From Solirubrobacterales bacterium 67-14 (GTDB lineage: Bacteria > Actinomycetota > Thermoleophilia > Solirubrobacterales > 70-9): a DNA stretch of 64,000 nucleotides. The notes below the pieces were generated by a model that saw nothing but the letters and a program-made list of their open reading frames with translations, did not search any database and was not told the DNA's origin. Position 1 is the first letter of the stretch. Each line of letters starts with the position of its first letter. Where the stretch lies: contig MKST01000007.1 in assembly GCA_001897355.1 (NCBI GenBank), positions 248,228 to 312,227 of the forward strand, in the 5' to 3' direction. Made by a program: the position numbers and the translations under genes. Below are positions 1 through 64,000 of the stretch, in pieces.

Positions 1-2145
1 GCGGCCGAGCCGGCGCCGGGGCAGTCGGCCTCACAATGCATCCATTCCGATGCGGGGTACGAGAACTACGGCCCGACCGACATCTCCGCCCAGGCCGGTG
101 ACGCCAAACGCCGCGTGACCGTGAACGAGAACCAGGCCGGCACGATCACCGTCTTCAAGTGGCCGAACCCGAGCTACAACAACCAGGTCAAGTACCAGGC
201 GGTTGAACGGGACGCGGCCGGCAACGTGAAGAACCTCTACCCGAACGAAGGCGTCTTCGCTGGGATCCGTTACCGCACCAAGGACGGGATCGGGTTCTCC
301 TGGCTGCGCGACTGGAAGCACTCGCAGCGGTATGACTCGCCGGACACCGCGGTGCCGGTCAACCGGTACGTCTCCCCGAAGGCTCTGGGCCTGGTCGTGC
401 TCTCCTTCGACCTGGTTTCCGGTGACAGCTTCCAGCGGCAGTTCGTGGTGCGACGCAAGTCCGGCTCAGCCGTGAAGAGCGCCGAGTTGGTCGCCTACGA
501 GAACTTCAACCCGGTCGCCACTCGCAAGGCCAAAGTCCCGCTCGTGGACTGGTGCCTGACCTGGCTCTCAGATCAGCATGCCGTCTACAACGGAAAGTCG
601 CACGCGATCCTCAACTGGTGGCAGGGGGTCGACGAGGCCACCGGCAAGCAGAGTTCGGTCGCGCTGGCGATGGGCTTCAACGGCAAGGACTCCGCTTATC
701 AGATCGGGGCCGATGGCTTCGACCCGGGGGCCGACCCGAACGGACCAGCCGACCCGTACCACCAGCTCGAGTCAAGCCCCTACCGGCTCGGCGGCGCAGC
801 CAAAGCGGACGGACAGACGGTCGGCGCGTTGACCTCGAAACTCGAGTTCAACCGCAAGGGCTACGCCCGGTCGCGGTTCATCGTGGCCGCCGACGAAACC
901 CGGACCGGGGCCGCCAAGTCCCTGGCCCAGGCCCGGAAGCGGGGCTTCGCCAAGGACCTGCGCAAGAACGCGCGGCAATGGAAGCATTGGCTGGGCCAGA
1001 CCAGGTTGCCGAAGGACGCCGGTCAAAGAATCACCGAGGTCTCGAAGCGGGCCCTGATCAGCCTGCGGCTCGCCATGGTCGCGCAAACCGGAGCGATCGT
1101 CGCCTCCTCCGCAACCCAGGGGCCCTACGGCGAGGACTGGATCCGTGACGGCGCCTTCTTCAACGAGGCACTCGACTGGAACGGCTTCACCGACGCGGTC
1201 ACCCGCCACAACCGTTTCTACACCCGGATCCAGGCCAGCCCGGAGAACCCGAGCGACTCGCGGCCGGATGGCAACTGGGCGGAAGGGGTCTACGCCGACG
1301 GGATCGACGGCCTGCCTATCCCCTGGGAGATCGATGAAACCGGGCTCGGTCTCTGGACCCTCTACCGGCACGCCCACTTCCTCAAGGGCAAGGAGAAGAA
1401 GACCTACATCCGTGAGGTCTACCCGTCGATCATGCGCGCGGCCGACTTCCTCGCCTCTTGCAAGGACCCCGATAACGGCCTTCAGTGCAAGGCGCACGAG
1501 GACGACAACTTCAACCAGACCCAGACCATCCACGGCGCCCAGACAACGGTGCTGGCGCTGCGCTCGGCGATCGCCGCCGCGAAGCTGGCCGGTGACGCCT
1601 CGGCCCGGGTCGACGGCTGGCGCTCGCGCCTGGCCGAACTCCGGGCGGCGATCGAGCGTGAGCTCTTCGATCCGGAAACGCTGAGCTACCGCCAGCAAGC
1701 CGGTTCGACCAGCACGGCGTCTTTCAAGGAAAAGGGCTGGCTGCTCTGGCCCACCCAGATCAGGCCGCGCACCGACCCGGCGATGGAGGCCATGGCCCGC
1801 CAGGTCAACCAGGGTGTCGGCTCGGCCCTGGCCGGAGCCAAGGGCTCCTACGAGACCAAGGGCGTACTCGGGCTCTCCTACCAGTGGTCAAACCCGACCG
1901 CTCGCCAGGAACGGGCGATGAAGCGCCATGTCGCCTATATGGCCGACGAGCAGACCACCCCGACTGGGCACTTCGGCGAGGCCTGGCAGCGTTTCGAAGA
2001 CGGCTTCGCGGCCCCGGTCCAAGACATGCCCCACGTCTGGGTCGGCATCCTCTTCTACATGTCGGCCTACCGGGTCTACGGCCACGAGCCGTATCGCTTC
2101 CAGGGCAAGGGGCTTTACCGGCAGAAGTTCGCTGGCCGGCACTAG
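1..2145 (+). CDS. GH15-like (glucoamylase/glucodextranase-type) glycosidase, 5' partial
   Basis: Frame is open from base 1 (AAEPAPGQSASQCIHSD...) into the 676-aa ORF; (alpha/alpha)6-like motifs 'EDWIRDGAFFNEALDWNG' and 'PIPWEIDETGLGLWTLYRHAHF'. Confidence 0.65.
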   Translation, partial: AAEPAPGQSASQCIHSDAGYENYGPTDISAQAGDAKRRVTVNENQAGTITVFKWPNPSYNNQVKYQAVERDAAGNVKNLYPNEGVFAGIRYRTKDGIGFSWLRDWKHSQRYDSPDTAVPVNRYVSPKALGLVVLSFDLVSGDSFQRQFVVRRKSGSAVKSAELVAYENFNPVATRKAKVPLVDWCLTWLSDQHAVYNGKSHAILNWWQGVDEATGKQSSVALAMGFNGKDSAYQIGADGFDPGADPNGPADPYHQLESSPYRLGGAAKADGQTVGALTSKLEFNRKGYARSRFIVAADETRTGAAKSLAQARKRGFAKDLRKNARQWKHWLGQTRLPKDAGQRITEVSKRALISLRLAMVAQTGAIVASSATQGPYGEDWIRDGAFFNEALDWNGFTDAVTRHNRFYTRIQASPENPSDSRPDGNWAEGVYADGIDGLPIPWEIDETGLGLWTLYRHAHFLKGKEKKTYIREVYPSIMRAADFLASCKDPDNGLQCKAHEDDNFNQTQTIHGAQTTVLALRSAIAAAKLAGDASARVDGWRSRLAELRAAIERELFDPETLSYRQQAGSTSTASFKEKGWLLWPTQIRPRTDPAMEAMARQVNQGVGSALAGAKGSYETKGVLGLSYQWSNPTARQERAMKRHVAYMADEQTTPTGHFGEAWQRFEDGFAAPVQDMPHVWVGILFYMSAYRVYGHEPYRFQGKGLYRQKFAGRH

Positions 2146-2166
2146 CTCCGCGTCCGAGGGCCGCCC

Positions 2167-2523
2167 CTAGTTGCGGCGGTCCTCGGCGTCGAGTTCGAGC
2201 TGGAAGTCGGTGACGATCTGGTCGCGGATCGCCTCGACCAGCTCGGCCGCGTTCCAGAGCGTCTCGGGCATTTCTTCCTCGGCCAGCCCGGGCACGACCA
2301 GCTGGCAGAACCGCCTGATCACGACCGCCTCCTCCGGCTCGCCCGGGTACTCGACCTCGTCCACCCTTTCGACCAGGATGTCACCGACGTAGGTGATGAC
2401 CCGGCCCGAACGGAGCAGCTCGACGACCAGGGCGCAGGCAGCCAGCTCGGCCTCGGTCACCTCTTCCTCCGGGGCCGGTTCGAGTTCTTCGGTTGGTTCT
2501 TCTTTTTGCGTTTTCTTCGCCAT
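2167..2523 (-). CDS. small acidic hypothetical protein
   Basis: 118-aa ORF, strongly acidic (EEPTEELEPAPEEEVTEAE), in the gap before hipA. Confidence 0.55.
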   Translation of the reverse strand: MAKKTQKEEPTEELEPAPEEEVTEAELAACALVVELLRSGRVITYVGDILVERVDEVEYPGEPEEAVVIRRFCQLVVPGLAEEEMPETLWNAAELVEAIRDQIVTDFQLELDAEDRRN

Positions 2524-2561
2524 GACCCGCTAAGGGGACGGCGGCCGAAACTCGCCCCCGG

Positions 2562-3794
2562 TCAGCTGGAGGTGAGGTCCGCAGCCCTCGACTCAACGTA
2601 CCGACGCACCGGGGAGCCATCGGGAATCACATCCTCGGCGAGTGCGTCCGTGACAGCGTGAACCAGCTGGGTCGCGACGTCGATCGCGCGACTCTCGGAA
2701 TGTTTCCAACGCTTTGCTTCCCGTCCGATTGCGGCGATGGTTACGTCGGCCAGGACTGGCTGGGCGCCGATGCTCATCGCGCCGCTGCTTCTGAGCTCCG
2801 GCCAAAGCACGGTCGGAACAGTGTCGTACAGGGGAGCCAGCGAGACCTCGCCATCCGGGCCATGAAGCAAACTCAGGTTCTTTCCGTGCTGGTCCGCGTT
2901 GCCGATGAGAACCGTGAAGGTGACCGCCTCAACCAGCCGGTCAAGTTCTCGCTGGGCATCATCCGCGTAGTCGTCGAGCAGTTTCGCAACGTCCTTCAGC
3001 CCGGGCCCGCCGTGCGATTCATACTTGACTCGCTCGCCTACCATCGGATCAACGCCGAGCGCTTGGCAGATGTCCTCCTGGTGGAGACGTCGCACCCGGC
3101 CTTCCTCCCGCGTCCGGTCATACCTGGAGACGATTATGCAATCCCGCCCGCTGAATGCTTGGATCTCGTTTTCGACTGTCGTGAGGCCCACGCTCCTGGC
3201 CAGGTCCAGACACTCTCCTTCTGAGCGAACCAACCTCGCGTGGGCCAGATCATTGACCTTGAGGATGTGGGTTGACGGCATGCCCCGGCGCGGCCGGGCC
3301 CAGCCGCTGCTGTCCTTCACCAGAAGCACTTTGTCCTGCATGCCGGCCAGTGAGAGTTCGCTGTCGTCGACAATCCCGAGTGGGTTCTCGTCCAGGTCTC
3401 TGATCACTTCCGCCAGGTGTCCTTCATCGAGGGAATCGGATTTGTAGAGCGAAGCGTCCGGAGGCTCAGAGGCGACCACGAGTGCTCCGGCAACGTCCTT
3501 TCCGTATCGCTGGAGCATCCCGAAGGTATCGGTTACGACGACGTTCGCCTTCTCAGCGAGTATCCGCAGCGCATTGCCTTCCGGCAAGAGCCCGCGGAAG
3601 AAGGGGGTCGCTTCCTGCGGTCCCGTCACCAACGGAAGCGAGCAAGAGATCAACGGAGTATTCATGGCCCAGCCGTTGAATGCTTCGTCGGCATAGGCGC
3701 AGTTGACGTGGCCGGGCTTTTCTCCCCTGGTGAGGCTCGCGATCGGCCTGTCGTCCAGCCATACGGTCAGGCGCTCCTTCCCGCGGGAAGCCAC
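2562..3794 (-). CDS. hipA: HipA-family serine/threonine kinase toxin
   Basis: 410 aa; HipA catalytic motif 'IGNADQHGKNLSLLH', 'LAPLYDTVPT', N-terminal 'FFRGLLPEGNALRILAEKANV'; paired with an upstream XRE HTH gene. Confidence 0.88.
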   Translation of the reverse strand: MASRGKERLTVWLDDRPIASLTRGEKPGHVNCAYADEAFNGWAMNTPLISCSLPLVTGPQEATPFFRGLLPEGNALRILAEKANVVVTDTFGMLQRYGKDVAGALVVASEPPDASLYKSDSLDEGHLAEVIRDLDENPLGIVDDSELSLAGMQDKVLLVKDSSGWARPRRGMPSTHILKVNDLAHARLVRSEGECLDLARSVGLTTVENEIQAFSGRDCIIVSRYDRTREEGRVRRLHQEDICQALGVDPMVGERVKYESHGGPGLKDVAKLLDDYADDAQRELDRLVEAVTFTVLIGNADQHGKNLSLLHGPDGEVSLAPLYDTVPTVLWPELRSSGAMSIGAQPVLADVTIAAIGREAKRWKHSESRAIDVATQLVHAVTDALAEDVIPDGSPVRRYVESRAADLTSS

Positions 3795-4051
3795 TACTCA
3801 CCGTCCTCTGCGGGAAGGTTCACCGTCACTTCGGCTCCCATCCGGCGTAGCGCCCTCAGAGCCCGGTCGATCGCGATGGTCGAGTGGCTGCCTTCGAGCC
3901 GCGACAGATAGGTACGTTCGATACCTGCCGCTTCGGCAAGCTCGGCCTGACTCATTCCCCTTTGATGCCGGATCCCCGAGATAGCCCGGCCAAGATCCCG
4001 TTCGGTCCGGATTCTCCACACGAGGTTATTTCGCTTTGTGGACATATCCAC
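3794..4051 (-). CDS. HipB-like XRE-family HTH antitoxin
   Basis: HTH 'GISGIRHQRGMSQAELAEAAGIERTYLSRLEGSHSTI'; 1-nt overlap with hipA. Start may be ATG at 4045 rather than GTG at 4051. Confidence 0.85.
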   Translation of the reverse strand: MDMSTKRNNLVWRIRTERDLGRAISGIRHQRGMSQAELAEAAGIERTYLSRLEGSHSTIAIDRALRALRRMGAEVTVNLPAEDGE

Positions 4052-4129
4052 ACATTATCAATTCCTATGCGTATGTGGTGATATTCCCATAAATATATAC
4101 TGAGAGTACTGTGTGGGAATATCACCACA
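4037..4129. promoter_or_regulatory. Putative HipB operator array
   Basis: TGTGGACATATCCACA (4037-4052), TGTGGTGATATTCCCATA (4074-4091), TGTGGGAATATCACCACA (4112-4129). The last two are inverted copies (16-nt perfect arms 4074-4089/4114-4129). Confidence 0.65.
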
Positions 4130-4166
4130 AGAATTCAGCCAGAAGAAAGCTCCCCCGGACCGGTAC

Positions 4167-5138
4167 CTACCCGGCCAGGCGAGTGGCAGCGCAGGGCACG
4201 TCGCCGGCGTCGGTCGCCTGGCGGGCCGCGTCCCGGATCGCCTCGCTCACGACCTCGCCGGCGAAAATCGTGAACAGGAAAGGATCGACCTCGACTTTTC
4301 CGGTGGAGAGGCATATCGCCAGGTCCCCGTCGACCGCGGTGGCCGCCGGGGAGAGCGCCCGGGCGAAACCCGGCGCGGCGGCGCGGGAGACGTTGTGGGC
4401 CTCGGCCTTGGTCAGCTTCGCGTCGGTGACGATGCAGCAGAGCGTGGTGTTCTCCCCGAGCGGTATCTGGGTGTCACCCTCGCGCATCACGTCGACCGTG
4501 CGGCGGAACGCCCCCTCCTGCCAGTAGCCGGCGAGGATGCTGCCGTCGGCGTCGATCACCTCGCCGTACGGGTTGGCCACGGCGATCGCGGTCATGGTCG
4601 CGCCGCCGACCTTGATCGTCGCCGCGCCGAGCCCCGTCTTGGTCCAGCCGCCGTCCGGCTGCACCTTGCCGGCGGTCGCACCGGTGCCGGCCCCGACACA
4701 GCCCCGTTCGACCGTGTCGCCGGCCGCCTCGCAGGCGGCGTAGGCGTCTTCCGGGGCCGGCCAGGCGAAATCGCCCATCGGCAGGTCGAAGCAGACCGCT
4801 GCCGTGACCAGCGGCACCGGCCCGACCGGGGTCGGGAAGCCTCGACCCCGCTCGCGCATCCAGTCGACCACCCCGTTCGCGGCGCCGAGACCGAAGGCGC
4901 TGCCGCCGGAGAGCATCACCGCGTGGGCGCCGGGGGTCGAGGTCGCCGGGGAGAGCAGTTCAAACTCCCGTGTGCCCGGGCCGCCGCCGCGGATCTCGCC
5001 GGAGCTGACCGAGTCCTCGGGCCCGAGGATCACCGTGCAGCCGGTCCAGCGATCGGTGTCGCTCCAGTGGCCGACCGTCACCCCCTCCGGAAGCTCGACC
5101 GGCAGGAACACGTCAGTGGGTGGGGTCGCTTCGCTCAT
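4167..5138 (-). CDS. P1 family peptidase (DmpA-like)
   Basis: 'VTVGHWSDTDRWTGCTVILGPE...GGGPGTREFELLSP...VMLSGGSAFGLGAANGVVDWMRERGRGF' pattern; start taken at MSEATPP. Confidence 0.85.
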   Translation of the reverse strand: MSEATPPTDVFLPVELPEGVTVGHWSDTDRWTGCTVILGPEDSVSSGEIRGGGPGTREFELLSPATSTPGAHAVMLSGGSAFGLGAANGVVDWMRERGRGFPTPVGPVPLVTAAVCFDLPMGDFAWPAPEDAYAACEAAGDTVERGCVGAGTGATAGKVQPDGGWTKTGLGAATIKVGGATMTAIAVANPYGEVIDADGSILAGYWQEGAFRRTVDVMREGDTQIPLGENTTLCCIVTDAKLTKAEAHNVSRAAAPGFARALSPAATAVDGDLAICLSTGKVEVDPFLFTIFAGEVVSEAIRDAARQATDAGDVPCAATRLAG

Positions 5139-5192
5139 GGCAGGACCATAGAAAGCGGCCCTGACGGACCGCCTCACGCTCCCCGCCGGCGC

Positions 5193-6743
5193 TCAGCGGC
5201 GAATCTTTACTTTCGCCTTGACCGGGTGGCCGTAGGTGTCGTGGCCGCTGATCACGATCCGTTTCGGCTTGCCGGCCGCCTTGCGCCCACGGGCCGGCTT
5301 GAGCGTGCGGCACTTTGCCTTCGACCCGATCTTCATGGTGCCCTTCAGCTTGCCGGCCTTGAGCTTCGCCTTCGGCACGACGCCGCCGAGCGCCCGGGCG
5401 CAGACCTTCACCCGCTTGCCTTTCCGCTTCGCGAGGGTGACCTTCACCAGCGCATGCGGCTTGAACGAGACCTGCCTGGTCACGAACTTCGTGCTGGCAC
5501 CGAGCGTGTACTGCTGGACCGAATGCGGCTCGCCGAGGTCGACCTCGAAGCTGACCCTTCCCTTGCCGTCTGGCTTTGCCTTCTTGCCGTTGACGTCCAC
5601 GGCTTTCAGTCCCTTGTAGTTCGGCGGGCTGGTCACCGAAGTCGTACCGGAGCCGGTCAGCGACAGAGCCGTTTCACTGCCTTCGACCGTCATGAACTCC
5701 AGCGCCCGTTTCGGGTCGGCTTTGACCCGCCAGCCCCAGATCCCGAAGTCGGGTTCGATCGTCTTGAAGTCGAACTTCTGCGGATCGGCTGCCGGGTGGG
5801 CGAAGTTGTTGGTGAAGACCTTGAGCGTGTCGATCACCTCGCGGGTGAAGTTCTCGAAGGTGTGGCAGCCGTTGCCGTAGTCCTTCCAGAGATGGTCGAC
5901 CCCGAGCTCGTCGAGCTTGGCGTTGAAGCTGGTGCTGCCCTGGTAGACCCCGTTCTCGACTACGCACGAGAGCGCGTCTTCGGGATGGTCGCCCTCGCCG
6001 ATCTCCGGGTTGAGCACACCGTTGGCGGTACGGACCTGGATGTCCGTCCCACGCAGGTTCGAAGCGAGGTCGGTCGGGTTGGTGCCATGCCAGCGGATCT
6101 CCTGGGTTGCCCGGGGTCCGTTGATCGCATCCATCGCCCCGCCGTCGAAGGTGGAGGCGAGGGACATGGTGGTTCCGATCAGCGGGTTGTTGCTGTCAAC
6201 CGCGCCAGAGAGGGTCGCCACCGAGCCGAACAGGTCGGGGTGCCGGGCGGCGAGCGAGGTCGCACCGTAGCCGCCCATCGAGATGCCGAAGATCGCCCGG
6301 TGCCCCCGGTCGGCGATCGTCCGGTAGCGGGCGTCGATCAGCTCGATCAGCTGGTCGATCACGAACGTCTCGTACATCGGCGGACCGCCGGCTCCGGCGT
6401 TGTACCAGTCGCTCCAGAACCCGCTGTTGCCGTCCGGGGAGACGACGATCGAGGGATAGCCGCTGGTCAGTTCCTCACCGTGAAGGATGTTGGCGAAGGA
6501 GTTGTAGTTGTTCTGCATACCGGCCAAGGCGTAGGTGACCGGCCAGCGCTTGCCACGGTCGGAGTCGTAGCCGGTCGGCAGGAAGACGTGGAGCTTGGTC
6601 GGCTCGGTGAAGGCGTCGGTATCAACCGTCAGCTCATGCAGCCGGTCGGATTTGGCCACGTCATCGGTCACGGTCGCGGCCGTCGCGCTGCCGGCAGCCA
6701 TCCCCGCGAACAGCACGGCCAACAGCCAATTGAATCGACGCAT
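5193..6743 (-). CDS. secreted esterase (alpha/beta hydrolase, esterase D/antigen-85-like)
   Basis: Signal peptide MRRFNWLLAVLFAGMAAGSATA; 'RWPVTYALAGMQNNYNSF', nucleophile 'FGISMGGYGA', 'GCHTFENF'; Lys/Arg-rich C-terminal module. Confidence 0.8.
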   Translation of the reverse strand: MRRFNWLLAVLFAGMAAGSATAATVTDDVAKSDRLHELTVDTDAFTEPTKLHVFLPTGYDSDRGKRWPVTYALAGMQNNYNSFANILHGEELTSGYPSIVVSPDGNSGFWSDWYNAGAGGPPMYETFVIDQLIELIDARYRTIADRGHRAIFGISMGGYGATSLAARHPDLFGSVATLSGAVDSNNPLIGTTMSLASTFDGGAMDAINGPRATQEIRWHGTNPTDLASNLRGTDIQVRTANGVLNPEIGEGDHPEDALSCVVENGVYQGSTSFNAKLDELGVDHLWKDYGNGCHTFENFTREVIDTLKVFTNNFAHPAADPQKFDFKTIEPDFGIWGWRVKADPKRALEFMTVEGSETALSLTGSGTTSVTSPPNYKGLKAVDVNGKKAKPDGKGRVSFEVDLGEPHSVQQYTLGASTKFVTRQVSFKPHALVKVTLAKRKGKRVKVCARALGGVVPKAKLKAGKLKGTMKIGSKAKCRTLKPARGRKAAGKPKRIVISGHDTYGHPVKAKVKIRR

Positions 6744-6867
6744 TCGTCCTCCCGCTCGGATCACCCCTGCCGCCGCAGGGTATCAGTTATATACAGACCT
6801 GCAGATAACAACTACCTCAGTGGGCCAGCCTCGAAACAACCGCCCGAAACTCCTTCATGGGGCTAGC

Positions 6868-7932
6868 CTACGCAGGCCGGCCGCGGCGCCGTGACGGACG
6901 GGCGATCCGGGTCTGGCGCGACTCGCGAAGCTCGGCGTCATGATCGCCGCGGCGCTCGGCCGGGAAGACCGAGAGCTGAACCAGCTCATCACCGGAGACC
7001 AGTCCGGCGCCGAGCAGATCGGCCGACTCGAAACGAAAATCCCGCCCGAGCCCGATCCCGTCTCCCTCGAGGATGCGGCAGACGCCGGCGGCTTCGACGA
7101 ACCTCGCTACGAGCTCTTCGTCGACCTGGCCCGCGTCGATCTCGTTGGGTCCGGATTCACCAGCTTCGACATGATTGCCAGAGACGAGCGCATCGAGCGC
7201 GTATCCCTGAAGCAGCGGCTGGAACATCTGTTCGAACACTTCCGGCCGGCTGATCAGGTCGAAGGCGATGATCTCTCCCCCGGCCACGGCGACCATCCCG
7301 ATCTGGCCTTCGCATGGTTCGATCCCGGCCGTGATCTCAGCCAGACGAGCCCGTCTCGACTCGTACACATCGTGCATCGAGGCGGTCGGCGAGCTGACCC
7401 CCAGCGTCTGGGAGCGCTCCTCGACCCTGCCCCAGACCGCGGCCTGGTCGGCTCGGGTCTCCAGGCCCGCTATCCGGTTTCGGGTCGATTGCCGAACCTT
7501 GTCGCTTCGCATTCCTGGGTCGGCGGTCTGGGGAGCCGCCGCGAAGCTCTCTCGGTGGCGGCGGCCGTCCCAACGACCGGCCTCGACGCAGCTGACCGGC
7601 ACGGTCAGGCGGGCACCGGACGGGACCAGGACCGAGATGTCGAAGGTCCGGTTCTGCTGAGCGCCTAGCACCTCCTCGCCTTCGAAGACGAGCACGTTGT
7701 GGCGACCGCTGTTCTCGACCACGAGGTCACGGACAGAGGCGCCACCGGGCAGTTCCTTGACGGTCAGATTGCCCCGCTCGATCGCCTGCTTGAGCGACAC
7801 ATACGGCACCCCGGGTTCCGGACCGAAGACGGAATGGATGGTGAGTGGGCCGGAAGCGGTCGGCTCGCCGAGCCTCAGGGGCTCACTCAGGTACTGGTCG
7901 ATGCTGACTGGGGCTGTGATGTGACCGCTCAC
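6868..7932 (-). CDS. ARPP-1/DUF6569-like protein
   Basis: 'NLTVKELPGGASVRDLVVENSGRHNVLVFEGEEVLGAQQNRTFDISVLVPSGARLTVPVSCVEAGRW'; GTG start at 7932 behind AGGAGG (caaggaggacgcccGTG). Confidence 0.65.
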   Translation of the reverse strand: MSGHITAPVSIDQYLSEPLRLGEPTASGPLTIHSVFGPEPGVPYVSLKQAIERGNLTVKELPGGASVRDLVVENSGRHNVLVFEGEEVLGAQQNRTFDISVLVPSGARLTVPVSCVEAGRWDGRRHRESFAAAPQTADPGMRSDKVRQSTRNRIAGLETRADQAAVWGRVEERSQTLGVSSPTASMHDVYESRRARLAEITAGIEPCEGQIGMVAVAGGEIIAFDLISRPEVFEQMFQPLLQGYALDALVSGNHVEAGESGPNEIDAGQVDEELVARFVEAAGVCRILEGDGIGLGRDFRFESADLLGAGLVSGDELVQLSVFPAERRGDHDAELRESRQTRIARPSRRRGRPA

Positions 7933-8012
7933 GGGCGTCCTCCTTGTTCGACTGAACCAGGGGTCGGGGAAACGCCCGATTTCTGACAACGAACTCAGGA
8001 GAACGGCAGGTT

Positions 8013-8087
8013 TCAGCCCCAAACCCGCCAGGCGATCGCAGCGACGATGAGGATGGCGATTATCGAGATCACGACTCCGGGGTCCAT
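8013..8087 (-). CDS. candidate 24-aa hydrophobic small protein
   Basis: ATG...TGA encodes MDPGVVISIIAILIVAAIAWRVWG; 81 nt upstream of the likely ARPP-1 start. Not in the ORF track (short). Confidence 0.35.
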   Translation of the reverse strand: MDPGVVISIIAILIVAAIAWRVWG

Positions 8088-8179
8088 ATGGATCGCCTAC
8101 CCAGGCATCTCCATCTGAACCAGGTCGCCGGGCCTCCTCACAATCTCACTCAGCTCTTGTGAAGAGCTGTCGTCAGCCG

Positions 8180-8833
8180 TCAGGGAACCCGGGCGAGGCT
8201 CAGGCCGTCGGCCATGCCGAGCATCACCGAGTCGACCCGGGCGTCGTCGACCAGCAGGTCGTTCAGCCCCTGCATCGCAGCGGTGCCCTCATCCGGGTCG
8301 GCGTCGAGGATCCGGCCACCCATGAGGACGTTGTCGAAGGTGATCAGGCCACCCGGGCTCATCCGGGGTAGCAGCGCTTCGTAGTAATCGGGGTAGCCGG
8401 TCTTGTCGGCGTCGACGTAGGCGAAGTCATAGGTCGGCTCCTCGGGCAGCGCGCGGATCGTCTCGATCGCCGGGCCGACCCGGAACTCGACCTTCTCGCC
8501 CACCCCGGCCCGGTCGACGTTGCGGCGCGCGACCTCGGCCCGTTCGGGATCGAGCTCGCAGCAGAGCAGGGTGCCATCGTCGGCCAGGCCACGGGCGATG
8601 CGGATCGCCCCGTAGCCGGTGAAGGTCCCGACCTCGATCGCCCGTCGTCCTCGCCCGAGCTTGACCAGCATCTCGAGAAAGGCGGCCTGCTCGGGCGCCG
8701 TCTGCATGGTCTGGAGATCACCCATTGCCGCGGTCTCGTCCTCGACCAGCCTGAGCGCCTCGTCTCGCCCGGAAGCGTGCTCCCGCACGTACTCGGCCAG
8801 TTCAGAATCAATTCGGGTCGGTTCGATCGACAT
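8180..8833 (-). CDS. SAM-dependent O-methyltransferase (COMT-like)
   Basis: 'AIEVGTFTGYGAIRIARGL', 'YDFAYVDADKTGYPDYYEALLPRMSPGGLITFDNVLMGG'. Confidence 0.9.
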   Translation of the reverse strand: MSIEPTRIDSELAEYVREHASGRDEALRLVEDETAAMGDLQTMQTAPEQAAFLEMLVKLGRGRRAIEVGTFTGYGAIRIARGLADDGTLLCCELDPERAEVARRNVDRAGVGEKVEFRVGPAIETIRALPEEPTYDFAYVDADKTGYPDYYEALLPRMSPGGLITFDNVLMGGRILDADPDEGTAAMQGLNDLLVDDARVDSVMLGMADGLSLARVP

Positions 8834-8879
8834 GCCCTCAACCTACTTCGTGCCAGACCGACCCGGACCAGGATGCGGT

Positions 8880-8922
8880 GAGGTTGAAGTTTGGAGCGCT
8901 ATGTGGCGGAAACTTCAACCTC
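8880..8922. repeat. 43-nt hairpin repeat, copy A
   Basis: GAGGTTGAAGTTT-GGAGCGCTATGTGGCGG-AAACTTCAACCTC; perfect 13-bp stem; homologous to copies at 22259 and 62488. Confidence 0.85.
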
Positions 8923-8992
8923 GATGCGTCCGGAGCTCCGATTCGTCGTTTTCGGCCAGGCGGTGTGTTCATATCGCGGAATCTCACACAAG

Positions 8993-9005
8993 TTGACGCG
9001 CGTCA
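8993..9005 (+). promoter_or_regulatory. TTGACGCGCGTCA element
   Basis: Contains the 12-bp palindrome TGACGCGCGTCA; matched by the element at 45154-45166. Confidence 0.55.
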
Positions 9006-9043
9006 GCTATCATTGGATGACTGTCCGCAGGGAAGGAGACGAA

Positions 9044-9802
9044 GTGAAGAAGCTCATCGCATTCCTGATCGCCGCCACGGCCGTGATCGCATTGGCGCCG
9101 CCGGCCGCTTCGGCCAAGACGGGAACCCTCACGGGGCTCTACAACCAGCGCTACTGCGAAATCTTCACCGTCACCCGTCCCGACCCGCCCGACTACACGG
9201 TCGACATCTACAACACGGTCGGCCTCAACGACTGCCCGGCCGACCAGTGGGCAGCGGTCGACTACGACGAGGTCAAGACTCAGACCGGATCGCTGACCGC
9301 CGTGCCGAATGGCCCGCGTCGTTGGGTGATCGACACGATCGCCGGCGGCAAGGCCGACGAGCCGCTCACCCTCAGCGGCCTCGAGGTGCGCCACGTCGCG
9401 GTGCTCACCGTCCCCAGCCTCTCCCCCGAGCCCTACACCGAGATGAAGATCGCGCGGACCACCACCTGGGTCTACAACAAGGGCCACAAGGTCCACTGGC
9501 TGGTCTCACCCGAGGGCAAGAAGTACGCGCTCCAGGCTTACACGACCAACGTCGACAAGACCCTGCGGGCGAAGAACCTCGACTCGCTCGGCACGAACCC
9601 GCAGATGGCCCTGCCGGAAGGCTGGAAGTACCGGACGATCAAGCTGAAGAAGCAGCTGCGGCTCCCGGCCCCGGGCGTGGCCACGATCATGCGCGACCCG
9701 CTCGGCGGTACCTACCAGAAGTTCAAGTGGCCGAAGAAGTTCTTCAAGCCGGTCAAGAAGAAGAAGGCCAAGCAGGCGAAGCCGAAGAGGAGCCGGCGCT
9801 AG
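9044..9802 (+). CDS. secreted hypothetical protein with Lys-rich tail
   Basis: GTG start after GGAAGGAG; signal peptide VKKLIAFLIAATAVIALAPPAASA; tail KKFFKPVKKKKAKQAKPKRSRR. Confidence 0.8.
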   Translation: MKKLIAFLIAATAVIALAPPAASAKTGTLTGLYNQRYCEIFTVTRPDPPDYTVDIYNTVGLNDCPADQWAAVDYDEVKTQTGSLTAVPNGPRRWVIDTIAGGKADEPLTLSGLEVRHVAVLTVPSLSPEPYTEMKIARTTTWVYNKGHKVHWLVSPEGKKYALQAYTTNVDKTLRAKNLDSLGTNPQMALPEGWKYRTIKLKKQLRLPAPGVATIMRDPLGGTYQKFKWPKKFFKPVKKKKAKQAKPKRSRR

Positions 9803-9853
9803 GCCACCGGACTCAGCCGGCGGCCGCCGCGGCGGCGACGCCACTGGACGGGG

Positions 9854-11242
9854 TTACTCGACGGTGACGCGGGCCATCGAGGTCATCGAGAGGTAGTAGA
9901 GGTCGCGGTTGAACCCTGGGGCCGGGAAGAGGAATGACTGGCTTGGCGAGGGCACCGTCACCCGGCCCTTCTCCTCGCCGGTGTCGAGGTCGAGCACGAC
10001 CAGACTGTCCCTGCCGATCACCGGGTAGCGGCGGACCAGGGCGTGGCGGCCGAGCGACTGAACGGCGCGACGGAAGAGGCGACGGAAACCGGGCCGCCGG
10101 GTGAACTCGAGATCGCGAAAGTCCTGGACCACCAGCTCGCGGGTGTCGGGGAAGACGATCAGATGGCCGGCGTGGGCGAAGTCGTCGCGGTGCCAGAGCG
10201 ACTCGAGCTCTTCGCCGACCAGCTTCCAGGCGTGGAGCACGGCGTTGCCGGCGTCGTAGGCCACGACCACCCCGCGCTCCGGATCCCAGGCGGGCGGGTT
10301 CGACTCGGTGCCGTGCGGCAGGCCGCTGATCTCGACCGACTTCAGCGAGTCCTGGTCGTCCAGCCGGCACCACCAGAGCCGCACCGGGGTCGGTGCCGTG
10401 CCGGTGCCGCGCATGCTCCAGTCGACCTCGTTCTGGCCGTTGTCCATCCAGAAGACGTGGCTGTCCGAGACGACCGGGTCCCAGCCGAAGGTCTGGCCGG
10501 GCCGGCCGTAGTGCGGGCGCCACTCGTCGTCGACCACCAGCTCTCCCGCGTCGCGGTCAAGGGTGAGTCGCAGCACGGACTCGGTCCCGACGCAGACCAC
10601 CGACTTGCCGTCCGAGGCGAGCCGGGCGATCGAACCTTCGGGAATCTCCACCTCCGGCACCACCGATTCGAGGGTCTCGGGATCCAGCACCGAGAAGGTC
10701 GAGGATGCCTCGCCGCGGGGGGCGTCGCAGTCCTTGGTGACCAGCTCGCCGGTGTCGAGGATGACGAAGGAGTTGTAGGGGCGGTTGACCGGCAGCCGCC
10801 GCTCGGCCTTGAGTTCCAGATCCTTGCTGAAGCGGCGGGCCCAGCAGCCGAAGACCATGTAGATGTCACCGTTGGCGTGGGCGGCGATCCCGCCCGGCCA
10901 GTAGCGCCCGGCCGGGAAGCGGGCCGTGACGGTCAAGGGCCGGAGGGTCTCCGGGTCGAGCTTCTCGACCCAGCCTTCGCAGTCGCCGGCCAGTGGGTCG
11001 CCCTTCGGCATGTCGTGCCGCAGCGCGTATAGCTCGCCTTCCTCGCGGCGGATCAGCATGTCCGCGGCGAAGCTGTCGCGGAAGACTTCGAGCTTCAGGT
11101 CCTCCCCCGGCTGGATGTCCAGACCGGGTTGGCCCTCCGGCTTGCACAGCCGACGCGGGCCACCGTCTTCCCCGGACCAGGGCTTCGGCCAGTAGGCACC
11201 CGCCTCGACCACGCCGCTCAGCGGGTTGGCGCCCTCGCTCAA
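9854..11242 (-). CDS. hypothetical protein, beta-propeller-like
   Basis: Repeated strand-like segments ('GGIAAHANGDIYMVFGCW', 'SIARLASDGKSVVCVGTESVLRL'); TTG start overlaps the upstream stop (TTGA). Confidence 0.6.
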   Translation of the reverse strand: MSEGANPLSGVVEAGAYWPKPWSGEDGGPRRLCKPEGQPGLDIQPGEDLKLEVFRDSFAADMLIRREEGELYALRHDMPKGDPLAGDCEGWVEKLDPETLRPLTVTARFPAGRYWPGGIAAHANGDIYMVFGCWARRFSKDLELKAERRLPVNRPYNSFVILDTGELVTKDCDAPRGEASSTFSVLDPETLESVVPEVEIPEGSIARLASDGKSVVCVGTESVLRLTLDRDAGELVVDDEWRPHYGRPGQTFGWDPVVSDSHVFWMDNGQNEVDWSMRGTGTAPTPVRLWWCRLDDQDSLKSVEISGLPHGTESNPPAWDPERGVVVAYDAGNAVLHAWKLVGEELESLWHRDDFAHAGHLIVFPDTRELVVQDFRDLEFTRRPGFRRLFRRAVQSLGRHALVRRYPVIGRDSLVVLDLDTGEEKGRVTVPSPSQSFLFPAPGFNRDLYYLSMTSMARVTVE

Positions 11243-11658
11243 GCCGCCCCGTGGAAATTCAGGTCGGAGAGGATCAGCCGGGCCTCTTCGAGGCCGGCTG
11301 CCCGATGCTCGTGTTCCTTCTGGTAGCCGGGGTTGCTGACCATGCTGATGAAGGCCTTGCGCGACGGGTACCGGACCAGGATCACCGCGTCCCACTCGGG
11401 CTGGTCGGGGCCGATGATCGACTCGACGCTGCTGGTCGCGGTCAGCACCTCGCCGCCGACCTCGGCCAGGTAGGGCGCGATCTTCTCGCCGTAGGTGGCG
11501 TAAGCCTCCGCCCCGGTCTTGCCTTCGTCGATGCCGGTCGCCTGGTCCTTGAAGCGGACCAGGTTGACCATCACGATCGGCGATTCGTCATCGGATCCGG
11601 CCAGTGCCTTGAACTGTTCCGGAGTCGGGTCGATCACCGGCACTGCTTGCCCTTGCAC
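11239..11658 (-). CDS. DUF1330-like protein
   Basis: 'IVMVNLVRFKDQ...AYATYGEKIAPYLAEVGGEVL...WDAVILVRYPSRKAFISMVSNPGYQ'. Confidence 0.8.
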   Translation of the reverse strand: MQGQAVPVIDPTPEQFKALAGSDDESPIVMVNLVRFKDQATGIDEGKTGAEAYATYGEKIAPYLAEVGGEVLTATSSVESIIGPDQPEWDAVILVRYPSRKAFISMVSNPGYQKEHEHRAAGLEEARLILSDLNFHGAA

Positions 11659-13322
11659 TTGCTGAGCTGCACCGCCTTGGCTTCGAGCTTGCTGACCACC
11701 CCGGCCATGTCGGGGTTGCTGGCGATGTTCTGGAGTTCGTTCGGATCCTTCTTCATGTCGTAGAGCTCGATGTCACCGAACGACCAGTGGACGTACTTGT
11801 AGCGGTTGGTCTTGACCCCGTAGAAGGGAAGATCGAACTTGGTCAGCGGGGTCGTGAACTTGAAGACCGGTCGATCGGCTTCGATCGGCAGGTCCCGCTT
11901 GGGCAGCTTGCCTTTCTTGCGGGCCGCGGCCAGCAGCGAGGTACCGTCCATCAGCCGGCCCGGCTTCGCCTTGGCCGCCTTGAGGATGGTCGGGGTCAGG
12001 TCGACATCCATGGTGGTGGAGTCGACCTTGCGACCGGCCTTGATGCCGGGGCCCCTCATCAGCAACGGCACCCGGATCGAGTTCTCGAAGGGCAGGAACT
12101 TCGAAGACGCGAGCCGGTGCTCACCCTGCAGGTAGCCGTTGTCCGAGGTGAAGATGATCACCGTGTTGTTCAACTCATGGGCCCGCTTCAGGCTCTTCAC
12201 GATCTTGCCGACCTGGTCGTCGATTGACCTCGCCGCCCCCAGGCGCCCGCGGAAGCTGGCCTGCACCCTTTCGATCTGATCGTCGGTGAGCGCCGGCAGA
12301 TCCCGGACGTTGGCCGCCTTGTCGGAGACGTCGGCCTCGTTGAAGGCCGGTGGTCGAGGAAGTTCGACCTTGTCGAAGGTGTGCTCATAGCGTTTGGGCG
12401 GCCGGGGGTCGGGCTGGGGGGCACCGGGCCTGAGGCCCTGAATGTTGTTGGTGTCCTCGGCGTGTGGGCCGGGCGTCGCGTAGTAGAGGAAGAAGGGCTT
12501 GCGCGACTTGACCGAACTCTTGACGAAGTCATTGGCCATCTTGCCGTTGACGTCCATCGTGTAGTCCTTGGCCCGCTGCCAACCGAAGTAGTCCCAGGGA
12601 TCAAAGGCCTGATGGAAGGTCGCGAGCAGTTCCGCGAACGATTCCGGCGTGTTCTCGGTCCCAAGCGTCCCCAACTTGATCTGAGCCTTGGCGTAGTCCG
12701 GGTCACCCCAGTAGCGGACCTTGCCGTTGAGGTTCATTCCGTAGTTGTAGTAGTCGTAAGTCGACTGGTCGAGCAGCGCCTTCCAGCTGTCCCATCCGGG
12801 GGGAACCTCGGTCAGGTCCAGGGTCGAGTACTCGTTCAGGTACTTGCCGACGAAGCCGGTCCGGTATCCGGCTTTCTTCATCCACGGGCCGAGGGTGTTG
12901 CGCTGGTTCAGCTTGCCGGGCAGGTCGCGTAGCCGGTAGTAACCCCCGTCGTTGCTCCGGAAGTTGGCCAGCACCTTGTTGTTGTGGGAGAGCTGGCCGG
13001 TAAGGAGCGCCGCCCGGGCCGGGCCGCAGAGCGGATACGGCGCGTTGTAGTCGGTGAAGGTCGTGCCGCCCCGCTGGAGGTATCGCTTGACGTTGGGCAG
13101 ATACTTGATGTCTCCTCGAACCAGGTCGTCGGTCTGGATCAAGACGATGTTGGGCCGGTTGCCGAAGTTGGCATGTGACTTGCGGGCTGCCGACCAGGCT
13201 TTCTCGTGCAGGCCGCCGACCATCATCAGCAGAGCGAAGAAGGCCAGGGCCAGGCTCCCGCCGGCAACGAGTTTGGCGACTGTACCTTCAAAAAAACGAC
13301 GGTTCATCCTCATCCTCTCCAC
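11634..13322 (-). CDS. sulfatase (arylsulfatase family)
   Basis: 'NIVLIQTDDL', formylglycine motif 'YPLCGPARAALLTGQ' (CxPxR), 'TVIIFTSDNGYLQGEHRL'. Confidence 0.93.
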   Translation of the reverse strand: MERMRMNRRFFEGTVAKLVAGGSLALAFFALLMMVGGLHEKAWSAARKSHANFGNRPNIVLIQTDDLVRGDIKYLPNVKRYLQRGGTTFTDYNAPYPLCGPARAALLTGQLSHNNKVLANFRSNDGGYYRLRDLPGKLNQRNTLGPWMKKAGYRTGFVGKYLNEYSTLDLTEVPPGWDSWKALLDQSTYDYYNYGMNLNGKVRYWGDPDYAKAQIKLGTLGTENTPESFAELLATFHQAFDPWDYFGWQRAKDYTMDVNGKMANDFVKSSVKSRKPFFLYYATPGPHAEDTNNIQGLRPGAPQPDPRPPKRYEHTFDKVELPRPPAFNEADVSDKAANVRDLPALTDDQIERVQASFRGRLGAARSIDDQVGKIVKSLKRAHELNNTVIIFTSDNGYLQGEHRLASSKFLPFENSIRVPLLMRGPGIKAGRKVDSTTMDVDLTPTILKAAKAKPGRLMDGTSLLAAARKKGKLPKRDLPIEADRPVFKFTTPLTKFDLPFYGVKTNRYKYVHWSFGDIELYDMKKDPNELQNIASNPDMAGVVSKLEAKAVQLSKCKGKQCR

Positions 13323-13354
13323 TCCCGGTGTGGCTCTCCTCGCGGGAGGATAAC

Positions 13355-13380
13355 CAAAACTTGATCCGTGTCAAGTTTTG
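13355..13380. promoter_or_regulatory. inverted-repeat operator upstream of sulfatase
   Basis: CAAAACTTGA-TCCGTG-TCAAGTTTTG, perfect 10-bp arms; on the minus strand it holds TTGACA, 16 nt, TATCCT. Confidence 0.6.
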
Positions 13381-13500
13381 TAACCCTGCTCGGGCCGGAA
13401 GGTAGCGGTCTCACTGCGGCCTGACGCGGGAAAAACCTGGCGCAAGGCTGCGGGTCCCGTGTAGGTTGAGCAAATCCCCGACCCCTGGAGCCGACCCGCG

Positions 13501-14160
13501 ATGACCCTGAGCCTGCACCAACATCCCTTCGCCTCGTACTGCTGGAAGGCACTGATCGCTCTCTACGAGCGTGACGTGCCTTTCGAGGCGATCCCGGTCG
13601 AGTCCGAAGATGACTGGGCCCGGCTGGCCGAGCTCTATCCGATGGTCAAGATGCCCGTCCTGATCGACGACGAGGCCGGGGTCACCATGTACGAGTCAAG
13701 CCTGGTGATCGAGTACCTCGACCGCTTCGGCGATGCGCGGCCGATGGTGCCCGCGGACCGTGACGCCGCGATAACAGCCCGCCTGCGAGACCGGATCTTC
13801 GACGGCTACGTGATGACGCCGATGCAGAAGATCGTGCTCGACAACCTCCGCCCCGACGGCGAAAGCGACGCCTTCGGCGTGGCCGAGGCCCGGGAAGACC
13901 TCCAGCGGTCCTATGCCTTCTTGGACACGCTGCTCACCGAGCGGTGGGCAGCCGGCCCAGAGTTCACGATCGCCGACTGCTCGGCCGCGCCGTCCCTCCA
14001 CTATGCGCTCGCGGTCGAGCGCTGGGACGAGGAACGCCTCCCCGCCCTGACCGCCTACTTCAGCCGGTTGATGGAGCGGCCCTCGGTCGCCCGGGTCGTG
14101 GACGAGGCCCGTCCCTACCGCGAGCTCTTCCCGCCCGGCTGGCCTGACTACGTCGACTGA
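13501..14160 (+). CDS. glutathione S-transferase family protein
   Basis: 'LHQHPFASYCWKALIALYERDVPFEAIPVE...YPMVKMPVLIDDEAGVTMYESSLVIEYLD'. Confidence 0.9.
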   Translation: MTLSLHQHPFASYCWKALIALYERDVPFEAIPVESEDDWARLAELYPMVKMPVLIDDEAGVTMYESSLVIEYLDRFGDARPMVPADRDAAITARLRDRIFDGYVMTPMQKIVLDNLRPDGESDAFGVAEAREDLQRSYAFLDTLLTERWAAGPEFTIADCSAAPSLHYALAVERWDEERLPALTAYFSRLMERPSVARVVDEARPYRELFPPGWPDYVD

Positions 14161-15755
14161 GCCGGTTCGGCCTCGCCTTCACCGGCGCCGAGCACGCGGC
14201 CGGGCAGGTTGCGGGCCGACCAAAATGAGGGGATGGCCAGCAGCGCCGCGATCAGCAGGGCCAGCTTGAGCGACTGCAGCTGGGCATCCTCGTAGCCGTC
14301 GACGATCGCCGTCGTCTCTTCCTCGTCGACGCCGGCCTGCTCAGCCGCCTGGCGGACCTGGTCGGCCGGCACGAAGCTGCCGCCGGAGCTCAGCCGCTGC
14401 TCGACTTGGGCCTTGGTCTGCTGGGAGATCTCGGCGTGGCCGGCCACGTTGTCGCTGAAGGCGGTCAGCAGCCCGGTGATCAGGATCGCCCCTAGCACCG
14501 CGGTGCCGAGCGAGGAACCGAGCTGCTGGGCGGTGTACTGGAGGCCACCGGCCTCGCTGCGGTCGCTGTCGCCGACCGCCGACTGGGCCACGTTCCCGAG
14601 CTGGGAGACGATCAGTCCCATGCCGACCCCGAGCACGCCCATCGCGACCAGGAAGTCCGCGTTGTCGAGGGAAGGTTCGATCGTCCCGACCAGCAGCAGC
14701 GCGGCGACGAAGACGATGACCAGGCCGATCCGGACCAGCGGCCGGGGAGCGAAACGGGAGGCGAGGGCCGAGCCGACCAGCGAGGTGGCGAAGAGACCGA
14801 CCGAGGTCGGCAGCATCCGCACGCCGGTTTCCAGCGCGTCGAAGCCGAGCACGACCTGGAGGTAGAGCGGGATCGTGAAGAAGATCCCCATCAGGATCAA
14901 GTTCTGGGCCAGCATCATCGAGAGGCCGGAGCGCAGCGGAACGATCCGGAAGAGCGCCAGGTGGACCAATGGGTCTTCGCCCCGCTCCTCGCGGTGGCGC
15001 TGCCAACTGACGAAGAGGCCGAGCAGGATCAGCCCGCCGATGATCACGAACGGGGTCAGGGAGAAGCCGAAGACCTCGACCGGCGAGTTCATCGGTTTGA
15101 GCCAGCCCCAGGTGCTGGCCTCGAGAACGCCCAGGACGATCATCGCGAGGCCCAAGGCCGAGAGGGCACCGCCGACCAGGTCGAGGCGCGGTCGCCTGCC
15201 TTCGGCCGGAGGTTCCAGCATCCAGCGGGTGCCGATCAAGATCCCGGCCGCGACGACGACCTCGCCGACGAACACGTAGCGCCAGGTGAAGTCGGTGGTC
15301 ATCCAACCGCCCAGGATCGGGCCGACCGCGATCCCGACCCCGGCCATGCCGCCGAGCACGCCATAGGCCACGGCGCGGTTTTTGCCCTCGAAGTTGCCGG
15401 CGACCAACGCCACCATCGCGGGCAGCACCATCGCCGCCCCTATCCCTTCCAGCACCGACCAGCCCAGGGCGAGCGAAGCGACGTTCCATGAAGCGGCGGT
15501 CAGGGCCGACCCGGCCGCGTAGACGACCAGGCCGATCTTGAAGATCCGCTTGCGCCCGTGGATGTCACCGAGCTTGCCACCGATCAGCATCAGCCCGGCC
15601 ATGACCAGGGCGTAGAAGGCGATGATCGCCTGGATCGTCGTGACCGTCGTGTCGAAATCCGCGACCAGCTGCGAAATCGAGACGTTCATCACCGCCTGGT
15701 CGAGGACCATCAGAAACTGGGCCGCGGCCAGGGTCATCAGCAGTTTCAAATTCAT
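14148..15755 (-). CDS. MFS transporter, DHA2 family
   Basis: Multi-TM; 'LDQAVMNVSISQLVADFDTTVTTIQAIIAFYALVMAGLMLIGGKLGDIHGRKRIF'. Confidence 0.92.
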   Translation of the reverse strand: MNLKLLMTLAAAQFLMVLDQAVMNVSISQLVADFDTTVTTIQAIIAFYALVMAGLMLIGGKLGDIHGRKRIFKIGLVVYAAGSALTAASWNVASLALGWSVLEGIGAAMVLPAMVALVAGNFEGKNRAVAYGVLGGMAGVGIAVGPILGGWMTTDFTWRYVFVGEVVVAAGILIGTRWMLEPPAEGRRPRLDLVGGALSALGLAMIVLGVLEASTWGWLKPMNSPVEVFGFSLTPFVIIGGLILLGLFVSWQRHREERGEDPLVHLALFRIVPLRSGLSMMLAQNLILMGIFFTIPLYLQVVLGFDALETGVRMLPTSVGLFATSLVGSALASRFAPRPLVRIGLVIVFVAALLLVGTIEPSLDNADFLVAMGVLGVGMGLIVSQLGNVAQSAVGDSDRSEAGGLQYTAQQLGSSLGTAVLGAILITGLLTAFSDNVAGHAEISQQTKAQVEQRLSSGGSFVPADQVRQAAEQAGVDEEETTAIVDGYEDAQLQSLKLALLIAALLAIPSFWSARNLPGRVLGAGEGEAEPAQST

Positions 15756-15810
15756 GTGTTGCTCGATTCTCCTGGCCGGGCGGGAGATCCCATCACCCGG
15801 TCCGGGTGAT

Positions 15811-18684
15811 TCAGCCGTTCGGGATGACCCAGACGATGCGGGTGGTCAGGTTGCGGGTCTTCTTCGGGCCGAACTTGGTGCATTCCGGATCCTTCGCCTT
15901 GCTGGCGTAGCTGACCACGAAGCGGACCTGCTTCTTCGGCTTCAGCTTCTTACGGAGCTTCTTCGGGATCGCGACCTTGTAGTTGGCCCATTCGCCGGTC
16001 ACCGTGAGCTGCCGCTGCGGGTACTTGATCTGGCCCTGTTTGCCCTTCAGGTGGTAGATCACCTTCGAGGAGACCCGCACCACCGCGGGCCCGGCGGTCG
16101 TCACTCGCGCACGGACCCCTGGAATGTTCGATCGCTTCTTCACGGACGGGCTGAAATAGGCAACCTTCTTGATCGCCACCGGCTCACAGGGGTCCGGCGG
16201 CGGCACCGGATCCTGACCGGAACCGGTGACCTGGGCGTTCGCCGGGCCGCCCGCCGCATTCGTCTCGATGTGGAGGTCCGCGACCTTCTCACCCGCGGTC
16301 GTCGGGGCGAAGGCCACCGAGATGTCGCAGGTGTCGTTCGGAGCGATGGACTTGTTCGAACAATCGTCCGATGTGATCTGGAACTGATCGGCGGCGGCAC
16401 CGGTAAGCGAGACCGAACCGGTCTCGAGATCCGTGGTGCCCATGCTGGTCAGGGTGAACGTCTGGGGGGCACCGGGACCCTCGTCGGTCAACCGGGTGCC
16501 GAAGTCGTGGGCACCAGGGGTGACGCCCCAGCTCGGGTCGGTTCCTTCGCCCTCCAGCAAGAGGATCCCCGTGTAGATATCCGCGTAGTAGCGGAGGCGG
16601 GCACTCCGATGACCGGTCGCCGAGGGCTCGAAGTCAACGGCAACCTGGCAGGTGTCGCCGGGCTGGATCGTCTCACCCTTGCAATCGTCCGAGACGATGG
16701 AGAAATCCTCGGCGTTCAGCTGGTTGGGGGCGATGAAGATGTCGTCCACATAGAGGGGACTCACCCCCATCACGGTCATCTCGAATACCTCGGGATTCGA
16801 AGGCCCAGTACCGAGCGGCACCGGGCCGAAGTCGGTTTGGAGCGGTTCCCAGGACGGATAGCCGAAGGGCGTGCCGGTACCGCTCAGCCCGACCGTCTGC
16901 GGGCTACCCGGCACGTTCGTGGTGAGGCTGAGGCTGGCGGATTTCGCGCCCACGGTCGTCGGTGCGAAGTGCACCACCACCTCGCAATCGCCCCCTGAGG
17001 CGATCGGGGGTGCCGTGGTGCAGTTCTCGCTGTCGATCTCGAACTGATCGGCATTCGCGCCCGTCAGAGTCACGGTGTCGATGTCCAGCGGGGTCGTGCC
17101 CGAGCTCGTGACCGTGAACGTCTGCGAATCCGATTCCAACGTGATCCTGGTGTTACCGAAATCGTGACTGGTCGGATCGATGTCGATGCCTGGGTTGGCC
17201 GTCCCGGTACCGCTCAGAGCGACGGTGGTCGGGGAGCCGGTGGCGTCGTGGGCGATGTTGAGGGTGGCGCTCTTCGCACCGGTCGTGCTCGGGGAGAACA
17301 CCACGTCCACCGCACAGGTGTCGCCACTGTTCAGGATCTGGGAATCGCAACCCTCGGCATAGATCTGGAAGTCACCGGCGTCGGTCCCGGTGATCGACAC
17401 TCCGCCTTCATCGACTTCGACCGGTCCGATCCCGGTGTTGGTCAGGGTTACGTTCATCGAGCTGGAAGTCTCGCCCGCGTGAACGTCGGGGAAGTTCAGC
17501 GTGGTCGGGTTCGCCGTCAGCGCCGGTGCCTCGTTCATGAGGACCGAGATCCGGCCGCCCTGGTCACCGGAGACCCAGTCGGGATGGCCGTCGTCGTTGA
17601 GGTCGCCGGTCGCGACCTCCCAGGGATAGGCCGGGCTGGTCGTGATCCACGGCCCGTCAGGCGAGGCGGTCAGGTTGCCGGCCGAGGAGCCGAGGAAGAC
17701 GGGGGCGCTGTAGATCAGCGGGTCGGAGAGGTTGCTGGCCATGCCGACCAGCAGATCCTCGTACCCGTCGCCGTCGAAGTCGGCGCTGGCGACCGAGTTG
17801 CCCCACTGGCTGTTGATCATCGGAACCGTCGGCGAGTCCGTGAAGCCGCCGGAGCCGTTTCCGAGCTTGATCAGGAGCTGCTGGTCGTCACGGCTGACCA
17901 CTGCGAAGTCCTGGTGGCCGTCGCCGTTGTAGTCCCCGGCCGAGATCCCCTGCGGCTGGAAGTAGCCGCCATAGGAGGACGTGACAACGCCCGCGTTGAT
18001 AACTACGGTGACGGCCCCCGGCATCGGCGGGGAGCCAGCGACGACGTTCAGGTTGGCAGTCGCGAAATCGTCGAGGCCGTCACCGTCGAAGTCGACAGCG
18101 ACGATGCTCACGGGGCTGTCTCCGACCGAGATCGTCGTTTCACTGCTCGTGCCGCCGGCACCGTCGCCAAAGATGATGTGGACCGAGTCGGTGCCCGAGC
18201 CGACCACCGCCAGGTCAGGATGGGAGTCACTGTTGAAATGGCCGCCGGTGATCGCCTGACCGTTGACCGGCGTGGTGATGGCCGGCAGGGCCGCGCCGAA
18301 GCTCCCGGTACCGGTGCCGGGAAAGATCCGCACCTTGTTGTTGGACGCGATCGCCACGTCGAGATTCCCGTCACCGTTGAAGTCGATCAGCGTGCCCGAG
18401 AGCGCGTAGTCGGAACCGGTCGAGAACGGGCTGCCGGCGGCGGGCGCGAGGGCCCCGTTCGGCCCGGCGAGGAAGACGGAGAACGAGTATTCGGCGTTGG
18501 CCGTGACGACGTCATCTCGCCCGTCGCCGTTCAGGTCGCCGGTCAAGACCGAGTTCGAGGTCAGCGCGCCTGTGCCGTAGGGACTACCCGCCGGCTGGAT
18601 GAAATCGAGGGCGGCGGCCGGTGCGGCCGACCAGAGTGCGGCGAGTACCACGAGAGCAGCGATGCTGGACTTGACGAAGCTCAA
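15811..18684 (-). CDS. secreted FG-GAP/VCBS repeat protein with choice-of-anchor-D repeats
   Basis: Repeats such as 'GDLNGDGRDDVVTANAEYS' and 'DFNGDGNLDVAIAS', then ~100-aa 'FG(N/T)...FTVTSSGTTPLDIDTVTLTGANADQFEI' repeats. Confidence 0.85.
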   Translation of the reverse strand: MSFVKSSIAALVVLAALWSAAPAAALDFIQPAGSPYGTGALTSNSVLTGDLNGDGRDDVVTANAEYSFSVFLAGPNGALAPAAGSPFSTGSDYALSGTLIDFNGDGNLDVAIASNNKVRIFPGTGTGSFGAALPAITTPVNGQAITGGHFNSDSHPDLAVVGSGTDSVHIIFGDGAGGTSSETTISVGDSPVSIVAVDFDGDGLDDFATANLNVVAGSPPMPGAVTVVINAGVVTSSYGGYFQPQGISAGDYNGDGHQDFAVVSRDDQQLLIKLGNGSGGFTDSPTVPMINSQWGNSVASADFDGDGYEDLLVGMASNLSDPLIYSAPVFLGSSAGNLTASPDGPWITTSPAYPWEVATGDLNDDGHPDWVSGDQGGRISVLMNEAPALTANPTTLNFPDVHAGETSSSMNVTLTNTGIGPVEVDEGGVSITGTDAGDFQIYAEGCDSQILNSGDTCAVDVVFSPSTTGAKSATLNIAHDATGSPTTVALSGTGTANPGIDIDPTSHDFGNTRITLESDSQTFTVTSSGTTPLDIDTVTLTGANADQFEIDSENCTTAPPIASGGDCEVVVHFAPTTVGAKSASLSLTTNVPGSPQTVGLSGTGTPFGYPSWEPLQTDFGPVPLGTGPSNPEVFEMTVMGVSPLYVDDIFIAPNQLNAEDFSIVSDDCKGETIQPGDTCQVAVDFEPSATGHRSARLRYYADIYTGILLLEGEGTDPSWGVTPGAHDFGTRLTDEGPGAPQTFTLTSMGTTDLETGSVSLTGAAADQFQITSDDCSNKSIAPNDTCDISVAFAPTTAGEKVADLHIETNAAGGPANAQVTGSGQDPVPPPDPCEPVAIKKVAYFSPSVKKRSNIPGVRARVTTAGPAVVRVSSKVIYHLKGKQGQIKYPQRQLTVTGEWANYKVAIPKKLRKKLKPKKQVRFVVSYASKAKDPECTKFGPKKTRNLTTRIVWVIPNG

Positions 18685-18813
18685 CTTTCCCCCTGAGCTG
18701 ATCGGCGCCCGGTCGGATACCGAGCAGTCGAAGAAATCCTATCCTCTGCCCTGGTACAGGTCCACCCCTGCCCGTACACTCAGCGCAATGGGACCGATCG
18801 AAAGCGGGGATCG

Positions 18814-20109
18814 ATGAAGCGTTTGCTGGTGGTTTTGCTGATCGGGATGGGTGTGCTTGCCTTTGCCGGCGGTGCCGAGGGTGCGAGCCTCGTCTACCTG
18901 GACCAGTCGGGTGACGTCGCGGCCGCGCGAGCCAACGGTTCCGCCGCCGGCAAGCTGGTCAGCAACGGACTCAAGAAAGGTCCGATCGCGGTCGACGGCA
19001 AGGGGCGGATCGCCTACTACCAAAAGGCCGACGGCAGTCCCTTCCATTACCTGATCGACAAGGACGGCAAGAATCTGTCCGGTCCCTGGCTCTTCAACGA
19101 CATGGGGATCTGCGGCGCGATTTCACCGTTCCGGCTCGCCGCCTCACCCGACGGCACCTGGCTGGCTGCCACCTACATCCGCGGCAACGATTGCAGCAAC
19201 GCCACTTTCTCGGTCAGGACCAGACTGATCGATTCCGACGGCCCGACCCTGAACGAGGGTGTCTACGGCGCCACCACCGACCTGGTCGAACCCCGGTTCC
19301 TGCCCCAGGACCAGCCCCGGCTCAGCGGCGTGATCAGCAACCAGATCAATATCTGGCGAAGCCCTTCGGACCCGGTCATGGAACCCTGGATCAGCCTCAA
19401 CGACCCGAATTGGGACATCGACAGCTTCGACTATGACCCGACCCGGAACCGCATGATCATGGAGCAGTCCCTCACCGGCCAACCCGACGGCGGAAAACGA
19501 CGGGACTTCCTGCTGGTCGACTTCGACTCGCCCGGCGGGGCGCTCAACCCTGTCTGTGCCTATGACGGGCTGGTCGCGAAAACAGCCGATCGGGCGCGGC
19601 CCCGCTACTCCCCCGACGGCAAGCAGATCGCCTGGTCCGGCCCGGCCGGGATCTATGTTTCACCGGCGCCGACCGACAACGGCGGCACCTGCACCCTTTC
19701 GCCGAAGCTGGTTGTGCCCGGAGGCAGCCAGGTCGAGTGGGCGCCCTTCGACCTCGCCAGCCCGCCAGCCGCGAAGCTGCGGATCACCGGCGTGAGCGGC
19801 ACCACCCGGGCCGGCTTCCGCAAGGGGGCGACGGTGAAGGTGACGGCACCGGCCAGCGGCAAGGTGACGGTCAAGGCCACCGTCTCGAAGACGGCCGCCA
19901 AGAAGCTGAAGCTGGCCAAGAAGCCGCGCGGCCCGATGGTCGTGGCGAGCGGATCCAAGAAAGCGGCCAAGGCCGGCGACTTGGCGATCAAGCTCAAGCC
20001 GACCGCGAAGGTGAAGTCGGCCTGGCGCAAGCTGGCCGGGGTCCGGGTCACGCTGAAAGCCGTTCAGGGCTCTCGCAGCGCGACCCGGACCGTGAAGCTG
20101 ACCCGCTAG
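18814..20109 (+). CDS. secreted hypothetical protein, TolB/propeller-like, Lys-rich C-terminal module
   Basis: Signal peptide MKRLLVVLLIGMGVLAFAGGAEGA; 'RPRYSPDGKQIAWSGPAGIYV'; C-term 'KVTVKATVSKTAAKKLKLAKK...RTVKLTR'. Confidence 0.75.
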   Translation: MKRLLVVLLIGMGVLAFAGGAEGASLVYLDQSGDVAAARANGSAAGKLVSNGLKKGPIAVDGKGRIAYYQKADGSPFHYLIDKDGKNLSGPWLFNDMGICGAISPFRLAASPDGTWLAATYIRGNDCSNATFSVRTRLIDSDGPTLNEGVYGATTDLVEPRFLPQDQPRLSGVISNQINIWRSPSDPVMEPWISLNDPNWDIDSFDYDPTRNRMIMEQSLTGQPDGGKRRDFLLVDFDSPGGALNPVCAYDGLVAKTADRARPRYSPDGKQIAWSGPAGIYVSPAPTDNGGTCTLSPKLVVPGGSQVEWAPFDLASPPAAKLRITGVSGTTRAGFRKGATVKVTAPASGKVTVKATVSKTAAKKLKLAKKPRGPMVVASGSKKAAKAGDLAIKLKPTAKVKSAWRKLAGVRVTLKAVQGSRSATRTVKLTR

Positions 20110-20110
20110 G

Positions 20111-21592
20111 TCAAGCGGATTCCAGGGCGGCCTTCGCCTCGTCGGCCCCGTCGGCCTGTGCCGCCTCGGCGTGCTCGCGACTGTCCTTGCTGGAGATCAG
20201 GGTCGCGGCGAGGATCGCCCCGGCCAGGGCGAAGAACGCCCCGACCATGAAGGCGTCGGCGAAGCCGTCGGTCAAGGCGACCGCCTGGCTCGCCCCCGAC
20301 GCGAACGAGTCGCTGGTCGAGGAGTTCGCGATCGAGGCGAGGATCGCTAGGCCGAGCGCGCCACCTACCTGCTGTGAGGTGTTGATCAGGCCAGAGGCCA
20401 GGCCGGCCTCCTCGCGCTTGGTGCCCGACATCGCGGCGATGGTCACGGGGACGAAGGTCAGCCCGAGGCCGATGCCGGCCAGGACCGAGGGTCCCAGGAC
20501 ATCGACCCAGAAGGAACCGTCGGCGCTGATCTGGGTGAACCAGCCGAGCGCCACCGCGACGAAGAGCAGCCCGGTGGTCATGATCGGCTTGAAGCCCAAC
20601 CGGGTCACCAGCTGACCGGCTACTCCCGCGGCGAGGATGATCGCGATCGCCAGCGGCAGATAGGCCAGGCCGGCCTCGAGCGCGTCGAGTCCCAGCACCT
20701 GCTGCAGGTAGAGGGTGATCAGGAAGAACATCGAGAACAGCGACATGCCGGTCAGGATCCCGACCACGTTGGCGCCGCGCAGGGTGCGCATGCGGAAGAT
20801 CGAGAACGGCACCAGCGGCTTGCGGGTCCGCAGTTCGATCACCACGAAAGCGACGATCAGGGCCAGGCCGACCCCGCCCCGGACCAGGGTCTCGGTCGAG
20901 GTCCAGCCGGCGTTCGCGGCGTCGACCAGGGCGTAGACCAGGATCGCCAGGCCGGCCGTGATCGTGATCGCGCCCGGGATGTCAAGCGTGCGCTCCGACT
21001 CGTCCTCTTCACGCGATTCGAGCAGCCGCTGCGGCGCCTGCCAGACGACGAAGGCGGCGATCGGAACGTTGACGAACAGCACCCACTCCCAACCGGCCCA
21101 CTCGGTCAGCACGCCGCCGAGCAAAACGCCGGCCGCGCCGCCGGCTCCGGCCACCGCACCCCAGATGCCGAGCGCTCGGTTGCGTTCGGATCCTTCGGCG
21201 AAGGTGGTGGTGACGATCGAGAGCGCCGCCGGCGAGGCGATTGCCGCGCCGAGCCCCTGCACCGCCCGGGCGGTGATCAGCCAGGCCTCGGACTGGGCCA
21301 GGCCACCGGCCAGCGAGGCGATCCCGAACAGCGACATGCCGATCATGAACATGCGGCGCCGCCCGAGGAAGTCGGCCAGGCGGCCACCGAGCAGCAGGAA
21401 GCCACCGAAGACGAGGGTGTAGCTGTTGACGACCCAGGAGAGGCTGTCCTGGTCGATATCGAGCGCCTTGCCGATCGAGGGCAGGGCGACGTTGGTGATC
21501 GAGGCGTCGATCACCACGACGAACTGGGTGAGGGCGAGCAGCAGAAGGGCCAGGTTCTTGGCCCTTGGCGTGCTCAGATCCGGTGTTGACAC
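20111..21592 (-). CDS. MFS transporter, DHA2 family
   Basis: 'FVVVIDASITNVALPSIGKALDIDQDSLSWVVNSYTLVFGGFLLLGGRLADFLGRRRMF'. Confidence 0.93.
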   Translation of the reverse strand: MSTPDLSTPRAKNLALLLLALTQFVVVIDASITNVALPSIGKALDIDQDSLSWVVNSYTLVFGGFLLLGGRLADFLGRRRMFMIGMSLFGIASLAGGLAQSEAWLITARAVQGLGAAIASPAALSIVTTTFAEGSERNRALGIWGAVAGAGGAAGVLLGGVLTEWAGWEWVLFVNVPIAAFVVWQAPQRLLESREEDESERTLDIPGAITITAGLAILVYALVDAANAGWTSTETLVRGGVGLALIVAFVVIELRTRKPLVPFSIFRMRTLRGANVVGILTGMSLFSMFFLITLYLQQVLGLDALEAGLAYLPLAIAIILAAGVAGQLVTRLGFKPIMTTGLLFVAVALGWFTQISADGSFWVDVLGPSVLAGIGLGLTFVPVTIAAMSGTKREEAGLASGLINTSQQVGGALGLAILASIANSSTSDSFASGASQAVALTDGFADAFMVGAFFALAGAILAATLISSKDSREHAEAAQADGADEAKAALESA

Positions 21593-21628
21593 GTGTACTC
21601 CTGACGACTGGGGTAAGCTTTGAAAGCG

Positions 21629-21676
21629 GAATCTCGATTCATGTTGATTCGGGCACTATACGGAACTAAGATTCCG
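21629..21676. promoter_or_regulatory. putative TetR operators between divergent MFS and TetR genes
   Basis: GAATCTCGATTC (21629-21640) and CGGAACTAAGATTCCG (21661-21676), sharing GATTC/GAATC half-sites. Confidence 0.5.
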
Positions 21677-21695
21677 TTTGTCAAGGATAGGCATC

Positions 21696-22253
21696 GTGGA
21701 AAAAACGCTCAGGGCCGACGCCCGCCGCAATCGGGAGAAGATCATGGTCGCCGCTCGCGAACTCTTCGCGCGTGAGGGCGAGGACGTGCAGATCGAGCAG
21801 ATCGCGGCCCACGCCGGGGTCGGCATCGGCACCGTCTACCGCCACTTCCCGACCAAGCAGGACCTGGTCACCGAGTTGGTGCGGTCCCGATTCCAGCAAT
21901 TCACCGAGATCGCCCTCGCAGCCGAGGAGATCGAGGACCCGGCCGAGGCGGTGGCCACCCTGTTCACCGAGTCGGCGAACGCGGTCGAAGGCGACGCCGG
22001 CTTCCAGATGGCGATCATGGGCGTCGAGGATCTCGAGTGGGAAGGGATCGAGGAAGAGAAGGCCGCCTTCGCCGGCCCCGCCACCCGGATCATCGAGCGC
22101 GCGGTGAAAGCCGGGGCGATCCGGCCCGATTTCTCCTTCGACGACTTTCCGATGCTGATGTGCGGGATCACCTCGACCATGTACTTCGGCCCGGGCGGCG
22201 GCGAGTGGCGCCGCCACCTCGACTTGATCCTGGCCGGCCTCCGCCCCGGTTAG
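21696..22253 (+). CDS. TetR/AcrR transcriptional regulator
   Basis: 'NREKIMVAARELFAREGEDVQIEQIAAHAGVGIGTVYRHFPTKQDLV'; GTG start. Confidence 0.92.
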   Translation: MEKTLRADARRNREKIMVAARELFAREGEDVQIEQIAAHAGVGIGTVYRHFPTKQDLVTELVRSRFQQFTEIALAAEEIEDPAEAVATLFTESANAVEGDAGFQMAIMGVEDLEWEGIEEEKAAFAGPATRIIERAVKAGAIRPDFSFDDFPMLMCGITSTMYFGPGGGEWRRHLDLILAGLRPG

Positions 22254-22258
22254 CCACT

Positions 22259-22301
22259 GACCTTGAAGTTTCGAGCGCTATATGGCCGGAATTTCAACCT
22301 C
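22259..22301. repeat. 43-nt hairpin repeat, copy B
   Basis: GACCTTGAAGTTT-CGAGCGCTATATGGCCG-GAATTTCAACCTC; between convergent genes. Confidence 0.85.
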
Positions 22302-22314
22302 ACCGCAGGCCAGG

Positions 22315-23082
22315 TCAGTTGACGAGCAGGCCGCCGTCGACCGGTAGCAGGGCGCCGGTCACGTAAGAAGAGGCGTCGGAAGCGAGGAAGACCGCCGCCC
22401 TGACCAGCTCCTCGGCCTCGCCCTTGCGGCCGGCCGGGACGCGGAACATCATCTGTTCCAGGTAGCCCTCCGGGTACTGGTCGGTCATCTCCGATTCGAA
22501 GAAACCGGGAGCGAGGGCGTTCACACGAATGTTCTTGCGGCCGGTCCACTGCTGGGCGAGGTCACGGGTCAGGCCGATGATCGCCGCCTTCGATGAGGAG
22601 TAGGCGGCTTGCGGCAGGTGCGCGGTGGTCGAGCCGAGCACGCTGCCGATGTTGACGATGCTGCCGCCGCCGCTCTTGCCCATCACCCGGCCGCAGGCCT
22701 GGGCCATGTAATAGGAGCCGTTCAGATTCACATCGATCACCTGGCTGAACTGCTCCGGGGTCTCGCGGGTCGCCGGCACGGCGGTGGCCACGCCGGCGTT
22801 GTTGACCAGGACGTCGACCCCGCCCAGGTTGGCGACGGTCTCCTCGACCACCCGCTCGCAATCCTCCGGTTTGGCGACGTCGGCGTTGACCGCGATCACG
22901 CGGTGGCCCATCGCCTCGATCGCCTCCCGGGTCGCCTCCAGCTTCTCGACCCGCCGGGCGCAGATCGCGACGTCGGCGCCGGCCTCCGCCAAACCTTTGG
23001 CGAAGGCCACGCCGAGCCCCGACGAGGCTCCGGTGACGATCGCGACCTTTCCGTCCAGGGAGAAGCTGTCGAGAATGCTCAT
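22315..23082 (-). CDS. short-chain dehydrogenase/reductase
   Basis: 'VAIVTGASSGLGVAFAKGLAEAGADVAICARR', 'LVNNAGVA', 'YSSSKAAIIGLTRDLA', 'VNALAPGFFESEM'. Confidence 0.95.
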   Translation of the reverse strand: MSILDSFSLDGKVAIVTGASSGLGVAFAKGLAEAGADVAICARRVEKLEATREAIEAMGHRVIAVNADVAKPEDCERVVEETVANLGGVDVLVNNAGVATAVPATRETPEQFSQVIDVNLNGSYYMAQACGRVMGKSGGGSIVNIGSVLGSTTAHLPQAAYSSSKAAIIGLTRDLAQQWTGRKNIRVNALAPGFFESEMTDQYPEGYLEQMMFRVPAGRKGEAEELVRAAVFLASDASSYVTGALLPVDGGLLVN

Positions 23083-23118
23083 GGCCGGAGCGTATCGCCG
23101 CCCCGGCCGCCAGCACGG

Positions 23119-23598
23119 CTACAGCAGATCGTCGATCTGGCCCATCGCCAGGGTCATGCCCTCGTCCATGCCCATCTCGAGCAGTTGTTCGAGCTCCTCG
23201 AGCGAGTTGAACTTGGTGACGGTGGTCATCTTCGTCTTCCCGCCCGCTTCGTCGAGGGTCATTTCCATGACCATGTTCGGCATCTGGTCATTCGGGCTGC
23301 CGTCCTCGGTGGCGAAGCCGTCCAACAATCGGATCCGGCGGTTCTCCTCGATCGCTTCGAAGCGCCAATAGCCCGGGGCCTTTTCTCCCTCCGGTCCGGT
23401 CATGTGGTACTCGGCCTTGCCGCCCTCGGTGAATTCGAAGGTGGTGAAGGTGGCCGGCCAGGTCGGTGGCCCCCACCACTTCTCCAACTTGCGCGGGTCT
23501 TCCCACACCTGCCAGACCTGATCCACGGACGCATCGAATTCGGCGACCACGGTCATTTCGAGTTTCTCCCGGTCGGGGGTGGTGCTGATGACGGTCAT
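23119..23598 (-). CDS. SRPBCC (AHSA1-like) protein
   Basis: 'VDQVWQVWEDPRKLEKWWGPPTWPATFTTFEFTEGGKAEYHMTGPEGE'; ATGA overlap with the upstream ArsR gene. Confidence 0.92.
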   Translation of the reverse strand: MTVISTTPDREKLEMTVVAEFDASVDQVWQVWEDPRKLEKWWGPPTWPATFTTFEFTEGGKAEYHMTGPEGEKAPGYWRFEAIEENRRIRLLDGFATEDGSPNDQMPNMVMEMTLDEAGGKTKMTTVTKFNSLEELEQLLEMGMDEGMTLAMGQIDDLL

Positions 23599-24020
23599 CT
23601 GCGTTTCCTTTCCTCTGCTCGTTTGCGGTCGCCGACCTGCCGTTCTTCGCCGAGGATCTGGCCGATCGCGTTGATCCGCTGGGTCCAGATGCGTTCGTAC
23701 TCGGCCAGCAGTTCGGTCGCCCGCCGCAGGGTTTCCGGGTTGTTCTGAACCAGCTTCTGCCTTCCGTCTACCCGTTTGGTCACGAGTGAAGCCTTCTCGA
23801 GCACGCTCACGTGCTTCTGGATCGCGGCGAAGCTGACTTCGTACTGCCGGGCCAGGTCGGAGATCGACTGCTCGCTCTGGCTGACCTTGCCCATGATGTC
23901 GCGGCGGGTGCGGTCGGAGAGCGCGTGGAAGATCAGGTCAACCTGATCCTCGTCGAATTCCGGTCCGGCGGCGTCTGGCTTTGTCGGCAAACCTACAACC
24001 ATTTGGTTGTAACTTAGCAC
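23595..24020 (-). CDS. ArsR/SmtB-family HTH regulator
   Basis: 'DLIFHALSDRTRRDIMGKVSQSEQSISDLARQYEVSFAAIQKHVSVLEKASLVTKR'; true start may be ATG at 24002. Confidence 0.9.
   Translation of the reverse strand: MLSYNQMVVGLPTKPDAAGPEFDEDQVDLIFHALSDRTRRDIMGKVSQSEQSISDLARQYEVSFAAIQKHVSVLEKASLVTKRVDGRQKLVQNNPETLRRATELLAEYERIWTQRINAIGQILGEERQVGDRKRAEERKRR
23994..24011. promoter_or_regulatory. palindromic operator at ArsR start
   Basis: TACAACCA-TT-TGGTTGTA, perfect 8-bp arms. Confidence 0.65.
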
Positions 24021-24124
24021 AGTTCGAAATCGCCCCCGGCCGACGGTCCAGGCGCCGACAGCCGAGTTATCGGCAAATAGGTCTGAAAACTAGGCTGTGG
24101 GCCGCTTTGGGCCCGACGTCGAAG

Positions 24125-26632
24125 CTAGTGGTGCCGCGGGTGGTGACGACGACGTGGGCGGACCGTCACGGACTTGGTGGCGGAAGCGCCGCCCGCGTTG
24201 GCGGAGCTCGCTTTGAAGGCGAGCGTCTTCTGCCCGACTTTCTTCAGCTTGACCCGGATCTTGACCACCTTCGAGCTGCCGGCGGGCACTCCGCCGACCT
24301 TCTTCGACAGGTTCGCCCCGCCGCCGGTCACCTTCAGCGTCACTCCGGAAGCGGCCGCGTTGCCGCTGTTGGTGATCCGAGCCTTGAAGGTGGGGCTGCC
24401 GCCCTTCCTGGTGCTGGACGGTCCGGTGACCTTGACCTTGCTGATCTTGGCGGTCTTCGGTTGGGTCACCGACCCCGGGTTGACAGTCTGGGTCAAGGCC
24501 GCCGAGGTCGAAGCGCCGAACAGCGTGTTGCCGGAGTAGGAAGCAACGATCGAGTGCGTGCCGGGCGAACCGTAGGTGACCGGGCAGGTGAATTTGCCGC
24601 CCTGTTTCAGAGCCGCGGCCGCACAGCCGCTGATCGTGGCGCCGCCATCCTTGAACGCGACAGTGCCGCTGCTCGGCGGCGGTGAAACGGTCGCCGTGAA
24701 AGTGACCTGCTGGCCGGCCTTGGAAGGCTGGGCGGAGGAAACAACCTGGATGGTGGTCGGAGTCAGCGCGTCACCCGCCCCGGTCTCGACCGCGCCGATG
24801 TCGCAGGAAGCACCGTCCGCGCCGGGTCGCGGTTCGCCCCGCTGGTCGTTGGGGATGTCGCAGGAAGCCAGCGGCACGCCGCCGATCGCAGCGCTGCCAG
24901 GGGCCGGGACCATGGTCTCGGTCGGGCCGCCGTGGTCGCCGAGCAGCCCGAGTTGGGGATCGACGTTGGTCAGGCCGAAGCAGAGGCTTCCGTCGTTGGG
25001 GTAACTCAGGTTGTTGCCCTGGTCAGAGAACTCGTGGTAGTTGTCGATATTCTGGTACTGGATGCAGTTCTTGTCGCCGAGGGCCGAGTTGCCGTTCGAG
25101 ACGACCAGGGTCCGCTTCATATAGATCCCCGATCCACCCGGGTTGTAGCGCCCGCCGGCCGCGATGCCGGCGCCGATGCCGCGACCACCGGGGATACCGG
25201 CATCCTGTCCGCCACCGCCCAGTCCCTTGCTGCCGAGGAAGTTCTTCGCGATCGTCAGGTGGGTCACCGTGGTCGAGTGGTCGTGGGAGCCCTGGGCCCA
25301 GATCCCACCGCCGTCCCCGCCGAAGCCGCCCGGGCCGCCGCCGAGGCTGGACGCACCCAACGGACCACCACCGCCGGTCCCGCCATCACCGGTCTGGTTG
25401 CCGGTGATGGTCAGGTTGATCAGGGTCATCTCACCCTGGTGCCAAGAGCCGTTCAACAGCCCTCCGCCACGACCACCCCCGCCGCCGTTGCCGGCGCTGC
25501 CGCTGGCCCTGAAAGTGCCGCTGGTGTCCTGGCCGCCCGGGCCGGAAGGCCCGCCGAGGCCGCCGGCTCCGGTGCCGTTGCCGCTGACCGTGGAATTGGT
25601 GAGCGTCGCCGATCCGAGGTTGTAGACGCCACCGCCACCGCGCGCCTCATCGGTGAACGTGTTGGAGCACCCGCTGCAGTACGCCTTGCCGTTGTCGCCG
25701 CCATCGCCGCCGGAGCCGCCGTTGCCGCCGGAGGTGAAGGTGCCGTTGCCGCCGGCCCCCTGATGCCCGGCACCGCCGTTGCCACCGCGACCGGAGAAGT
25801 TGTGCTTGATGGTGGTCCTGTCGATCGAAAGCGAACCGAAGTTCGAGTTGAAGATGCCTCCGCCGCTGCCACCGGGGCCACCGTCGCCGCCGGAGCGACC
25901 CGATGCGTTGTGCCCGGAGGCGTTGACACCGGCGCCGCCATCACCGCCGTCGCCGCCTTGACCGGCGACGTTGTCGGAGATCACCGAGTCGTTGATCGCA
26001 AGCGAGGCGTTGTCCGCGTTGTAGATGCCGCCCCCGCCGCCACCGTAGCCGGCGCCTCCGCCGGATTCCTCGATCCCTCCGTTCCAGCCGTCTCCACCAT
26101 CGCCGGCGTGGTTCGCCGTGACGACCACATGGTCGAGGGTCAGGCTGCCCTGGTTGAAGATCCCGCCGCCGTTTTGACCGGAGTAGGCAGAGTAGAGGCT
26201 GGTCGCCGGGCCACCGTCGAAGGCATGGCCCCCGGTGACCGTGAGCCCGGACATCTTCACGGTGGCTCCGTTCGCGATCTCGAAGACGCGCCCCGCGACA
26301 CCGCCGGTTCCGTCGATCACCGTGGTCAACGGATTGTTGACGTTGTCCCCGTTGATCTCGACATTCACGCCGGCGGGCACCAGGATCTGGCCGTTGGTCG
26401 GGGTGTAGGTGTTGGCCGCAAGGTTGATCGGGGTGGGTCCGCCACTGACCACGTCCCCACAGGACGTGCCGCTGTTGTCGTCAGCCACGGCCTGGATCGC
26501 GGCGCGCAGCGAGCAGCCGCTCTCGCCGGTCGAGGAAACGGTCATCGCGGAAGCGGAGGCGACGACAAACCCCAGGACGGCAGAGACGGACAACACGAGA
26601 ACGACTACCGGACGAAACGAAAACCTTCTCAC
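24125..26632 (-). CDS. secreted parallel beta-helix (choice-of-anchor-Q-like) Gly-rich protein
   Basis: Start at GTG 26632 (VRRFSFRPVVVLVLSVSAVLGFVVASASA); 'GCSLRAAIQAVADDN', Gly-rich repeats, Ig-like/CARDB-like C-term, RRRHHPRHH end. Track ORF upstream part overlaps TetR and is not used. Confidence 0.8.
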   Translation of the reverse strand: MRRFSFRPVVVLVLSVSAVLGFVVASASAMTVSSTGESGCSLRAAIQAVADDNSGTSCGDVVSGGPTPINLAANTYTPTNGQILVPAGVNVEINGDNVNNPLTTVIDGTGGVAGRVFEIANGATVKMSGLTVTGGHAFDGGPATSLYSAYSGQNGGGIFNQGSLTLDHVVVTANHAGDGGDGWNGGIEESGGGAGYGGGGGGIYNADNASLAINDSVISDNVAGQGGDGGDGGAGVNASGHNASGRSGGDGGPGGSGGGIFNSNFGSLSIDRTTIKHNFSGRGGNGGAGHQGAGGNGTFTSGGNGGSGGDGGDNGKAYCSGCSNTFTDEARGGGGVYNLGSATLTNSTVSGNGTGAGGLGGPSGPGGQDTSGTFRASGSAGNGGGGGRGGGLLNGSWHQGEMTLINLTITGNQTGDGGTGGGGPLGASSLGGGPGGFGGDGGGIWAQGSHDHSTTVTHLTIAKNFLGSKGLGGGGQDAGIPGGRGIGAGIAAGGRYNPGGSGIYMKRTLVVSNGNSALGDKNCIQYQNIDNYHEFSDQGNNLSYPNDGSLCFGLTNVDPQLGLLGDHGGPTETMVPAPGSAAIGGVPLASCDIPNDQRGEPRPGADGASCDIGAVETGAGDALTPTTIQVVSSAQPSKAGQQVTFTATVSPPPSSGTVAFKDGGATISGCAAAALKQGGKFTCPVTYGSPGTHSIVASYSGNTLFGASTSAALTQTVNPGSVTQPKTAKISKVKVTGPSSTRKGGSPTFKARITNSGNAAASGVTLKVTGGGANLSKKVGGVPAGSSKVVKIRVKLKKVGQKTLAFKASSANAGGASATKSVTVRPRRRHHPRHH

Positions 26633-26711
26633 TATGTGAAACCTCTTCCCCGATTGGAACCCCGCGAAAACTTCTCTCCGACTTTCTTCGCTTTGCCGGC
26701 CTGTGTCAAGG

Positions 26712-27323
26712 TCAATCGGGGCGGTCGATCGCGCCGGCCGAACGGATGAAGAGATCCTTTGCCGCTTCGAGGCGTCCCGCTTCGTAGCCCTCCAGGCGCT
26801 CGATCGCCAGGCCTTCCACGCCGGCCATGAGGTAGGTCGAGACCGCCGGCACCTCTGACGGGGGGACTCTGGCCTCGGCCAGGTAACCGGAGACCACCTC
26901 TCGCCAGCGGCCCTTGACTTCGTGGAGCGCCCGGCGGATCTCGTCGTCGACCACCGAGACCGCACTCAGGTCGAAATAGAGCCGGGCGACCCGGGTGTCG
27001 GCGTCCATCACCTTCCAGAGCCCGGCGATCATCCCGCCGGCGATCCTCTCGACCGTGTCGACGTCTTCGAGCTCGGCCAGCACCGCGGCCGTGATCTGCT
27101 CGCCGATCCGGTCGGCCACCGCGGTCACCAGCCCCTGCTTGGAGCCGAAGTAATACGAGATCAGGGACTTGTTCTCACCGGCCCGGACCGCCACCTTGGC
27201 GTAGGTGAGCCCGGCGTATCCCTCCTCGAGCAGGGTTTCGTAGGCGGCGTCGAGAACCCGTTCTCGGGCCCCGGATGAAGGGCGCCCGGGGCCACGGGCT
27301 TTCTTTTGAGCCGAGGCCTCCAA
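26712..27323 (-). CDS. TetR-family regulator
   Basis: 'RERVLDAAYETLLEEGYAGLTYAKVAVRAGENKSLISYYFGSKQGLVTAVADRIGEQ'. Confidence 0.88.
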   Translation of the reverse strand: MEASAQKKARGPGRPSSGARERVLDAAYETLLEEGYAGLTYAKVAVRAGENKSLISYYFGSKQGLVTAVADRIGEQITAAVLAELEDVDTVERIAGGMIAGLWKVMDADTRVARLYFDLSAVSVVDDEIRRALHEVKGRWREVVSGYLAEARVPPSEVPAVSTYLMAGVEGLAIERLEGYEAGRLEAAKDLFIRSAGAIDRPD

Positions 27324-27327
27324 CGGG

Positions 27328-28296
27328 TCAGGCCGGGTCGCCGGCCAGCATCGCCGGGTCCAGGCCCATCGCGGCCAGCTTCTTCGCGAGCGCCTTCATC
27401 GCGTACTCGAAGACGACGGACGAGTGGTAGAAGGGCGTCTCGAAGTTGTAGGGGTCATCGACCCAAGAGGGGGCGAAGACCAGCGGCGCGATCGGCAGAC
27501 ATTCCTTCAGCGTGTCCTGGATGATCAGCGCGTTGGCCTGGTCGGCCTTGATCGCGTCGGCGAGGAACTTGACCCCGAAGCCGACGTGGCGCGACTCATC
27601 CCGGTTGACCGCGGTGAAGCCGGAGGTGAACCCAGGCAGCCACTCGCGTTCCTTCAGGGACTTGACGATGAAACGGGCCCCGGTCAGGGCGAGGGTGCCC
27701 TCGATCACGATCATGTAGACGGTGACCCCGCGGACCAGGGCGGGGAAGTCGGTCGGGTCGAGCCGGAGTCGCTCGGCGCAGTCGTGCAGGATCCCGTCGA
27801 ACAGCTTCTCCCAGTCCTTGTTCACATTCGGCCGCTGGGTCTCGAGCATGCCGCCGATGTCCTCAGCTTTCATCCCCAGCACCTCGCGGTAGAAGCGGTC
27901 GAAGAAGACCATGTGCTTGGCCTCGTCGGAGATCTGTGTGGTCAGGAAGGCCTTCGCCTCATGCGAGGGCGCGGCAATCGCGAAGGGCAGCAGCTCGATC
28001 GTCACCCTCTCCTCGCCGAGGAAGAACTGGGAGAAGCCGAAGAGCATGAACTTCCTCTCCTCCTCGGTCATCAGGTCCGGGTCGTTCCACTGCTCAGCGT
28101 CGACGGTGAAGTCGAAATCCTCGGTTGACCAGTGCTGCCGCTGCCAGCGCATGAACAGCTTCTCGTAGGAGGGCGCCGCCTCGATGATCCGGTCGAGGCC
28201 CGACATCACCTTGTCGATGTCGGCGTCGAGAAGGACCTGAAGGGCTTCGTCTTCGGTCTTGAAGTCAGCCTGTCCGTTGCTGCCGTTTTCGCTCAT
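27328..28296 (-). CDS. R2-like ligand-binding oxidase (R2lox)-type ferritin-like protein
   Basis: Metal-ligand patterns 'FFLGEERVTIE', 'ISDEAKHMVFF', 'VYMIVIEGTLALTG', 'NRDESRHVGFG'; Val of GEERV and Tyr five residues before EG match the R2lox crosslink positions. Confidence 0.75.
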   Translation of the reverse strand: MSENGSNGQADFKTEDEALQVLLDADIDKVMSGLDRIIEAAPSYEKLFMRWQRQHWSTEDFDFTVDAEQWNDPDLMTEEERKFMLFGFSQFFLGEERVTIELLPFAIAAPSHEAKAFLTTQISDEAKHMVFFDRFYREVLGMKAEDIGGMLETQRPNVNKDWEKLFDGILHDCAERLRLDPTDFPALVRGVTVYMIVIEGTLALTGARFIVKSLKEREWLPGFTSGFTAVNRDESRHVGFGVKFLADAIKADQANALIIQDTLKECLPIAPLVFAPSWVDDPYNFETPFYHSSVVFEYAMKALAKKLAAMGLDPAMLAGDPA

Positions 28297-28488
28297 GCCC
28301 TAATAATAAACGGACGACCAATAAATATTCAAGGGGGACGGCGATCTCGCATGAGCCGGCCCTAGCCGCACCGGTCGAACACGAGCAATATTTAGTTGTG
28401 GCTCAAAATCTTTTACAAGCCGCTAGTATCTCCGGGGTTGAACGCTCCGGTTGACAAGAGAGACGTAGCCGTCGACGGCTCGCTGGTC

Positions 28489-29733
28489 ATGCCGAGCCCG
28501 ACGCAACTGGAGCAGCTCCGCTCCAAAGGCCGCCTCCGCTACTTCCTCTCGCTTTTCGGCGCCGCCTTCGTCGCCGCCGTCGCCTACGTCGACCCGGGCA
28601 ACTTCGCGACCAACGTGGCGGCGGGTGCCGAGTACGGATACATGCTGCTCTGGACCGTTCTCGCCGCGAACCTGATGGCGATGCTGATCCAGTTCCTCTC
28701 GGCCAAGATGGGTATCGCGACCGGCCGCAACCTGGCCGAGCTCTGCCGCGAGAACTTTTCCCGGCCGGTCACCTGGGGCCTCTGGGTCCAGGCCGAGATC
28801 ATCGCGATGGCGACCGACCTGGCCGAGATCGTCGGTGCCGCGATCGCGCTGAACCTGCTGTTCGGCACGCCGCTCTTCGTGGGTGGCCTGATCGGCAGCG
28901 CCGTCGCCTTCGTGGTGCTTGCCCTGCGCAACCGGGGTTACCGCCGCTTCGAGACGGCGATCATCGGCCTGCTCGGGATCATCCTCGCCGGCTTCCTCTA
29001 CGAGGCTTTCAAGATCGGCCCCGACGCCTCAGGGGTGGTGGAAGGCTTCGTGCCCCACCTGGCCGGCACCGACAGCCTGCTGCTGGCGGTCGGAATCATC
29101 GGCGCCACGGTCATGCCCCACGTGATCTACCTGCATTCTGCCCTGACCCAGGACCGGATCCACCCGCACAACGACGAGGAGCGGCATTCGCTGATCAACT
29201 TCCAGAAAATCGACGTGGGACTGGCCATGGGCATCGCCGGATTCATCAACATGTCGATGCTGGCGATCGCCGCAGCGGTCATGGGCGGCACCGGCATCGA
29301 CACGATCGAGGGTGCCTACCAGGGCTTGAAGGACCTGGTCAGCCCAACCGCTGCGCTGGCCTTCGGCCTGGCCCTGCTCGCCTCGGGGATAGCCGCCTCG
29401 AGTGTCGGCACCTTCGCCGGCCAGGTCGTGATGCAAGGCTTCATCAACCGGACGATCCCACTCTTCCTGCGACGCGCCATCACCATGGCGCCGGCCCTGA
29501 TCATCCTCGCGATCGGCCTCGACCCGACCCGTTCCCTGGTGATCAGCCAGGTGGTGCTCTCGTTCGGCATCCCCTTCGCCCTGGTGCCGCTCATCATGCT
29601 CACGGCCCGCCGTGACGTCATGGGCAAAGGTTTCGAGAACCACATGCTGACCACGGCTTTCGCCTCGGTCTTCGCGGCGATAATCATCGCCCTCAATCTC
29701 TTCCTGCTCTTCCAGACCTTCATCGGCACTTGA
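28489..29733 (+). CDS. mntH: NRAMP-family divalent metal (Mn) transporter
   Basis: 'AYVDPGNFATNVAAGAEYGYMLLWTVLAANLMAMLIQFLSAKMGIATGRNLAE' (DPGN), 'IGATVMPHVIYLHSALTQ'. Confidence 0.92.
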   Translation: MPSPTQLEQLRSKGRLRYFLSLFGAAFVAAVAYVDPGNFATNVAAGAEYGYMLLWTVLAANLMAMLIQFLSAKMGIATGRNLAELCRENFSRPVTWGLWVQAEIIAMATDLAEIVGAAIALNLLFGTPLFVGGLIGSAVAFVVLALRNRGYRRFETAIIGLLGIILAGFLYEAFKIGPDASGVVEGFVPHLAGTDSLLLAVGIIGATVMPHVIYLHSALTQDRIHPHNDEERHSLINFQKIDVGLAMGIAGFINMSMLAIAAAVMGGTGIDTIEGAYQGLKDLVSPTAALAFGLALLASGIAASSVGTFAGQVVMQGFINRTIPLFLRRAITMAPALIILAIGLDPTRSLVISQVVLSFGIPFALVPLIMLTARRDVMGKGFENHMLTTAFASVFAAIIIALNLFLLFQTFIGT

Positions 29734-29788
29734 AGATTGTGCGGTTAACCCCACTGGCCGGACGGCCCCGATTGTTACCCTGGATCGC

Positions 29789-31315
29789 TTGACCGACCAG
29801 TCCGAAAACCCAGTCATCTCGGCCCCTTCCAGTCCCGCCGCGAATCCCGATCGCAGCCGTTGGACCGCGCTCTACGTGCTCTGCGCCGGCGTCCTGATGA
29901 TCGTGCTCGACGCGACCGTCGTGAACGTAGCGCTGCCCTCGATCCAGACGGACCTCGACTTCTCTGACTCGAGCCTCGCCTGGGTGGTCAACTCGTACCT
30001 GATCGCCTTCGGGGGCCTGCTCTTGCTCTCGGGGCGGCTCGGCGACCTGATCTCGCGTCGCGACGTGTTCCTGGTCGGTCTCACCGTCTTCACGATCTCC
30101 TCCCTGCTCTGTGGCTTCGCCCAGAGTGACGTGATGCTGGTCGCCTTCCGCTTCCTGGCCGGGGTTGGCGGGGCGCTCACCGCGGCCGTGGTGCTCGGGA
30201 TGATCGTGACCATGTTCCCCGAGCCGAGCGAGCAGGCCAAGGCGATCGGGGTCTACGCCTTCGTCGCTTCGGCCGGCGGCTCGGTCGGCCTGCTGGCCGG
30301 TGGCGTTCTCACCCAGCTCCTCTCCTGGCACTGGATCTTCTTCATCAACATCCCGATCGGCATCGCCACCGGCTACTACTCGCTGCGGCACCTCGAGCGC
30401 GATCGTGGGCTCGGCTTCGCCCATGGTGCCGACATCCTCGGCGCGGTCCTGATCACTTCGTCGCTGATGCTCGGTGTCTTCACGATCGTCGAGCCGGCCG
30501 CCAAGGACGGTTGGACCGACCCCACCACCCTGCTCTGCTCGCTCGGGTCGTTCCTGCTGCTGGTCGGCTTCATCATCCGCGAGTCGACCACCGGCAATCC
30601 GCTGATCCCCCTGCGGATCTTCAGGTCCCGCAACGTCTCCGGCGCCAACGCCGTGCAGGCTCTGACCGTGGCCGGCATGTTCGGCATGTTCTTCCTCGGC
30701 GTGCTCTACATCCAGAAGGTGCTCGGCTACGACGCCCTCGAGACCGGCCTCGCCTTCCTCCCCACCACCCTGGTCATGGGCACCCTCTCGGTCAAGTTCT
30801 CGGAACCGCTGATCATGCGCTTCGGCGCCCGCAAGTGCCTGATCCCGGGGCTGGTCCTGATCGCCGCGGGCCTCGCCCTCTTCACGCGTGTCCCGGTCGA
30901 CGGCAGCTATCTGGTCGACGTCCTGCCCTCCACCCTCCTGCTCGGCACCGGGGTCGGCGTCAGCTTCCCGTCGCTGATGACGCTGGCAATGTCAGGAGCG
31001 ACCAAGGAAGACGCGGGGCTGGCCTCGGGCCTGGTCAACACGACCGCCCAGGTCGGCGGGGCGATCGGCCTCGCGGTGCTGGCCACGATCGCCGCGACCA
31101 GGACCGAGGACTTGACCGCCCCGGGCAAGATTCCGACCGCCGAGGCCTTGACCAGTGGCTACCACGTGGCCTTCCTGGTCGCGGTCGGGCTGGTTCTGGC
31201 CGCCCTGGTAGTCGCCTTCGTGGTGCTCGAGCCAGCCAAGGCACCCGAGGGCGACGAGGGACCGGACGGAATGACCGAACCCGAACTCGAAGCCGAGGTC
31301 GGCACCACGCTGTAG
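29789..31315 (+). CDS. MFS transporter, DHA2 family
   Basis: 'MIVLDATVVNVALPSIQTDLDFSDSSLAWVVNSYLIAFGGLLLLSGRLGDLISRRDVF'; TTG start. Confidence 0.92.
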   Translation: MTDQSENPVISAPSSPAANPDRSRWTALYVLCAGVLMIVLDATVVNVALPSIQTDLDFSDSSLAWVVNSYLIAFGGLLLLSGRLGDLISRRDVFLVGLTVFTISSLLCGFAQSDVMLVAFRFLAGVGGALTAAVVLGMIVTMFPEPSEQAKAIGVYAFVASAGGSVGLLAGGVLTQLLSWHWIFFINIPIGIATGYYSLRHLERDRGLGFAHGADILGAVLITSSLMLGVFTIVEPAAKDGWTDPTTLLCSLGSFLLLVGFIIRESTTGNPLIPLRIFRSRNVSGANAVQALTVAGMFGMFFLGVLYIQKVLGYDALETGLAFLPTTLVMGTLSVKFSEPLIMRFGARKCLIPGLVLIAAGLALFTRVPVDGSYLVDVLPSTLLLGTGVGVSFPSLMTLAMSGATKEDAGLASGLVNTTAQVGGAIGLAVLATIAATRTEDLTAPGKIPTAEALTSGYHVAFLVAVGLVLAALVVAFVVLEPAKAPEGDEGPDGMTEPELEAEVGTTL

Positions 31316-31354
31316 GTGCCACGGTCCGGCGGTACTCGACGCCGGACCGGCCGG

Positions 31355-31771
31355 CTAGCCCGCTTCGTCGCCGCAGTTGACCAGCCAGCTGGTCCCGAAG
31401 CGGTCGATGACCATGCCGAACTTCGCGCCCCAGGGAGCTTCGGCGAAAGGCATCACTATGGTGCCGCCTTCGCTCAGTCCCTCCCACCAGCCGGTCAGTT
31501 TTTCCTCGTCATCTCCACTGAGTGAGACGGCGACCCCGGCCTGGCCGTTGAACTCCATCGCGTTCGGGGTGTCGGCTCCCATCAGATCGAAGCCTTCCGC
31601 GGTGACCAGATGGGCATGCATCACCTTGTCCAGCTCGGCCGGATCCTCACTGGCGTGGAAGTCCCCGAAAGTGTTGATGTTCAGCTCACCGCCGAGCACC
31701 GACTGGTAGAAGGTCATCGCCTCGCGGGCGTCGTCACGGAAGTTCAGGTACGGGTTCAGGCGTACGGTCAT
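31355..31771 (-). CDS. VOC-family (PhnB-like) protein
   Basis: 'LNPYLNFRDDAREAMTFYQSVLGGELNINTFGDF...PWGAKFGMVIDRFGTSWLVN'. Confidence 0.92.
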   Translation of the reverse strand: MTVRLNPYLNFRDDAREAMTFYQSVLGGELNINTFGDFHASEDPAELDKVMHAHLVTAEGFDLMGADTPNAMEFNGQAGVAVSLSGDDEEKLTGWWEGLSEGGTIVMPFAEAPWGAKFGMVIDRFGTSWLVNCGDEAG

Positions 31772-31834
31772 CTTTTCCTTTCATCGCCTTTGCCCGACAC
31801 TAACCGACCGGCAACTGCGGAAGACGCCGATGCT

Positions 31835-34800
31835 TCAGCCGCGGCCGAGGATCTTGCCGTCGGTCGACTTGAGGACGACCTTGACGTTGATCCACTTCGC
31901 CTTCTTCGCGACTCTCTTCTGCTTGCGGTTGAGCTTGAAGGTGACCGCACCGGACTTGCCGGCGGCGGCCGCGAAGGACTTGCCGGAGAGCGCGAACTTC
32001 TTCTTGCCGAGCTTCAGGGTGCCGCTGGCCTTGCCGGCGCAGTCGCTGCCGTTGCCGCAGGTGAAGAAGGCTTTGACCTTCTTGCGGTTGGCGGAGACGC
32101 GGGAGACCTCGAGGCTCATCGTCCCGCCGGCCTCGGCTGAGATCGGCTCGACGGTGCCGTCACCCTTGCCGGCGCCGGGGTCGGCGTTGCCGTCACCGGG
32201 ATCGCCCTTGCCCTGATCGTCGGAGATCGGCTTGTCGGGATCGTCACCGCTGCCGGGGTCACCGGGCTCGCTGGTCCCGGGCTCGCCGGTCGAGGTGCTG
32301 CCGACCGTCGCGTTGTCTTCCGGCGGCGGGTCGGCGAGGAAGTGCTGGTAGACCCGGTTCGCGTTCAGGGCGACCGGGTAGTACGCGACCTCGTCGATCG
32401 AGCCGTTGAACCAGGGTGCGAGCTCGCCGAAGCCGACGTAGAAGGTCGAAACGGAACTGGGTCGCTTCGTGGATTCGGCCTTGCCGGCCTCGACGCCGTT
32501 CACGTAGATCCGGATGTCGACCCCGTCCCAGGTGCCGACCACCTGCTGCCACGCACCGACCACGACCGGGACCGAGGCGGTCACCGTGGTGTCCATGCGA
32601 CGGAAGACGAAGCGGCCGTCCTTGATGTAGATCTCGCCGGCATCGCCGTGGCCGACGATCGCTTCGGTGCGGGCGTCGGCCGGGTTGACCCAGGCTTCCA
32701 GGGTCGACTGGAAGCGCGGTGCAGCGATGCCGTTGACGTATCCGTAGCCGCTCGAGCCGAAGAACTTGCGGGCGTGGTCGCCGTCACCGGAGATGCCGAC
32801 CGGCCCCGACTCCTGGGCGTTCTTGTACTCGCCGTGGTGGCCGTTGCCGGAAGAGTCGACCATCGCGCCGGAAAGGTCCCCGAGCCGGTAGTAGGCGAGC
32901 GGGGTGTCGGCGCCCACGAGATCCTTGAAGCCCTTGACCGTGTAGCTGTGCGGATGGACGTAGGTGTTGCCGCCCTCGTCGACCGCGGTCACGACGAAGG
33001 TGTGCGGTCCGAGGGAGTCAGGCAGCGGGTCGCCGCTGAGGATCGGAGTGCCGTCCACCGTCGCCGTGCAGCCGGCGATGTCGGAGTTCCCCGGGAGATC
33101 GTCCGGGTCGGAACAGGTGAAGCTCGCGTCCGGGACCTTGCCCGGGGCGTAGAGCCCACCGTTCTTCGGCGCGGCCGGGTCGGTGAACGGGCCCTCGGTG
33201 TTGAACGGCGAGTTGCCGGCGACCAGCGACGGGTTGTCCTTGGCGACCCCGACCTTCCAGTGGTCGCGGAGCAGGTGGGCGCTGACCGCGGACGCGTAGT
33301 AGGCAGCCTCGTCCATGTCACCGTGGAACCAGGGGGCCATCTCGCCGTAGCCGACGTAGAAGGTGGCGGTGCCCGAAGGTGGCTTGTTCGCCGAGTTCGA
33401 GTAGCCGACCTGGACCCCGTTCACGTAGAGCCGGGTGTTGTGGCCGTCCCAGCTCGCCGCGACGTGGCTCCAGACGCCGGCCGGCACCGCACCGTTCGAG
33501 TAGATCGTGTCCTGGACCTGGCGGAAGGCGAGCTTGCCGTCGTGGATGAAGAGCTGGCCGCCGCCCCCGTGGCTCATCACCATCATGTCGGCGCCGTCAC
33601 GGGGCTTGACCCAGGCTTCCATCGTGTAGGCGGCCGTCGGCGCGGTGATCCCGTTCACGTATCCGTGGCCGTCACGCGCCGGGAAGTAGGCGGCCTTGTT
33701 CTCGGCCGGGTTGGCCAGCTCACAGGCCCGCGGCGGATGCGGGCGCCGCTCGCAGGCGGTAGCGCCATCGCGCCGCAGGGCGATTCCGTTCTGGTAGACG
33801 CCGTCGTGGTGGTTGCCCGAGCTGTCGAGCATCTGATCGGAGCCGAGCGCCTCGTTGAAACGGTAATAGGCGAGCGGGTGGCTCTCCATCACGAAGCCGC
33901 CGTAGTCGGGCGGGTCGATCGTGTAGGCGACCTTCTTCGAGGAACTGTTGCCGGCGTGGTCGGTCGAGCTGACCTCGAAGAAGTGCGGGCCGAGATCCTC
34001 GTCGTTGATCGGGGTCGCGGTGCAGCTGGCGACACCGGAAGCGGCCGGAGTGGCCGGCGGCACCCCGACCAGTGGATCGATGCAGCTGTAGACCGGGTTC
34101 GGGCCGTGATGCAGCAGGTACCGGTCCTTGTTGACCGGCTTGGTGATCGTGATGTCCGGCGGGGTCAGATCGACGATGAAAGTCGTGCTGGCCGGCGTCG
34201 GATCGGCATTTCCCGCCTTGTCGACCGCCCGGACCTCGAAAGTGCTCCGGCCCTCCGGGGCCGGGTCGGCGAGCGGATCGCCAGAGGCACAGGTATTCCA
34301 GGCGCCACCGTTGACCCGGCATTCGAAGTGGTCGATCCCGGAGCCCTTGCCATCAACCGGGTTGGGGTCGGTGCCGCTGAAGCTGAAGTTCGGCGTCGTG
34401 TCGTTGCCTGGCGCCGGACTGGAGTCGATCGCCGTGTCGGGCGCGGTCGAGTCGATCGTGAAGTTGCGTACGTCGACGATGTCCGACTTGCCCGACTTGA
34501 TCACGGCGGTCTGGCCTGCCTTGATGCGGTACTGACCTTCGGCGCTGGGCAGGCTGCCCGACTTGGTGACTTGGTAGTAAGCGATGATCGGCGGGGTCGA
34601 ATCGCTCCAGGCGACGTTCGTGCAGCCGAAGCAGAGTCCGGAGAAGTACTCCTCGAAGTTCGCTTGCGAACTCAATGACAGGTCAGGGTGGACCCGCCAG
34701 ATATCGACCTCGTACCGCTGACGGTAGTTGTGCAGGGCGAAGTAGAGGCCGCTGCCGATGTAAGTCGTGTCCATGGTCCCGCTGAATCCGGTCATCGGGC

Positions 34801-35260
34801 CCTGCTGGGCTGAACCGTGAGCCGGTCCGTTGAAGCTGAAGCTGGTGCCGGCCGGCGGTGCCGCATCACCGACGATGAAGACGATCCCGGATGGATCGCT
34901 CTCGTTGCCCGCGGCGTCGACCGCCTGGATCGTGAAGGAGTAGGTGGCATCCGGCAGCGCCGTGAAGGTCTGGGGCGAGGAGCAGGGGTCCGCGGTGTCC
35001 ACGACCGTTTCGGAGGGAGCGTCGGGTGCCTTGGTCAGTACGCACTTGAAGTGGTCGACGTCGCCCCCGGCCGTGTCGTCGAAGGTGAACGTCGCGTCGT
35101 CACCGGAATGAACGAGCAGCGGCCCGTCGGGCTCTGCCGGTGCCAGCGGCGGCGTGGTGTCAGGGTCCGCGTTTGCCGCGGAAGGCAGCGCAAAAAGGGC
35201 CAGCACGACCACCAGCGCAGCCATCGCCAATCCACCCTTGTGCCTGAATGAAGCCCCCAT
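31835..35260 (-). CDS. large secreted multidomain protein with two LamG/concanavalin-like domains
   Basis: Two related ~180-aa segments ('AYYRFNEALGSDQMLDSSGNHHDGVYQNG...' and 'AYYRLGDLSGAMVDSSGNGHHGEYKNA...'), Ig-like segments, Lys-rich C-term. Confidence 0.85.
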   Translation of the reverse strand: MGASFRHKGGLAMAALVVVLALFALPSAANADPDTTPPLAPAEPDGPLLVHSGDDATFTFDDTAGGDVDHFKCVLTKAPDAPSETVVDTADPCSSPQTFTALPDATYSFTIQAVDAAGNESDPSGIVFIVGDAAPPAGTSFSFNGPAHGSAQQGPMTGFSGTMDTTYIGSGLYFALHNYRQRYEVDIWRVHPDLSLSSQANFEEYFSGLCFGCTNVAWSDSTPPIIAYYQVTKSGSLPSAEGQYRIKAGQTAVIKSGKSDIVDVRNFTIDSTAPDTAIDSSPAPGNDTTPNFSFSGTDPNPVDGKGSGIDHFECRVNGGAWNTCASGDPLADPAPEGRSTFEVRAVDKAGNADPTPASTTFIVDLTPPDITITKPVNKDRYLLHHGPNPVYSCIDPLVGVPPATPAASGVASCTATPINDEDLGPHFFEVSSTDHAGNSSSKKVAYTIDPPDYGGFVMESHPLAYYRFNEALGSDQMLDSSGNHHDGVYQNGIALRRDGATACERRPHPPRACELANPAENKAAYFPARDGHGYVNGITAPTAAYTMEAWVKPRDGADMMVMSHGGGGQLFIHDGKLAFRQVQDTIYSNGAVPAGVWSHVAASWDGHNTRLYVNGVQVGYSNSANKPPSGTATFYVGYGEMAPWFHGDMDEAAYYASAVSAHLLRDHWKVGVAKDNPSLVAGNSPFNTEGPFTDPAAPKNGGLYAPGKVPDASFTCSDPDDLPGNSDIAGCTATVDGTPILSGDPLPDSLGPHTFVVTAVDEGGNTYVHPHSYTVKGFKDLVGADTPLAYYRLGDLSGAMVDSSGNGHHGEYKNAQESGPVGISGDGDHARKFFGSSGYGYVNGIAAPRFQSTLEAWVNPADARTEAIVGHGDAGEIYIKDGRFVFRRMDTTVTASVPVVVGAWQQVVGTWDGVDIRIYVNGVEAGKAESTKRPSSVSTFYVGFGELAPWFNGSIDEVAYYPVALNANRVYQHFLADPPPEDNATVGSTSTGEPGTSEPGDPGSGDDPDKPISDDQGKGDPGDGNADPGAGKGDGTVEPISAEAGGTMSLEVSRVSANRKKVKAFFTCGNGSDCAGKASGTLKLGKKKFALSGKSFAAAAGKSGAVTFKLNRKQKRVAKKAKWINVKVVLKSTDGKILGRG

Positions 35261-35346
35261 TCGGCTGCGACCTTACCAAACACTGTTCACACTTGCACGA
35301 ATTTCCAGTTTGGGAGCAGGTTTGCGGCTTTACATAAGTTCTTTAC

Positions 35347-35374
35347 TTGACTGGTTCAAGAAAAGCGCTATAAC
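35347..35374 (+). promoter_or_regulatory. predicted furA-katG promoter, probably leaderless
   Basis: TTGACT (35347-35352), 16 nt, TATAAC (35369-35374); GTG start 5 nt later; CTTGACTGGTTCAAG palindrome overlaps -35. Confidence 0.6.
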
Positions 35375-35379
35375 TATCC

Positions 35380-38077
<2,698 letters not shown>

Positions 38078-38200
38078 GATAGGCAGCCAACCGTTGAAGT
38101 TCGAGCGGGCGAGAGTGGCCACATGGCGCCGCTTTCGGCCCGCTCGATCCTTCTCGCCCGGTTTACGGGAGCAGCCAGGCGCGTATTGGTTGCATAGACA

Positions 38201-39397
38201 GTGACTATCCGCAGGGGATTCAACGTCGCTTTTGCACTCGCCGTGGCATCGGTCGTGGCGGCTTTCGCATGCCTGGGATCCGAACGGGCCGGAGCCAGCG
38301 TGCTGGTCCGGCAGGACGCAGCTCTCACCACCGCCAACCGCGCTTCTGGAATGCCGACCAGCACGGCTCCGGGCCGGCAGCTGAGCAAGGTCACGATCGG
38401 CATCGAAACCTACGGCCAGGACACTTCCGAGCCGAGCTATTTCGTCGACGCCAAGATCGAACTGGCCGGACAGCCGATCGGCGACCCGGACGCTGAACTG
38501 AACCTGGGTTTCGGCCACCGCGAAGGCACCGTCTGCAAGCTTGCCGCGTTGCAGAACCAGGACACGTCCGACTACTCCGGCTCCTCGTACCAGTTCGGCG
38601 GGTACAACCCCGACTACTTCCCGACCCCGTCACGTCCCTGGGACTGTGTGGCGGTCTTCCTCGACGACTCGTTCGGAGGGGGTCCGGCTGGATCGACCTA
38701 TGACGCCTTCGTCGGCCCTCTGAAAGACACCCGTCACTCGGCGAGCCTGAAGATAACCAGGGTCGACCTGCTCGGCCAGAAGCTCGGCAACCTGCGCCTG
38801 GTCCGGGGCGTCCCGACCACGATCGGAGTCGACTTCCGCAACACGGGCAAGGTCTCGACCGGGGTGCTCAGGATCAAAGGCAGCGGCAAGGGCATCCGGG
38901 GGGCTCCGGCCCGTGTCCCGAAACTCAGCGATGACAGCAGCAGCTCGGCCAGCATCAAGGTCCGGCTCGCCGGCCGCCAGAAACGGACCCGGCTGCGAAT
39001 CGTGATCACCGACGGCAGTGCCAAGGCGGTCCGGACCATCCGGATCACCCGGGTGCGGCCGCCGCGCCGGCCCGTCGCCGGCAGCTACCGCAGCAAGTCG
39101 GGCAACGTCTGGTTCACGATTCGCCGCGGCAAGATCGTCGGCTGGCGCGGCACGATGATCACCCGCTGCGGCGGTTTTCCGGACAACTTCACCTACACCA
39201 CCAATACGTACAGCCACCCGTCGGCGAAGATCCCCCGCAACGGCATCGTGCAATCCGTCGACCGCGCCGAGCTCTACACGACTAGCCTCCGCCTGCGAAT
39301 CGCCGGCAGCAAGGTCACTCGTGGCCTCTTCACCTACTACGGCCCCGACCGCTGCTTCGCCTCGGTGAACTTCACCGCCAAGCGCAAAGGCCGCTGA
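38201..39397 (+). CDS. secreted hypothetical protein
   Basis: Hydrophobic N-term FNVAFALAVASVVAAFACLGSERAGA; 398 aa; CARDB-like middle segment. Confidence 0.7.
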   Translation: MTIRRGFNVAFALAVASVVAAFACLGSERAGASVLVRQDAALTTANRASGMPTSTAPGRQLSKVTIGIETYGQDTSEPSYFVDAKIELAGQPIGDPDAELNLGFGHREGTVCKLAALQNQDTSDYSGSSYQFGGYNPDYFPTPSRPWDCVAVFLDDSFGGGPAGSTYDAFVGPLKDTRHSASLKITRVDLLGQKLGNLRLVRGVPTTIGVDFRNTGKVSTGVLRIKGSGKGIRGAPARVPKLSDDSSSSASIKVRLAGRQKRTRLRIVITDGSAKAVRTIRITRVRPPRRPVAGSYRSKSGNVWFTIRRGKIVGWRGTMITRCGGFPDNFTYTTNTYSHPSAKIPRNGIVQSVDRAELYTTSLRLRIAGSKVTRGLFTYYGPDRCFASVNFTAKRKGR

Positions 39398-39474
39398 ACC
39401 GCGGACCGCAATAGGGGAATCCCCAGGTTCGGTTGTATTGGCCGCCGTTCTGCGCGATGATCGCAGCGATAGCG

Positions 39475-42090
39475 ATGGATACACGGGCACATTGGAACGA
39501 TCGGGACGGCCCGGAGTTCCTGCTCGAACGCGAAGGGGAGATCGAGCGGATCGAGTTCGCCCTGGGCGAGGCCTGCCTCGGCCGCGGACATCTGCTGCTG
39601 ATCTCAGGCGGCGCGGGGCTGGGCAAGTCGCGCCTGGCCGAACTGGCTCGCGAGCGGGCGCGTGAGCGAGGGCTGAAAGTCCTCTCGGCCCGCGGCGAGG
39701 AGTTGGAGCACACGATGCCGTGGGGATTGGCCCGACAGCTGCTGGGTGAGGACGCGATTCCCGAGCCGAGGCATGTCGACGACGACAGCCTTGTTTCACC
39801 CGTCCACACGCTCTTCCATCAGCTCGAGACCTTGGCCTCCCGACAATCGCTGGCGATCGTGGTCGACGATGCGAACTGGGCCGATGAGCCCTCGCTCAAC
39901 CTGATCTCGTATGTCTCCCGCCGCCTCTCGCGGTTGCCGATCGCACTCATCGTCACCCATTGGCCGACCGTGCCGGACCCTGACCTGCGCCCCTTGGACC
40001 GTCTCATCGCTGAACCGGCGACCGAGCGGATCGAGCTCAGCCCGCTGGGCTCCGAGGCGGCGACCCTGCTGGCCCGCGGCTCGCTGGCCCCCGACAGCTC
40101 ACCGGACCTGATCGAGGCCTGTGTCGCCGCGAGCGGTGGCAACCCGTTCTACCTCGGTGAACTGCTGCGGCAGATCCGGCTGGCCAACGGACGGGGCCAG
40201 CCGGTCACCGCGGAGGAGGTGGCCGGCCTGGCGCCCCCGGCGATCTCCCGCCGGGTCCTGCTGCGGCTCCATTCCGCCAGCCCCGCGGCCTCGATGCTGG
40301 CCCAGGCAGCGGCGGTGATGGGCGACGGGGCGACCTTGCCACAGGCGGCATCCCTGGCCGAACTCGAATCCAACGTGGCCACGCGGGCCCACAGCGAACT
40401 GGTCGCCGACGAGATCTTCAGGCCCGGGCTGCCGCTCCGATTCGCGCACCCGCTGGTCGCCTCCGCGATCCTCGACGCGATGCCTTCGTTCACCCGGGCC
40501 GAGTCGCACCTCGAGGCGGCCCGCATCCTGGACCGGGACGGCTGCGAGTCGTCCCTGCTCGCACCGCATCTGTTGGCCGCCGCCCGGGTCGGCGACCCTT
40601 GGGTCGTCGAGCGACTCTCCCGGGCGGCCAAACTCGCCGCCGCCCAAGGCAGCACCGAAGCGGCCGCCGGCTACCTGACCCGGGCCCTGGAGGAACCCCC
40701 GCCGGCCGATCAGCGGGCCGTCATCCTGGCTGAGTTGGGGCGACTTGAGAGCTCACTCGGGCGTGCCTCCGCCAGCGACCACCTACGGGCCGCGGTCGAA
40801 CTTTCACGGCCCGGGCCGGACCGGGCGAGCATGCTGCTCGACCTCGGCCGCGCACTCGCGGTCAGCGGCAACCTGGCCGAAGCCGCCCGGGCCTGCGAGT
40901 CCGGTCTCAGCGAGGTGAAAGACCCCGAATCGGAACTCGGAAGGGCGCTCCGGGCGGCCTGGTGGATGGCCGCCAGCGCCGACCGGATCGAACGCGCCCA
41001 CGCGGTCGGGGTGAGCGAGCCAGAGATGCCCTCCGAGGAGTCGACTCCCTCGTTGGGGCAACGCCAGTTGATGGCCCAGATGGCGCAGCAACGCGGGTTC
41101 TCCGGGTCGTCTCCGAGCGAGGTGGCGGAACTCGCCGAGCGGGCGTGGGGCGATGGTGAGCTTCTGGCCGGGGAGTCGAGCGACGGGGTCACCTGGTCCC
41201 TGGTCACCGGGGCTCTGCTGGCCGCCGGCGAACTGGAGCGGGAGCTTGAGGTCTGTGATGCGGTGCTCGCCGATGCTCAGCGCCGGGGCTCTTCGACCGC
41301 TTTCGCGATGGCCCGCTACTGCCGGGCCTGGCCGCTGCTGAAGCGAGGCCAGATCGGCGAGGCGGCCGCGGACGCCCGAGCCGCGGTGGACGCCCGGGCC
41401 GAAGGCTGGCAGGCCTTCCTGCCGATGGCCGTCGCCTGTCAGATCCAGGTCGAGGTCGAACGCGGTGACCTGGAGGCGGCCACGGCCGCGCTGGCGTTGC
41501 TCGACACCTACGACGACCTGGAGCGCTCGAACCAGCTGGCGGGGGTGCTGCTCGCCCGGGGCCGTCTGCGCATTGCGCAGGGAGAGTTCGAGAGCGCCCT
41601 GGCCGACCTGCGCCGGGCGGGCGAACTGCTGATCGAGATCGACATGGACAACCCCTCGCTGTTCCCGTGGCGATCCGAGGCATCGCATGCGGCGATGATG
41701 GCGGGCGACCGTGACAGCGCCTGGGCTCTGGCCGGGGCGGCGATGGAGGCGACGGCCCGGGCCGGGGTGCCGGTGGCGAGGGCCCGGGCGCACCGCGCGA
41801 TGGCGGCCGTCTCACCTGGAGAAGACGCGATCCTGCTGCTGCGCAAGGGTCTCGAGCTGGTACCGCCGGCACCTCAGGGGCCGCCCCGCCTGGAGCGTGC
41901 CCACCTGCTGCTCGCCCTCGGCTCGGCGCTGCGCCGCTCGCACCGGCGGGCCGAAGCCGCCGAGGCATTGCGGGAGGCCTTGGGCCTGGCAGCCTCGGGT
42001 GGAGCCGACGCGATCGCCGAGTCCGCCCGCGAGGAACTGCGCCTGATCGGGGTCCGGGCTTCCCGCGAGCCGACCGGACAACAGCCCTAG
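39475..42090 (+). CDS. AAA/LAL-type (MalT-like) ATPase lacking C-terminal LuxR HTH
   Basis: 'LLISGGAGLGKSRLAELARERARERGL' Walker A, 'LAIVVDDANWADEPS' Walker B, TPR-like C-term; ends at ELRLIGVRASREPTGQQP with no HTH. Confidence 0.82.
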   Translation: MDTRAHWNDRDGPEFLLEREGEIERIEFALGEACLGRGHLLLISGGAGLGKSRLAELARERARERGLKVLSARGEELEHTMPWGLARQLLGEDAIPEPRHVDDDSLVSPVHTLFHQLETLASRQSLAIVVDDANWADEPSLNLISYVSRRLSRLPIALIVTHWPTVPDPDLRPLDRLIAEPATERIELSPLGSEAATLLARGSLAPDSSPDLIEACVAASGGNPFYLGELLRQIRLANGRGQPVTAEEVAGLAPPAISRRVLLRLHSASPAASMLAQAAAVMGDGATLPQAASLAELESNVATRAHSELVADEIFRPGLPLRFAHPLVASAILDAMPSFTRAESHLEAARILDRDGCESSLLAPHLLAAARVGDPWVVERLSRAAKLAAAQGSTEAAAGYLTRALEEPPPADQRAVILAELGRLESSLGRASASDHLRAAVELSRPGPDRASMLLDLGRALAVSGNLAEAARACESGLSEVKDPESELGRALRAAWWMAASADRIERAHAVGVSEPEMPSEESTPSLGQRQLMAQMAQQRGFSGSSPSEVAELAERAWGDGELLAGESSDGVTWSLVTGALLAAGELERELEVCDAVLADAQRRGSSTAFAMARYCRAWPLLKRGQIGEAAADARAAVDARAEGWQAFLPMAVACQIQVEVERGDLEAATAALALLDTYDDLERSNQLAGVLLARGRLRIAQGEFESALADLRRAGELLIEIDMDNPSLFPWRSEASHAAMMAGDRDSAWALAGAAMEATARAGVPVARARAHRAMAAVSPGEDAILLLRKGLELVPPAPQGPPRLERAHLLLALGSALRRSHRRAEAAEALREALGLAASGGADAIAESAREELRLIGVRASREPTGQQP

Positions 42091-42094
42091 GCGC

Positions 42095-43045
42095 TCAGAG
42101 TCTGATCAGTCTGACCCAGTACGAGGTGTAGTACTTCCCGTACCGCTTGCGCTTGACCGCGACCACGACGCCATCGCGGATCGGGGTGATCCTCGAACCG
42201 GGCTTGTACCGCCGGTCGAAACGCTCACCGGTCCGGAAGTTGTAGGCGTGGAGTGCGCCGCCGCGGCTCCAGGTGACCCATTCCCGGCCGATCCGCATCG
42301 ACTGGTGCCACTGGCACACGTCATAGAACAGGTGGCCCTTGCCGAGCAGCACCGAGTGATTCCTGTCCCGCCAGAGCCGGAGTTCCCCACGCCAGTCGGT
42401 GATCACGACGTCCCTGCCCCGGCAGACCGAGACGGTCGAGTCTGGCGAAAGCGACCCGCCGACCTCGGGAGTGAAGGTCTGGATGTCGGCCCGACCCAGC
42501 CGGGGATGGTCCAGGTCCATCGCACCGAAAGCCCACCAGTGGGTTGGGCGGTACTTCTTCAGGGCACCGGTCCGCCAGTTGAGGAAGGCGAACCTGAACG
42601 GCCCGTAGACTTCTTTCGGCAGTTCGACCGGCACCCAGTAGCTGCCGATCTCGAACGCGTCCGAGATCTCCCGTGACTTGACCAGCGGGATCGTCTTGCC
42701 GCCGCGCACGGAACCGGTGCGGGCGTGGAAGCCGGAGTTCTTCTTCGTCGGGCGGGAGTGCGGGCAGATCATCAGGACCCGGCCGCCCCCGATGTCCCGG
42801 GGATGGCAGTGCCAGGCGCCCCGCAACACCTTGAAGGTTCCCCGCCACGTATCGAGCACGACCGGCATCCCATTGCGGCGTTGGAAGGCGACGTACCGAT
42901 CGTTGTCACTGGCGATCTGCGGGGAGATGTTGATCGCCGTGATCCCGGGCCGTCCGGCCGCTTGCGCCGCCGGGGGCAGCATCGCCAAGGCGGCCAGGCC
43001 GGCCAAGGCCGGGATCAGCGCGGAGATCAGCGCGAACCGCTTCAC
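42095..43045 (-). CDS. secreted hypothetical protein, tandem paralog 1
   Basis: GTG 43045, signal peptide VKRFALISALIPALAGLAALAMLPPAAQAA; 'INISPQIASDNDRYVAFQRRNGMPVVLDTW'. Confidence 0.75.
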   Translation of the reverse strand: MKRFALISALIPALAGLAALAMLPPAAQAAGRPGITAINISPQIASDNDRYVAFQRRNGMPVVLDTWRGTFKVLRGAWHCHPRDIGGGRVLMICPHSRPTKKNSGFHARTGSVRGGKTIPLVKSREISDAFEIGSYWVPVELPKEVYGPFRFAFLNWRTGALKKYRPTHWWAFGAMDLDHPRLGRADIQTFTPEVGGSLSPDSTVSVCRGRDVVITDWRGELRLWRDRNHSVLLGKGHLFYDVCQWHQSMRIGREWVTWSRGGALHAYNFRTGERFDRRYKPGSRITPIRDGVVVAVKRKRYGKYYTSYWVRLIRL

Positions 43046-44028
43046 GACCGGCCTCCGAGACGGAAGAACTTGACCATGTAGGTCTTGAAGTACTTGCCGT
43101 AGCGGTGGGTCTCCCGGGCGACGACCACGCCGTCGCGAACCGGCGTGATCTTGGTACCGGGCGTAAAGCGCCGATCGAACCGGCGGTGGGTCCGGAAGTC
43201 GTAGCCATGCATCACCGGCCCGTTCTTCCAGGTGACCCAGTTGCGTCCGATCCGCATCGCCTCGAGCCACGAGCACCCCTCCGGGAAGAGGTTTCCGCGA
43301 CCGATCCTGACCGAGCTTCGAGAATCCCACCAGAGCCGCAACTCGCCCTTCCAGTCGGAGATCACCACGTCCTTCCCGCGGCAGAGCACCGGCTCCGGGA
43401 AGAACGGGTTCGGGTATCCCTTGAATCGCGGGGTGAACCACTTGACGTCGGTCCAGCGGATCGCCTTCCGGTCCAGATCGATCGCGCTCTTGACGTTGTA
43501 CTGGTCCATCTCCTTGATGAACCCGGTGCGCCAGTTCAGGTACGCGTCGTAGATCGGCCCCGTGGAGTACGAGGTGTAGGTCGAAATCGCGACCCAGTAA
43601 CGGCCGATCTCGTAGGCGTCATAGATCTTGCGGGTCTTGAACAGCTCCGTCGCCTTCCCACCCTTGACCGACGCGGTCTTGGCCCGAAAGCCGGTGTCGT
43701 CGGACCTTCGTTTCGTGTGGGGGCAGATCATCAGAACCCGCCCCGCCCCGATGTCACGCGGCTGACAGTGCTTGGCCTTGCTGATCATTCGGGACCTCCC
43801 GGTCCAGGTGTCGATCACCACCGGCACCGCGTTCCTCCGCTGGAAGGCGACGTAGCGCGAATCGTCGCTGGCGATCTGCGGCGAGATGTTGAGCGCCCTG
43901 GTCCAGCCGTTCACCGAAGCTTCCGCCCGACCCGAAGCCAGGAGCAGGCCGGCCAGCACCATGAGTAGTGCGAGTAGCCAGTGGTGCCCAGCCCGGCTGG
44001 ATGACGACACGCTCGATTCTCCCCTCAC
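43042..44028 (-). CDS. secreted hypothetical protein, tandem paralog 2
   Basis: 'LNISPQIASDDSRYVAFQRRNAVPVVIDTWTG...CQPRDIGAGRVLMICPH', paralogous to 42095-43045; GTGA overlap. Confidence 0.78.
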   Translation of the reverse strand: MRGESSVSSSSRAGHHWLLALLMVLAGLLLASGRAEASVNGWTRALNISPQIASDDSRYVAFQRRNAVPVVIDTWTGRSRMISKAKHCQPRDIGAGRVLMICPHTKRRSDDTGFRAKTASVKGGKATELFKTRKIYDAYEIGRYWVAISTYTSYSTGPIYDAYLNWRTGFIKEMDQYNVKSAIDLDRKAIRWTDVKWFTPRFKGYPNPFFPEPVLCRGKDVVISDWKGELRLWWDSRSSVRIGRGNLFPEGCSWLEAMRIGRNWVTWKNGPVMHGYDFRTHRRFDRRFTPGTKITPVRDGVVVARETHRYGKYFKTYMVKFFRLGGRS

Positions 44029-44071
44029 GACGTTTCCCTTCCTGGGACGAAACCTGTGGGCAGGTTAGTGG

Positions 44072-45097
44072 TTACGTTCGCGCGTTGCCGATCCCGAGTG
44101 AACCGGCGTCGGGTTCACCGCCCTCTGCCGGGGCCGGAGGATCACTCGCATCTGCTGGATCGGCCGGGGCTCCGGCATCCTCGAGACCATCGAGGAACTC
44201 GGCCGAAGGGACGAAGAAGAGGCTGCCCGTGATCGCCGTGGAGAAGTCGAGGATGCGGTCGTGGTTGCCCGGCGGGACGCCGATGAACATGCGCTCCAGC
44301 ATCAATTCGGTCACCCCGACATCCCCGGCATAGCCGATGAAATAGGTGCCGAACTCGGCTTCGCCGACCCGGCCGAAGGGCATGTTGAAGCGCATGATCT
44401 GACGCTCCTCCCCGTTCTCGTCCTCGATCACGTTGAGCACGAGGTGGGAGTTGGAGGCCTTGTCTTCGTCGGGGAACTCGACGTCATCGAGCTTGGTCCG
44501 GCCGAAGGCTTGCTCCTGGTCCTCGACCGTCAGCCGGTTCCAGGCGGTGAGGTCGTGAAGGTATTTCTGGACGATCAGGTAGCTGCCGCCCTCGAAACCC
44601 GGCTCCTCCTCGCCGACCAGGGCGGCCGCCGGCGCCTCGTAGGGCTCCGGGTTCTCGGTGCCGTCGACGAAACCGAGCAGGTCACGTTCGTCGAATGACT
44701 TGAACCCGTGGACCTCGTCGACGACCCGGGCCACGCCTTCGAGCCGATCGTTCAGCAGCTGCGCCAACTCGAAGCACATGTCCATCCGGGTCGCCCGGAT
44801 GTGGAAGAAGAGATCACCGGGGGTCGAGGGCGCGGCATGGGTCTCGCCGCGGAGCTCCTTGAAGGGGTGGAGCCCGGCCGGCTTCGGGGGACCGAGCATC
44901 CTGTCCCAAAGGCCAGAGCCGATCCCGACCACGCAGGCAAGCCCACCTTCGGGGATCCGGAAACCGACCGAACGTTTCAGCCCGGGGACGTCGGCCAGGA
45001 GATCCTTCACGGTCTCCTCCCCACCCGGGTCGACGCAGACCGTCAGGAAGATCGCCGCGTCGGTGATCGGGCTGAGAATGTCCTGGGGTTGGCTCAC
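44072..45097 (-). CDS. DyP-type heme peroxidase
   Basis: 'DLLGFVDGTENP' (GxxDG), 'GSYLIVQKYLHDLTAWNRLTVEDQEQAFGRTK', 'MRFNMPFGRVGEAEFGTYFIGYA'. Confidence 0.94.
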   Translation of the reverse strand: MSQPQDILSPITDAAIFLTVCVDPGGEETVKDLLADVPGLKRSVGFRIPEGGLACVVGIGSGLWDRMLGPPKPAGLHPFKELRGETHAAPSTPGDLFFHIRATRMDMCFELAQLLNDRLEGVARVVDEVHGFKSFDERDLLGFVDGTENPEPYEAPAAALVGEEEPGFEGGSYLIVQKYLHDLTAWNRLTVEDQEQAFGRTKLDDVEFPDEDKASNSHLVLNVIEDENGEERQIMRFNMPFGRVGEAEFGTYFIGYAGDVGVTELMLERMFIGVPPGNHDRILDFSTAITGSLFFVPSAEFLDGLEDAGAPADPADASDPPAPAEGGEPDAGSLGIGNART

Positions 45098-45153
45098 GCA
45101 GGCAGGTTATCGCCGTTGGACGGCGCTTCCCAAGGCCCGGTACATGCTAAAAG

Positions 45154-45166
45154 TTGACGTGCGTCA
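45154..45166 (+). promoter_or_regulatory. TTGACGTGCGTCA element
   Basis: Near-identical to TTGACGCGCGTCA at 8993-9005; start codon 40 nt (vs 39 nt) after the end of the motif. Confidence 0.55.
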
Positions 45167-45205
45167 TATTTTTGTTACGGTAGGGACATCGACCAAGGGA
45201 GAGGC

Positions 45206-47938
45206 ATGTCCGGGATCCAATTCAGCAGAAAAAACACAGGCCACGCGGCACTGCTGGCCATCGCGGCGGTTGCCGTGCTCATCTTCCTCGCCTGCCTGAC
45301 CCAGATCACTCCAGCGGAAGCCCGCTCTCTCTACGTCGCCAACGGGCTCTCGGCCGGCCCCGGCACGCTGGGCCAGTTCGATCTCGGGGCCCAGGGGCAG
45401 CCACTGCCGCTCGATCCCGCGACGGTCGAAACCGGGGATGGCCCGCAGCACGTCGCCTTCACGCCCGACGGCCGTTTCGCCTACGCGACCGCGGCCGGGA
45501 CCGGCCAGCTCTTCGCCTTCCGGGTCGAACCTTCCGGCCGGCTCGCCCCGCTCGACCCTCCCGCGGTCGCGGCCGGGTTCGGCGCGCATGGCGTGGTGGT
45601 CAGCCCGGATGGCCGCTCTGCCTACGCCGGCAACCAGGAGGCGGGCAGCGTCACCCAGTACGACATCGCGGCCGACGGCACCCTCGCCCCCAAGAGCCCG
45701 GCGGCGATCGTCTCCGGCTCCGGCGAGTCCGGCCTCGCCATGGCCCCGAACGGACGCTCGGCCTACGTGACCAACCTCGCCGACAACTCAGTCGGGCAGT
45801 TCGCGGTCGACCGCGAGACCGGAGCCCTGAGCCAGAAGCCGCGGAGCAAGGTGGTAGTGCCCGCCGCCCCGAGCGGATTGGCCGCCGCCCCGGACGGACG
45901 CTCGCTCTACGTCGCCACCCTCGGCGGCAACATCTTCCAGTTCACGATCCTCGGCAACGGTGCGCTGAAACGCAAGGACCCGGCCAAGGTCAAGGCCGGG
46001 TTGGGCGCTTCGGGGGTCGCGATCACCGCTGACGGGAAGTTCCTCTACACGCCGAACAGCGGCCGCGACTCGGTTTCGCAGTTCCGCATCAACCAGCGCA
46101 GCGGCAACCTGAAGCCGCTGCGACCGGCCTCGATCCCGGTCGGCGAACGCCCCGAGGGGGTCGCGGTGGCGCCGGACGGACGCTCGCTCTACGTCGCGAT
46201 CGCCGGGGCCGACCAGGTCCGCTGGCTGACGATCGGCCGGACGGGTCGGCTGAGCGGGCAGTCCCGGACGCCACAGCCCTCTTCGCCGGGCCCGCATGGG
46301 GTGGCGGTCAGCCCCGATCAGAGCCCGATCGCCGCGCTCGACTCCGTTCGGGGCGGCATCACCGGGCGGAAGATAACCCTCAAGGCCGAGGGATCGTATG
46401 ACCCGGACGGCCGGATCACCCGCTACCGCTGGCAGTTCGGCGATGGCCGCCGCAAGGTCACCTCTCGGCCCAAGGTCACCCACCGCTACCGGCAGCCGGG
46501 TTCCTTCGTGGTGCGTCTGACCGTGGTCGACGACGAGGGCTGCTCCAGCCGCTTCGTCTACACCGGCCAGTCGGCGCTCTGCAGCGGCGGCCCATCGAAG
46601 GCTTGGACCAGGGTGCCTGTCCGGCGCCGGGGGGCGAAACCGAAGCCGCGGCTCGACGGCGCCCTGAAACAACTTCGCGGACCGGCCGGATGCGTGCTCG
46701 ACGAGTCGGCCAGGGCGCGCCGCTGCATGAGCGCCAGGGCACTGAAGGAGCCCGGGCCGTTCCTCGGCTCGCGTGGCATCGCGATCAGCCCCGACGGGAA
46801 GAATGCCTACGTCGCCTCGTCCGGGAGCGACGCGATCGCGGTCTTCACCCGCGACCGGAAGACCGGCGTCCTCAGTCAGCCCGAAGGCGAGGCGGGCTGC
46901 ATCTCCGCCGATGTTTCGCTGGGCTGCGGACCGGCGGTAGGCCTCGAAGGGCCAGCCTCGGTCGCGGTCAGCCCGGACGGCACCAATGTTTACGCGGCAT
47001 CGGTCGACAGTGATTCGGTCACCGCCTTCTCCCGCAACTCCCACACCGGCGCTCTCGCCCAGCTGCCGGGCGGCGCGGGTTGCGTCAGCGAACTCTCGAT
47101 CGCGGGCTGTCGGGCCGGGCGAGGGCTCGACGGTGCCGACACCGTCGCCGTGAGCCCCGACGGCAGAAGCGTCTATGCCGGCGCCTTCCACGGCAGTGCG
47201 ATCGCGACCTTCGAGCGCGACGGATCGGGCGGGCTCACGCAGCCTGCCGACGAGCGGGGATGCCTGACCGCGGCGGCCACCGCCGGCTGCGGCACGGCGG
47301 CCGGCATCGGCGCGGTCGAAAGCCTGGCCGTCTCCCCCGACGGCAGCCGCGTCTTCGCGGCGGGGGCCGCTTCGAGCGCGGTCACCGCCTTCGTCCGTGA
47401 CGATTCGGGCAGCCTGACCCAGTCGGCGCAGGGCTGCATCTCGATCCCGGCCCCGGCCGGTTGCGTCCTGGGCCGTTCCGTACTCGGCGCAAACGCGGTC
47501 GAGGCCTCCCCGGATGGCAACAGCGTGTACGCCGTCTCCGCGATCAGCAGTTCCGTCACGGCCTTCGACGTCGTCACCGGAGGGATCGAGCAGCCGGCCG
47601 GCCCTCGCCGTTGCCTCGGCCCGACCGCTAAGCCCACCTGCCGGGCGGGCAACGGAATGGAAGTACCGGAGGCGGTCACGGTCTCACCGGACGGCCGGAA
47701 CATCTACCTGGCCTCCTTCGAGTCCTGGGCCGTGGTCAGCCTGGCCCGCAATGGAAACGGCGGCTTCCGCCAGCTCGCCGGCCGGGCCGGCTGCGTCTCG
47801 CCGGCCAGCGATGGCTGTGGCACCGGTCGCCGCCTGGCCGGAGCGGCCGGAATCGCGATCAGCCCCGACGGCCGCTTCGTCTATGTCACCTCATCGCTTG
47901 CCGACGCGGTCACGGTCTTCCGCCGCGCGACCGGCTGA
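45206..47938 (+). CDS. secreted double beta-propeller (lactonase/YncE-like) with central PKD domain
   Basis: Repeated 'VAVSPDGRSVYA' motifs in both halves; PKD 'ITRYRWQFGDGRRKVTSRPKVTHRYRQPGSFVVRLTVVD'. Confidence 0.88.
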   Translation: MSGIQFSRKNTGHAALLAIAAVAVLIFLACLTQITPAEARSLYVANGLSAGPGTLGQFDLGAQGQPLPLDPATVETGDGPQHVAFTPDGRFAYATAAGTGQLFAFRVEPSGRLAPLDPPAVAAGFGAHGVVVSPDGRSAYAGNQEAGSVTQYDIAADGTLAPKSPAAIVSGSGESGLAMAPNGRSAYVTNLADNSVGQFAVDRETGALSQKPRSKVVVPAAPSGLAAAPDGRSLYVATLGGNIFQFTILGNGALKRKDPAKVKAGLGASGVAITADGKFLYTPNSGRDSVSQFRINQRSGNLKPLRPASIPVGERPEGVAVAPDGRSLYVAIAGADQVRWLTIGRTGRLSGQSRTPQPSSPGPHGVAVSPDQSPIAALDSVRGGITGRKITLKAEGSYDPDGRITRYRWQFGDGRRKVTSRPKVTHRYRQPGSFVVRLTVVDDEGCSSRFVYTGQSALCSGGPSKAWTRVPVRRRGAKPKPRLDGALKQLRGPAGCVLDESARARRCMSARALKEPGPFLGSRGIAISPDGKNAYVASSGSDAIAVFTRDRKTGVLSQPEGEAGCISADVSLGCGPAVGLEGPASVAVSPDGTNVYAASVDSDSVTAFSRNSHTGALAQLPGGAGCVSELSIAGCRAGRGLDGADTVAVSPDGRSVYAGAFHGSAIATFERDGSGGLTQPADERGCLTAAATAGCGTAAGIGAVESLAVSPDGSRVFAAGAASSAVTAFVRDDSGSLTQSAQGCISIPAPAGCVLGRSVLGANAVEASPDGNSVYAVSAISSSVTAFDVVTGGIEQPAGPRRCLGPTAKPTCRAGNGMEVPEAVTVSPDGRNIYLASFESWAVVSLARNGNGGFRQLAGRAGCVSPASDGCGTGRRLAGAAGIAISPDGRFVYVTSSLADAVTVFRRATG

Positions 47939-48035
47939 GCTTCGCCGCGCCGTCCCTGCGAAAAGGTGGCGAACAACTCGGCGGATCGCTTAGGGTCTTT
48001 CCAGACCAGAGCTCTACCAGGGAGGCGCGCCAAGC

Positions 48036-49781
48036 ATGTTGCTTCGATCGATCCGAATCGCCTTGGCGTCCGTGCTCGCGATCGTTGCCTCGGCAAGCCT
48101 GGCATCGTCTGCCACCGCTTACACGCTCGGCCCCTATCCAGGGTCACCGATCACCCTTCCCGATGTGGGTCAAGGCCAGCCGTACCCGCCGAACTTCACC
48201 CTCGGCAGCGCCGGTGGCAAGCTGTCCAGCATGACCGTCCAGATCAATGTCAGCCACACCTTCACCGGCGACATCGACCTGATGGTCGTCTCCCCTCAGG
48301 GCAAAGGGGTGATCCTGATGTCCGACAACTGCGGTAGCCAGGCCACCTCCGACATGTCTTTCCAGTTCAGCGATGCGGCCGCCTCCGAGCTCCCCGCGAC
48401 CGCGACCTGCAGTTCCGGGACCTACAAGCCGTCCAACTTCGCCAGCACCAACCCCGATGTCTTCCCCGACCCTGCCCCGGCCTCGCCGTCGTCCACCCTC
48501 AGCGTCTTCAACGGCTCGGACCCGACCGGGACCTGGCGGCTCTACGCGGTCGACGACGCGGCCGGCGATGCGGGGACGATCAATAGCTGGAGCATCACCT
48601 TCGAGATGACCAGCGCCGAGATCAGCATCCCCGAGTTCGATACCGACGGGACGGCCGGCCCCTATCCCTCGACCAAGACCTTCGAGACACCGCCGGGCCA
48701 GGTGGTTTCCGACGTCGAGGTGGAGATCCACGGGTTCGGCCACCAGTCACCCGAAGACGTGGACATGCTGCTCGCCGACGACAAGGGCGATGCCGCCGTG
48801 GTCATGTCCGATACCTGCGGAACCGACCCGCTCTACGACATGAACTGGTCCTTCTCGGACCTGCATCCGACCCTGCTCGGAAGCGGTCCCGGCGCCGACT
48901 GCTCCCCGAGCGACGTGATCCCGAGCAATTACCGGGCCGCCGCGAACTACGGAGTCAATCCGTCACCCGATGTCGACCGGTGGCCCTCCCCCGCCCCGAC
49001 GCCCCAGGAAGGGCGTCTGGACGAGGTCTTCGCCGGCCGCGAAGGCGGCAAGTGGAGCCTCTACGTGGTCGACGACCATCCGGGGGGATACGGATACATC
49101 AACGACTGGTCGCTCAACCTGACCACCCGGCCGGCGACCGTCACCGGCTTCGCCAAACCGACGCTCGAGTTGCCCGAAGGGAAAACCGGGCTCGCCGACG
49201 TCTTCAGGGACGGACCCAACCCGTACGGTCCAGCCACACTCACCGCGAGCGCGGAATCGGGCAGCGCCACGACGCGCAAGGACTTTTGGTTCCCGACGAG
49301 GAAGTTCCAGTTGGACCCCAAGCAACTTAGCGTGCAGTTCAGCGTGAGCGCGACCGATGACGGAATCGCCGAGAAAGCCGAGAATTTCAAGCTCGTCCTC
49401 TCCAACCCGGAAGGCGACGCCGGCGTGTCCGACGCGACGCGAAGCGTCCTGGTCACGATCCCCGCCTCGAAGAACGCAACCCTGAAGCTGGGCAAGCTGA
49501 AGTTGAAGAAGTCGAAGGGCACGGCCAGCCTGGTCGCCCGTATTTCCTCGCCCGGTCGGCTGGTGACCGCCGGCAAGGGCGTCAAGAAGTCGAGCAAGAA
49601 ACTGAAGAAGGCGGGCAAGGCCCGCCTGACGATTCGTCCGAAGGGCAAGGCGAAACGTTCACTCGCCAAGACCGGCAAGGCGAAGGTGAAGGCCCGAGTC
49701 ACCTACACCACCCTCGGTGGCAGGAAGGTCACCCAGACCCGCACCCTCACCCTTCGCGCACCTGTGCGTGATCGCCGATAA
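48036..49781 (+). CDS. secreted protein with two proprotein-convertase P-like domains, Calx-beta-like segment and Lys-rich C-term
   Basis: Two P-domain-like segments ('VNVSHTFTGDIDLMVVSPQGKGVILMSDNCG' and 'EIHGFGHQSPEDVDMLLADDKGDAAVVMSDTCG' regions; 'GTWRLYAVDDAAGDAGTINSWSITFE'). Confidence 0.8.
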   Translation: MLLRSIRIALASVLAIVASASLASSATAYTLGPYPGSPITLPDVGQGQPYPPNFTLGSAGGKLSSMTVQINVSHTFTGDIDLMVVSPQGKGVILMSDNCGSQATSDMSFQFSDAAASELPATATCSSGTYKPSNFASTNPDVFPDPAPASPSSTLSVFNGSDPTGTWRLYAVDDAAGDAGTINSWSITFEMTSAEISIPEFDTDGTAGPYPSTKTFETPPGQVVSDVEVEIHGFGHQSPEDVDMLLADDKGDAAVVMSDTCGTDPLYDMNWSFSDLHPTLLGSGPGADCSPSDVIPSNYRAAANYGVNPSPDVDRWPSPAPTPQEGRLDEVFAGREGGKWSLYVVDDHPGGYGYINDWSLNLTTRPATVTGFAKPTLELPEGKTGLADVFRDGPNPYGPATLTASAESGSATTRKDFWFPTRKFQLDPKQLSVQFSVSATDDGIAEKAENFKLVLSNPEGDAGVSDATRSVLVTIPASKNATLKLGKLKLKKSKGTASLVARISSPGRLVTAGKGVKKSSKKLKKAGKARLTIRPKGKAKRSLAKTGKAKVKARVTYTTLGGRKVTQTRTLTLRAPVRDRR

Positions 49782-50056
49782 GACCTCACGGCGCGGAACT
49801 GCCCGAAGGCGGGGTCGGCCCCGCTCAGCTCCAGCGGTCGTTGGCCATGACGCCGTCGCCCTCTTCGGGCTTCGAATTTACTGCGTATCGCGACACTTGC
49901 TGCTCCCTTTTCGAAGACTGGGTCTCTACCTTCCCCGGAATTGACCCGGTCAATCCCGCATCCGTTTCAACGCGATCGAGCAGTATGGGGCAAAACTCAG
50001 AAGCTCATGAGCGCTTTGCGCATGCGGTAAACTTGGCCTGGCAAGGGGGATGTGGG

Positions 50057-52147
50057 TCAGTAGAGCTTTTCGACGGTCAGGCTGCAGCTGATCTTCGAGC
50101 GATTGGGTGTGGTCGGGGCGAGCCGGACACCATTGCATTCGACCCGGGCGGACTGTCCACCTTGGATATTCACTCCTGGATCTTCGTTGCGAGCGAAACC
50201 CTCGCCGCTCGAGGACTGGTCCCGGAACCAGATCCTTGAACCACTCGAGCTGAAAACCGAAACCCTCGAGTTGAGTGACACCTGCTCGCCTTCGGTCCGG
50301 ATCTCGAGGGCGTGGTTTGACTCGGAACTTACGCTGCATACCTGTGCCGTGACCGGACAGGTTGCCTTCGCTTCGCAACCGATGTTGAACCGGCCTTCCG
50401 TTACTTCCGTGCCGATCCACTGCGGGGTTGAGCACTCGGCGAGCGTGCCGTTGGTGAGCGGCGTGGTGGTCACGGTCGGATCACCCGAATCGGGTGGGAA
50501 TTCCGGCGTCGGATCGGGGTCCGGATCCGGGTCCGGCTCGGGCTGAGGACCGCAGTCGTCGTCCACGATCTTGACTTTGCCAAAGTCCCGGCGCGACCTC
50601 TTGCCCGCCACTTTCTTACTCGTCCGCTTGATCACCCGCACCCGCGCCGTTTCGCTCGCTTCGCAGATCGAATCGTCGAGGGCCGTGAAAGTGATGGTCG
50701 CGACCATCGAACGGCCGGGCCGGCGGATCTTCAGCTTCGACCGGACCGGTTTCGTCCTGGCGGTGAAGTCGGTTCCGCGTCTCGCGGTCGACTGGATCAC
50801 GCCAACTCGGAAGACGCAGCGGCCGTAGCCGCGCTGGCACTTGAGCTTGACCTTGAGCTTGGCGGTCTCACCCTCCCCCACCGTCCAGTTCCCGACCTTG
50901 GTCGGCTTTATCGCGCGGTGCCCGGCCACCGAAGCCGAGATGCCCCGCTGTGTGGTGGCGGCCGGACTGGACCAGTCATCCTTCATGTGCGGGACGAGTT
51001 GCGACTGGACTTCCTCGTCGGTGCTGGGCTGTCCGGGGACATAATGTTCCTCGCCCGGGTTCGGGTCGTAATGGGTGCCCGGCCGCTGGATGAAGGTGAC
51101 CGGGAATCCGGCGTCCTTCAGCTTCTGGATCTCGCCGGTCACGGTGCCGATCGGATAGGTGGTGTCACCGGTGTGAGCGACATGCACGATCGGGAATTTC
51201 CAGGCGGCCGCCGCGATCGAGTCGCCGGCCGATGATTCAGTGTCGCGAAACGGCGCGGTATTGATCGCCAGCAGGCCGGCGAACGAGTTCGCGTTGTAGA
51301 AGGCCGTGCGGTACGAGAGGTCGCCTCCCGACGAGTAGCCGCCGATCACGACCCGGCGCGGGTCGATCTGGAACCGGGCGATCGCATCGGCGACCGCGGT
51401 CCGGACCCGGCGCGGCCCGCTGCTCATGCTCCAGCACTTACGCTCGGCCCCGTCCGGGGCGATCGCGATGTAGTTCATGTCGTCGTAGTAGTCCCCGACC
51501 ACCCAGAGGTCGCCTTCGCTTTGACCGCCACAGCCGTGTAGCCAGACCAGCAGACGGGTCGGCGTGTCTGCGTTGTAGTCGGTTGGCACGAAAGCCCAGT
51601 AATGACCGAGCGCATCGTCGATCTGGAACGGCTGCTCACGGGCCGGGATGCTCACCGGGGCGCAGTTCGGCGTGTCACAGGGTGGCGGCACCGGCTGGTC
51701 ACGGCCCGAACCGGTGCCGGGATCGCCCGCCGGGACCACGAGTTTGCCCACACGGCGGCAGTTGTTACCCTCACGCCGCTCGCGGACCTTCTTGCCCGGA
51801 TCGACGCAGACCCGCAATCCGTAGCTTCCGGCCGACAGCTTGCTGGTGGCGGCCCGGAACCGGATGACCTTCTTCCCGGAACGGCGCCGGGCAGGTACGG
51901 CGACCTTCTGCAGGAGCACCCCGCGGCCCGCCCGCTGGGCACGCAGTACGACGGCCGTGGCACCTGTCTTTCCCCGGTGGCGAACGGTGGCCCAGCCGGC
52001 GACGCCGGTGCTCGTGGCATGGACCTTGCCGGCGGGGACCGACAGGTCGGGAGCCACCTTGGCCGATGCGCCGGGAGCGAGGCAGGCGAGCAGCAGCGGG
52101 CCGGTGAAGAGGAAAACCAGCGAGCGAAGGACGGACGATGTGCGCAT
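50057..52147 (-). CDS. secreted PHB-depolymerase/feruloyl-esterase-like hydrolase with Calx-beta-like domain
   Basis: 'TRLLVWLHGCGGQSEGD', nucleophile elbow 'VVIGGYSSGGDLS', 'QRPGTHYDPNPGEEHY'; CARDB-like N-term. Confidence 0.78.
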   Translation of the reverse strand: MRTSSVLRSLVFLFTGPLLLACLAPGASAKVAPDLSVPAGKVHATSTGVAGWATVRHRGKTGATAVVLRAQRAGRGVLLQKVAVPARRRSGKKVIRFRAATSKLSAGSYGLRVCVDPGKKVRERREGNNCRRVGKLVVPAGDPGTGSGRDQPVPPPCDTPNCAPVSIPAREQPFQIDDALGHYWAFVPTDYNADTPTRLLVWLHGCGGQSEGDLWVVGDYYDDMNYIAIAPDGAERKCWSMSSGPRRVRTAVADAIARFQIDPRRVVIGGYSSGGDLSYRTAFYNANSFAGLLAINTAPFRDTESSAGDSIAAAAWKFPIVHVAHTGDTTYPIGTVTGEIQKLKDAGFPVTFIQRPGTHYDPNPGEEHYVPGQPSTDEEVQSQLVPHMKDDWSSPAATTQRGISASVAGHRAIKPTKVGNWTVGEGETAKLKVKLKCQRGYGRCVFRVGVIQSTARRGTDFTARTKPVRSKLKIRRPGRSMVATITFTALDDSICEASETARVRVIKRTSKKVAGKRSRRDFGKVKIVDDDCGPQPEPDPDPDPDPTPEFPPDSGDPTVTTTPLTNGTLAECSTPQWIGTEVTEGRFNIGCEAKATCPVTAQVCSVSSESNHALEIRTEGEQVSLNSRVSVFSSSGSRIWFRDQSSSGEGFARNEDPGVNIQGGQSARVECNGVRLAPTTPNRSKISCSLTVEKLY

Positions 52148-52269
52148 GGACGGACCTCGGTGGTGGTCGGGCCGGCTCCGGGGATCGGTGCCGGCGGTCG
52201 ATTGTTGCAAGGGAATGTCGCAGGGGCCGGATGAAGCGACCATGAAGGGCGGGTAGCCTGGGCCGCCGG

Positions 52270-53556
52270 TCATCCCTCGGCCAGGGGAATGCTCAGCCGG
52301 AAGCAGGCGCCAGGCTCGTCCTCGGCGGCCGGCAGGATCTCCAGGCTTCCGTCATGTGCCTCGGCGACCAGCCGCGCGATCGGCAGGCCGAGACCGGAGC
52401 CGCCCGCGGTGCCGCTGGCCCGGTGGAAACGGTCGAAGATCGCCACCCGCTGGGCTGGTGGCACCCCGGGGCCGCGGTCACGCACCTCGACCGTCGCCAC
52501 GCCCTCGCGGAGCGTCAGGGCGATGTCGATCTCGCCACCGACCGCGCCGTAGCGGATCGCGTTCTCGATCAGGTTGGCGACCGCGCGCGCGAGCAGCCGG
52601 TCGTCCGCCAGGACGACCGCTTCGCCGGCCGCCGACAGCCGCAGCTCCGCACCGGCGGCCTCGGCGCTCTCGCGGTACTCGTCGACCAGCCGTTCCAGTA
52701 GCAGGTCGAATCGCAGCGGTTCGCGCTCGAACCCGCCACGTCGGGAGTCGAGCCGAGCCAGCTCGAGCATGTCGGCGATCGTCCCCGAGGCGCGTTCGGC
52801 CGCCTGCTCGATCGCCCGCAGCGCCCCGACCGGGGCCTCCGGCGGAGGCGATGCGCCGATCTCGCGGAGCGCCTGCTCGGCCCGCGCCCGGATCACCGCG
52901 ACCGGCGTTCGCAGCTCATGGGCGGCGTCGGCCAGGAACGCCTCCTCGCGGTTCGCGACCACGGTCGCGGGACGGAGCGCCCGGCCGACCAGCAACCACC
53001 CGACCACGACCGTGACCAGCCAAATGACCAGCGCGGCCCCCGCCACCCAGAGCGAGGTAGACAGGTCGTCGGTGGCCTCCGCGAGCGGCTCGACCGCGGC
53101 GATCGCGGCGATCACGCTGTCGGTCCCTTCGACCGGGCTCACGGCCACGCGCACACGCTGGCCTCCGGTCCGGTCGGTGGCCAGCTGCAGCTGTCCGCCC
53201 TTGCGGACCCGCTCGTAGGCCCGGCGGGCAGCGGGCGGATCGAGCAGGTCGTCGGCGCCGGCGATGATCCGGCCGCGGGGATCGATCACCGCGACCGGTG
53301 CACCTGGCCGCCGGGCCGGCCCGAAGTAGCCGTCCGGCTGGCGATCCACCACCAGGTGGCTGGGGTCACCCTCCGGGTAGGCGAAGCCGCTGGCCGAGAG
53401 CGCGGTCCGCTCGACCAGACGGTCCTGCCGTTCCTGCCGCCGGTCCCCCGCCTCGATCACGAACAAGACGACCAGCACCAGCAGAACCACAACGGTGACC
53501 GCCGCGTAGGAGGCGGTCAGTCGCCGCCGCAGCCGACCCAGCTCGGTTGCGGTCAC
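52270..53556 (-). CDS. sensor histidine kinase
   Basis: HisKA 'FLADAAHELRTPVAVIRARAEQAL', 'NLIENAIRYG', 'VEVRDRGPGVPP', 'GGSGLGLPIARLVAEAHDG'. Confidence 0.95.
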   Translation of the reverse strand: MTATELGRLRRRLTASYAAVTVVVLLVLVVLFVIEAGDRRQERQDRLVERTALSASGFAYPEGDPSHLVVDRQPDGYFGPARRPGAPVAVIDPRGRIIAGADDLLDPPAARRAYERVRKGGQLQLATDRTGGQRVRVAVSPVEGTDSVIAAIAAVEPLAEATDDLSTSLWVAGAALVIWLVTVVVGWLLVGRALRPATVVANREEAFLADAAHELRTPVAVIRARAEQALREIGASPPPEAPVGALRAIEQAAERASGTIADMLELARLDSRRGGFEREPLRFDLLLERLVDEYRESAEAAGAELRLSAAGEAVVLADDRLLARAVANLIENAIRYGAVGGEIDIALTLREGVATVEVRDRGPGVPPAQRVAIFDRFHRASGTAGGSGLGLPIARLVAEAHDGSLEILPAAEDEPGACFRLSIPLAEG

Positions 53557-54215
53557 GAGCCGTCCACCAGCCGGTAGCCGGCCCCACGCACCGTCTCGAT
53601 CACCGTGGCGCCCAGCTTGCGGCGGAGCGCCGCGACGTGGACGTCGATCACGTTCGACCCTGGTTCATAGGCGGTATCCCAGCAGTGCTCGAGGATGTCG
53701 AACCGGTCCACGACCTCCCCCGCCCGGTCGGCCAGGAAGGCGAGTAGCGCAAACTCCTTGGTGGTGAGCGGAACGATCACCCCGTCACGGCGGACCCGGC
53801 GGCTGGCTGGTTCGATCTGGAGCTGTCCCAGCTCGATCACGTCGCGCCGGCGGACCGGCCGGCGTCGCAGCAGCGCGTGGACCCGCGCAACCAGCTCCTC
53901 GGTCGCGAAGGGCTTGGTCAGGTAGTCGTCGGCGCCGACGCCGAAACCGTCGATCACGTCGCCCGTCTCGTCCATCGCACTCAGCATCAGGATCGGCGTC
54001 TCGACGCCGGCGCGACGCCATGACCCGCAGAGCTCGCCGCCCTCGCCGTCGGGCAGACGGCGGTCGAGGACGATCGCGTCGTAGGGATGGAGATCGGCGT
54101 GGAAGCGCGCCTCGGCGACCGTCCCGGCGACATCGACCCCGAACGCATCCGAGCGCAGCCGCTCGGCAACCGCGATCGCCAGTTCCTCCTCATCCTCGAC
54201 CACGAGGATCCGCAT
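53553..54215 (-). CDS. OmpR-family response regulator
   Basis: 'MRILVVEDEEELAIAVAERL', 'AIVLDRRLPDGEG', 'GADDYLTKPF', winged HTH 'LTTKEFALLAFLADRAGEVVDRFDILEHCWD'; 4-nt overlap with the kinase. Confidence 0.95.
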   Translation of the reverse strand: MRILVVEDEEELAIAVAERLRSDAFGVDVAGTVAEARFHADLHPYDAIVLDRRLPDGEGGELCGSWRRAGVETPILMLSAMDETGDVIDGFGVGADDYLTKPFATEELVARVHALLRRRPVRRRDVIELGQLQIEPASRRVRRDGVIVPLTTKEFALLAFLADRAGEVVDRFDILEHCWDTAYEPGSNVIDVHVAALRRKLGATVIETVRGAGYRLVDGS

Positions 54216-54260
54216 CCTCCGAGCATATCCGCGCCTTCCCGCGTCGAGCATGGTCCCGGG

Positions 54261-55967
54261 TCAGCGGTCCGGTGCGGCGGCGGCCAGCAGCAAGATCGAG
54301 CTCGCCGCGTAGTCGAGCGCCGGTTCGGAGGTGACGTAGTCGGCGACCCGGTCCTCGTAGGCGAAGCCGGCTGTGTCGAACCGACCCGGACGGAAGGTCC
54401 CGACCTCCTGCCCTCGGATGTCGGCGAGTGGCGCCGGGCCGCCGACCACCGCGCCGGCCGGCCGGCCCGGCCCGCGGAGCGAGAGCCAGTGGTGGATACG
54501 GCGGGGCGGCCGCGGTCCAAAACCGGCGACGAAGCTGGCACCCCACGGATTGCGGCCGAGTAGCCAGTCGCGAGCGTGGGCCGCGACCTTGCGGTGGCCG
54601 GCTCCCCCCTTCGCGCGCGCCGCGAGTGCCGCCAGTACGCCTCCGCCGGCGTTCTCCGCCGTCTGCCCCCAGGTGAACGCTCCGGGCGTACCGAAGACGC
54701 CACGCCGGGCCTGGTCGCGAGCGGCCCGAGCCTGGCCCAGCAGTGCCCGGCAGCCGGCCGCCCGGGCCGCGACGACGGATTCGCCGGACCCGCTCGGCAA
54801 GTCACAGAGCAGCCAGGCGGCGATACCGCCGAGCGAGTCCCAGCCCAGACGACCGTCGGGCTCGATCGAAGCCAGGAAGCTGACGGCGTCGTCGAGCAGA
54901 GCCGGATCGCCGGTAACGCGGTAGAGAGCCGCAGCCCCGGCGGCCAACGCTTGCTCGCCGCTGTAGCCGACATAGAAGTCACCGACGGGGTCGGGCAACT
55001 GGGGTGCAGGGCCGCCGACCGCCCGCCCTGCCGCATACCAGTCGCCCGCCTGGTTGAGCAGGTCGTCCCGGTGCTCGCCTTCCGCTCGCGCGGCGGCCAG
55101 GCCGAGGGCCAGTGCGACCACGCCGCCCAGGTCGCCGCCCATGTTCGGGTAGGCGAGCCGGGTTCCGATCCCGGGTAGGCCCGAGCCGTCATCGTCCGCG
55201 GGATCGCGAAATCCCAACTCGTGGTCGCGGGCGTCACCGACCTGGGCGATGAACAGGTCGGGGGCCGGATGGGTCTTCAGCAGGTAGCGGATGCCCACGT
55301 CGGCGCGATCCCACAGGGCCTGCGCCTCGGCGGGGTCGAGCGTCGCCGCCAGCTGGAGCGCGGCCGCGGCGTAGGCGGTCGTGTTGGTGAACTTGAGCAT
55401 GTCGCCGGCGTCCATCCAGCCGCCGGTGAGATCGAATTTCTGGCCGGCGTGGAGACCGCCCGCGACCATGGCGTCGTTCAGGTGGGCCGGGCCGTGTGCT
55501 GGCGAGGACTCATTCCCGTCGGCGTTGGCCTCGAAGAAGCGCAGGATCGTCCTGATCGGAGCCCGCTCCGGCCTCCGTTTCACGACCCAAGCCCGGGAAT
55601 GCAGGCGGCCCACCCAGAGCCGGTAGCGTCCTGGCCTGCGGACCGCCGAAAGGTCGGCGATCGCCGCTCGCCGCCAAGGCGCCGGGCTGCCGGCCGCTCG
55701 CCGCAACCGACCTCGCAGGACGGTCCGGCCACGACGATTGGTGACGGTGAACCTCCACCCCCGCAGGTCGCGGCGTGATCCGATCACGGCTTGTTTCGCG
55801 TCCCGAGGAGCGCTCGGCCCGCCGACCCGGATCATGTCCGGCGGCTTTGCCGCAACCGCCGCGGCCGGCAGGGATGCGGCCGCAGCCGGGACCAGGGCCG
55901 CCGCGACGAGTACCCCGAGAGCGAGGGTGAAGCGAAGCGCAGAGGCGGACATCGGTTCGGACATCAT
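54261..55967 (-). CDS. secreted GH9-family glycosidase (CelD-N-like Ig domain)
   Basis: 'LTGGWMDAGDMLKFTNTTAYAAAALQLA' (GWxDAGD), 'DWLLGRNPWGASFVAGFGPRPPRRIHHWLS'. Confidence 0.87.
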   Translation of the reverse strand: MMSEPMSASALRFTLALGVLVAAALVPAAAASLPAAAVAAKPPDMIRVGGPSAPRDAKQAVIGSRRDLRGWRFTVTNRRGRTVLRGRLRRAAGSPAPWRRAAIADLSAVRRPGRYRLWVGRLHSRAWVVKRRPERAPIRTILRFFEANADGNESSPAHGPAHLNDAMVAGGLHAGQKFDLTGGWMDAGDMLKFTNTTAYAAAALQLAATLDPAEAQALWDRADVGIRYLLKTHPAPDLFIAQVGDARDHELGFRDPADDDGSGLPGIGTRLAYPNMGGDLGGVVALALGLAAARAEGEHRDDLLNQAGDWYAAGRAVGGPAPQLPDPVGDFYVGYSGEQALAAGAAALYRVTGDPALLDDAVSFLASIEPDGRLGWDSLGGIAAWLLCDLPSGSGESVVAARAAGCRALLGQARAARDQARRGVFGTPGAFTWGQTAENAGGGVLAALAARAKGGAGHRKVAAHARDWLLGRNPWGASFVAGFGPRPPRRIHHWLSLRGPGRPAGAVVGGPAPLADIRGQEVGTFRPGRFDTAGFAYEDRVADYVTSEPALDYAASSILLLAAAAPDR

Positions 55968-56038
55968 CTGCTCCTGGGACGGAAACGGGATACCGGAAGC
56001 CTCCCGCCGGGCAGATGAAGTCAGGGTGAAGCGGCGGG

Positions 56039-56659
56039 CTACCCGCTGGTGACCGGGTCGAGCCCCTCGTCGGCGAGGACCTTCCGCACCTGCTCGTCCG
56101 CTTCGATCCGCTTCAGGTACGCGGCCAGGTTCGGTTTGAGCTCGACCTTGAGGTTCGTCGCCCAGCGCAGGGTGATGTACATGTACGCGTCGGCCGGTGA
56201 ACGGAACCCGGCCAGCCACTCGCGGTCGGCGAGCCGCTGCTCGGCGAACTCGAGGGTCCGCTCGATGTTGGCGATCGCCGCGTCGCGGACCGGCGCCTCG
56301 CAATCCCCACTCCCGCCGTAGCGACCCGAGTTGAAGAGCGGCTTGAAGACCGGATGAAGGTCCGAGCTCACGTAGGAGATCCAGCGGTTCGCCTCAGCTC
56401 TCTGCTCTACCGAACCGTCGCCGAAAAGTCCGCTGTCCGGGTTCTTGTCACCGATGTACCCATAGATCGCCGGGTTCTGGGTCAGGACGAAATCGCCATC
56501 GACCAGGGTCGGCACGACCCCGGCAGGATTGAGTTCCAGGTACTCCGGAGTCTGTTTGAACTCCCTCGTTATGAGTTTCACTTCATAAGGGCCGCCGGCC
56601 CACTCGAGGACGATGTGATCAGAGGTAGAGCAGGCACCAGGCTGGCAGAAAAGCTTCAT
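56039..56659 (-). CDS. glutathione S-transferase family protein
   Basis: 'MKLFCQPGACSTSDHIVLEWAGGPYEVKLI...YLELNPAGVVPTLVDGDFVLTQNPAIYGYI'. Confidence 0.92.
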   Translation of the reverse strand: MKLFCQPGACSTSDHIVLEWAGGPYEVKLITREFKQTPEYLELNPAGVVPTLVDGDFVLTQNPAIYGYIGDKNPDSGLFGDGSVEQRAEANRWISYVSSDLHPVFKPLFNSGRYGGSGDCEAPVRDAAIANIERTLEFAEQRLADREWLAGFRSPADAYMYITLRWATNLKVELKPNLAAYLKRIEADEQVRKVLADEGLDPVTSG

Positions 56660-56703
56660 CGCGCCATCGTATAGAGCGCTCCCCGTCGGGTTGGATTGCC
56701 CGC

Positions 56704-57288
56704 TCAGCCGACGAGTACACCTGCCTCCCGGGCCGGGGCGGCGTAGGCGGCGGCGAGAGTCGCCACCGTCTCGTGAGCGTTCAGCCCGCTCGGGTTGGGG
56801 ACCACCCAGAGCGCAGCGCCAGACCAGCGGGCCGCGTCCAGGGTGTCCGGCTGCCGACCGAGCACGGCGGTCCGATCGTCGAAGGCCTGACGGTAGGCGG
56901 TGATGCCGGCGATCGCGACCACAGCCGGCTGATGCTCGGCCACGAACCGCAGGAGCTCCTCCCCGCCGGAACGCAGCTCCTCGTGGGAGAGCTCGCTGGC
57001 CCGGGCAGTGGCCCGCCGCACCAGGTTGGTGATCCCGATCCCCCGGCTGACCAGGGCCGCCCGGTCGGCATCGGTCATCCCGGCCACCCGGTCGACCTCA
57101 TGCTCGGTGATCCCGGCCTGCGCGAGCGCCTGATAGAAGCGGTTGGTCGGATGGGCGAAGTGGGTCTGCACCGCCGCCGTCCAGAGGCCCGGGTTGATGC
57201 CGACGAAGAGCAACTTGAGATCGGGGCCGACCAGGTCATCGACTTCCTCGTCCCGGTACGCCTCCAGCTCGGCCTGGGTGAATCGCAT
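56704..57288 (-). CDS. mug: mismatch-specific (G:U/T) DNA glycosylase
   Basis: 'KLLFVGINPGLWTAAVQTHFAHPTNRFYQALAQAGI', 'GIGITNLVRRATARASEL', 'VVPNPSGLNAH'. Confidence 0.92.
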   Translation of the reverse strand: MRFTQAELEAYRDEEVDDLVGPDLKLLFVGINPGLWTAAVQTHFAHPTNRFYQALAQAGITEHEVDRVAGMTDADRAALVSRGIGITNLVRRATARASELSHEELRSGGEELLRFVAEHQPAVVAIAGITAYRQAFDDRTAVLGRQPDTLDAARWSGAALWVVPNPSGLNAHETVATLAAAYAAPAREAGVLVG

Positions 57289-57316
57289 GCCGAGGATCCT
57301 GTCAGGATGGACGGGG

Positions 57317-58111
57317 ATGAGGTCGTTCTGGATGCTCCTGACCATCGCGCTTTTCGCGTTGGCGCCGGGTGCGGAGGCCAGCTATCCCCGCCATACCGGC
57401 ATCGTCGCAACCACCTTCTGGGTCGGCGAGGTGTTCGACCCGCGCCTGCCCGACGGCAGTCAGGTCTGCTCCACTTATGACAGCCAGTGGGCCTACCACT
57501 GGTCGGGCATCTCGCGCGGTCGGGTTCCGGCCCGGGCCAAGGGCTGCCCGGGGGCGCGTTACGGCGGCTGCGACGGGATCGCCAACCGCCGCCGCGGGAC
57601 CTGCCGGACCGAACGGCGCACGGCCCGCAACGGCTTCTTCCCGAGCCGGGTGCCGAGGCCCCGTGAGAACCCCTTCTATCTGGATCTCCCCTATGACGAC
57701 CTCAACGACCCGATCGGTTTCGCCCGTCGATGCCGGGTGATCCCGTGGGCCGGCCGTCCCAGGTACCGCGGCCATTGCCGCGACCGCTCCTTCTCGTACA
57801 TGAAGGATCGCTGGGTGGCGATCACCGGCCCAAACGGACGCACCTGCTACGGCCAGATCGAGGATGCCGGCCCTTCCCACGGCAAGCTCTACCACGACGC
57901 CCGCTACGTCTTCGGCAGACGCGACGCGCGGCCCCGGCAGAAGCGCTTCAACAACGCGGGCATGGACGTCTCCCCCGCCTTGAACGGCTGCCTCGGCTTC
58001 GCCGAACTGAACGGCCAACGAGACCGCGTCTCGTGGCGCTTCGTCGACCAGGCCGCCGTGCCGCGGGGACCATGGAAGAGGGTCGTCACCCGCTCCGGCG
58101 TGACGCTCTGA
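57317..58111 (+). CDS. secreted hypothetical protein
   Basis: Signal peptide MRSFWMLLTIALFALAPGAEAS; 265 aa, Arg/Cys-rich. Confidence 0.7.
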   Translation: MRSFWMLLTIALFALAPGAEASYPRHTGIVATTFWVGEVFDPRLPDGSQVCSTYDSQWAYHWSGISRGRVPARAKGCPGARYGGCDGIANRRRGTCRTERRTARNGFFPSRVPRPRENPFYLDLPYDDLNDPIGFARRCRVIPWAGRPRYRGHCRDRSFSYMKDRWVAITGPNGRTCYGQIEDAGPSHGKLYHDARYVFGRRDARPRQKRFNNAGMDVSPALNGCLGFAELNGQRDRVSWRFVDQAAVPRGPWKRVVTRSGVTL

Positions 58112-58129
58112 ACCCACGGCCGATCGGCG

Positions 58130-59608
58130 TCAGCGCAGCTTGGCGCAGCGGCCCGCGGCGCTTCGCTTGAAGGCCTTGGCATTCGCGTAGTACTTGAGCT
58201 TCGGCAGGTACGGTCCCATGACCTTGGCCTCGTCGCCCGGGGTCGACGTCAGCTGGATCGCGTGCTTGAAGCTTCGCGAGGGCAGCATGTTCCTGATCTG
58301 GAACCAGCCGAAATCATGGTCCAGGTCGCCATCCCCGCTCTTGCTCCACTGGATCCAGGCCTTGCCGCAGGAGTAGCGCGCGGTCGCTGGACGATCGGCG
58401 GCCCGGCTGACCACGATCGTGTAGTTGCCCTTGCGGTTGGTCGGGATCTGCTCGTCATATGCGCAGTCGGTGACCTTGGTGCTCTGCGGGGCTTCGTTCA
58501 TGCAGAAGCTCGTGTAGCGGACCTGGCCGGTGCCCATCTTCCGGTTGCCCTTCAGCGTCCGGGGCGAGGTCGGGAGCTTGCCCCGGAACACCGCGACCTT
58601 GCCGAAGTGACGATTGAGGGCGGTGCGGACGTACGCGTTGTGGACGTTCGGGAAAAATCCGCCTGAGGCGCCACGGGGCGGCGGTGGCATGACCGCCCCG
58701 GGAGCGTCGTCACCCGTCCAGAGCTGCAGCAGATAGCGCCGGTCGTACTGGCCCCGCCAATCTCCCCGGCGCACGGCCGGGAACCAGGCGGGGACCTCAC
58801 GCGGAACCGACATCAGGCCGCCGAAGACGTTGACTGGGGACGTGAGCTCGTTCGGGTAGCGCATCGCCCGGTAGGTGTCGGTGCTGATCAGCAGCGCGCC
58901 CGGGTCCGGAACCCGTGTGTGGCCGATGGCCTTGGATTCCGAGTCGACGGCGTCGCATAGTGCCTGGCCCTTGAGGACGGTGCCGTCCGCGAGGGTCAAG
59001 GTGGGTTTCGGGAGGCCGACCCCGCCGGTCAGGTTCTTCCCCTTGTCCGGTACGTAGACACGCAGCATCAGGAGGTTTAGTTCATAGGAGTCCGAGCCGA
59101 CCTTCTCGGTGATCGGTCCGGCGTCGGGGATCACGTAAATGGAATTGCGTCGCGACTCGCCGTCGAAGGCCTGCAACGGAAAGCCGGGATTCTTCGCATC
59201 GACGACGTCCACCTTGTAGCCGCGCTTGCGGGCCGTGCGGGCGGCGCCGCGGCGAAACGGATTGACCGAGCCCCGATCCGGATTGATCTGGTAGTCGGCG
59301 AGGCCATCGACCCCGCGGCCGAGGATGTCGTAGGTCTGGATCGCCATGTAGCGCGAGTGCGGGAACCGGCCGCTCAGAGTCAGCTTCGAGCCGGGCGGGC
59401 GGCGGAAGCCCGCGGCCCAGTAGGTGGCGCCGGCATCCGGGTAGGCGATGTTGAAGTCGTTGACCCCGAAAGCACCGTAATTCCAGAAGCAGGTGCTGAA
59501 GCGCCCGTTGACCATGTCTCCTTTGCCCGCCGTCGCCGCCGACGGCAGGGCCGCGACGGCCGCGAGCATGGCCACCGCTACGACGCCGAGTGCGGTTCGG
59601 GCCTTCAT
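58130..59608 (-). CDS. secreted hypothetical protein, tandem paralog B
   Basis: Start at MKARTALGVVAVAMLAAVAALPSAATA; shared 'RGSVNPFR', 'LADGTVLKGQ', 'KVMGPYLPKLKYY' with the next gene. Confidence 0.78.
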   Translation of the reverse strand: MKARTALGVVAVAMLAAVAALPSAATAGKGDMVNGRFSTCFWNYGAFGVNDFNIAYPDAGATYWAAGFRRPPGSKLTLSGRFPHSRYMAIQTYDILGRGVDGLADYQINPDRGSVNPFRRGAARTARKRGYKVDVVDAKNPGFPLQAFDGESRRNSIYVIPDAGPITEKVGSDSYELNLLMLRVYVPDKGKNLTGGVGLPKPTLTLADGTVLKGQALCDAVDSESKAIGHTRVPDPGALLISTDTYRAMRYPNELTSPVNVFGGLMSVPREVPAWFPAVRRGDWRGQYDRRYLLQLWTGDDAPGAVMPPPPRGASGGFFPNVHNAYVRTALNRHFGKVAVFRGKLPTSPRTLKGNRKMGTGQVRYTSFCMNEAPQSTKVTDCAYDEQIPTNRKGNYTIVVSRAADRPATARYSCGKAWIQWSKSGDGDLDHDFGWFQIRNMLPSRSFKHAIQLTSTPGDEAKVMGPYLPKLKYYANAKAFKRSAAGRCAKLR

Positions 59609-61095
59609 TTGGCCTTGCACCCGAGTTTCCGGAACTCCGACTTCGTCCAGTACTTCGATCTCGGGAAGTACGGGCCCATGACCTGCTTTTCGGTGCCGGG
59701 TGTCTTGACGCGCTGCGGCGCTTGCTTCCAACCGGGGTCGGCCGCCATGAATCGCATGTACATGGTGCCGACGTAGTCACGGGAGGCCGGGTCCGGGTAG
59801 TTCTCGCCCTTGCCGAAGTTGATCCAGCGGTAGCCGCAGGCCGGACGCGCGTTCGGCGGCCGGTCCTTCGCCTGTCCGATGACCAGCGTGTACCGGCGCC
59901 CCTTTGAGAGGGGTACCTGCTGGTCGTAGACGCAGTCGTAGCCCAGGCCGGTCACGGCCGAGGAGCCGGTGCACAGGGACCAGTAGCGGACCTGGTACTT
60001 GCGCGGAGTCCAGCGTTTCGAGGCGGGCAGGGTCTTCGGGAAGGTGGGCATCTTGCCGGAGACGGTGAGCAGTGAGCCGTACTTGAGGCTGGTCGGGGTC
60101 AGCAGGTAGCTGGTGTCTGGGTTGGCCTGGAAGCCGCCGCTCTCCGTGGGCGGATACTTGGCCGCGCGCTCGGCCGGGTCTTCGATGAAGATCCCGGCGA
60201 CGGTGTAGAGGGCATTCCAGAACTTCTCCCACCTGGGCGGGTTGAGGGCGGGTGCGTTGACCGGATCGGAGGACGCCGCGACGAGCGCCTTCCACACGGC
60301 GGCCGGGAAGGTCGACTTGCTCGCGTCCTTGATCGGGTCCAGCATCGCGCAGGCCTGCTGGCCCCGCAGCTTCGTTCCGTCGGCCAGGTTGAGGACGAGC
60401 TTCGGCAGTCCGGCATCGCCGGTTCCGTCCCGGCCGCGGTCCGGCAGGTAGTTCCGGATGCTCATGCCCAGGCGGGTGGTCGGGTCGGTCGTCTGCGTGT
60501 AGATCGTGTTCGGCGCCCGGTGCGCGGGGATCGGGCCGGAAACCACGTGGAACGTGTACTTCCGCGGCCCGGCGTTGCGCTTGCGATTGGTCCTGAAGGG
60601 GTTGACCGAGCCCTTGTCCGGCTTGATGTAGATGTCACGCAGGCGGTCCGCCGAGGCGATCTGGCCCAGCTCACCCGGGCGTCCGAACATCGTCCAGGAC
60701 ATGTAGCGCTGGTGGCCGAACTTGCCGTGGAAGGTCAGGCTTGCCCCTTCCGGCAGCTTGTACTGGGCGACGAAATAGGTCGAGCCGACATCCGGGAAGA
60801 GGTTCGGTTTCTGGATCGGGATCGCGTTGGGCAGGTTGGCGTAGTCCATCCCCTTCGGGGGCGCCCAGAAGCAGTCGTGGCCGTACTTCTTGTCCGTCTG
60901 CACGGCGATCTTGTGAGAGAGGAAGTTGAGTCCGGCGCTCGCCGAAGCAGCCGCCAGCAACCCCAGGCCCGCAAAGCCGACGAAGGCCACGACGAACAGG
61001 CGTCTGGCCCGGCCTTCCCACCGGTTGCGAAGCGTTTCTCCCCAAGCCCGCTTGTTCCCGGTGCCTGCCGTCTCAGGTGGACGATGGTTCTGCAT
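59605..61095 (-). CDS. secreted/membrane-anchored hypothetical protein, tandem paralog A
   Basis: 'KGSVNPFR', 'LADGTKLRGQ', 'QVMGPYFPRSKYW'; ATGA overlap (59605-59608). Confidence 0.78.
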   Translation of the reverse strand: MQNHRPPETAGTGNKRAWGETLRNRWEGRARRLFVVAFVGFAGLGLLAAASASAGLNFLSHKIAVQTDKKYGHDCFWAPPKGMDYANLPNAIPIQKPNLFPDVGSTYFVAQYKLPEGASLTFHGKFGHQRYMSWTMFGRPGELGQIASADRLRDIYIKPDKGSVNPFRTNRKRNAGPRKYTFHVVSGPIPAHRAPNTIYTQTTDPTTRLGMSIRNYLPDRGRDGTGDAGLPKLVLNLADGTKLRGQQACAMLDPIKDASKSTFPAAVWKALVAASSDPVNAPALNPPRWEKFWNALYTVAGIFIEDPAERAAKYPPTESGGFQANPDTSYLLTPTSLKYGSLLTVSGKMPTFPKTLPASKRWTPRKYQVRYWSLCTGSSAVTGLGYDCVYDQQVPLSKGRRYTLVIGQAKDRPPNARPACGYRWINFGKGENYPDPASRDYVGTMYMRFMAADPGWKQAPQRVKTPGTEKQVMGPYFPRSKYWTKSEFRKLGCKAK

Positions 61096-61203
61096 GCCTT
61101 CCCTCTCCTCGATTCCTGAAGCTCTCGACAGGCAGCCTATAATCCTTATTGAGATTTTGTCAAGTTGATATTTCGTAAATAGTCTGGAGCGGGTAGTACG
61201 ATC

Positions 61204-61851
61204 GTGTCAGTGCCAGTCACCTCAACCGAGAATCCAGCCGCCCCGGCCGCCGGCCGCGGCCCCCGCCGCCTGTCCAAGGACGCCCGACGAGCCCAGTTGA
61301 TCGCCGCGGCCATGCCTATCGTGGCCAAGCAGGGCTTCGCCGACTTCAGCCTCGACGAGGTCGCCGCCAAAGCCGACGTGACCCGGAACCTGCTCTACCA
61401 CTACTTCCCGGACGGCAGAAGCGACATCGTCATGGCGGTCGCCGAACAGGCCGGCCACACCCTGACCGACGACTGGGTCACCGACGAGTCGATCCCGCTG
61501 GCGGAACGTCTCGTCATCAACAACGCCCGCATGGTCGCCCATGCCATGGAGCCGAGCGACGCCTGGGTCATCTACCAGCTGGCCCGAGGTTCCACCGACC
61601 CCGAGCTCCGGGCCGCGATCGAACATTTCGTAGAGATCGTCGTCGCCGCCGTCTCCCTCAACCAACTCGGCACCGAGGATCCCCCCACCCTCGCCCGAGT
61701 AGCCCTCAAGGGCTACCTAGGCTTTTTCGGAACCGTCCTCGACGAAGCCAGGGAAACCGGAACCCCACCAGAGCAACTGGTCGACCTCCTCGGAGAAACC
61801 CTCACCGCCGCCCTCCAGGTGGCGAAGCGGCAGTCCGAGCCACAACCGTAG
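61204..61851 (+). CDS. TetR-family regulator
   Basis: 'RRAQLIAAAMPIVAKQGFADFSLDEVAAKADVTRNLLYHYFPDGRSDIVMAV'; divergent from 59605-61095. Confidence 0.92.
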   Translation: MSVPVTSTENPAAPAAGRGPRRLSKDARRAQLIAAAMPIVAKQGFADFSLDEVAAKADVTRNLLYHYFPDGRSDIVMAVAEQAGHTLTDDWVTDESIPLAERLVINNARMVAHAMEPSDAWVIYQLARGSTDPELRAAIEHFVEIVVAAVSLNQLGTEDPPTLARVALKGYLGFFGTVLDEARETGTPPEQLVDLLGETLTAALQVAKRQSEPQP

Positions 61852-61920
61852 AACCTTCTCCGAACGTCTTGAAAAACCGGAACTGGCTGCGCCGCACCCG
61901 CTGTAGATTTACGCCCCATC

Positions 61921-62289
61921 ATGGGACTGTTCGGACTCGCCAAAAAGACGTTGGCTGAAGTTCCGGTACCGGGAGAGACCCGTTTATCGTTACCCCCGGG
62001 GAAGATCAGCGTGAGATATGTCGAGGATCGCGCGAACAGGACGACGGACATGAGAGAACGCAACAACCCGTGGCACGGGCCAGGCAGTGCGTTCACGTTC
62101 CGTTTCGAGGTCGACGGACAAGCGGTCGAGTTCAAAGAGCCGCGTGCCAATCTCACCGGTTCAAGGACGAAAACGATTCACCAGGAACTCGGTTGGTTCG
62201 AGCTGCCCGGCACCTGCGAGGTCAACGTCGTCACCGAACACACTCCCACCGAAAACGTCCACAACTCCCGACTCATCTTTCGGCAGTAA
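61921..62289 (+). CDS. hypothetical protein
   Basis: 122-aa ORF with ATG start and compact composition. Confidence 0.6.
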   Translation: MGLFGLAKKTLAEVPVPGETRLSLPPGKISVRYVEDRANRTTDMRERNNPWHGPGSAFTFRFEVDGQAVEFKEPRANLTGSRTKTIHQELGWFELPGTCEVNVVTEHTPTENVHNSRLIFRQ

Positions 62290-62315
62290 TAGCTCCGCAC
62301 GGGGCGCCCCCTGAC

Positions 62316-62343
62316 AAAAAACGCCCCCCGCAAAGGTGGCGCT
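62316..62343 (-). terminator. candidate rho-independent terminator after tRNA-fMet
   Basis: Minus strand GCGCCACC-TTTGCG-GGGGGCGT-TTTTT: ~8-bp stem with one mismatch then T-run. Confidence 0.55.
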
Positions 62344-62362
62344 TCTGGCTTTGTATCTGGGA

Positions 62363-62436
<74 letters not shown>

Positions 62437-62487
62437 GCGGACCGCTAATTCTAACACCGAAAGGGCGGCTGGAGGTTTGCCGGCAAT

Positions 62488-62530
62488 GAGGTTGAGAATT
62501 CGAGCGCTATTTGGCCGAAATCTCAATGTC
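62488..62530. repeat. 43-nt hairpin repeat, copy C
   Basis: GAGGTTGAGAATT-CGAGCGCTATTTGGCCG-AAATCTCAATGTC; compensatory changes relative to copies A and B. Confidence 0.85.
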
Positions 62531-62633
62531 GGTGGGGAGAGGCTAGTTTTCTCGGGGATTCCTGGGGTTCCGGGAGCCGGGACTGTGCGGATGTTGGGCG
62601 AGCCGGGGGAAGCGAGTAGTTAGTCTCACCGAC

Positions 62634-64000
62634 GTGGATCGCAAGTGGTTGTCTCTCGTCGCCGTGATCACCGGCATCTTCATGCTGCTGATCGACGTCA
62701 CCATCGTCAACGTCGCGCTGCCGGACATCGGTACGGATCTGAAAGCGTCGTTCACGAGCTTGGAGTGGGTGGTCAACGCCTACACGCTCACCCTCGCCTC
62801 CTCGCTGCTGGTGTCCGGCTCCCTGGCCGACCTGATCGGCCGCAAGCGGGTCTTCGCCGGCGGCCTGATCATCTTCTCGCTCGCCTCGCTGGCCTGCGCG
62901 CTCTCCGAATCCTCGCTGATGCTGAACCTGATGCGGGCGGTCCAGGGGATCGGCGGCGGCATGATGTTCTCGACCTCGCTGGCGATCGTCGGCCAGACCT
63001 TCCACGGCCATGAACGCGGGACGGCCTTCGGGATCATCGGCGCGACCACCGGCGCCGCGGTGGCGATCGGCCCGCTGGTCGGCGGCCTGCTCACCGACGC
63101 CTTCGGCTGGGAGGCGATCTTCTTCGTCAACGTGCCGATCGGGGCGATCGCGCTGCTGCTCACCATGCGCAACGTGGACGAATCGAAGGATCCGCACCCG
63201 GCCGGGATCGACTGGCTCGGCGCGGTCCTCTTCACCGCCGCCCTCTTCCTGCTGATCTACTCGCTGGTCCACGGCAACGACAAGGGCTGGGGCAGCTTCG
63301 AGATCATCGGCTCGCTGGTCCTCTCGGCCCTGCTGCTGCTCGCCTTCGGGACGGTCGAGCTGCACAAGGAACACCCGCTCTTCGACCTCTCCCTGTTTCG
63401 CCGGCCGGCCTTCGTCGGGGCCTGCGTGGTCGCCTTCTGCATGTCGGCCTCGCCCTTCGCCCTCTTCCTCTTCCTCACCTTCTACATCCAAGGCGGCGTG
63501 CTCGGCTACACCCCGCTCCAAGCCGGTCTGAGGTTCCTGCCGATCACCGGCATGATGCTGCTGGCCGGGCCGATCGCCGGACGCCTGACCACCAAGGTCC
63601 AGGTCCGCTACCTGCTGAGCGGCGGTCTGCTCGGGGTCGCGGTCGGCATCTTCCTGCTGCACGGGATCGACGTGAACTCGGGCTGGACCGCGCTGATCCT
63701 CGGCTTCGTCGTCGCCGGCATCGGCTCCGGTTTCGTCAACCCGCCCTTGGCCTCGACCGCGATCGGCGTGGTCGAGCAGCGCCGCTCCGGCATGGCCTCG
63801 GGGATCAACGCCACTTTCCGCCAGGTCGGCATCGCCGCCGGCGTGGCCGGGCTCGGGGCGATCTTCCAGAGCCGGGTCGGCAACCTGCTGGCCGAGCAGT
63901 TGAGCGGCACCAAGGCCGCCTCCCACAGCGACCAGATCTCGGCCGCGGTGACCGCCGGCCAAACCGAGACGGCGATCTCCCACATCCCCCACTCGATCGG
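62634..64000 (+). CDS. MFS transporter, DHA2 family, 3' partial
   Basis: GTG start, translation VDRKWLSLVAVITGIFMLLIDVTIVNVALPDIGTDLKASFTSLEWVVNAYTLTLASSLLVSGSLADLIGRKRVF...; open to window end, hence missing from the ORF track. Confidence 0.92.
   Translation, partial: MDRKWLSLVAVITGIFMLLIDVTIVNVALPDIGTDLKASFTSLEWVVNAYTLTLASSLLVSGSLADLIGRKRVFAGGLIIFSLASLACALSESSLMLNLMRAVQGIGGGMMFSTSLAIVGQTFHGHERGTAFGIIGATTGAAVAIGPLVGGLLTDAFGWEAIFFVNVPIGAIALLLTMRNVDESKDPHPAGIDWLGAVLFTAALFLLIYSLVHGNDKGWGSFEIIGSLVLSALLLLAFGTVELHKEHPLFDLSLFRRPAFVGACVVAFCMSASPFALFLFLTFYIQGGVLGYTPLQAGLRFLPITGMMLLAGPIAGRLTTKVQVRYLLSGGLLGVAVGIFLLHGIDVNSGWTALILGFVVAGIGSGFVNPPLASTAIGVVEQRRSGMASGINATFRQVGIAAGVAGLGAIFQSRVGNLLAEQLSGTKAASHSDQISAAVTAGQTETAISHIPHSI

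Follow-up and report, generated by a model that had tools for sequence, protein, structure and literature searches.

Intergenic hairpins and nuclease genes bounded by matching hairpins point to a REP-like class of mobile DNA with an unrelated enzyme

Which kind of element is an intergenic hairpin that recurs within one stretch of DNA with an invariant loop core and a variable stem? This question is raised by a 64-kb window (the whole stretch of DNA analysed here) from Solirubrobacterales bacterium 67-14, for which an earlier note, made from the letters alone, had described three elements of 43 nt and had offered a structured RNA, a protein-bound DNA hairpin or a small REP/MITE-like mobile repeat as explanations. 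All three elements were recovered, each with the exact core GAGCGCTATNTGGC, which starts at positions 8894, 22273 and 62502 and does not occur a fourth time within the window. Solo hairpin A of this family (F1) spans 8876..8926 on the + strand (core GAGCGCTATGTGGC, 8894..8907), i.e., the formerly described 8880-8922 plus outer stem bases whose pairs are conserved genome-wide, and its stem of 13 bp is perfect, as had been reported. Solo hairpin B (22255..22305, + strand; core GAGCGCTATATGGC, 22273..22286) lies about 2-5 nt past a stop codon with convergent genes on either side, and solo hairpin C (62484..62534, + strand; core GAGCGCTATTTGGC, 62502..62515) has a tRNA-Met on one side and the next gene on the other. 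Upon RNA folding of the + strand, the 43-mers of A, B and C gave z-values of -5.3, -3.5 and -4.1 against dinucleotide shuffles, while folding as single-stranded DNA with flanks was good for A and C and poor for B. An Rfam scan of the window at the gathering score matched tRNA solely and no hairpin family; the earlier note had not recognised a named family either. A simple terminator, which that note had also considered insufficient, is not supported, copy A having neither a U-tract nor a terminator call and no T run immediately following the stem in the sequences of B or C. Next to these, the window holds one solo hairpin of a second family (24058..24098, + strand; loop TCGGCAAATAGGTCTGA; DNA fold z = -4.3), which is the family flanking a paralogous nuclease gene of the source genome (G000 C11:494390, locus L055/L062).

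Within the source genome (G000; 3.23 Mb, 12-contig assembly, 95% complete) 21 exact copies of the F1 core were identified and none with the reversed-pattern control, so further copies, which the earlier note had made a test of its family, do exist. All 21 copies possess one hairpin geometry, in which the 14-nt core lies between a first arm of 15 nt and a second of 16 nt, and their conserved and paired extent amounts to about 51 nt, reaching about 4 nt beyond the 43 nt on each side, whereby the formerly given length holds for the inner part of the element. The common orientation reported for the three copies is restricted to the window, since 16 copies are oriented forward and five reverse genome-wide. 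The conserved foot of the 21 copies reads C-R-N-Y-GAG and contains neither GTAG nor CGTC. When species of the same genus are compared, the core is unchanged and the stem letters differ (e.g., CGAGATCGGAAAAGG-core-CACTTTTCCGATCTCG versus TGAGGTTGAAGTTTG-core-GGAAACTTCAACCTCA). Across 39 F1 hairpins, 494 of 585 stem cells are paired (best of 500 shuffles, 433) and 110 cells carry changes on both sides of the stem (shuffle mean 46, maximum 70), these being distributed over 12 of the 15 stem pairs; the shuffles leave relatedness in, yet whole stems are replaced between hairpins. The drift of the stem that had been described is compensatory, and the sequence comparison argues for a stem that is selected as a paired stem. 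Ten further core matches fetched at the levels of genus, family and order come without a hairpin and were discarded as chance matches by their appearance. With regard to neighbouring genes, crude gene calls place a stop codon within 60 nt on the 3' side of 12 of the 19 solo F1 hairpins of the source genome (L226-L244) and on the 5' side of three, i.e., an oriented preference toward gene ends by such calls. Local GC skew around the same 19 solos gave no clear answer as to a replication-strand bias.

Two of the F1 copies are mutually inverted and located 1,165 bp apart (G000 C11:869188 and 870353), thereby enclosing one gene (C11:869232-870188) for a protein of 319 aa, the single gene of such size between these hairpins. 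An inverted F1 pair around the nuclease gene was also identified in two other genomes (G015 and G012), the encoded proteins being about 50% identical. Pfam assigned the C-terminus to MTES_1575/DUF559, that of the flanked gene product included, and the N-terminus of several homologues to AbiEi_4. PADLOC and NCBIfam returned AbiEi N-terminal or weak generic matches and nothing else for the nuclease. Residues S222, E225, D252, E263, D265, H270 and D279 are invariant in 26 diverse homologues. The AlphaFold model of the protein (pLDDT 93) matches the AbiEi antitoxin 6y8q, and its C-terminal part matches I-Bth0305I, an EDxHD homing endonuclease, in the catalytic domain (3r3p, TMt 0.73), with Vsr being a lower-ranked structural match. 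Considering this model, the F1-flanked protein is predicted to combine an N-terminal AbiEi-type winged helix with a C-terminal Vsr/EDxHD-type endonuclease whose active-site motif is intact. Inside the hairpin-gene-hairpin cassette, neither a DDE, serine, tyrosine or HUH recombinase nor an AbiEii partner gene was found. A profile search of the genome contigs with a narrower alignment yielded 15 loci, mostly in Solirubrobacterales MAGs, which likewise make up most of the relatives named from this search.

The arrangement is not confined to F1. The source genome holds eight paralogues of the nuclease, and five of these (C2:37115, C11:494390, C11:380780, C5:10568 and C2:379581) possess near-identical hairpins on both sides, the loop being different for each. 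Among 38 homologues with usable flanks, surveyed from genus to order, 20 share a repeat on both sides above the 99th percentile of a null of 1,406 mismatched flank pairs, with the loop being specific to each nuclease type, and two further homologues below this threshold are visibly hairpin-flanked. In a draw of 150 Actinomycetota genomes, the shared flank repeat surpassed the 99% null for 19 of the 29 best homologues, about a dozen of these repeats being clear hairpins and the rest weak or tandem repeats. The mismatched-flank test detected no flanking repeat in almost half of the homologues, which are for the most part distant. Every flanked gene that was examined encodes the nuclease. Typically, one hairpin copy lies 70-180 nt upstream of the nuclease gene and the second, near-identical copy past its stop codon, whereby the pair is either direct or inverted. 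Hairpin similarity correlates with nuclease identity (Mantel r = 0.54, 0/5000 permutations), a correlation of which genetic linkage alone would account for some part. Three observations on repeat anatomy may be added. Both flanks of one homologue (L211, G061) are long, partly tandem repeats and not a single hairpin. A further hairpin family (GTGGGTCGGATTTCCGG...CCGGAAATCCGACCCAC) has several copies close to the C8:43370 paralogue and solos elsewhere (L065 = G000 C8:41000-47000, L015, L117, L118). Solos of the L063 family (L151-L154) share longer common flanks (GCCTCGGAGGC...CTCCCGAGGC), a sequence pattern which suggests larger composite repeats around the hairpin.

If the hairpins depend on the nuclease, dispersed copies should accumulate where the cognate nuclease is present. 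As a blind prediction test, two loops were taken solely from nuclease flanks and then searched in genomes. The loop from G014 was found at seven sites in G014 itself (two flanking, five dispersed), at one site each in G001 and G012 and at none in 15 others; that from G037 was found at eight sites in G037 (two flanking) and at none in 13 other genomes, with reversed-loop controls giving zero for both. Dispersed copies with the L061 loop reside mainly in the nuclease holders G000, G015 and G012, with a few weaker matches in G001 and G010, and those with the L063 loop in G000 only among the stretches scored, both counts being lower bounds because they are side matches of two locus searches in which scoring covered about 16 candidate stretches in each genome. 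F1 hairpins are also present in genomes for which an F1-flanked nuclease was not detected (e.g., G003 and G007), which relics or incomplete assemblies would explain.

Comparison of orthologous sites revealed a rapid change of occupancy, whereby the species compared are diverged such that presence or absence is legible, and insertion junctions with any target-site duplication are not. The spacer between tRNA-Tyr and sigA (gene names by-eye readings of the sequence) carries an F1 hairpin in the source genome, an F1 hairpin of opposite orientation in G001 and none in G007, G010 and G013. The site of hairpin A is empty in G011 and G013 and filled by a different hairpin in G015, and in G001, G007, G010 and G012 (L215, L216, L217, L218) it holds a putative VapBC/FitAB-type antitoxin-PIN toxin pair, named by eye; by its appearance, this spacer is an insertion hot spot. 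The spacer of hairpin B contains an L061-type hairpin in G015, and several other relatives are without any. Finally, a spacer next to a conserved gene, putatively glmS as judged from its C-terminal codons, is occupied by four different cassettes in G000, G007, G011 and G012 and by none in G001, G010, G013 and G015, with flanks that are 73-90% identical. Hairpins and cassettes thus come and go at orthologous sites and are therefore not part of the adjacent genes.

The association between nuclease and hairpin is strong. The explanation which we favour, at a probability of roughly two in three, is that the hairpins are non-autonomous mobile repeats that are spread in trans by the cognate AbiEi-EDxHD nuclease, the gene of which is located between two copies. 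Causation, the cleavage chemistry and the target-site structure are what we infer here, together with the nuclease being the mover, its cutting at the hairpin, folded DNA as its substrate and the repair route. The suggested mechanism assumes that each hairpin family would be recognised by its own nuclease of about 320 aa via the family-specific loop and the paired stem, most likely on the extruded palindrome (cruciform or single strand). Next, the nuclease would cut at the recognised hairpin, whereupon host repair would copy the hairpin into other intergenic sites; the hairpin-gene-hairpin cassette may be copied by the same host repair, less often than the hairpin alone. Against nuclease-driven spread it has to be said that about 20 cuts in the chromosome would do harm if they were not kept under tight control. 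The F1 hairpins in genomes without a detected F1-flanked nuclease and the homologues without a flanking repeat likewise speak against it.

The main rival to nuclease-driven spread is homing, in which the hairpin would be the target of the nuclease and the gene would invade it via double-strand-break repair, the solos having spread by another route. Here, a hairpin copy would be present on each side because the gene enters the hairpin by such repair, hence the anatomy of a gene between two hairpins is the expected product, and both the resemblance of the catalytic domain to I-Bth0305I and the presence or absence of cassettes at one site in different species fit well. However, the number of solos follows possession of the cognate nuclease, which is unexpected for a pre-existing repeat, and the solo hairpins themselves are gained or lost, wherefore homing is considered possible but unlikely. 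The AbiEi domain, being a DNA-binding antitoxin/regulator fold, and the copy typically found upstream of the gene would also be compatible with palindromic operators of an AbiEi-type winged-helix regulator, the dispersed copies constituting its regulon. Such a function is rendered improbable by the second near-identical copy past the stop codon, by solos between convergent genes and beside gene 3' ends (as judged from crude gene calls), by sites gained or lost between species and by the invariance of the catalytic residues.

Still less probability is assigned to a structured RNA, a terminator or an mRNA 3'-end stabiliser, for which good RNA folding energies and the frequent location of hairpins just past a gene stop could be claimed. 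The missing U-tract and terminator call at copy A, the lack of an Rfam family, the divergent and tRNA-flanking contexts and the linkage to a DNA endonuclease all speak against an RNA reading, as do the different loops carried by sister species in the same spacer; a dedicated RNA role, as once offered, is thus without support. The attC integron sites, a further candidate judged by core order, were dropped. The least credible explanation assumes ordinary REP elements moved by an overlooked RAYT: the genomic behaviour indeed equals that of REP/RAYT systems (PMC2817692), but the 95% complete genome lacks a Y1_Tnp domain, for which the control genomes were positive, and each flanked gene examined was the nuclease.

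Of the guesses offered initially, nuclease-driven spread retains the small REP/MITE-like mobile repeat, in line with the many genomic copies and their presence or absence at orthologous sites, with a protein-bound DNA hairpin being probably part of the same picture. Known REP/RAYT systems (REPtron, TnpA-REP) are characterised by a gene flanked by cognate repeats, fast co-variation and abundance tracking (PMC2817692; PMC8266576), and the hairpins resemble them as many-copy intergenic palindromes with a gene between two copies, repeat-gene co-variation, fast turnover and a gene presence that tracks the abundance of the cognate repeat. They differ in that the enzyme is an AbiEi-wHTH plus Vsr/EDxHD endonuclease and not an HUH Y1 transposase, in that the defining feature of F1 is an asymmetric core of 14 nt and that of REP a GTAG/CGTC foot, and in that the hairpin pair may be direct or inverted. 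The search for a RAYT-like transposase, proposed along with the original description, gave no Y1_Tnp (PF01797) in the source genome and positives in five control genomes, the linked enzyme being the DUF559/Vsr-like protein instead; the system follows REP/RAYT logic but the Y1 enzyme is absent, so it is REPtron-like in its working and not a REPtron. With EDxHD homing endonucleases such as I-Bth0305I and with Vsr, the nuclease shares the C-terminal fold and the invariant E, D, ExD, H and D residues (PMC3943268; PMC6083498 for the fold of the homing enzymes), but it is free-standing, fused to AbiEi, accompanied by cognate hairpins and dispersed solos, and not located in an intron or intein. Homing endonucleases are characterised by cleaving an empty allele and copying themselves into it; for the nuclease such an activity is putative, empty and filled orthologous sites being what was observed. 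The N-terminal AbiEi domain (6y8q; PADLOC AbiEi matches) relates the protein to AbiE type IV toxin-antitoxin systems, from which it departs as a lone gene between hairpins with an attached nuclease domain and without an AbiEii nucleotidyltransferase toxin. MITEs and IS elements with terminal inverted repeats offer the parallel of non-autonomous copies next to an autonomous cassette; here, in contrast, the ends are complete self-complementary hairpins, and the cassette contains none of the DDE, serine, tyrosine or HUH recombinases.

An earlier description of the MTES_1575 Vsr domain concerns giant HEPN-containing proteins, in passages that do not speak of hairpins (PMC3710099); in the open-access literature no earlier report was found that connects palindromic repeats with proteins of the DUF559 or AbiEi type. 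The novelty would accordingly be the enzyme class serving the repeats, and if any palindrome plus nuclease pair counts as one kind, the system is a REP/RAYT variant. We lean, with some reserve, toward the wider claim that an AbiEi-EDxHD single-protein nuclease without a known recombinase fold both mobilises its own gene, bounded by hairpins, and gives rise to many loop-specific hairpin repeats. Such elements would form a class of mobile DNA extending across the phylum Actinomycetota, in which the REP/RAYT lifestyle would have been invented independently and the specificity of the nuclease would be rewritten together with its loop.

DUF559/AbiEi-type proteins recur across actinobacterial genomes, and DUF559 is still listed by Pfam as a protein of unknown function; these proteins now gain a likely substrate and role. 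The hairpins, together with related nucleases bearing matching hairpins, point to a class of mobile DNA, so far without a description in the open-access literature searched, that resembles REP elements and uses an unrelated enzyme. Should the hairpins indeed be mobilised by the nuclease, this enzyme would belong to none of the DDE, HUH, serine and tyrosine classes of mobile-element enzymes, and the many natural nuclease-hairpin pairs would be available for decoding sequence recognition. The same system could account for other unnamed intergenic palindromes in Actinomycetota.

What the first reader, a model, noticed from the sequence alone, without database searches (positions are those of the whole stretch)
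62488..62530. Hairpin copy C shows compensatory base-pair changes and lies ~50 bp upstream of tRNA-fMet
GAGGTTGAGAATT-CGAGCGCTATTTGGCCG-AAATCTCAATGTC. Stem pair 9/35 is A:T in A and B but G:C here; pair 10/34 is G:C in A, G:T in B, A:T here. Both partners changing together supports selection on structure. The tRNA gene is transcribed away from the element, and a DHA2 MFS gene starts 104 bp downstream on the + strand.
Basis: seen in the sequence. Interest (0 to 1): 0.75.

Follow-up and report, generated by a model that had tools for sequence, protein, structure and literature searches.

The report
Mobile DNA hairpin with nuclease partner
The hairpin next to the start-tRNA gene is one of dozens of small, apparently mobile DNA hairpins in this actinobacterium; the same hairpins bracket a gene for an uncharacterised DNA-cutting protein (DUF559), which suggests a mobile-element system not described in the papers that could be searched here.

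Summary
In detail: coordinates, copies, compensatory pairs and neighbours all check out. The reading as an RNA element tied to the tRNA is not supported. The hairpin is a solo copy of a dispersed 54-nt palindromic element: 21 copies with the exact tip GAGCGCTATNTGGC in this genome, about 100 in eight genomes of the genus. Tip and foot (GAG/CTC) are conserved; stems are species-specific yet self-complementary. Copies hug stop codons, avoid divergent gaps and show no strand preference. Copy C is absent from a sister species although the adjoining tRNA is identical and the MFS gene is 92% alike.

The same hairpins, with the genome's own stem, bracket an ~320-aa gene: AbiEi-like N-terminus plus DUF559/MTES_1575 (Vsr-like PD-(D/E)XK) nuclease with invariant catalytic-type residues. 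In the genus 30 of 39 such genes have matching hairpins on both sides; in a first sample 16 of 17 did, against about 1% of 309 control genes. Each protein lineage has its own hairpin family; a second family also has a solo copy in this window. Four further cases lie in other Actinomycetota.

Best reading: a REP/RAYT-like mobile palindrome system built on a Vsr-like nuclease instead of an HUH transposase. Mobility is inferred from comparison, not assayed.

The parts
62483..62536 (+). Hairpin copy C (the finding): solo copy of the palindromic element, tip GAGCGCTATTTGGC
   Evidence: absent at the orthologous place in G001
8875..8928 (+). Hairpin copy A, same family, divergent intergenic
22254..22307 (+). 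Hairpin copy B, same family; fills the gap between two convergent stop codons
24054..24102 (+). Solo hairpin of a second family (core TCGGCAAATAGGTCTGAAAA) whose other copies flank a different DUF559 gene of this genome (C11:494390-495313)
62363..62436 (-). tRNA-Met(CAT), neighbour, not part of the element
62634..63998 (+). DHA2-type MFS gene (runs off the window), neighbour, not part of the element
   Evidence: 92% DNA identity to G001

Best explanation
Copy C is a non-autonomous (solo) copy of a mobile palindromic DNA element. The autonomous form is a hairpin - gene - hairpin unit whose gene encodes an AbiEi-like, DUF559/MTES_1575 (Vsr-like PD-(D/E)XK) endonuclease. In this genome the cognate unit is C11:869167-870387, between rplL and rpoB. 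Shown here: dispersal, hairpin covariation, cognate flanking hairpins, presence/absence differences between species for a solo copy and for a whole unit. Inferred: the nuclease recognises the conserved tip and foot of the extruded hairpin (cruciform or single strand), cuts DNA, and repair or strand transfer copies the hairpin, or the hairpin-gene-hairpin unit, to new intergenic sites. Insertions survive mostly just past stop codons. Stems may change sequence freely as long as they pair, so each species carries its own stem version.
For: Dispersed: 21 exact-core copies in G000, model hits in 9 of 18 genomes of the genus. Same tip, different paired stems per species. DUF559 genes: the upstream flank matches the downstream flank above the 99th percentile of 309 control genes in 16 of 17 (Fisher p = 1.5e-22); in the larger set 15/15 of the closest clade and 15/24 of the rest. 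The window's core, with 0-1 mismatches, flanks both sides of DUF559 genes in G000, G011, G012 and G015. For G011 and G015 these flanking stems match that genome's solo copies best (0.77-0.85 against 0.43-0.58 for other genomes); G000 0.75-0.81, close to G001 and G012. Catalytic-type residues D252, E263, H270, D279 are invariant in 32 proteins. Presence/absence: copy C missing in G001; hairpin in G007 just after a stop codon where G000 has none; rplL-rpoB holds hp-DUF559-hp in G000, another hairpin family with DUF559 in G014, a solo hairpin of a third family in G011, nothing in G006, G017, G008. Protein and hairpin similarity correlate (Mantel r = 0.42, p = 0.0002). Second family in G000: 19 places, reversed-pattern control 0. 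In another family of Actinomycetota (G076): about 17 places, including both flanks of a DUF559 gene.
Against: No biochemical or experimental evidence of cutting or movement. No clean target-site duplication could be read, because flanks have diverged. G010 and G013 hold the hairpins but no close DUF559 relative was found in these 86% and 73% complete assemblies; G009 and G014 hold close DUF559 genes flanked by other hairpins, so presence of hairpin family and protein clade agree only loosely (p = 0.03). Nine of 24 more distant DUF559 genes show no matching flanks. Some sites are occupied in several species, so not every copy is a recent insertion.
Confidence: 0.75

Rival explanations
1. Host-serving 3'-end hairpins: bidirectional transcription terminators or mRNA-protecting hairpins between neighbouring genes, spread or shaped for that role.
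For: Copies sit a median of 12 bp past a stop codon (random spot in the same gaps 27 bp, p = 0.0008), are closer to the 3' end in 45 of 53 tandem gaps and avoid divergent gaps (p = 1e-6). Many convergent gaps consist of little but the hairpin.
Against: No T-run after the stem at copy C. Copies A and C lie in divergent gaps. Does not explain the conserved tip in both orientations, the species-specific stems or the matching hairpins on both sides of DUF559 genes. REPs show the same 3' bias (PMC3733652), so this role could be secondary.
Confidence: 0.15
2. Regulatory RNA or RNA-binding site affecting tRNA-fMet or the MFS gene.
For: Covariation and stable fold; slight excess of G:T over A:C mismatches (78 to 53, p = 0.04).
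Against: Unrelated neighbours at other copies, random orientation relative to transcription, absent in the sister species beside the same genes, no Rfam family.
Confidence: 0.04
3. Operator sites of the AbiEi-like DNA-binding part of the protein, i.e. a regulon, with the flanking copies serving autoregulation.
For: AbiEi-like N-terminal region (PADLOC AbiEi E = 1.6e-11 for L096; AbiEi_4 below cut-off); hairpins upstream of the DUF559 genes.
Against: Solo copies lie past stop codons rather than in promoters; a dimer site would not need arms that covary; the downstream copies are unexplained; presence/absence differs between species.
Confidence: 0.08
4. Arm complementarity is kept by palindrome-templated mutation (template switching between the arms) with no selection on the hairpin. 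This concerns only the covariation, not the mobility.
For: Long near-perfect palindromes are prone to this (established knowledge); tip orientation is flipped between species at one shared site (L101/L117) and flipped with a different stem at another (L102/L155).
Against: Would not conserve the unpaired tip and the foot while stems change, nor make family-specific hairpins at both ends of the nuclease genes.
Confidence: 0.1

Closest known systems
REP / REPIN elements with RAYT transposases (REPtrons)
   Same: Small dispersed extragenic palindromes, mostly downstream of genes; a dedicated nuclease-type gene flanked by the same palindromes; several families per genome, each with its own gene (PMC3116915, PMC3733652).
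   Different: Partner is a DUF559/Vsr-like PD-(D/E)XK protein with an AbiEi-like N-terminus, not a Y1 HUH transposase; none found in this genome. No GTAG tag; the conserved part includes the hairpin tip; element is 54 nt with a long stem.
CGTC-tagged REPs (orphans without a known transposase)
   Same: Palindromic repeats not linked to RAYTs (PMC3733652).
   Different: No CGTC tag at the element end here; a partner gene is present.
MITEs with an IS partner
   Same: Non-autonomous short elements sharing ends with an autonomous unit.
   Different: The whole hairpin, not a short terminal repeat, is shared; no classical transposase; target duplication not seen.
Vsr-like (EDxHD) homing endonucleases
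   Same: Vsr-like nuclease fold acting as a mobile gene (own knowledge).
   Different: Those lie in or near introns and phage genes; no dispersed cognate hairpins known to me.

Membership tests
REP/RAYT (REPtron) | Y1 HUH tyrosine transposase (PF01797) encoded in the genome | tested here: not met
   0 matches in G000 and in all but one of the other 17 genomes of the genus
REP/RAYT (REPtron) | GTAG tetranucleotide at the foot of the palindrome | tested here: not met
   Consensus GCGGTGAGGTTGAAG..., no GTAG at either end
REP/RAYT (REPtron) | Many extragenic copies, mainly downstream of genes | tested here: met
REP/RAYT (REPtron) | Dedicated gene flanked by copies of the palindrome | tested here: met
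   But the gene is DUF559, not RAYT
MITE | Target-site duplication on insertion | tested here: inconclusive
   Empty sites too diverged to read the junction
MITE | Autonomous partner with the same ends | tested here: met
Intrinsic terminator | GC-rich stem followed by a T-run | tested here: not met
   0 terminator-like sites in 62300-62700
Rfam RNA families | Match at the gathering score | tested here: not met
   Only the tRNA matches
DUF559/MTES_1575 nuclease (partner gene) | Profile match and conserved D...ExD...H residues | tested here: met
   PF04480 E = 3e-9 for L096, above cut-off; the cognate protein of this element, L116, is below cut-off for PF04480 (18.7 against 20.6) and PF18741 (34.7 against 38.2) but 59% identical to L096; residues invariant in 32 proteins
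AbiE type IV toxin-antitoxin | AbiEii toxin gene next to the AbiEi gene | not tested
   Only the AbiEi-like N-terminal similarity was seen
Integron attC sites | Integron integrase and attC core sites | not tested
   Considered from memory only

The most novel reading that the evidence does not exclude
A class of mobile DNA in Actinomycetota in which a restriction-fold (Vsr-like DUF559) nuclease with an antitoxin-like DNA-binding domain spreads its own cognate hairpin, with each nuclease lineage owning a private palindrome family. New stem versions overwrite hairpins at existing sites, which would explain why orthologous sites carry species-specific stems (e.g. the L104 site in five genomes).
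Probability: 0.45. Interest if true: 0.9.

Novelty: new variant of a known kind. Interest (0 to 1): 0.8.

Why it matters
DUF559/AbiEi-type proteins are common and often multi-copy in Actinomycetota (61 of 150 genomes sampled), and no function is given for the family. This gives them a testable job and a substrate. It would be a second, enzymatically unrelated way for bacteria to carry REP-like palindromes, and it offers a lead for palindromic repeats that have no known enzyme (for instance CGTC REPs, described as lacking a dedicated transposase). It also warns against reading covarying intergenic hairpins as RNA genes.

Tried and rejected
Rfam (no family). RAYT/Y1 transposase search (absent in this genome). 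Public viral contigs: no match to the core pattern; the genome collection gave only two Solirubrobacterales MAGs. Plasmids: no tblastn match to the protein. A terminator scan gave nothing. No solved structure matches the protein by sequence. The window hairpin 4074-4129 was followed up and is single-copy. The strand test for RNA (G:T against A:C) gave only a weak bias. Target-site duplications were looked for and could not be resolved. Paper searches on DUF559/AbiEi/Vsr with palindromes, hairpins or mobile elements found no prior report; the library holds open-access papers only.

Full report
Observation. The hairpin lies exactly where stated, 51 bp upstream of tRNA-Met(CAT) and 104 bp before the MFS gene. 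Its core occurs three times in the window against 0.29 expected. The two compensatory pairs are real and hold in 21 copies of the own genome; covariation exceeds all 500 shuffles and every slid register. Shuffles do not remove relatedness, so the stronger evidence is the comparison between species below.

A dispersed family. The genome (3.23 Mb, 12 contigs; nearest named public relatives are Solirubrobacterales MAGs) holds 21 copies with the exact core GAGCGCTATNTGGC and more with variant tips. A covariance model finds the element in 9 of 18 genomes of the genus, one of them (G003) only weakly; the core-based pattern finds it in none of the 43 genomes tested from other genera of the family and order. 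Reading about 100 copies side by side shows that the tip and the foot are shared, but each species has its own stem: TTGAAGTT in G000, GCAGATCGG in G011, CGGAAAAGG (as well as TTGAAGTTACC) in G007, GGCAAAAGG in G015, answered by a complementary 3' arm. Inner-stem complementarity is 86% within a copy, 79% with another copy of the same genome, 57% with a copy of another genome.

Where copies sit. In 96 intergenic cases 35 are convergent, 53 tandem and 8 divergent; divergent gaps are avoided (p = 1e-6). In tandem gaps 45 of 53 are nearer the 3' end of the upstream gene. Orientation relative to transcription is random. Gene calls are from a simple codon-usage caller of my own. A conserved tip that would be transcribed in either sense argues for recognition at the DNA level.

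The partner gene. Some neighbouring copies bracket a gene of about 320 aa: AbiEi-like N-terminus and a DUF559/MTES_1575 domain, i.e. Vsr-like PD-(D/E)XK nuclease (MTES_1575 is described as a Vsr-type REase in PMC3710099). In an alignment of 32 such proteins D252, E263, H270 and D279 are invariant. I asked whether the region upstream of each gene matches the region downstream. Sixteen of 17 DUF559 genes exceeded the 99th percentile of 309 control genes; the two highest controls were two records of one DUF559 gene that the motif filter had missed. With more genes, 15 of 15 in the closest clade and 15 of 24 others have matching flanks. The matched flanks are palindromic hairpins, a different one for each protein lineage, and hairpin similarity follows protein similarity (Mantel r = 0.42, p = 0.0002). 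The window's own core flanks both sides of DUF559 genes in G000, G011, G012 and G015. In G011 and G015 these carry the stem typical of that genome's solo copies; in G000 they resemble G000, G001 and G012 copies alike; G012 has a single solo copy for comparison.

Mobility. Copy C is missing in G001: the tRNA and its flank are 94% identical over 106 bp and the MFS gene 92%, while about 90 bp including the hairpin are absent. G007 carries a hairpin directly after a stop codon where this window has none. The rplL-rpoB spacer holds hairpin-DUF559-hairpin in G000, a unit with another hairpin family in G014, a solo hairpin of a third family in G011, and nothing in G006, G017 and G008. These are differences between species; direction (gain or loss) is inferred. 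Conversely, several sites are occupied in many species (L104 site in G000, G001, G007, G010, G011) with stems that often follow the species, and tip orientation differs at two sites. The clearest case is G011, whose copy at that site is 0.90 identical to its own paralogues and 0.48-0.59 to its orthologues; between G000, G001 and G007 orthologues can be as alike as paralogues. This points to replacement or re-insertion at old sites in some lineages and is not explained in detail.

Generality. A second family in the same genome has 19 places, one in this window (24054-24102) and two flanking its own DUF559 gene. In other Actinomycetota, DUF559 genes of G076, G092, G098 and G151 also have matching flanks, and the G076 hairpin is dispersed at about 17 places. 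Short stand-alone DUF559 proteins mostly do not show this.

Known systems. It works like REP/RAYT units (PMC3116915, PMC3733652) but is not one: no Y1 transposase in the genome, no GTAG tag. CGTC REPs are described as lacking a dedicated transposase, which makes a second enzyme type of interest. No paper found links DUF559 or AbiEi-DUF559 proteins to palindromic repeats, within an open-access library.

What is shown and what is not. Shown: the family, its structure, its cognate flanking of a nuclease gene, presence/absence between species. Inferred: that the nuclease moves the hairpin, that it reads tip and foot, and the route (cut and repair or strand transfer). A secondary role as a transcript-end hairpin remains possible.

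Noticed in passing
window 24054-24102: Solo hairpin of a second palindrome family (19 places in the genome) cognate to another DUF559 gene.
   Followed up: yes
window 4074-4129: Long hairpin (18-bp stem, 20-nt loop) upstream of an HTH-type gene; single copy in the genome, not part of the family.
   Followed up: partly
L126:2609-11054 (G011): What looks like a kdp potassium-transport operon (KdpD/E/A/B/C-like) lies between two hairpins at the site where G000, G001 and G010 have one hairpin; hairpins may bound movable gene blocks.
   Followed up: partly
L190:2001-2690 (G010) and the L104 site: The same intergenic site holds different extra genes beside hairpins in different species (SLOG-type gene in G010, multicopper oxidase-like gene in G000).
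   Followed up: partly
L102/L155 and L101/L117: At shared sites the hairpin tip points in opposite directions in different species, as if the loop had been inverted or replaced.
   Followed up: no
L243 (rplL-rpoB spacer, G000): A perfect GC-rich hairpin GACGAAGGGCGCC-CCAG-GGCGCCCTTCGTC between rplL and rpoB, shared with G011.
   Followed up: no
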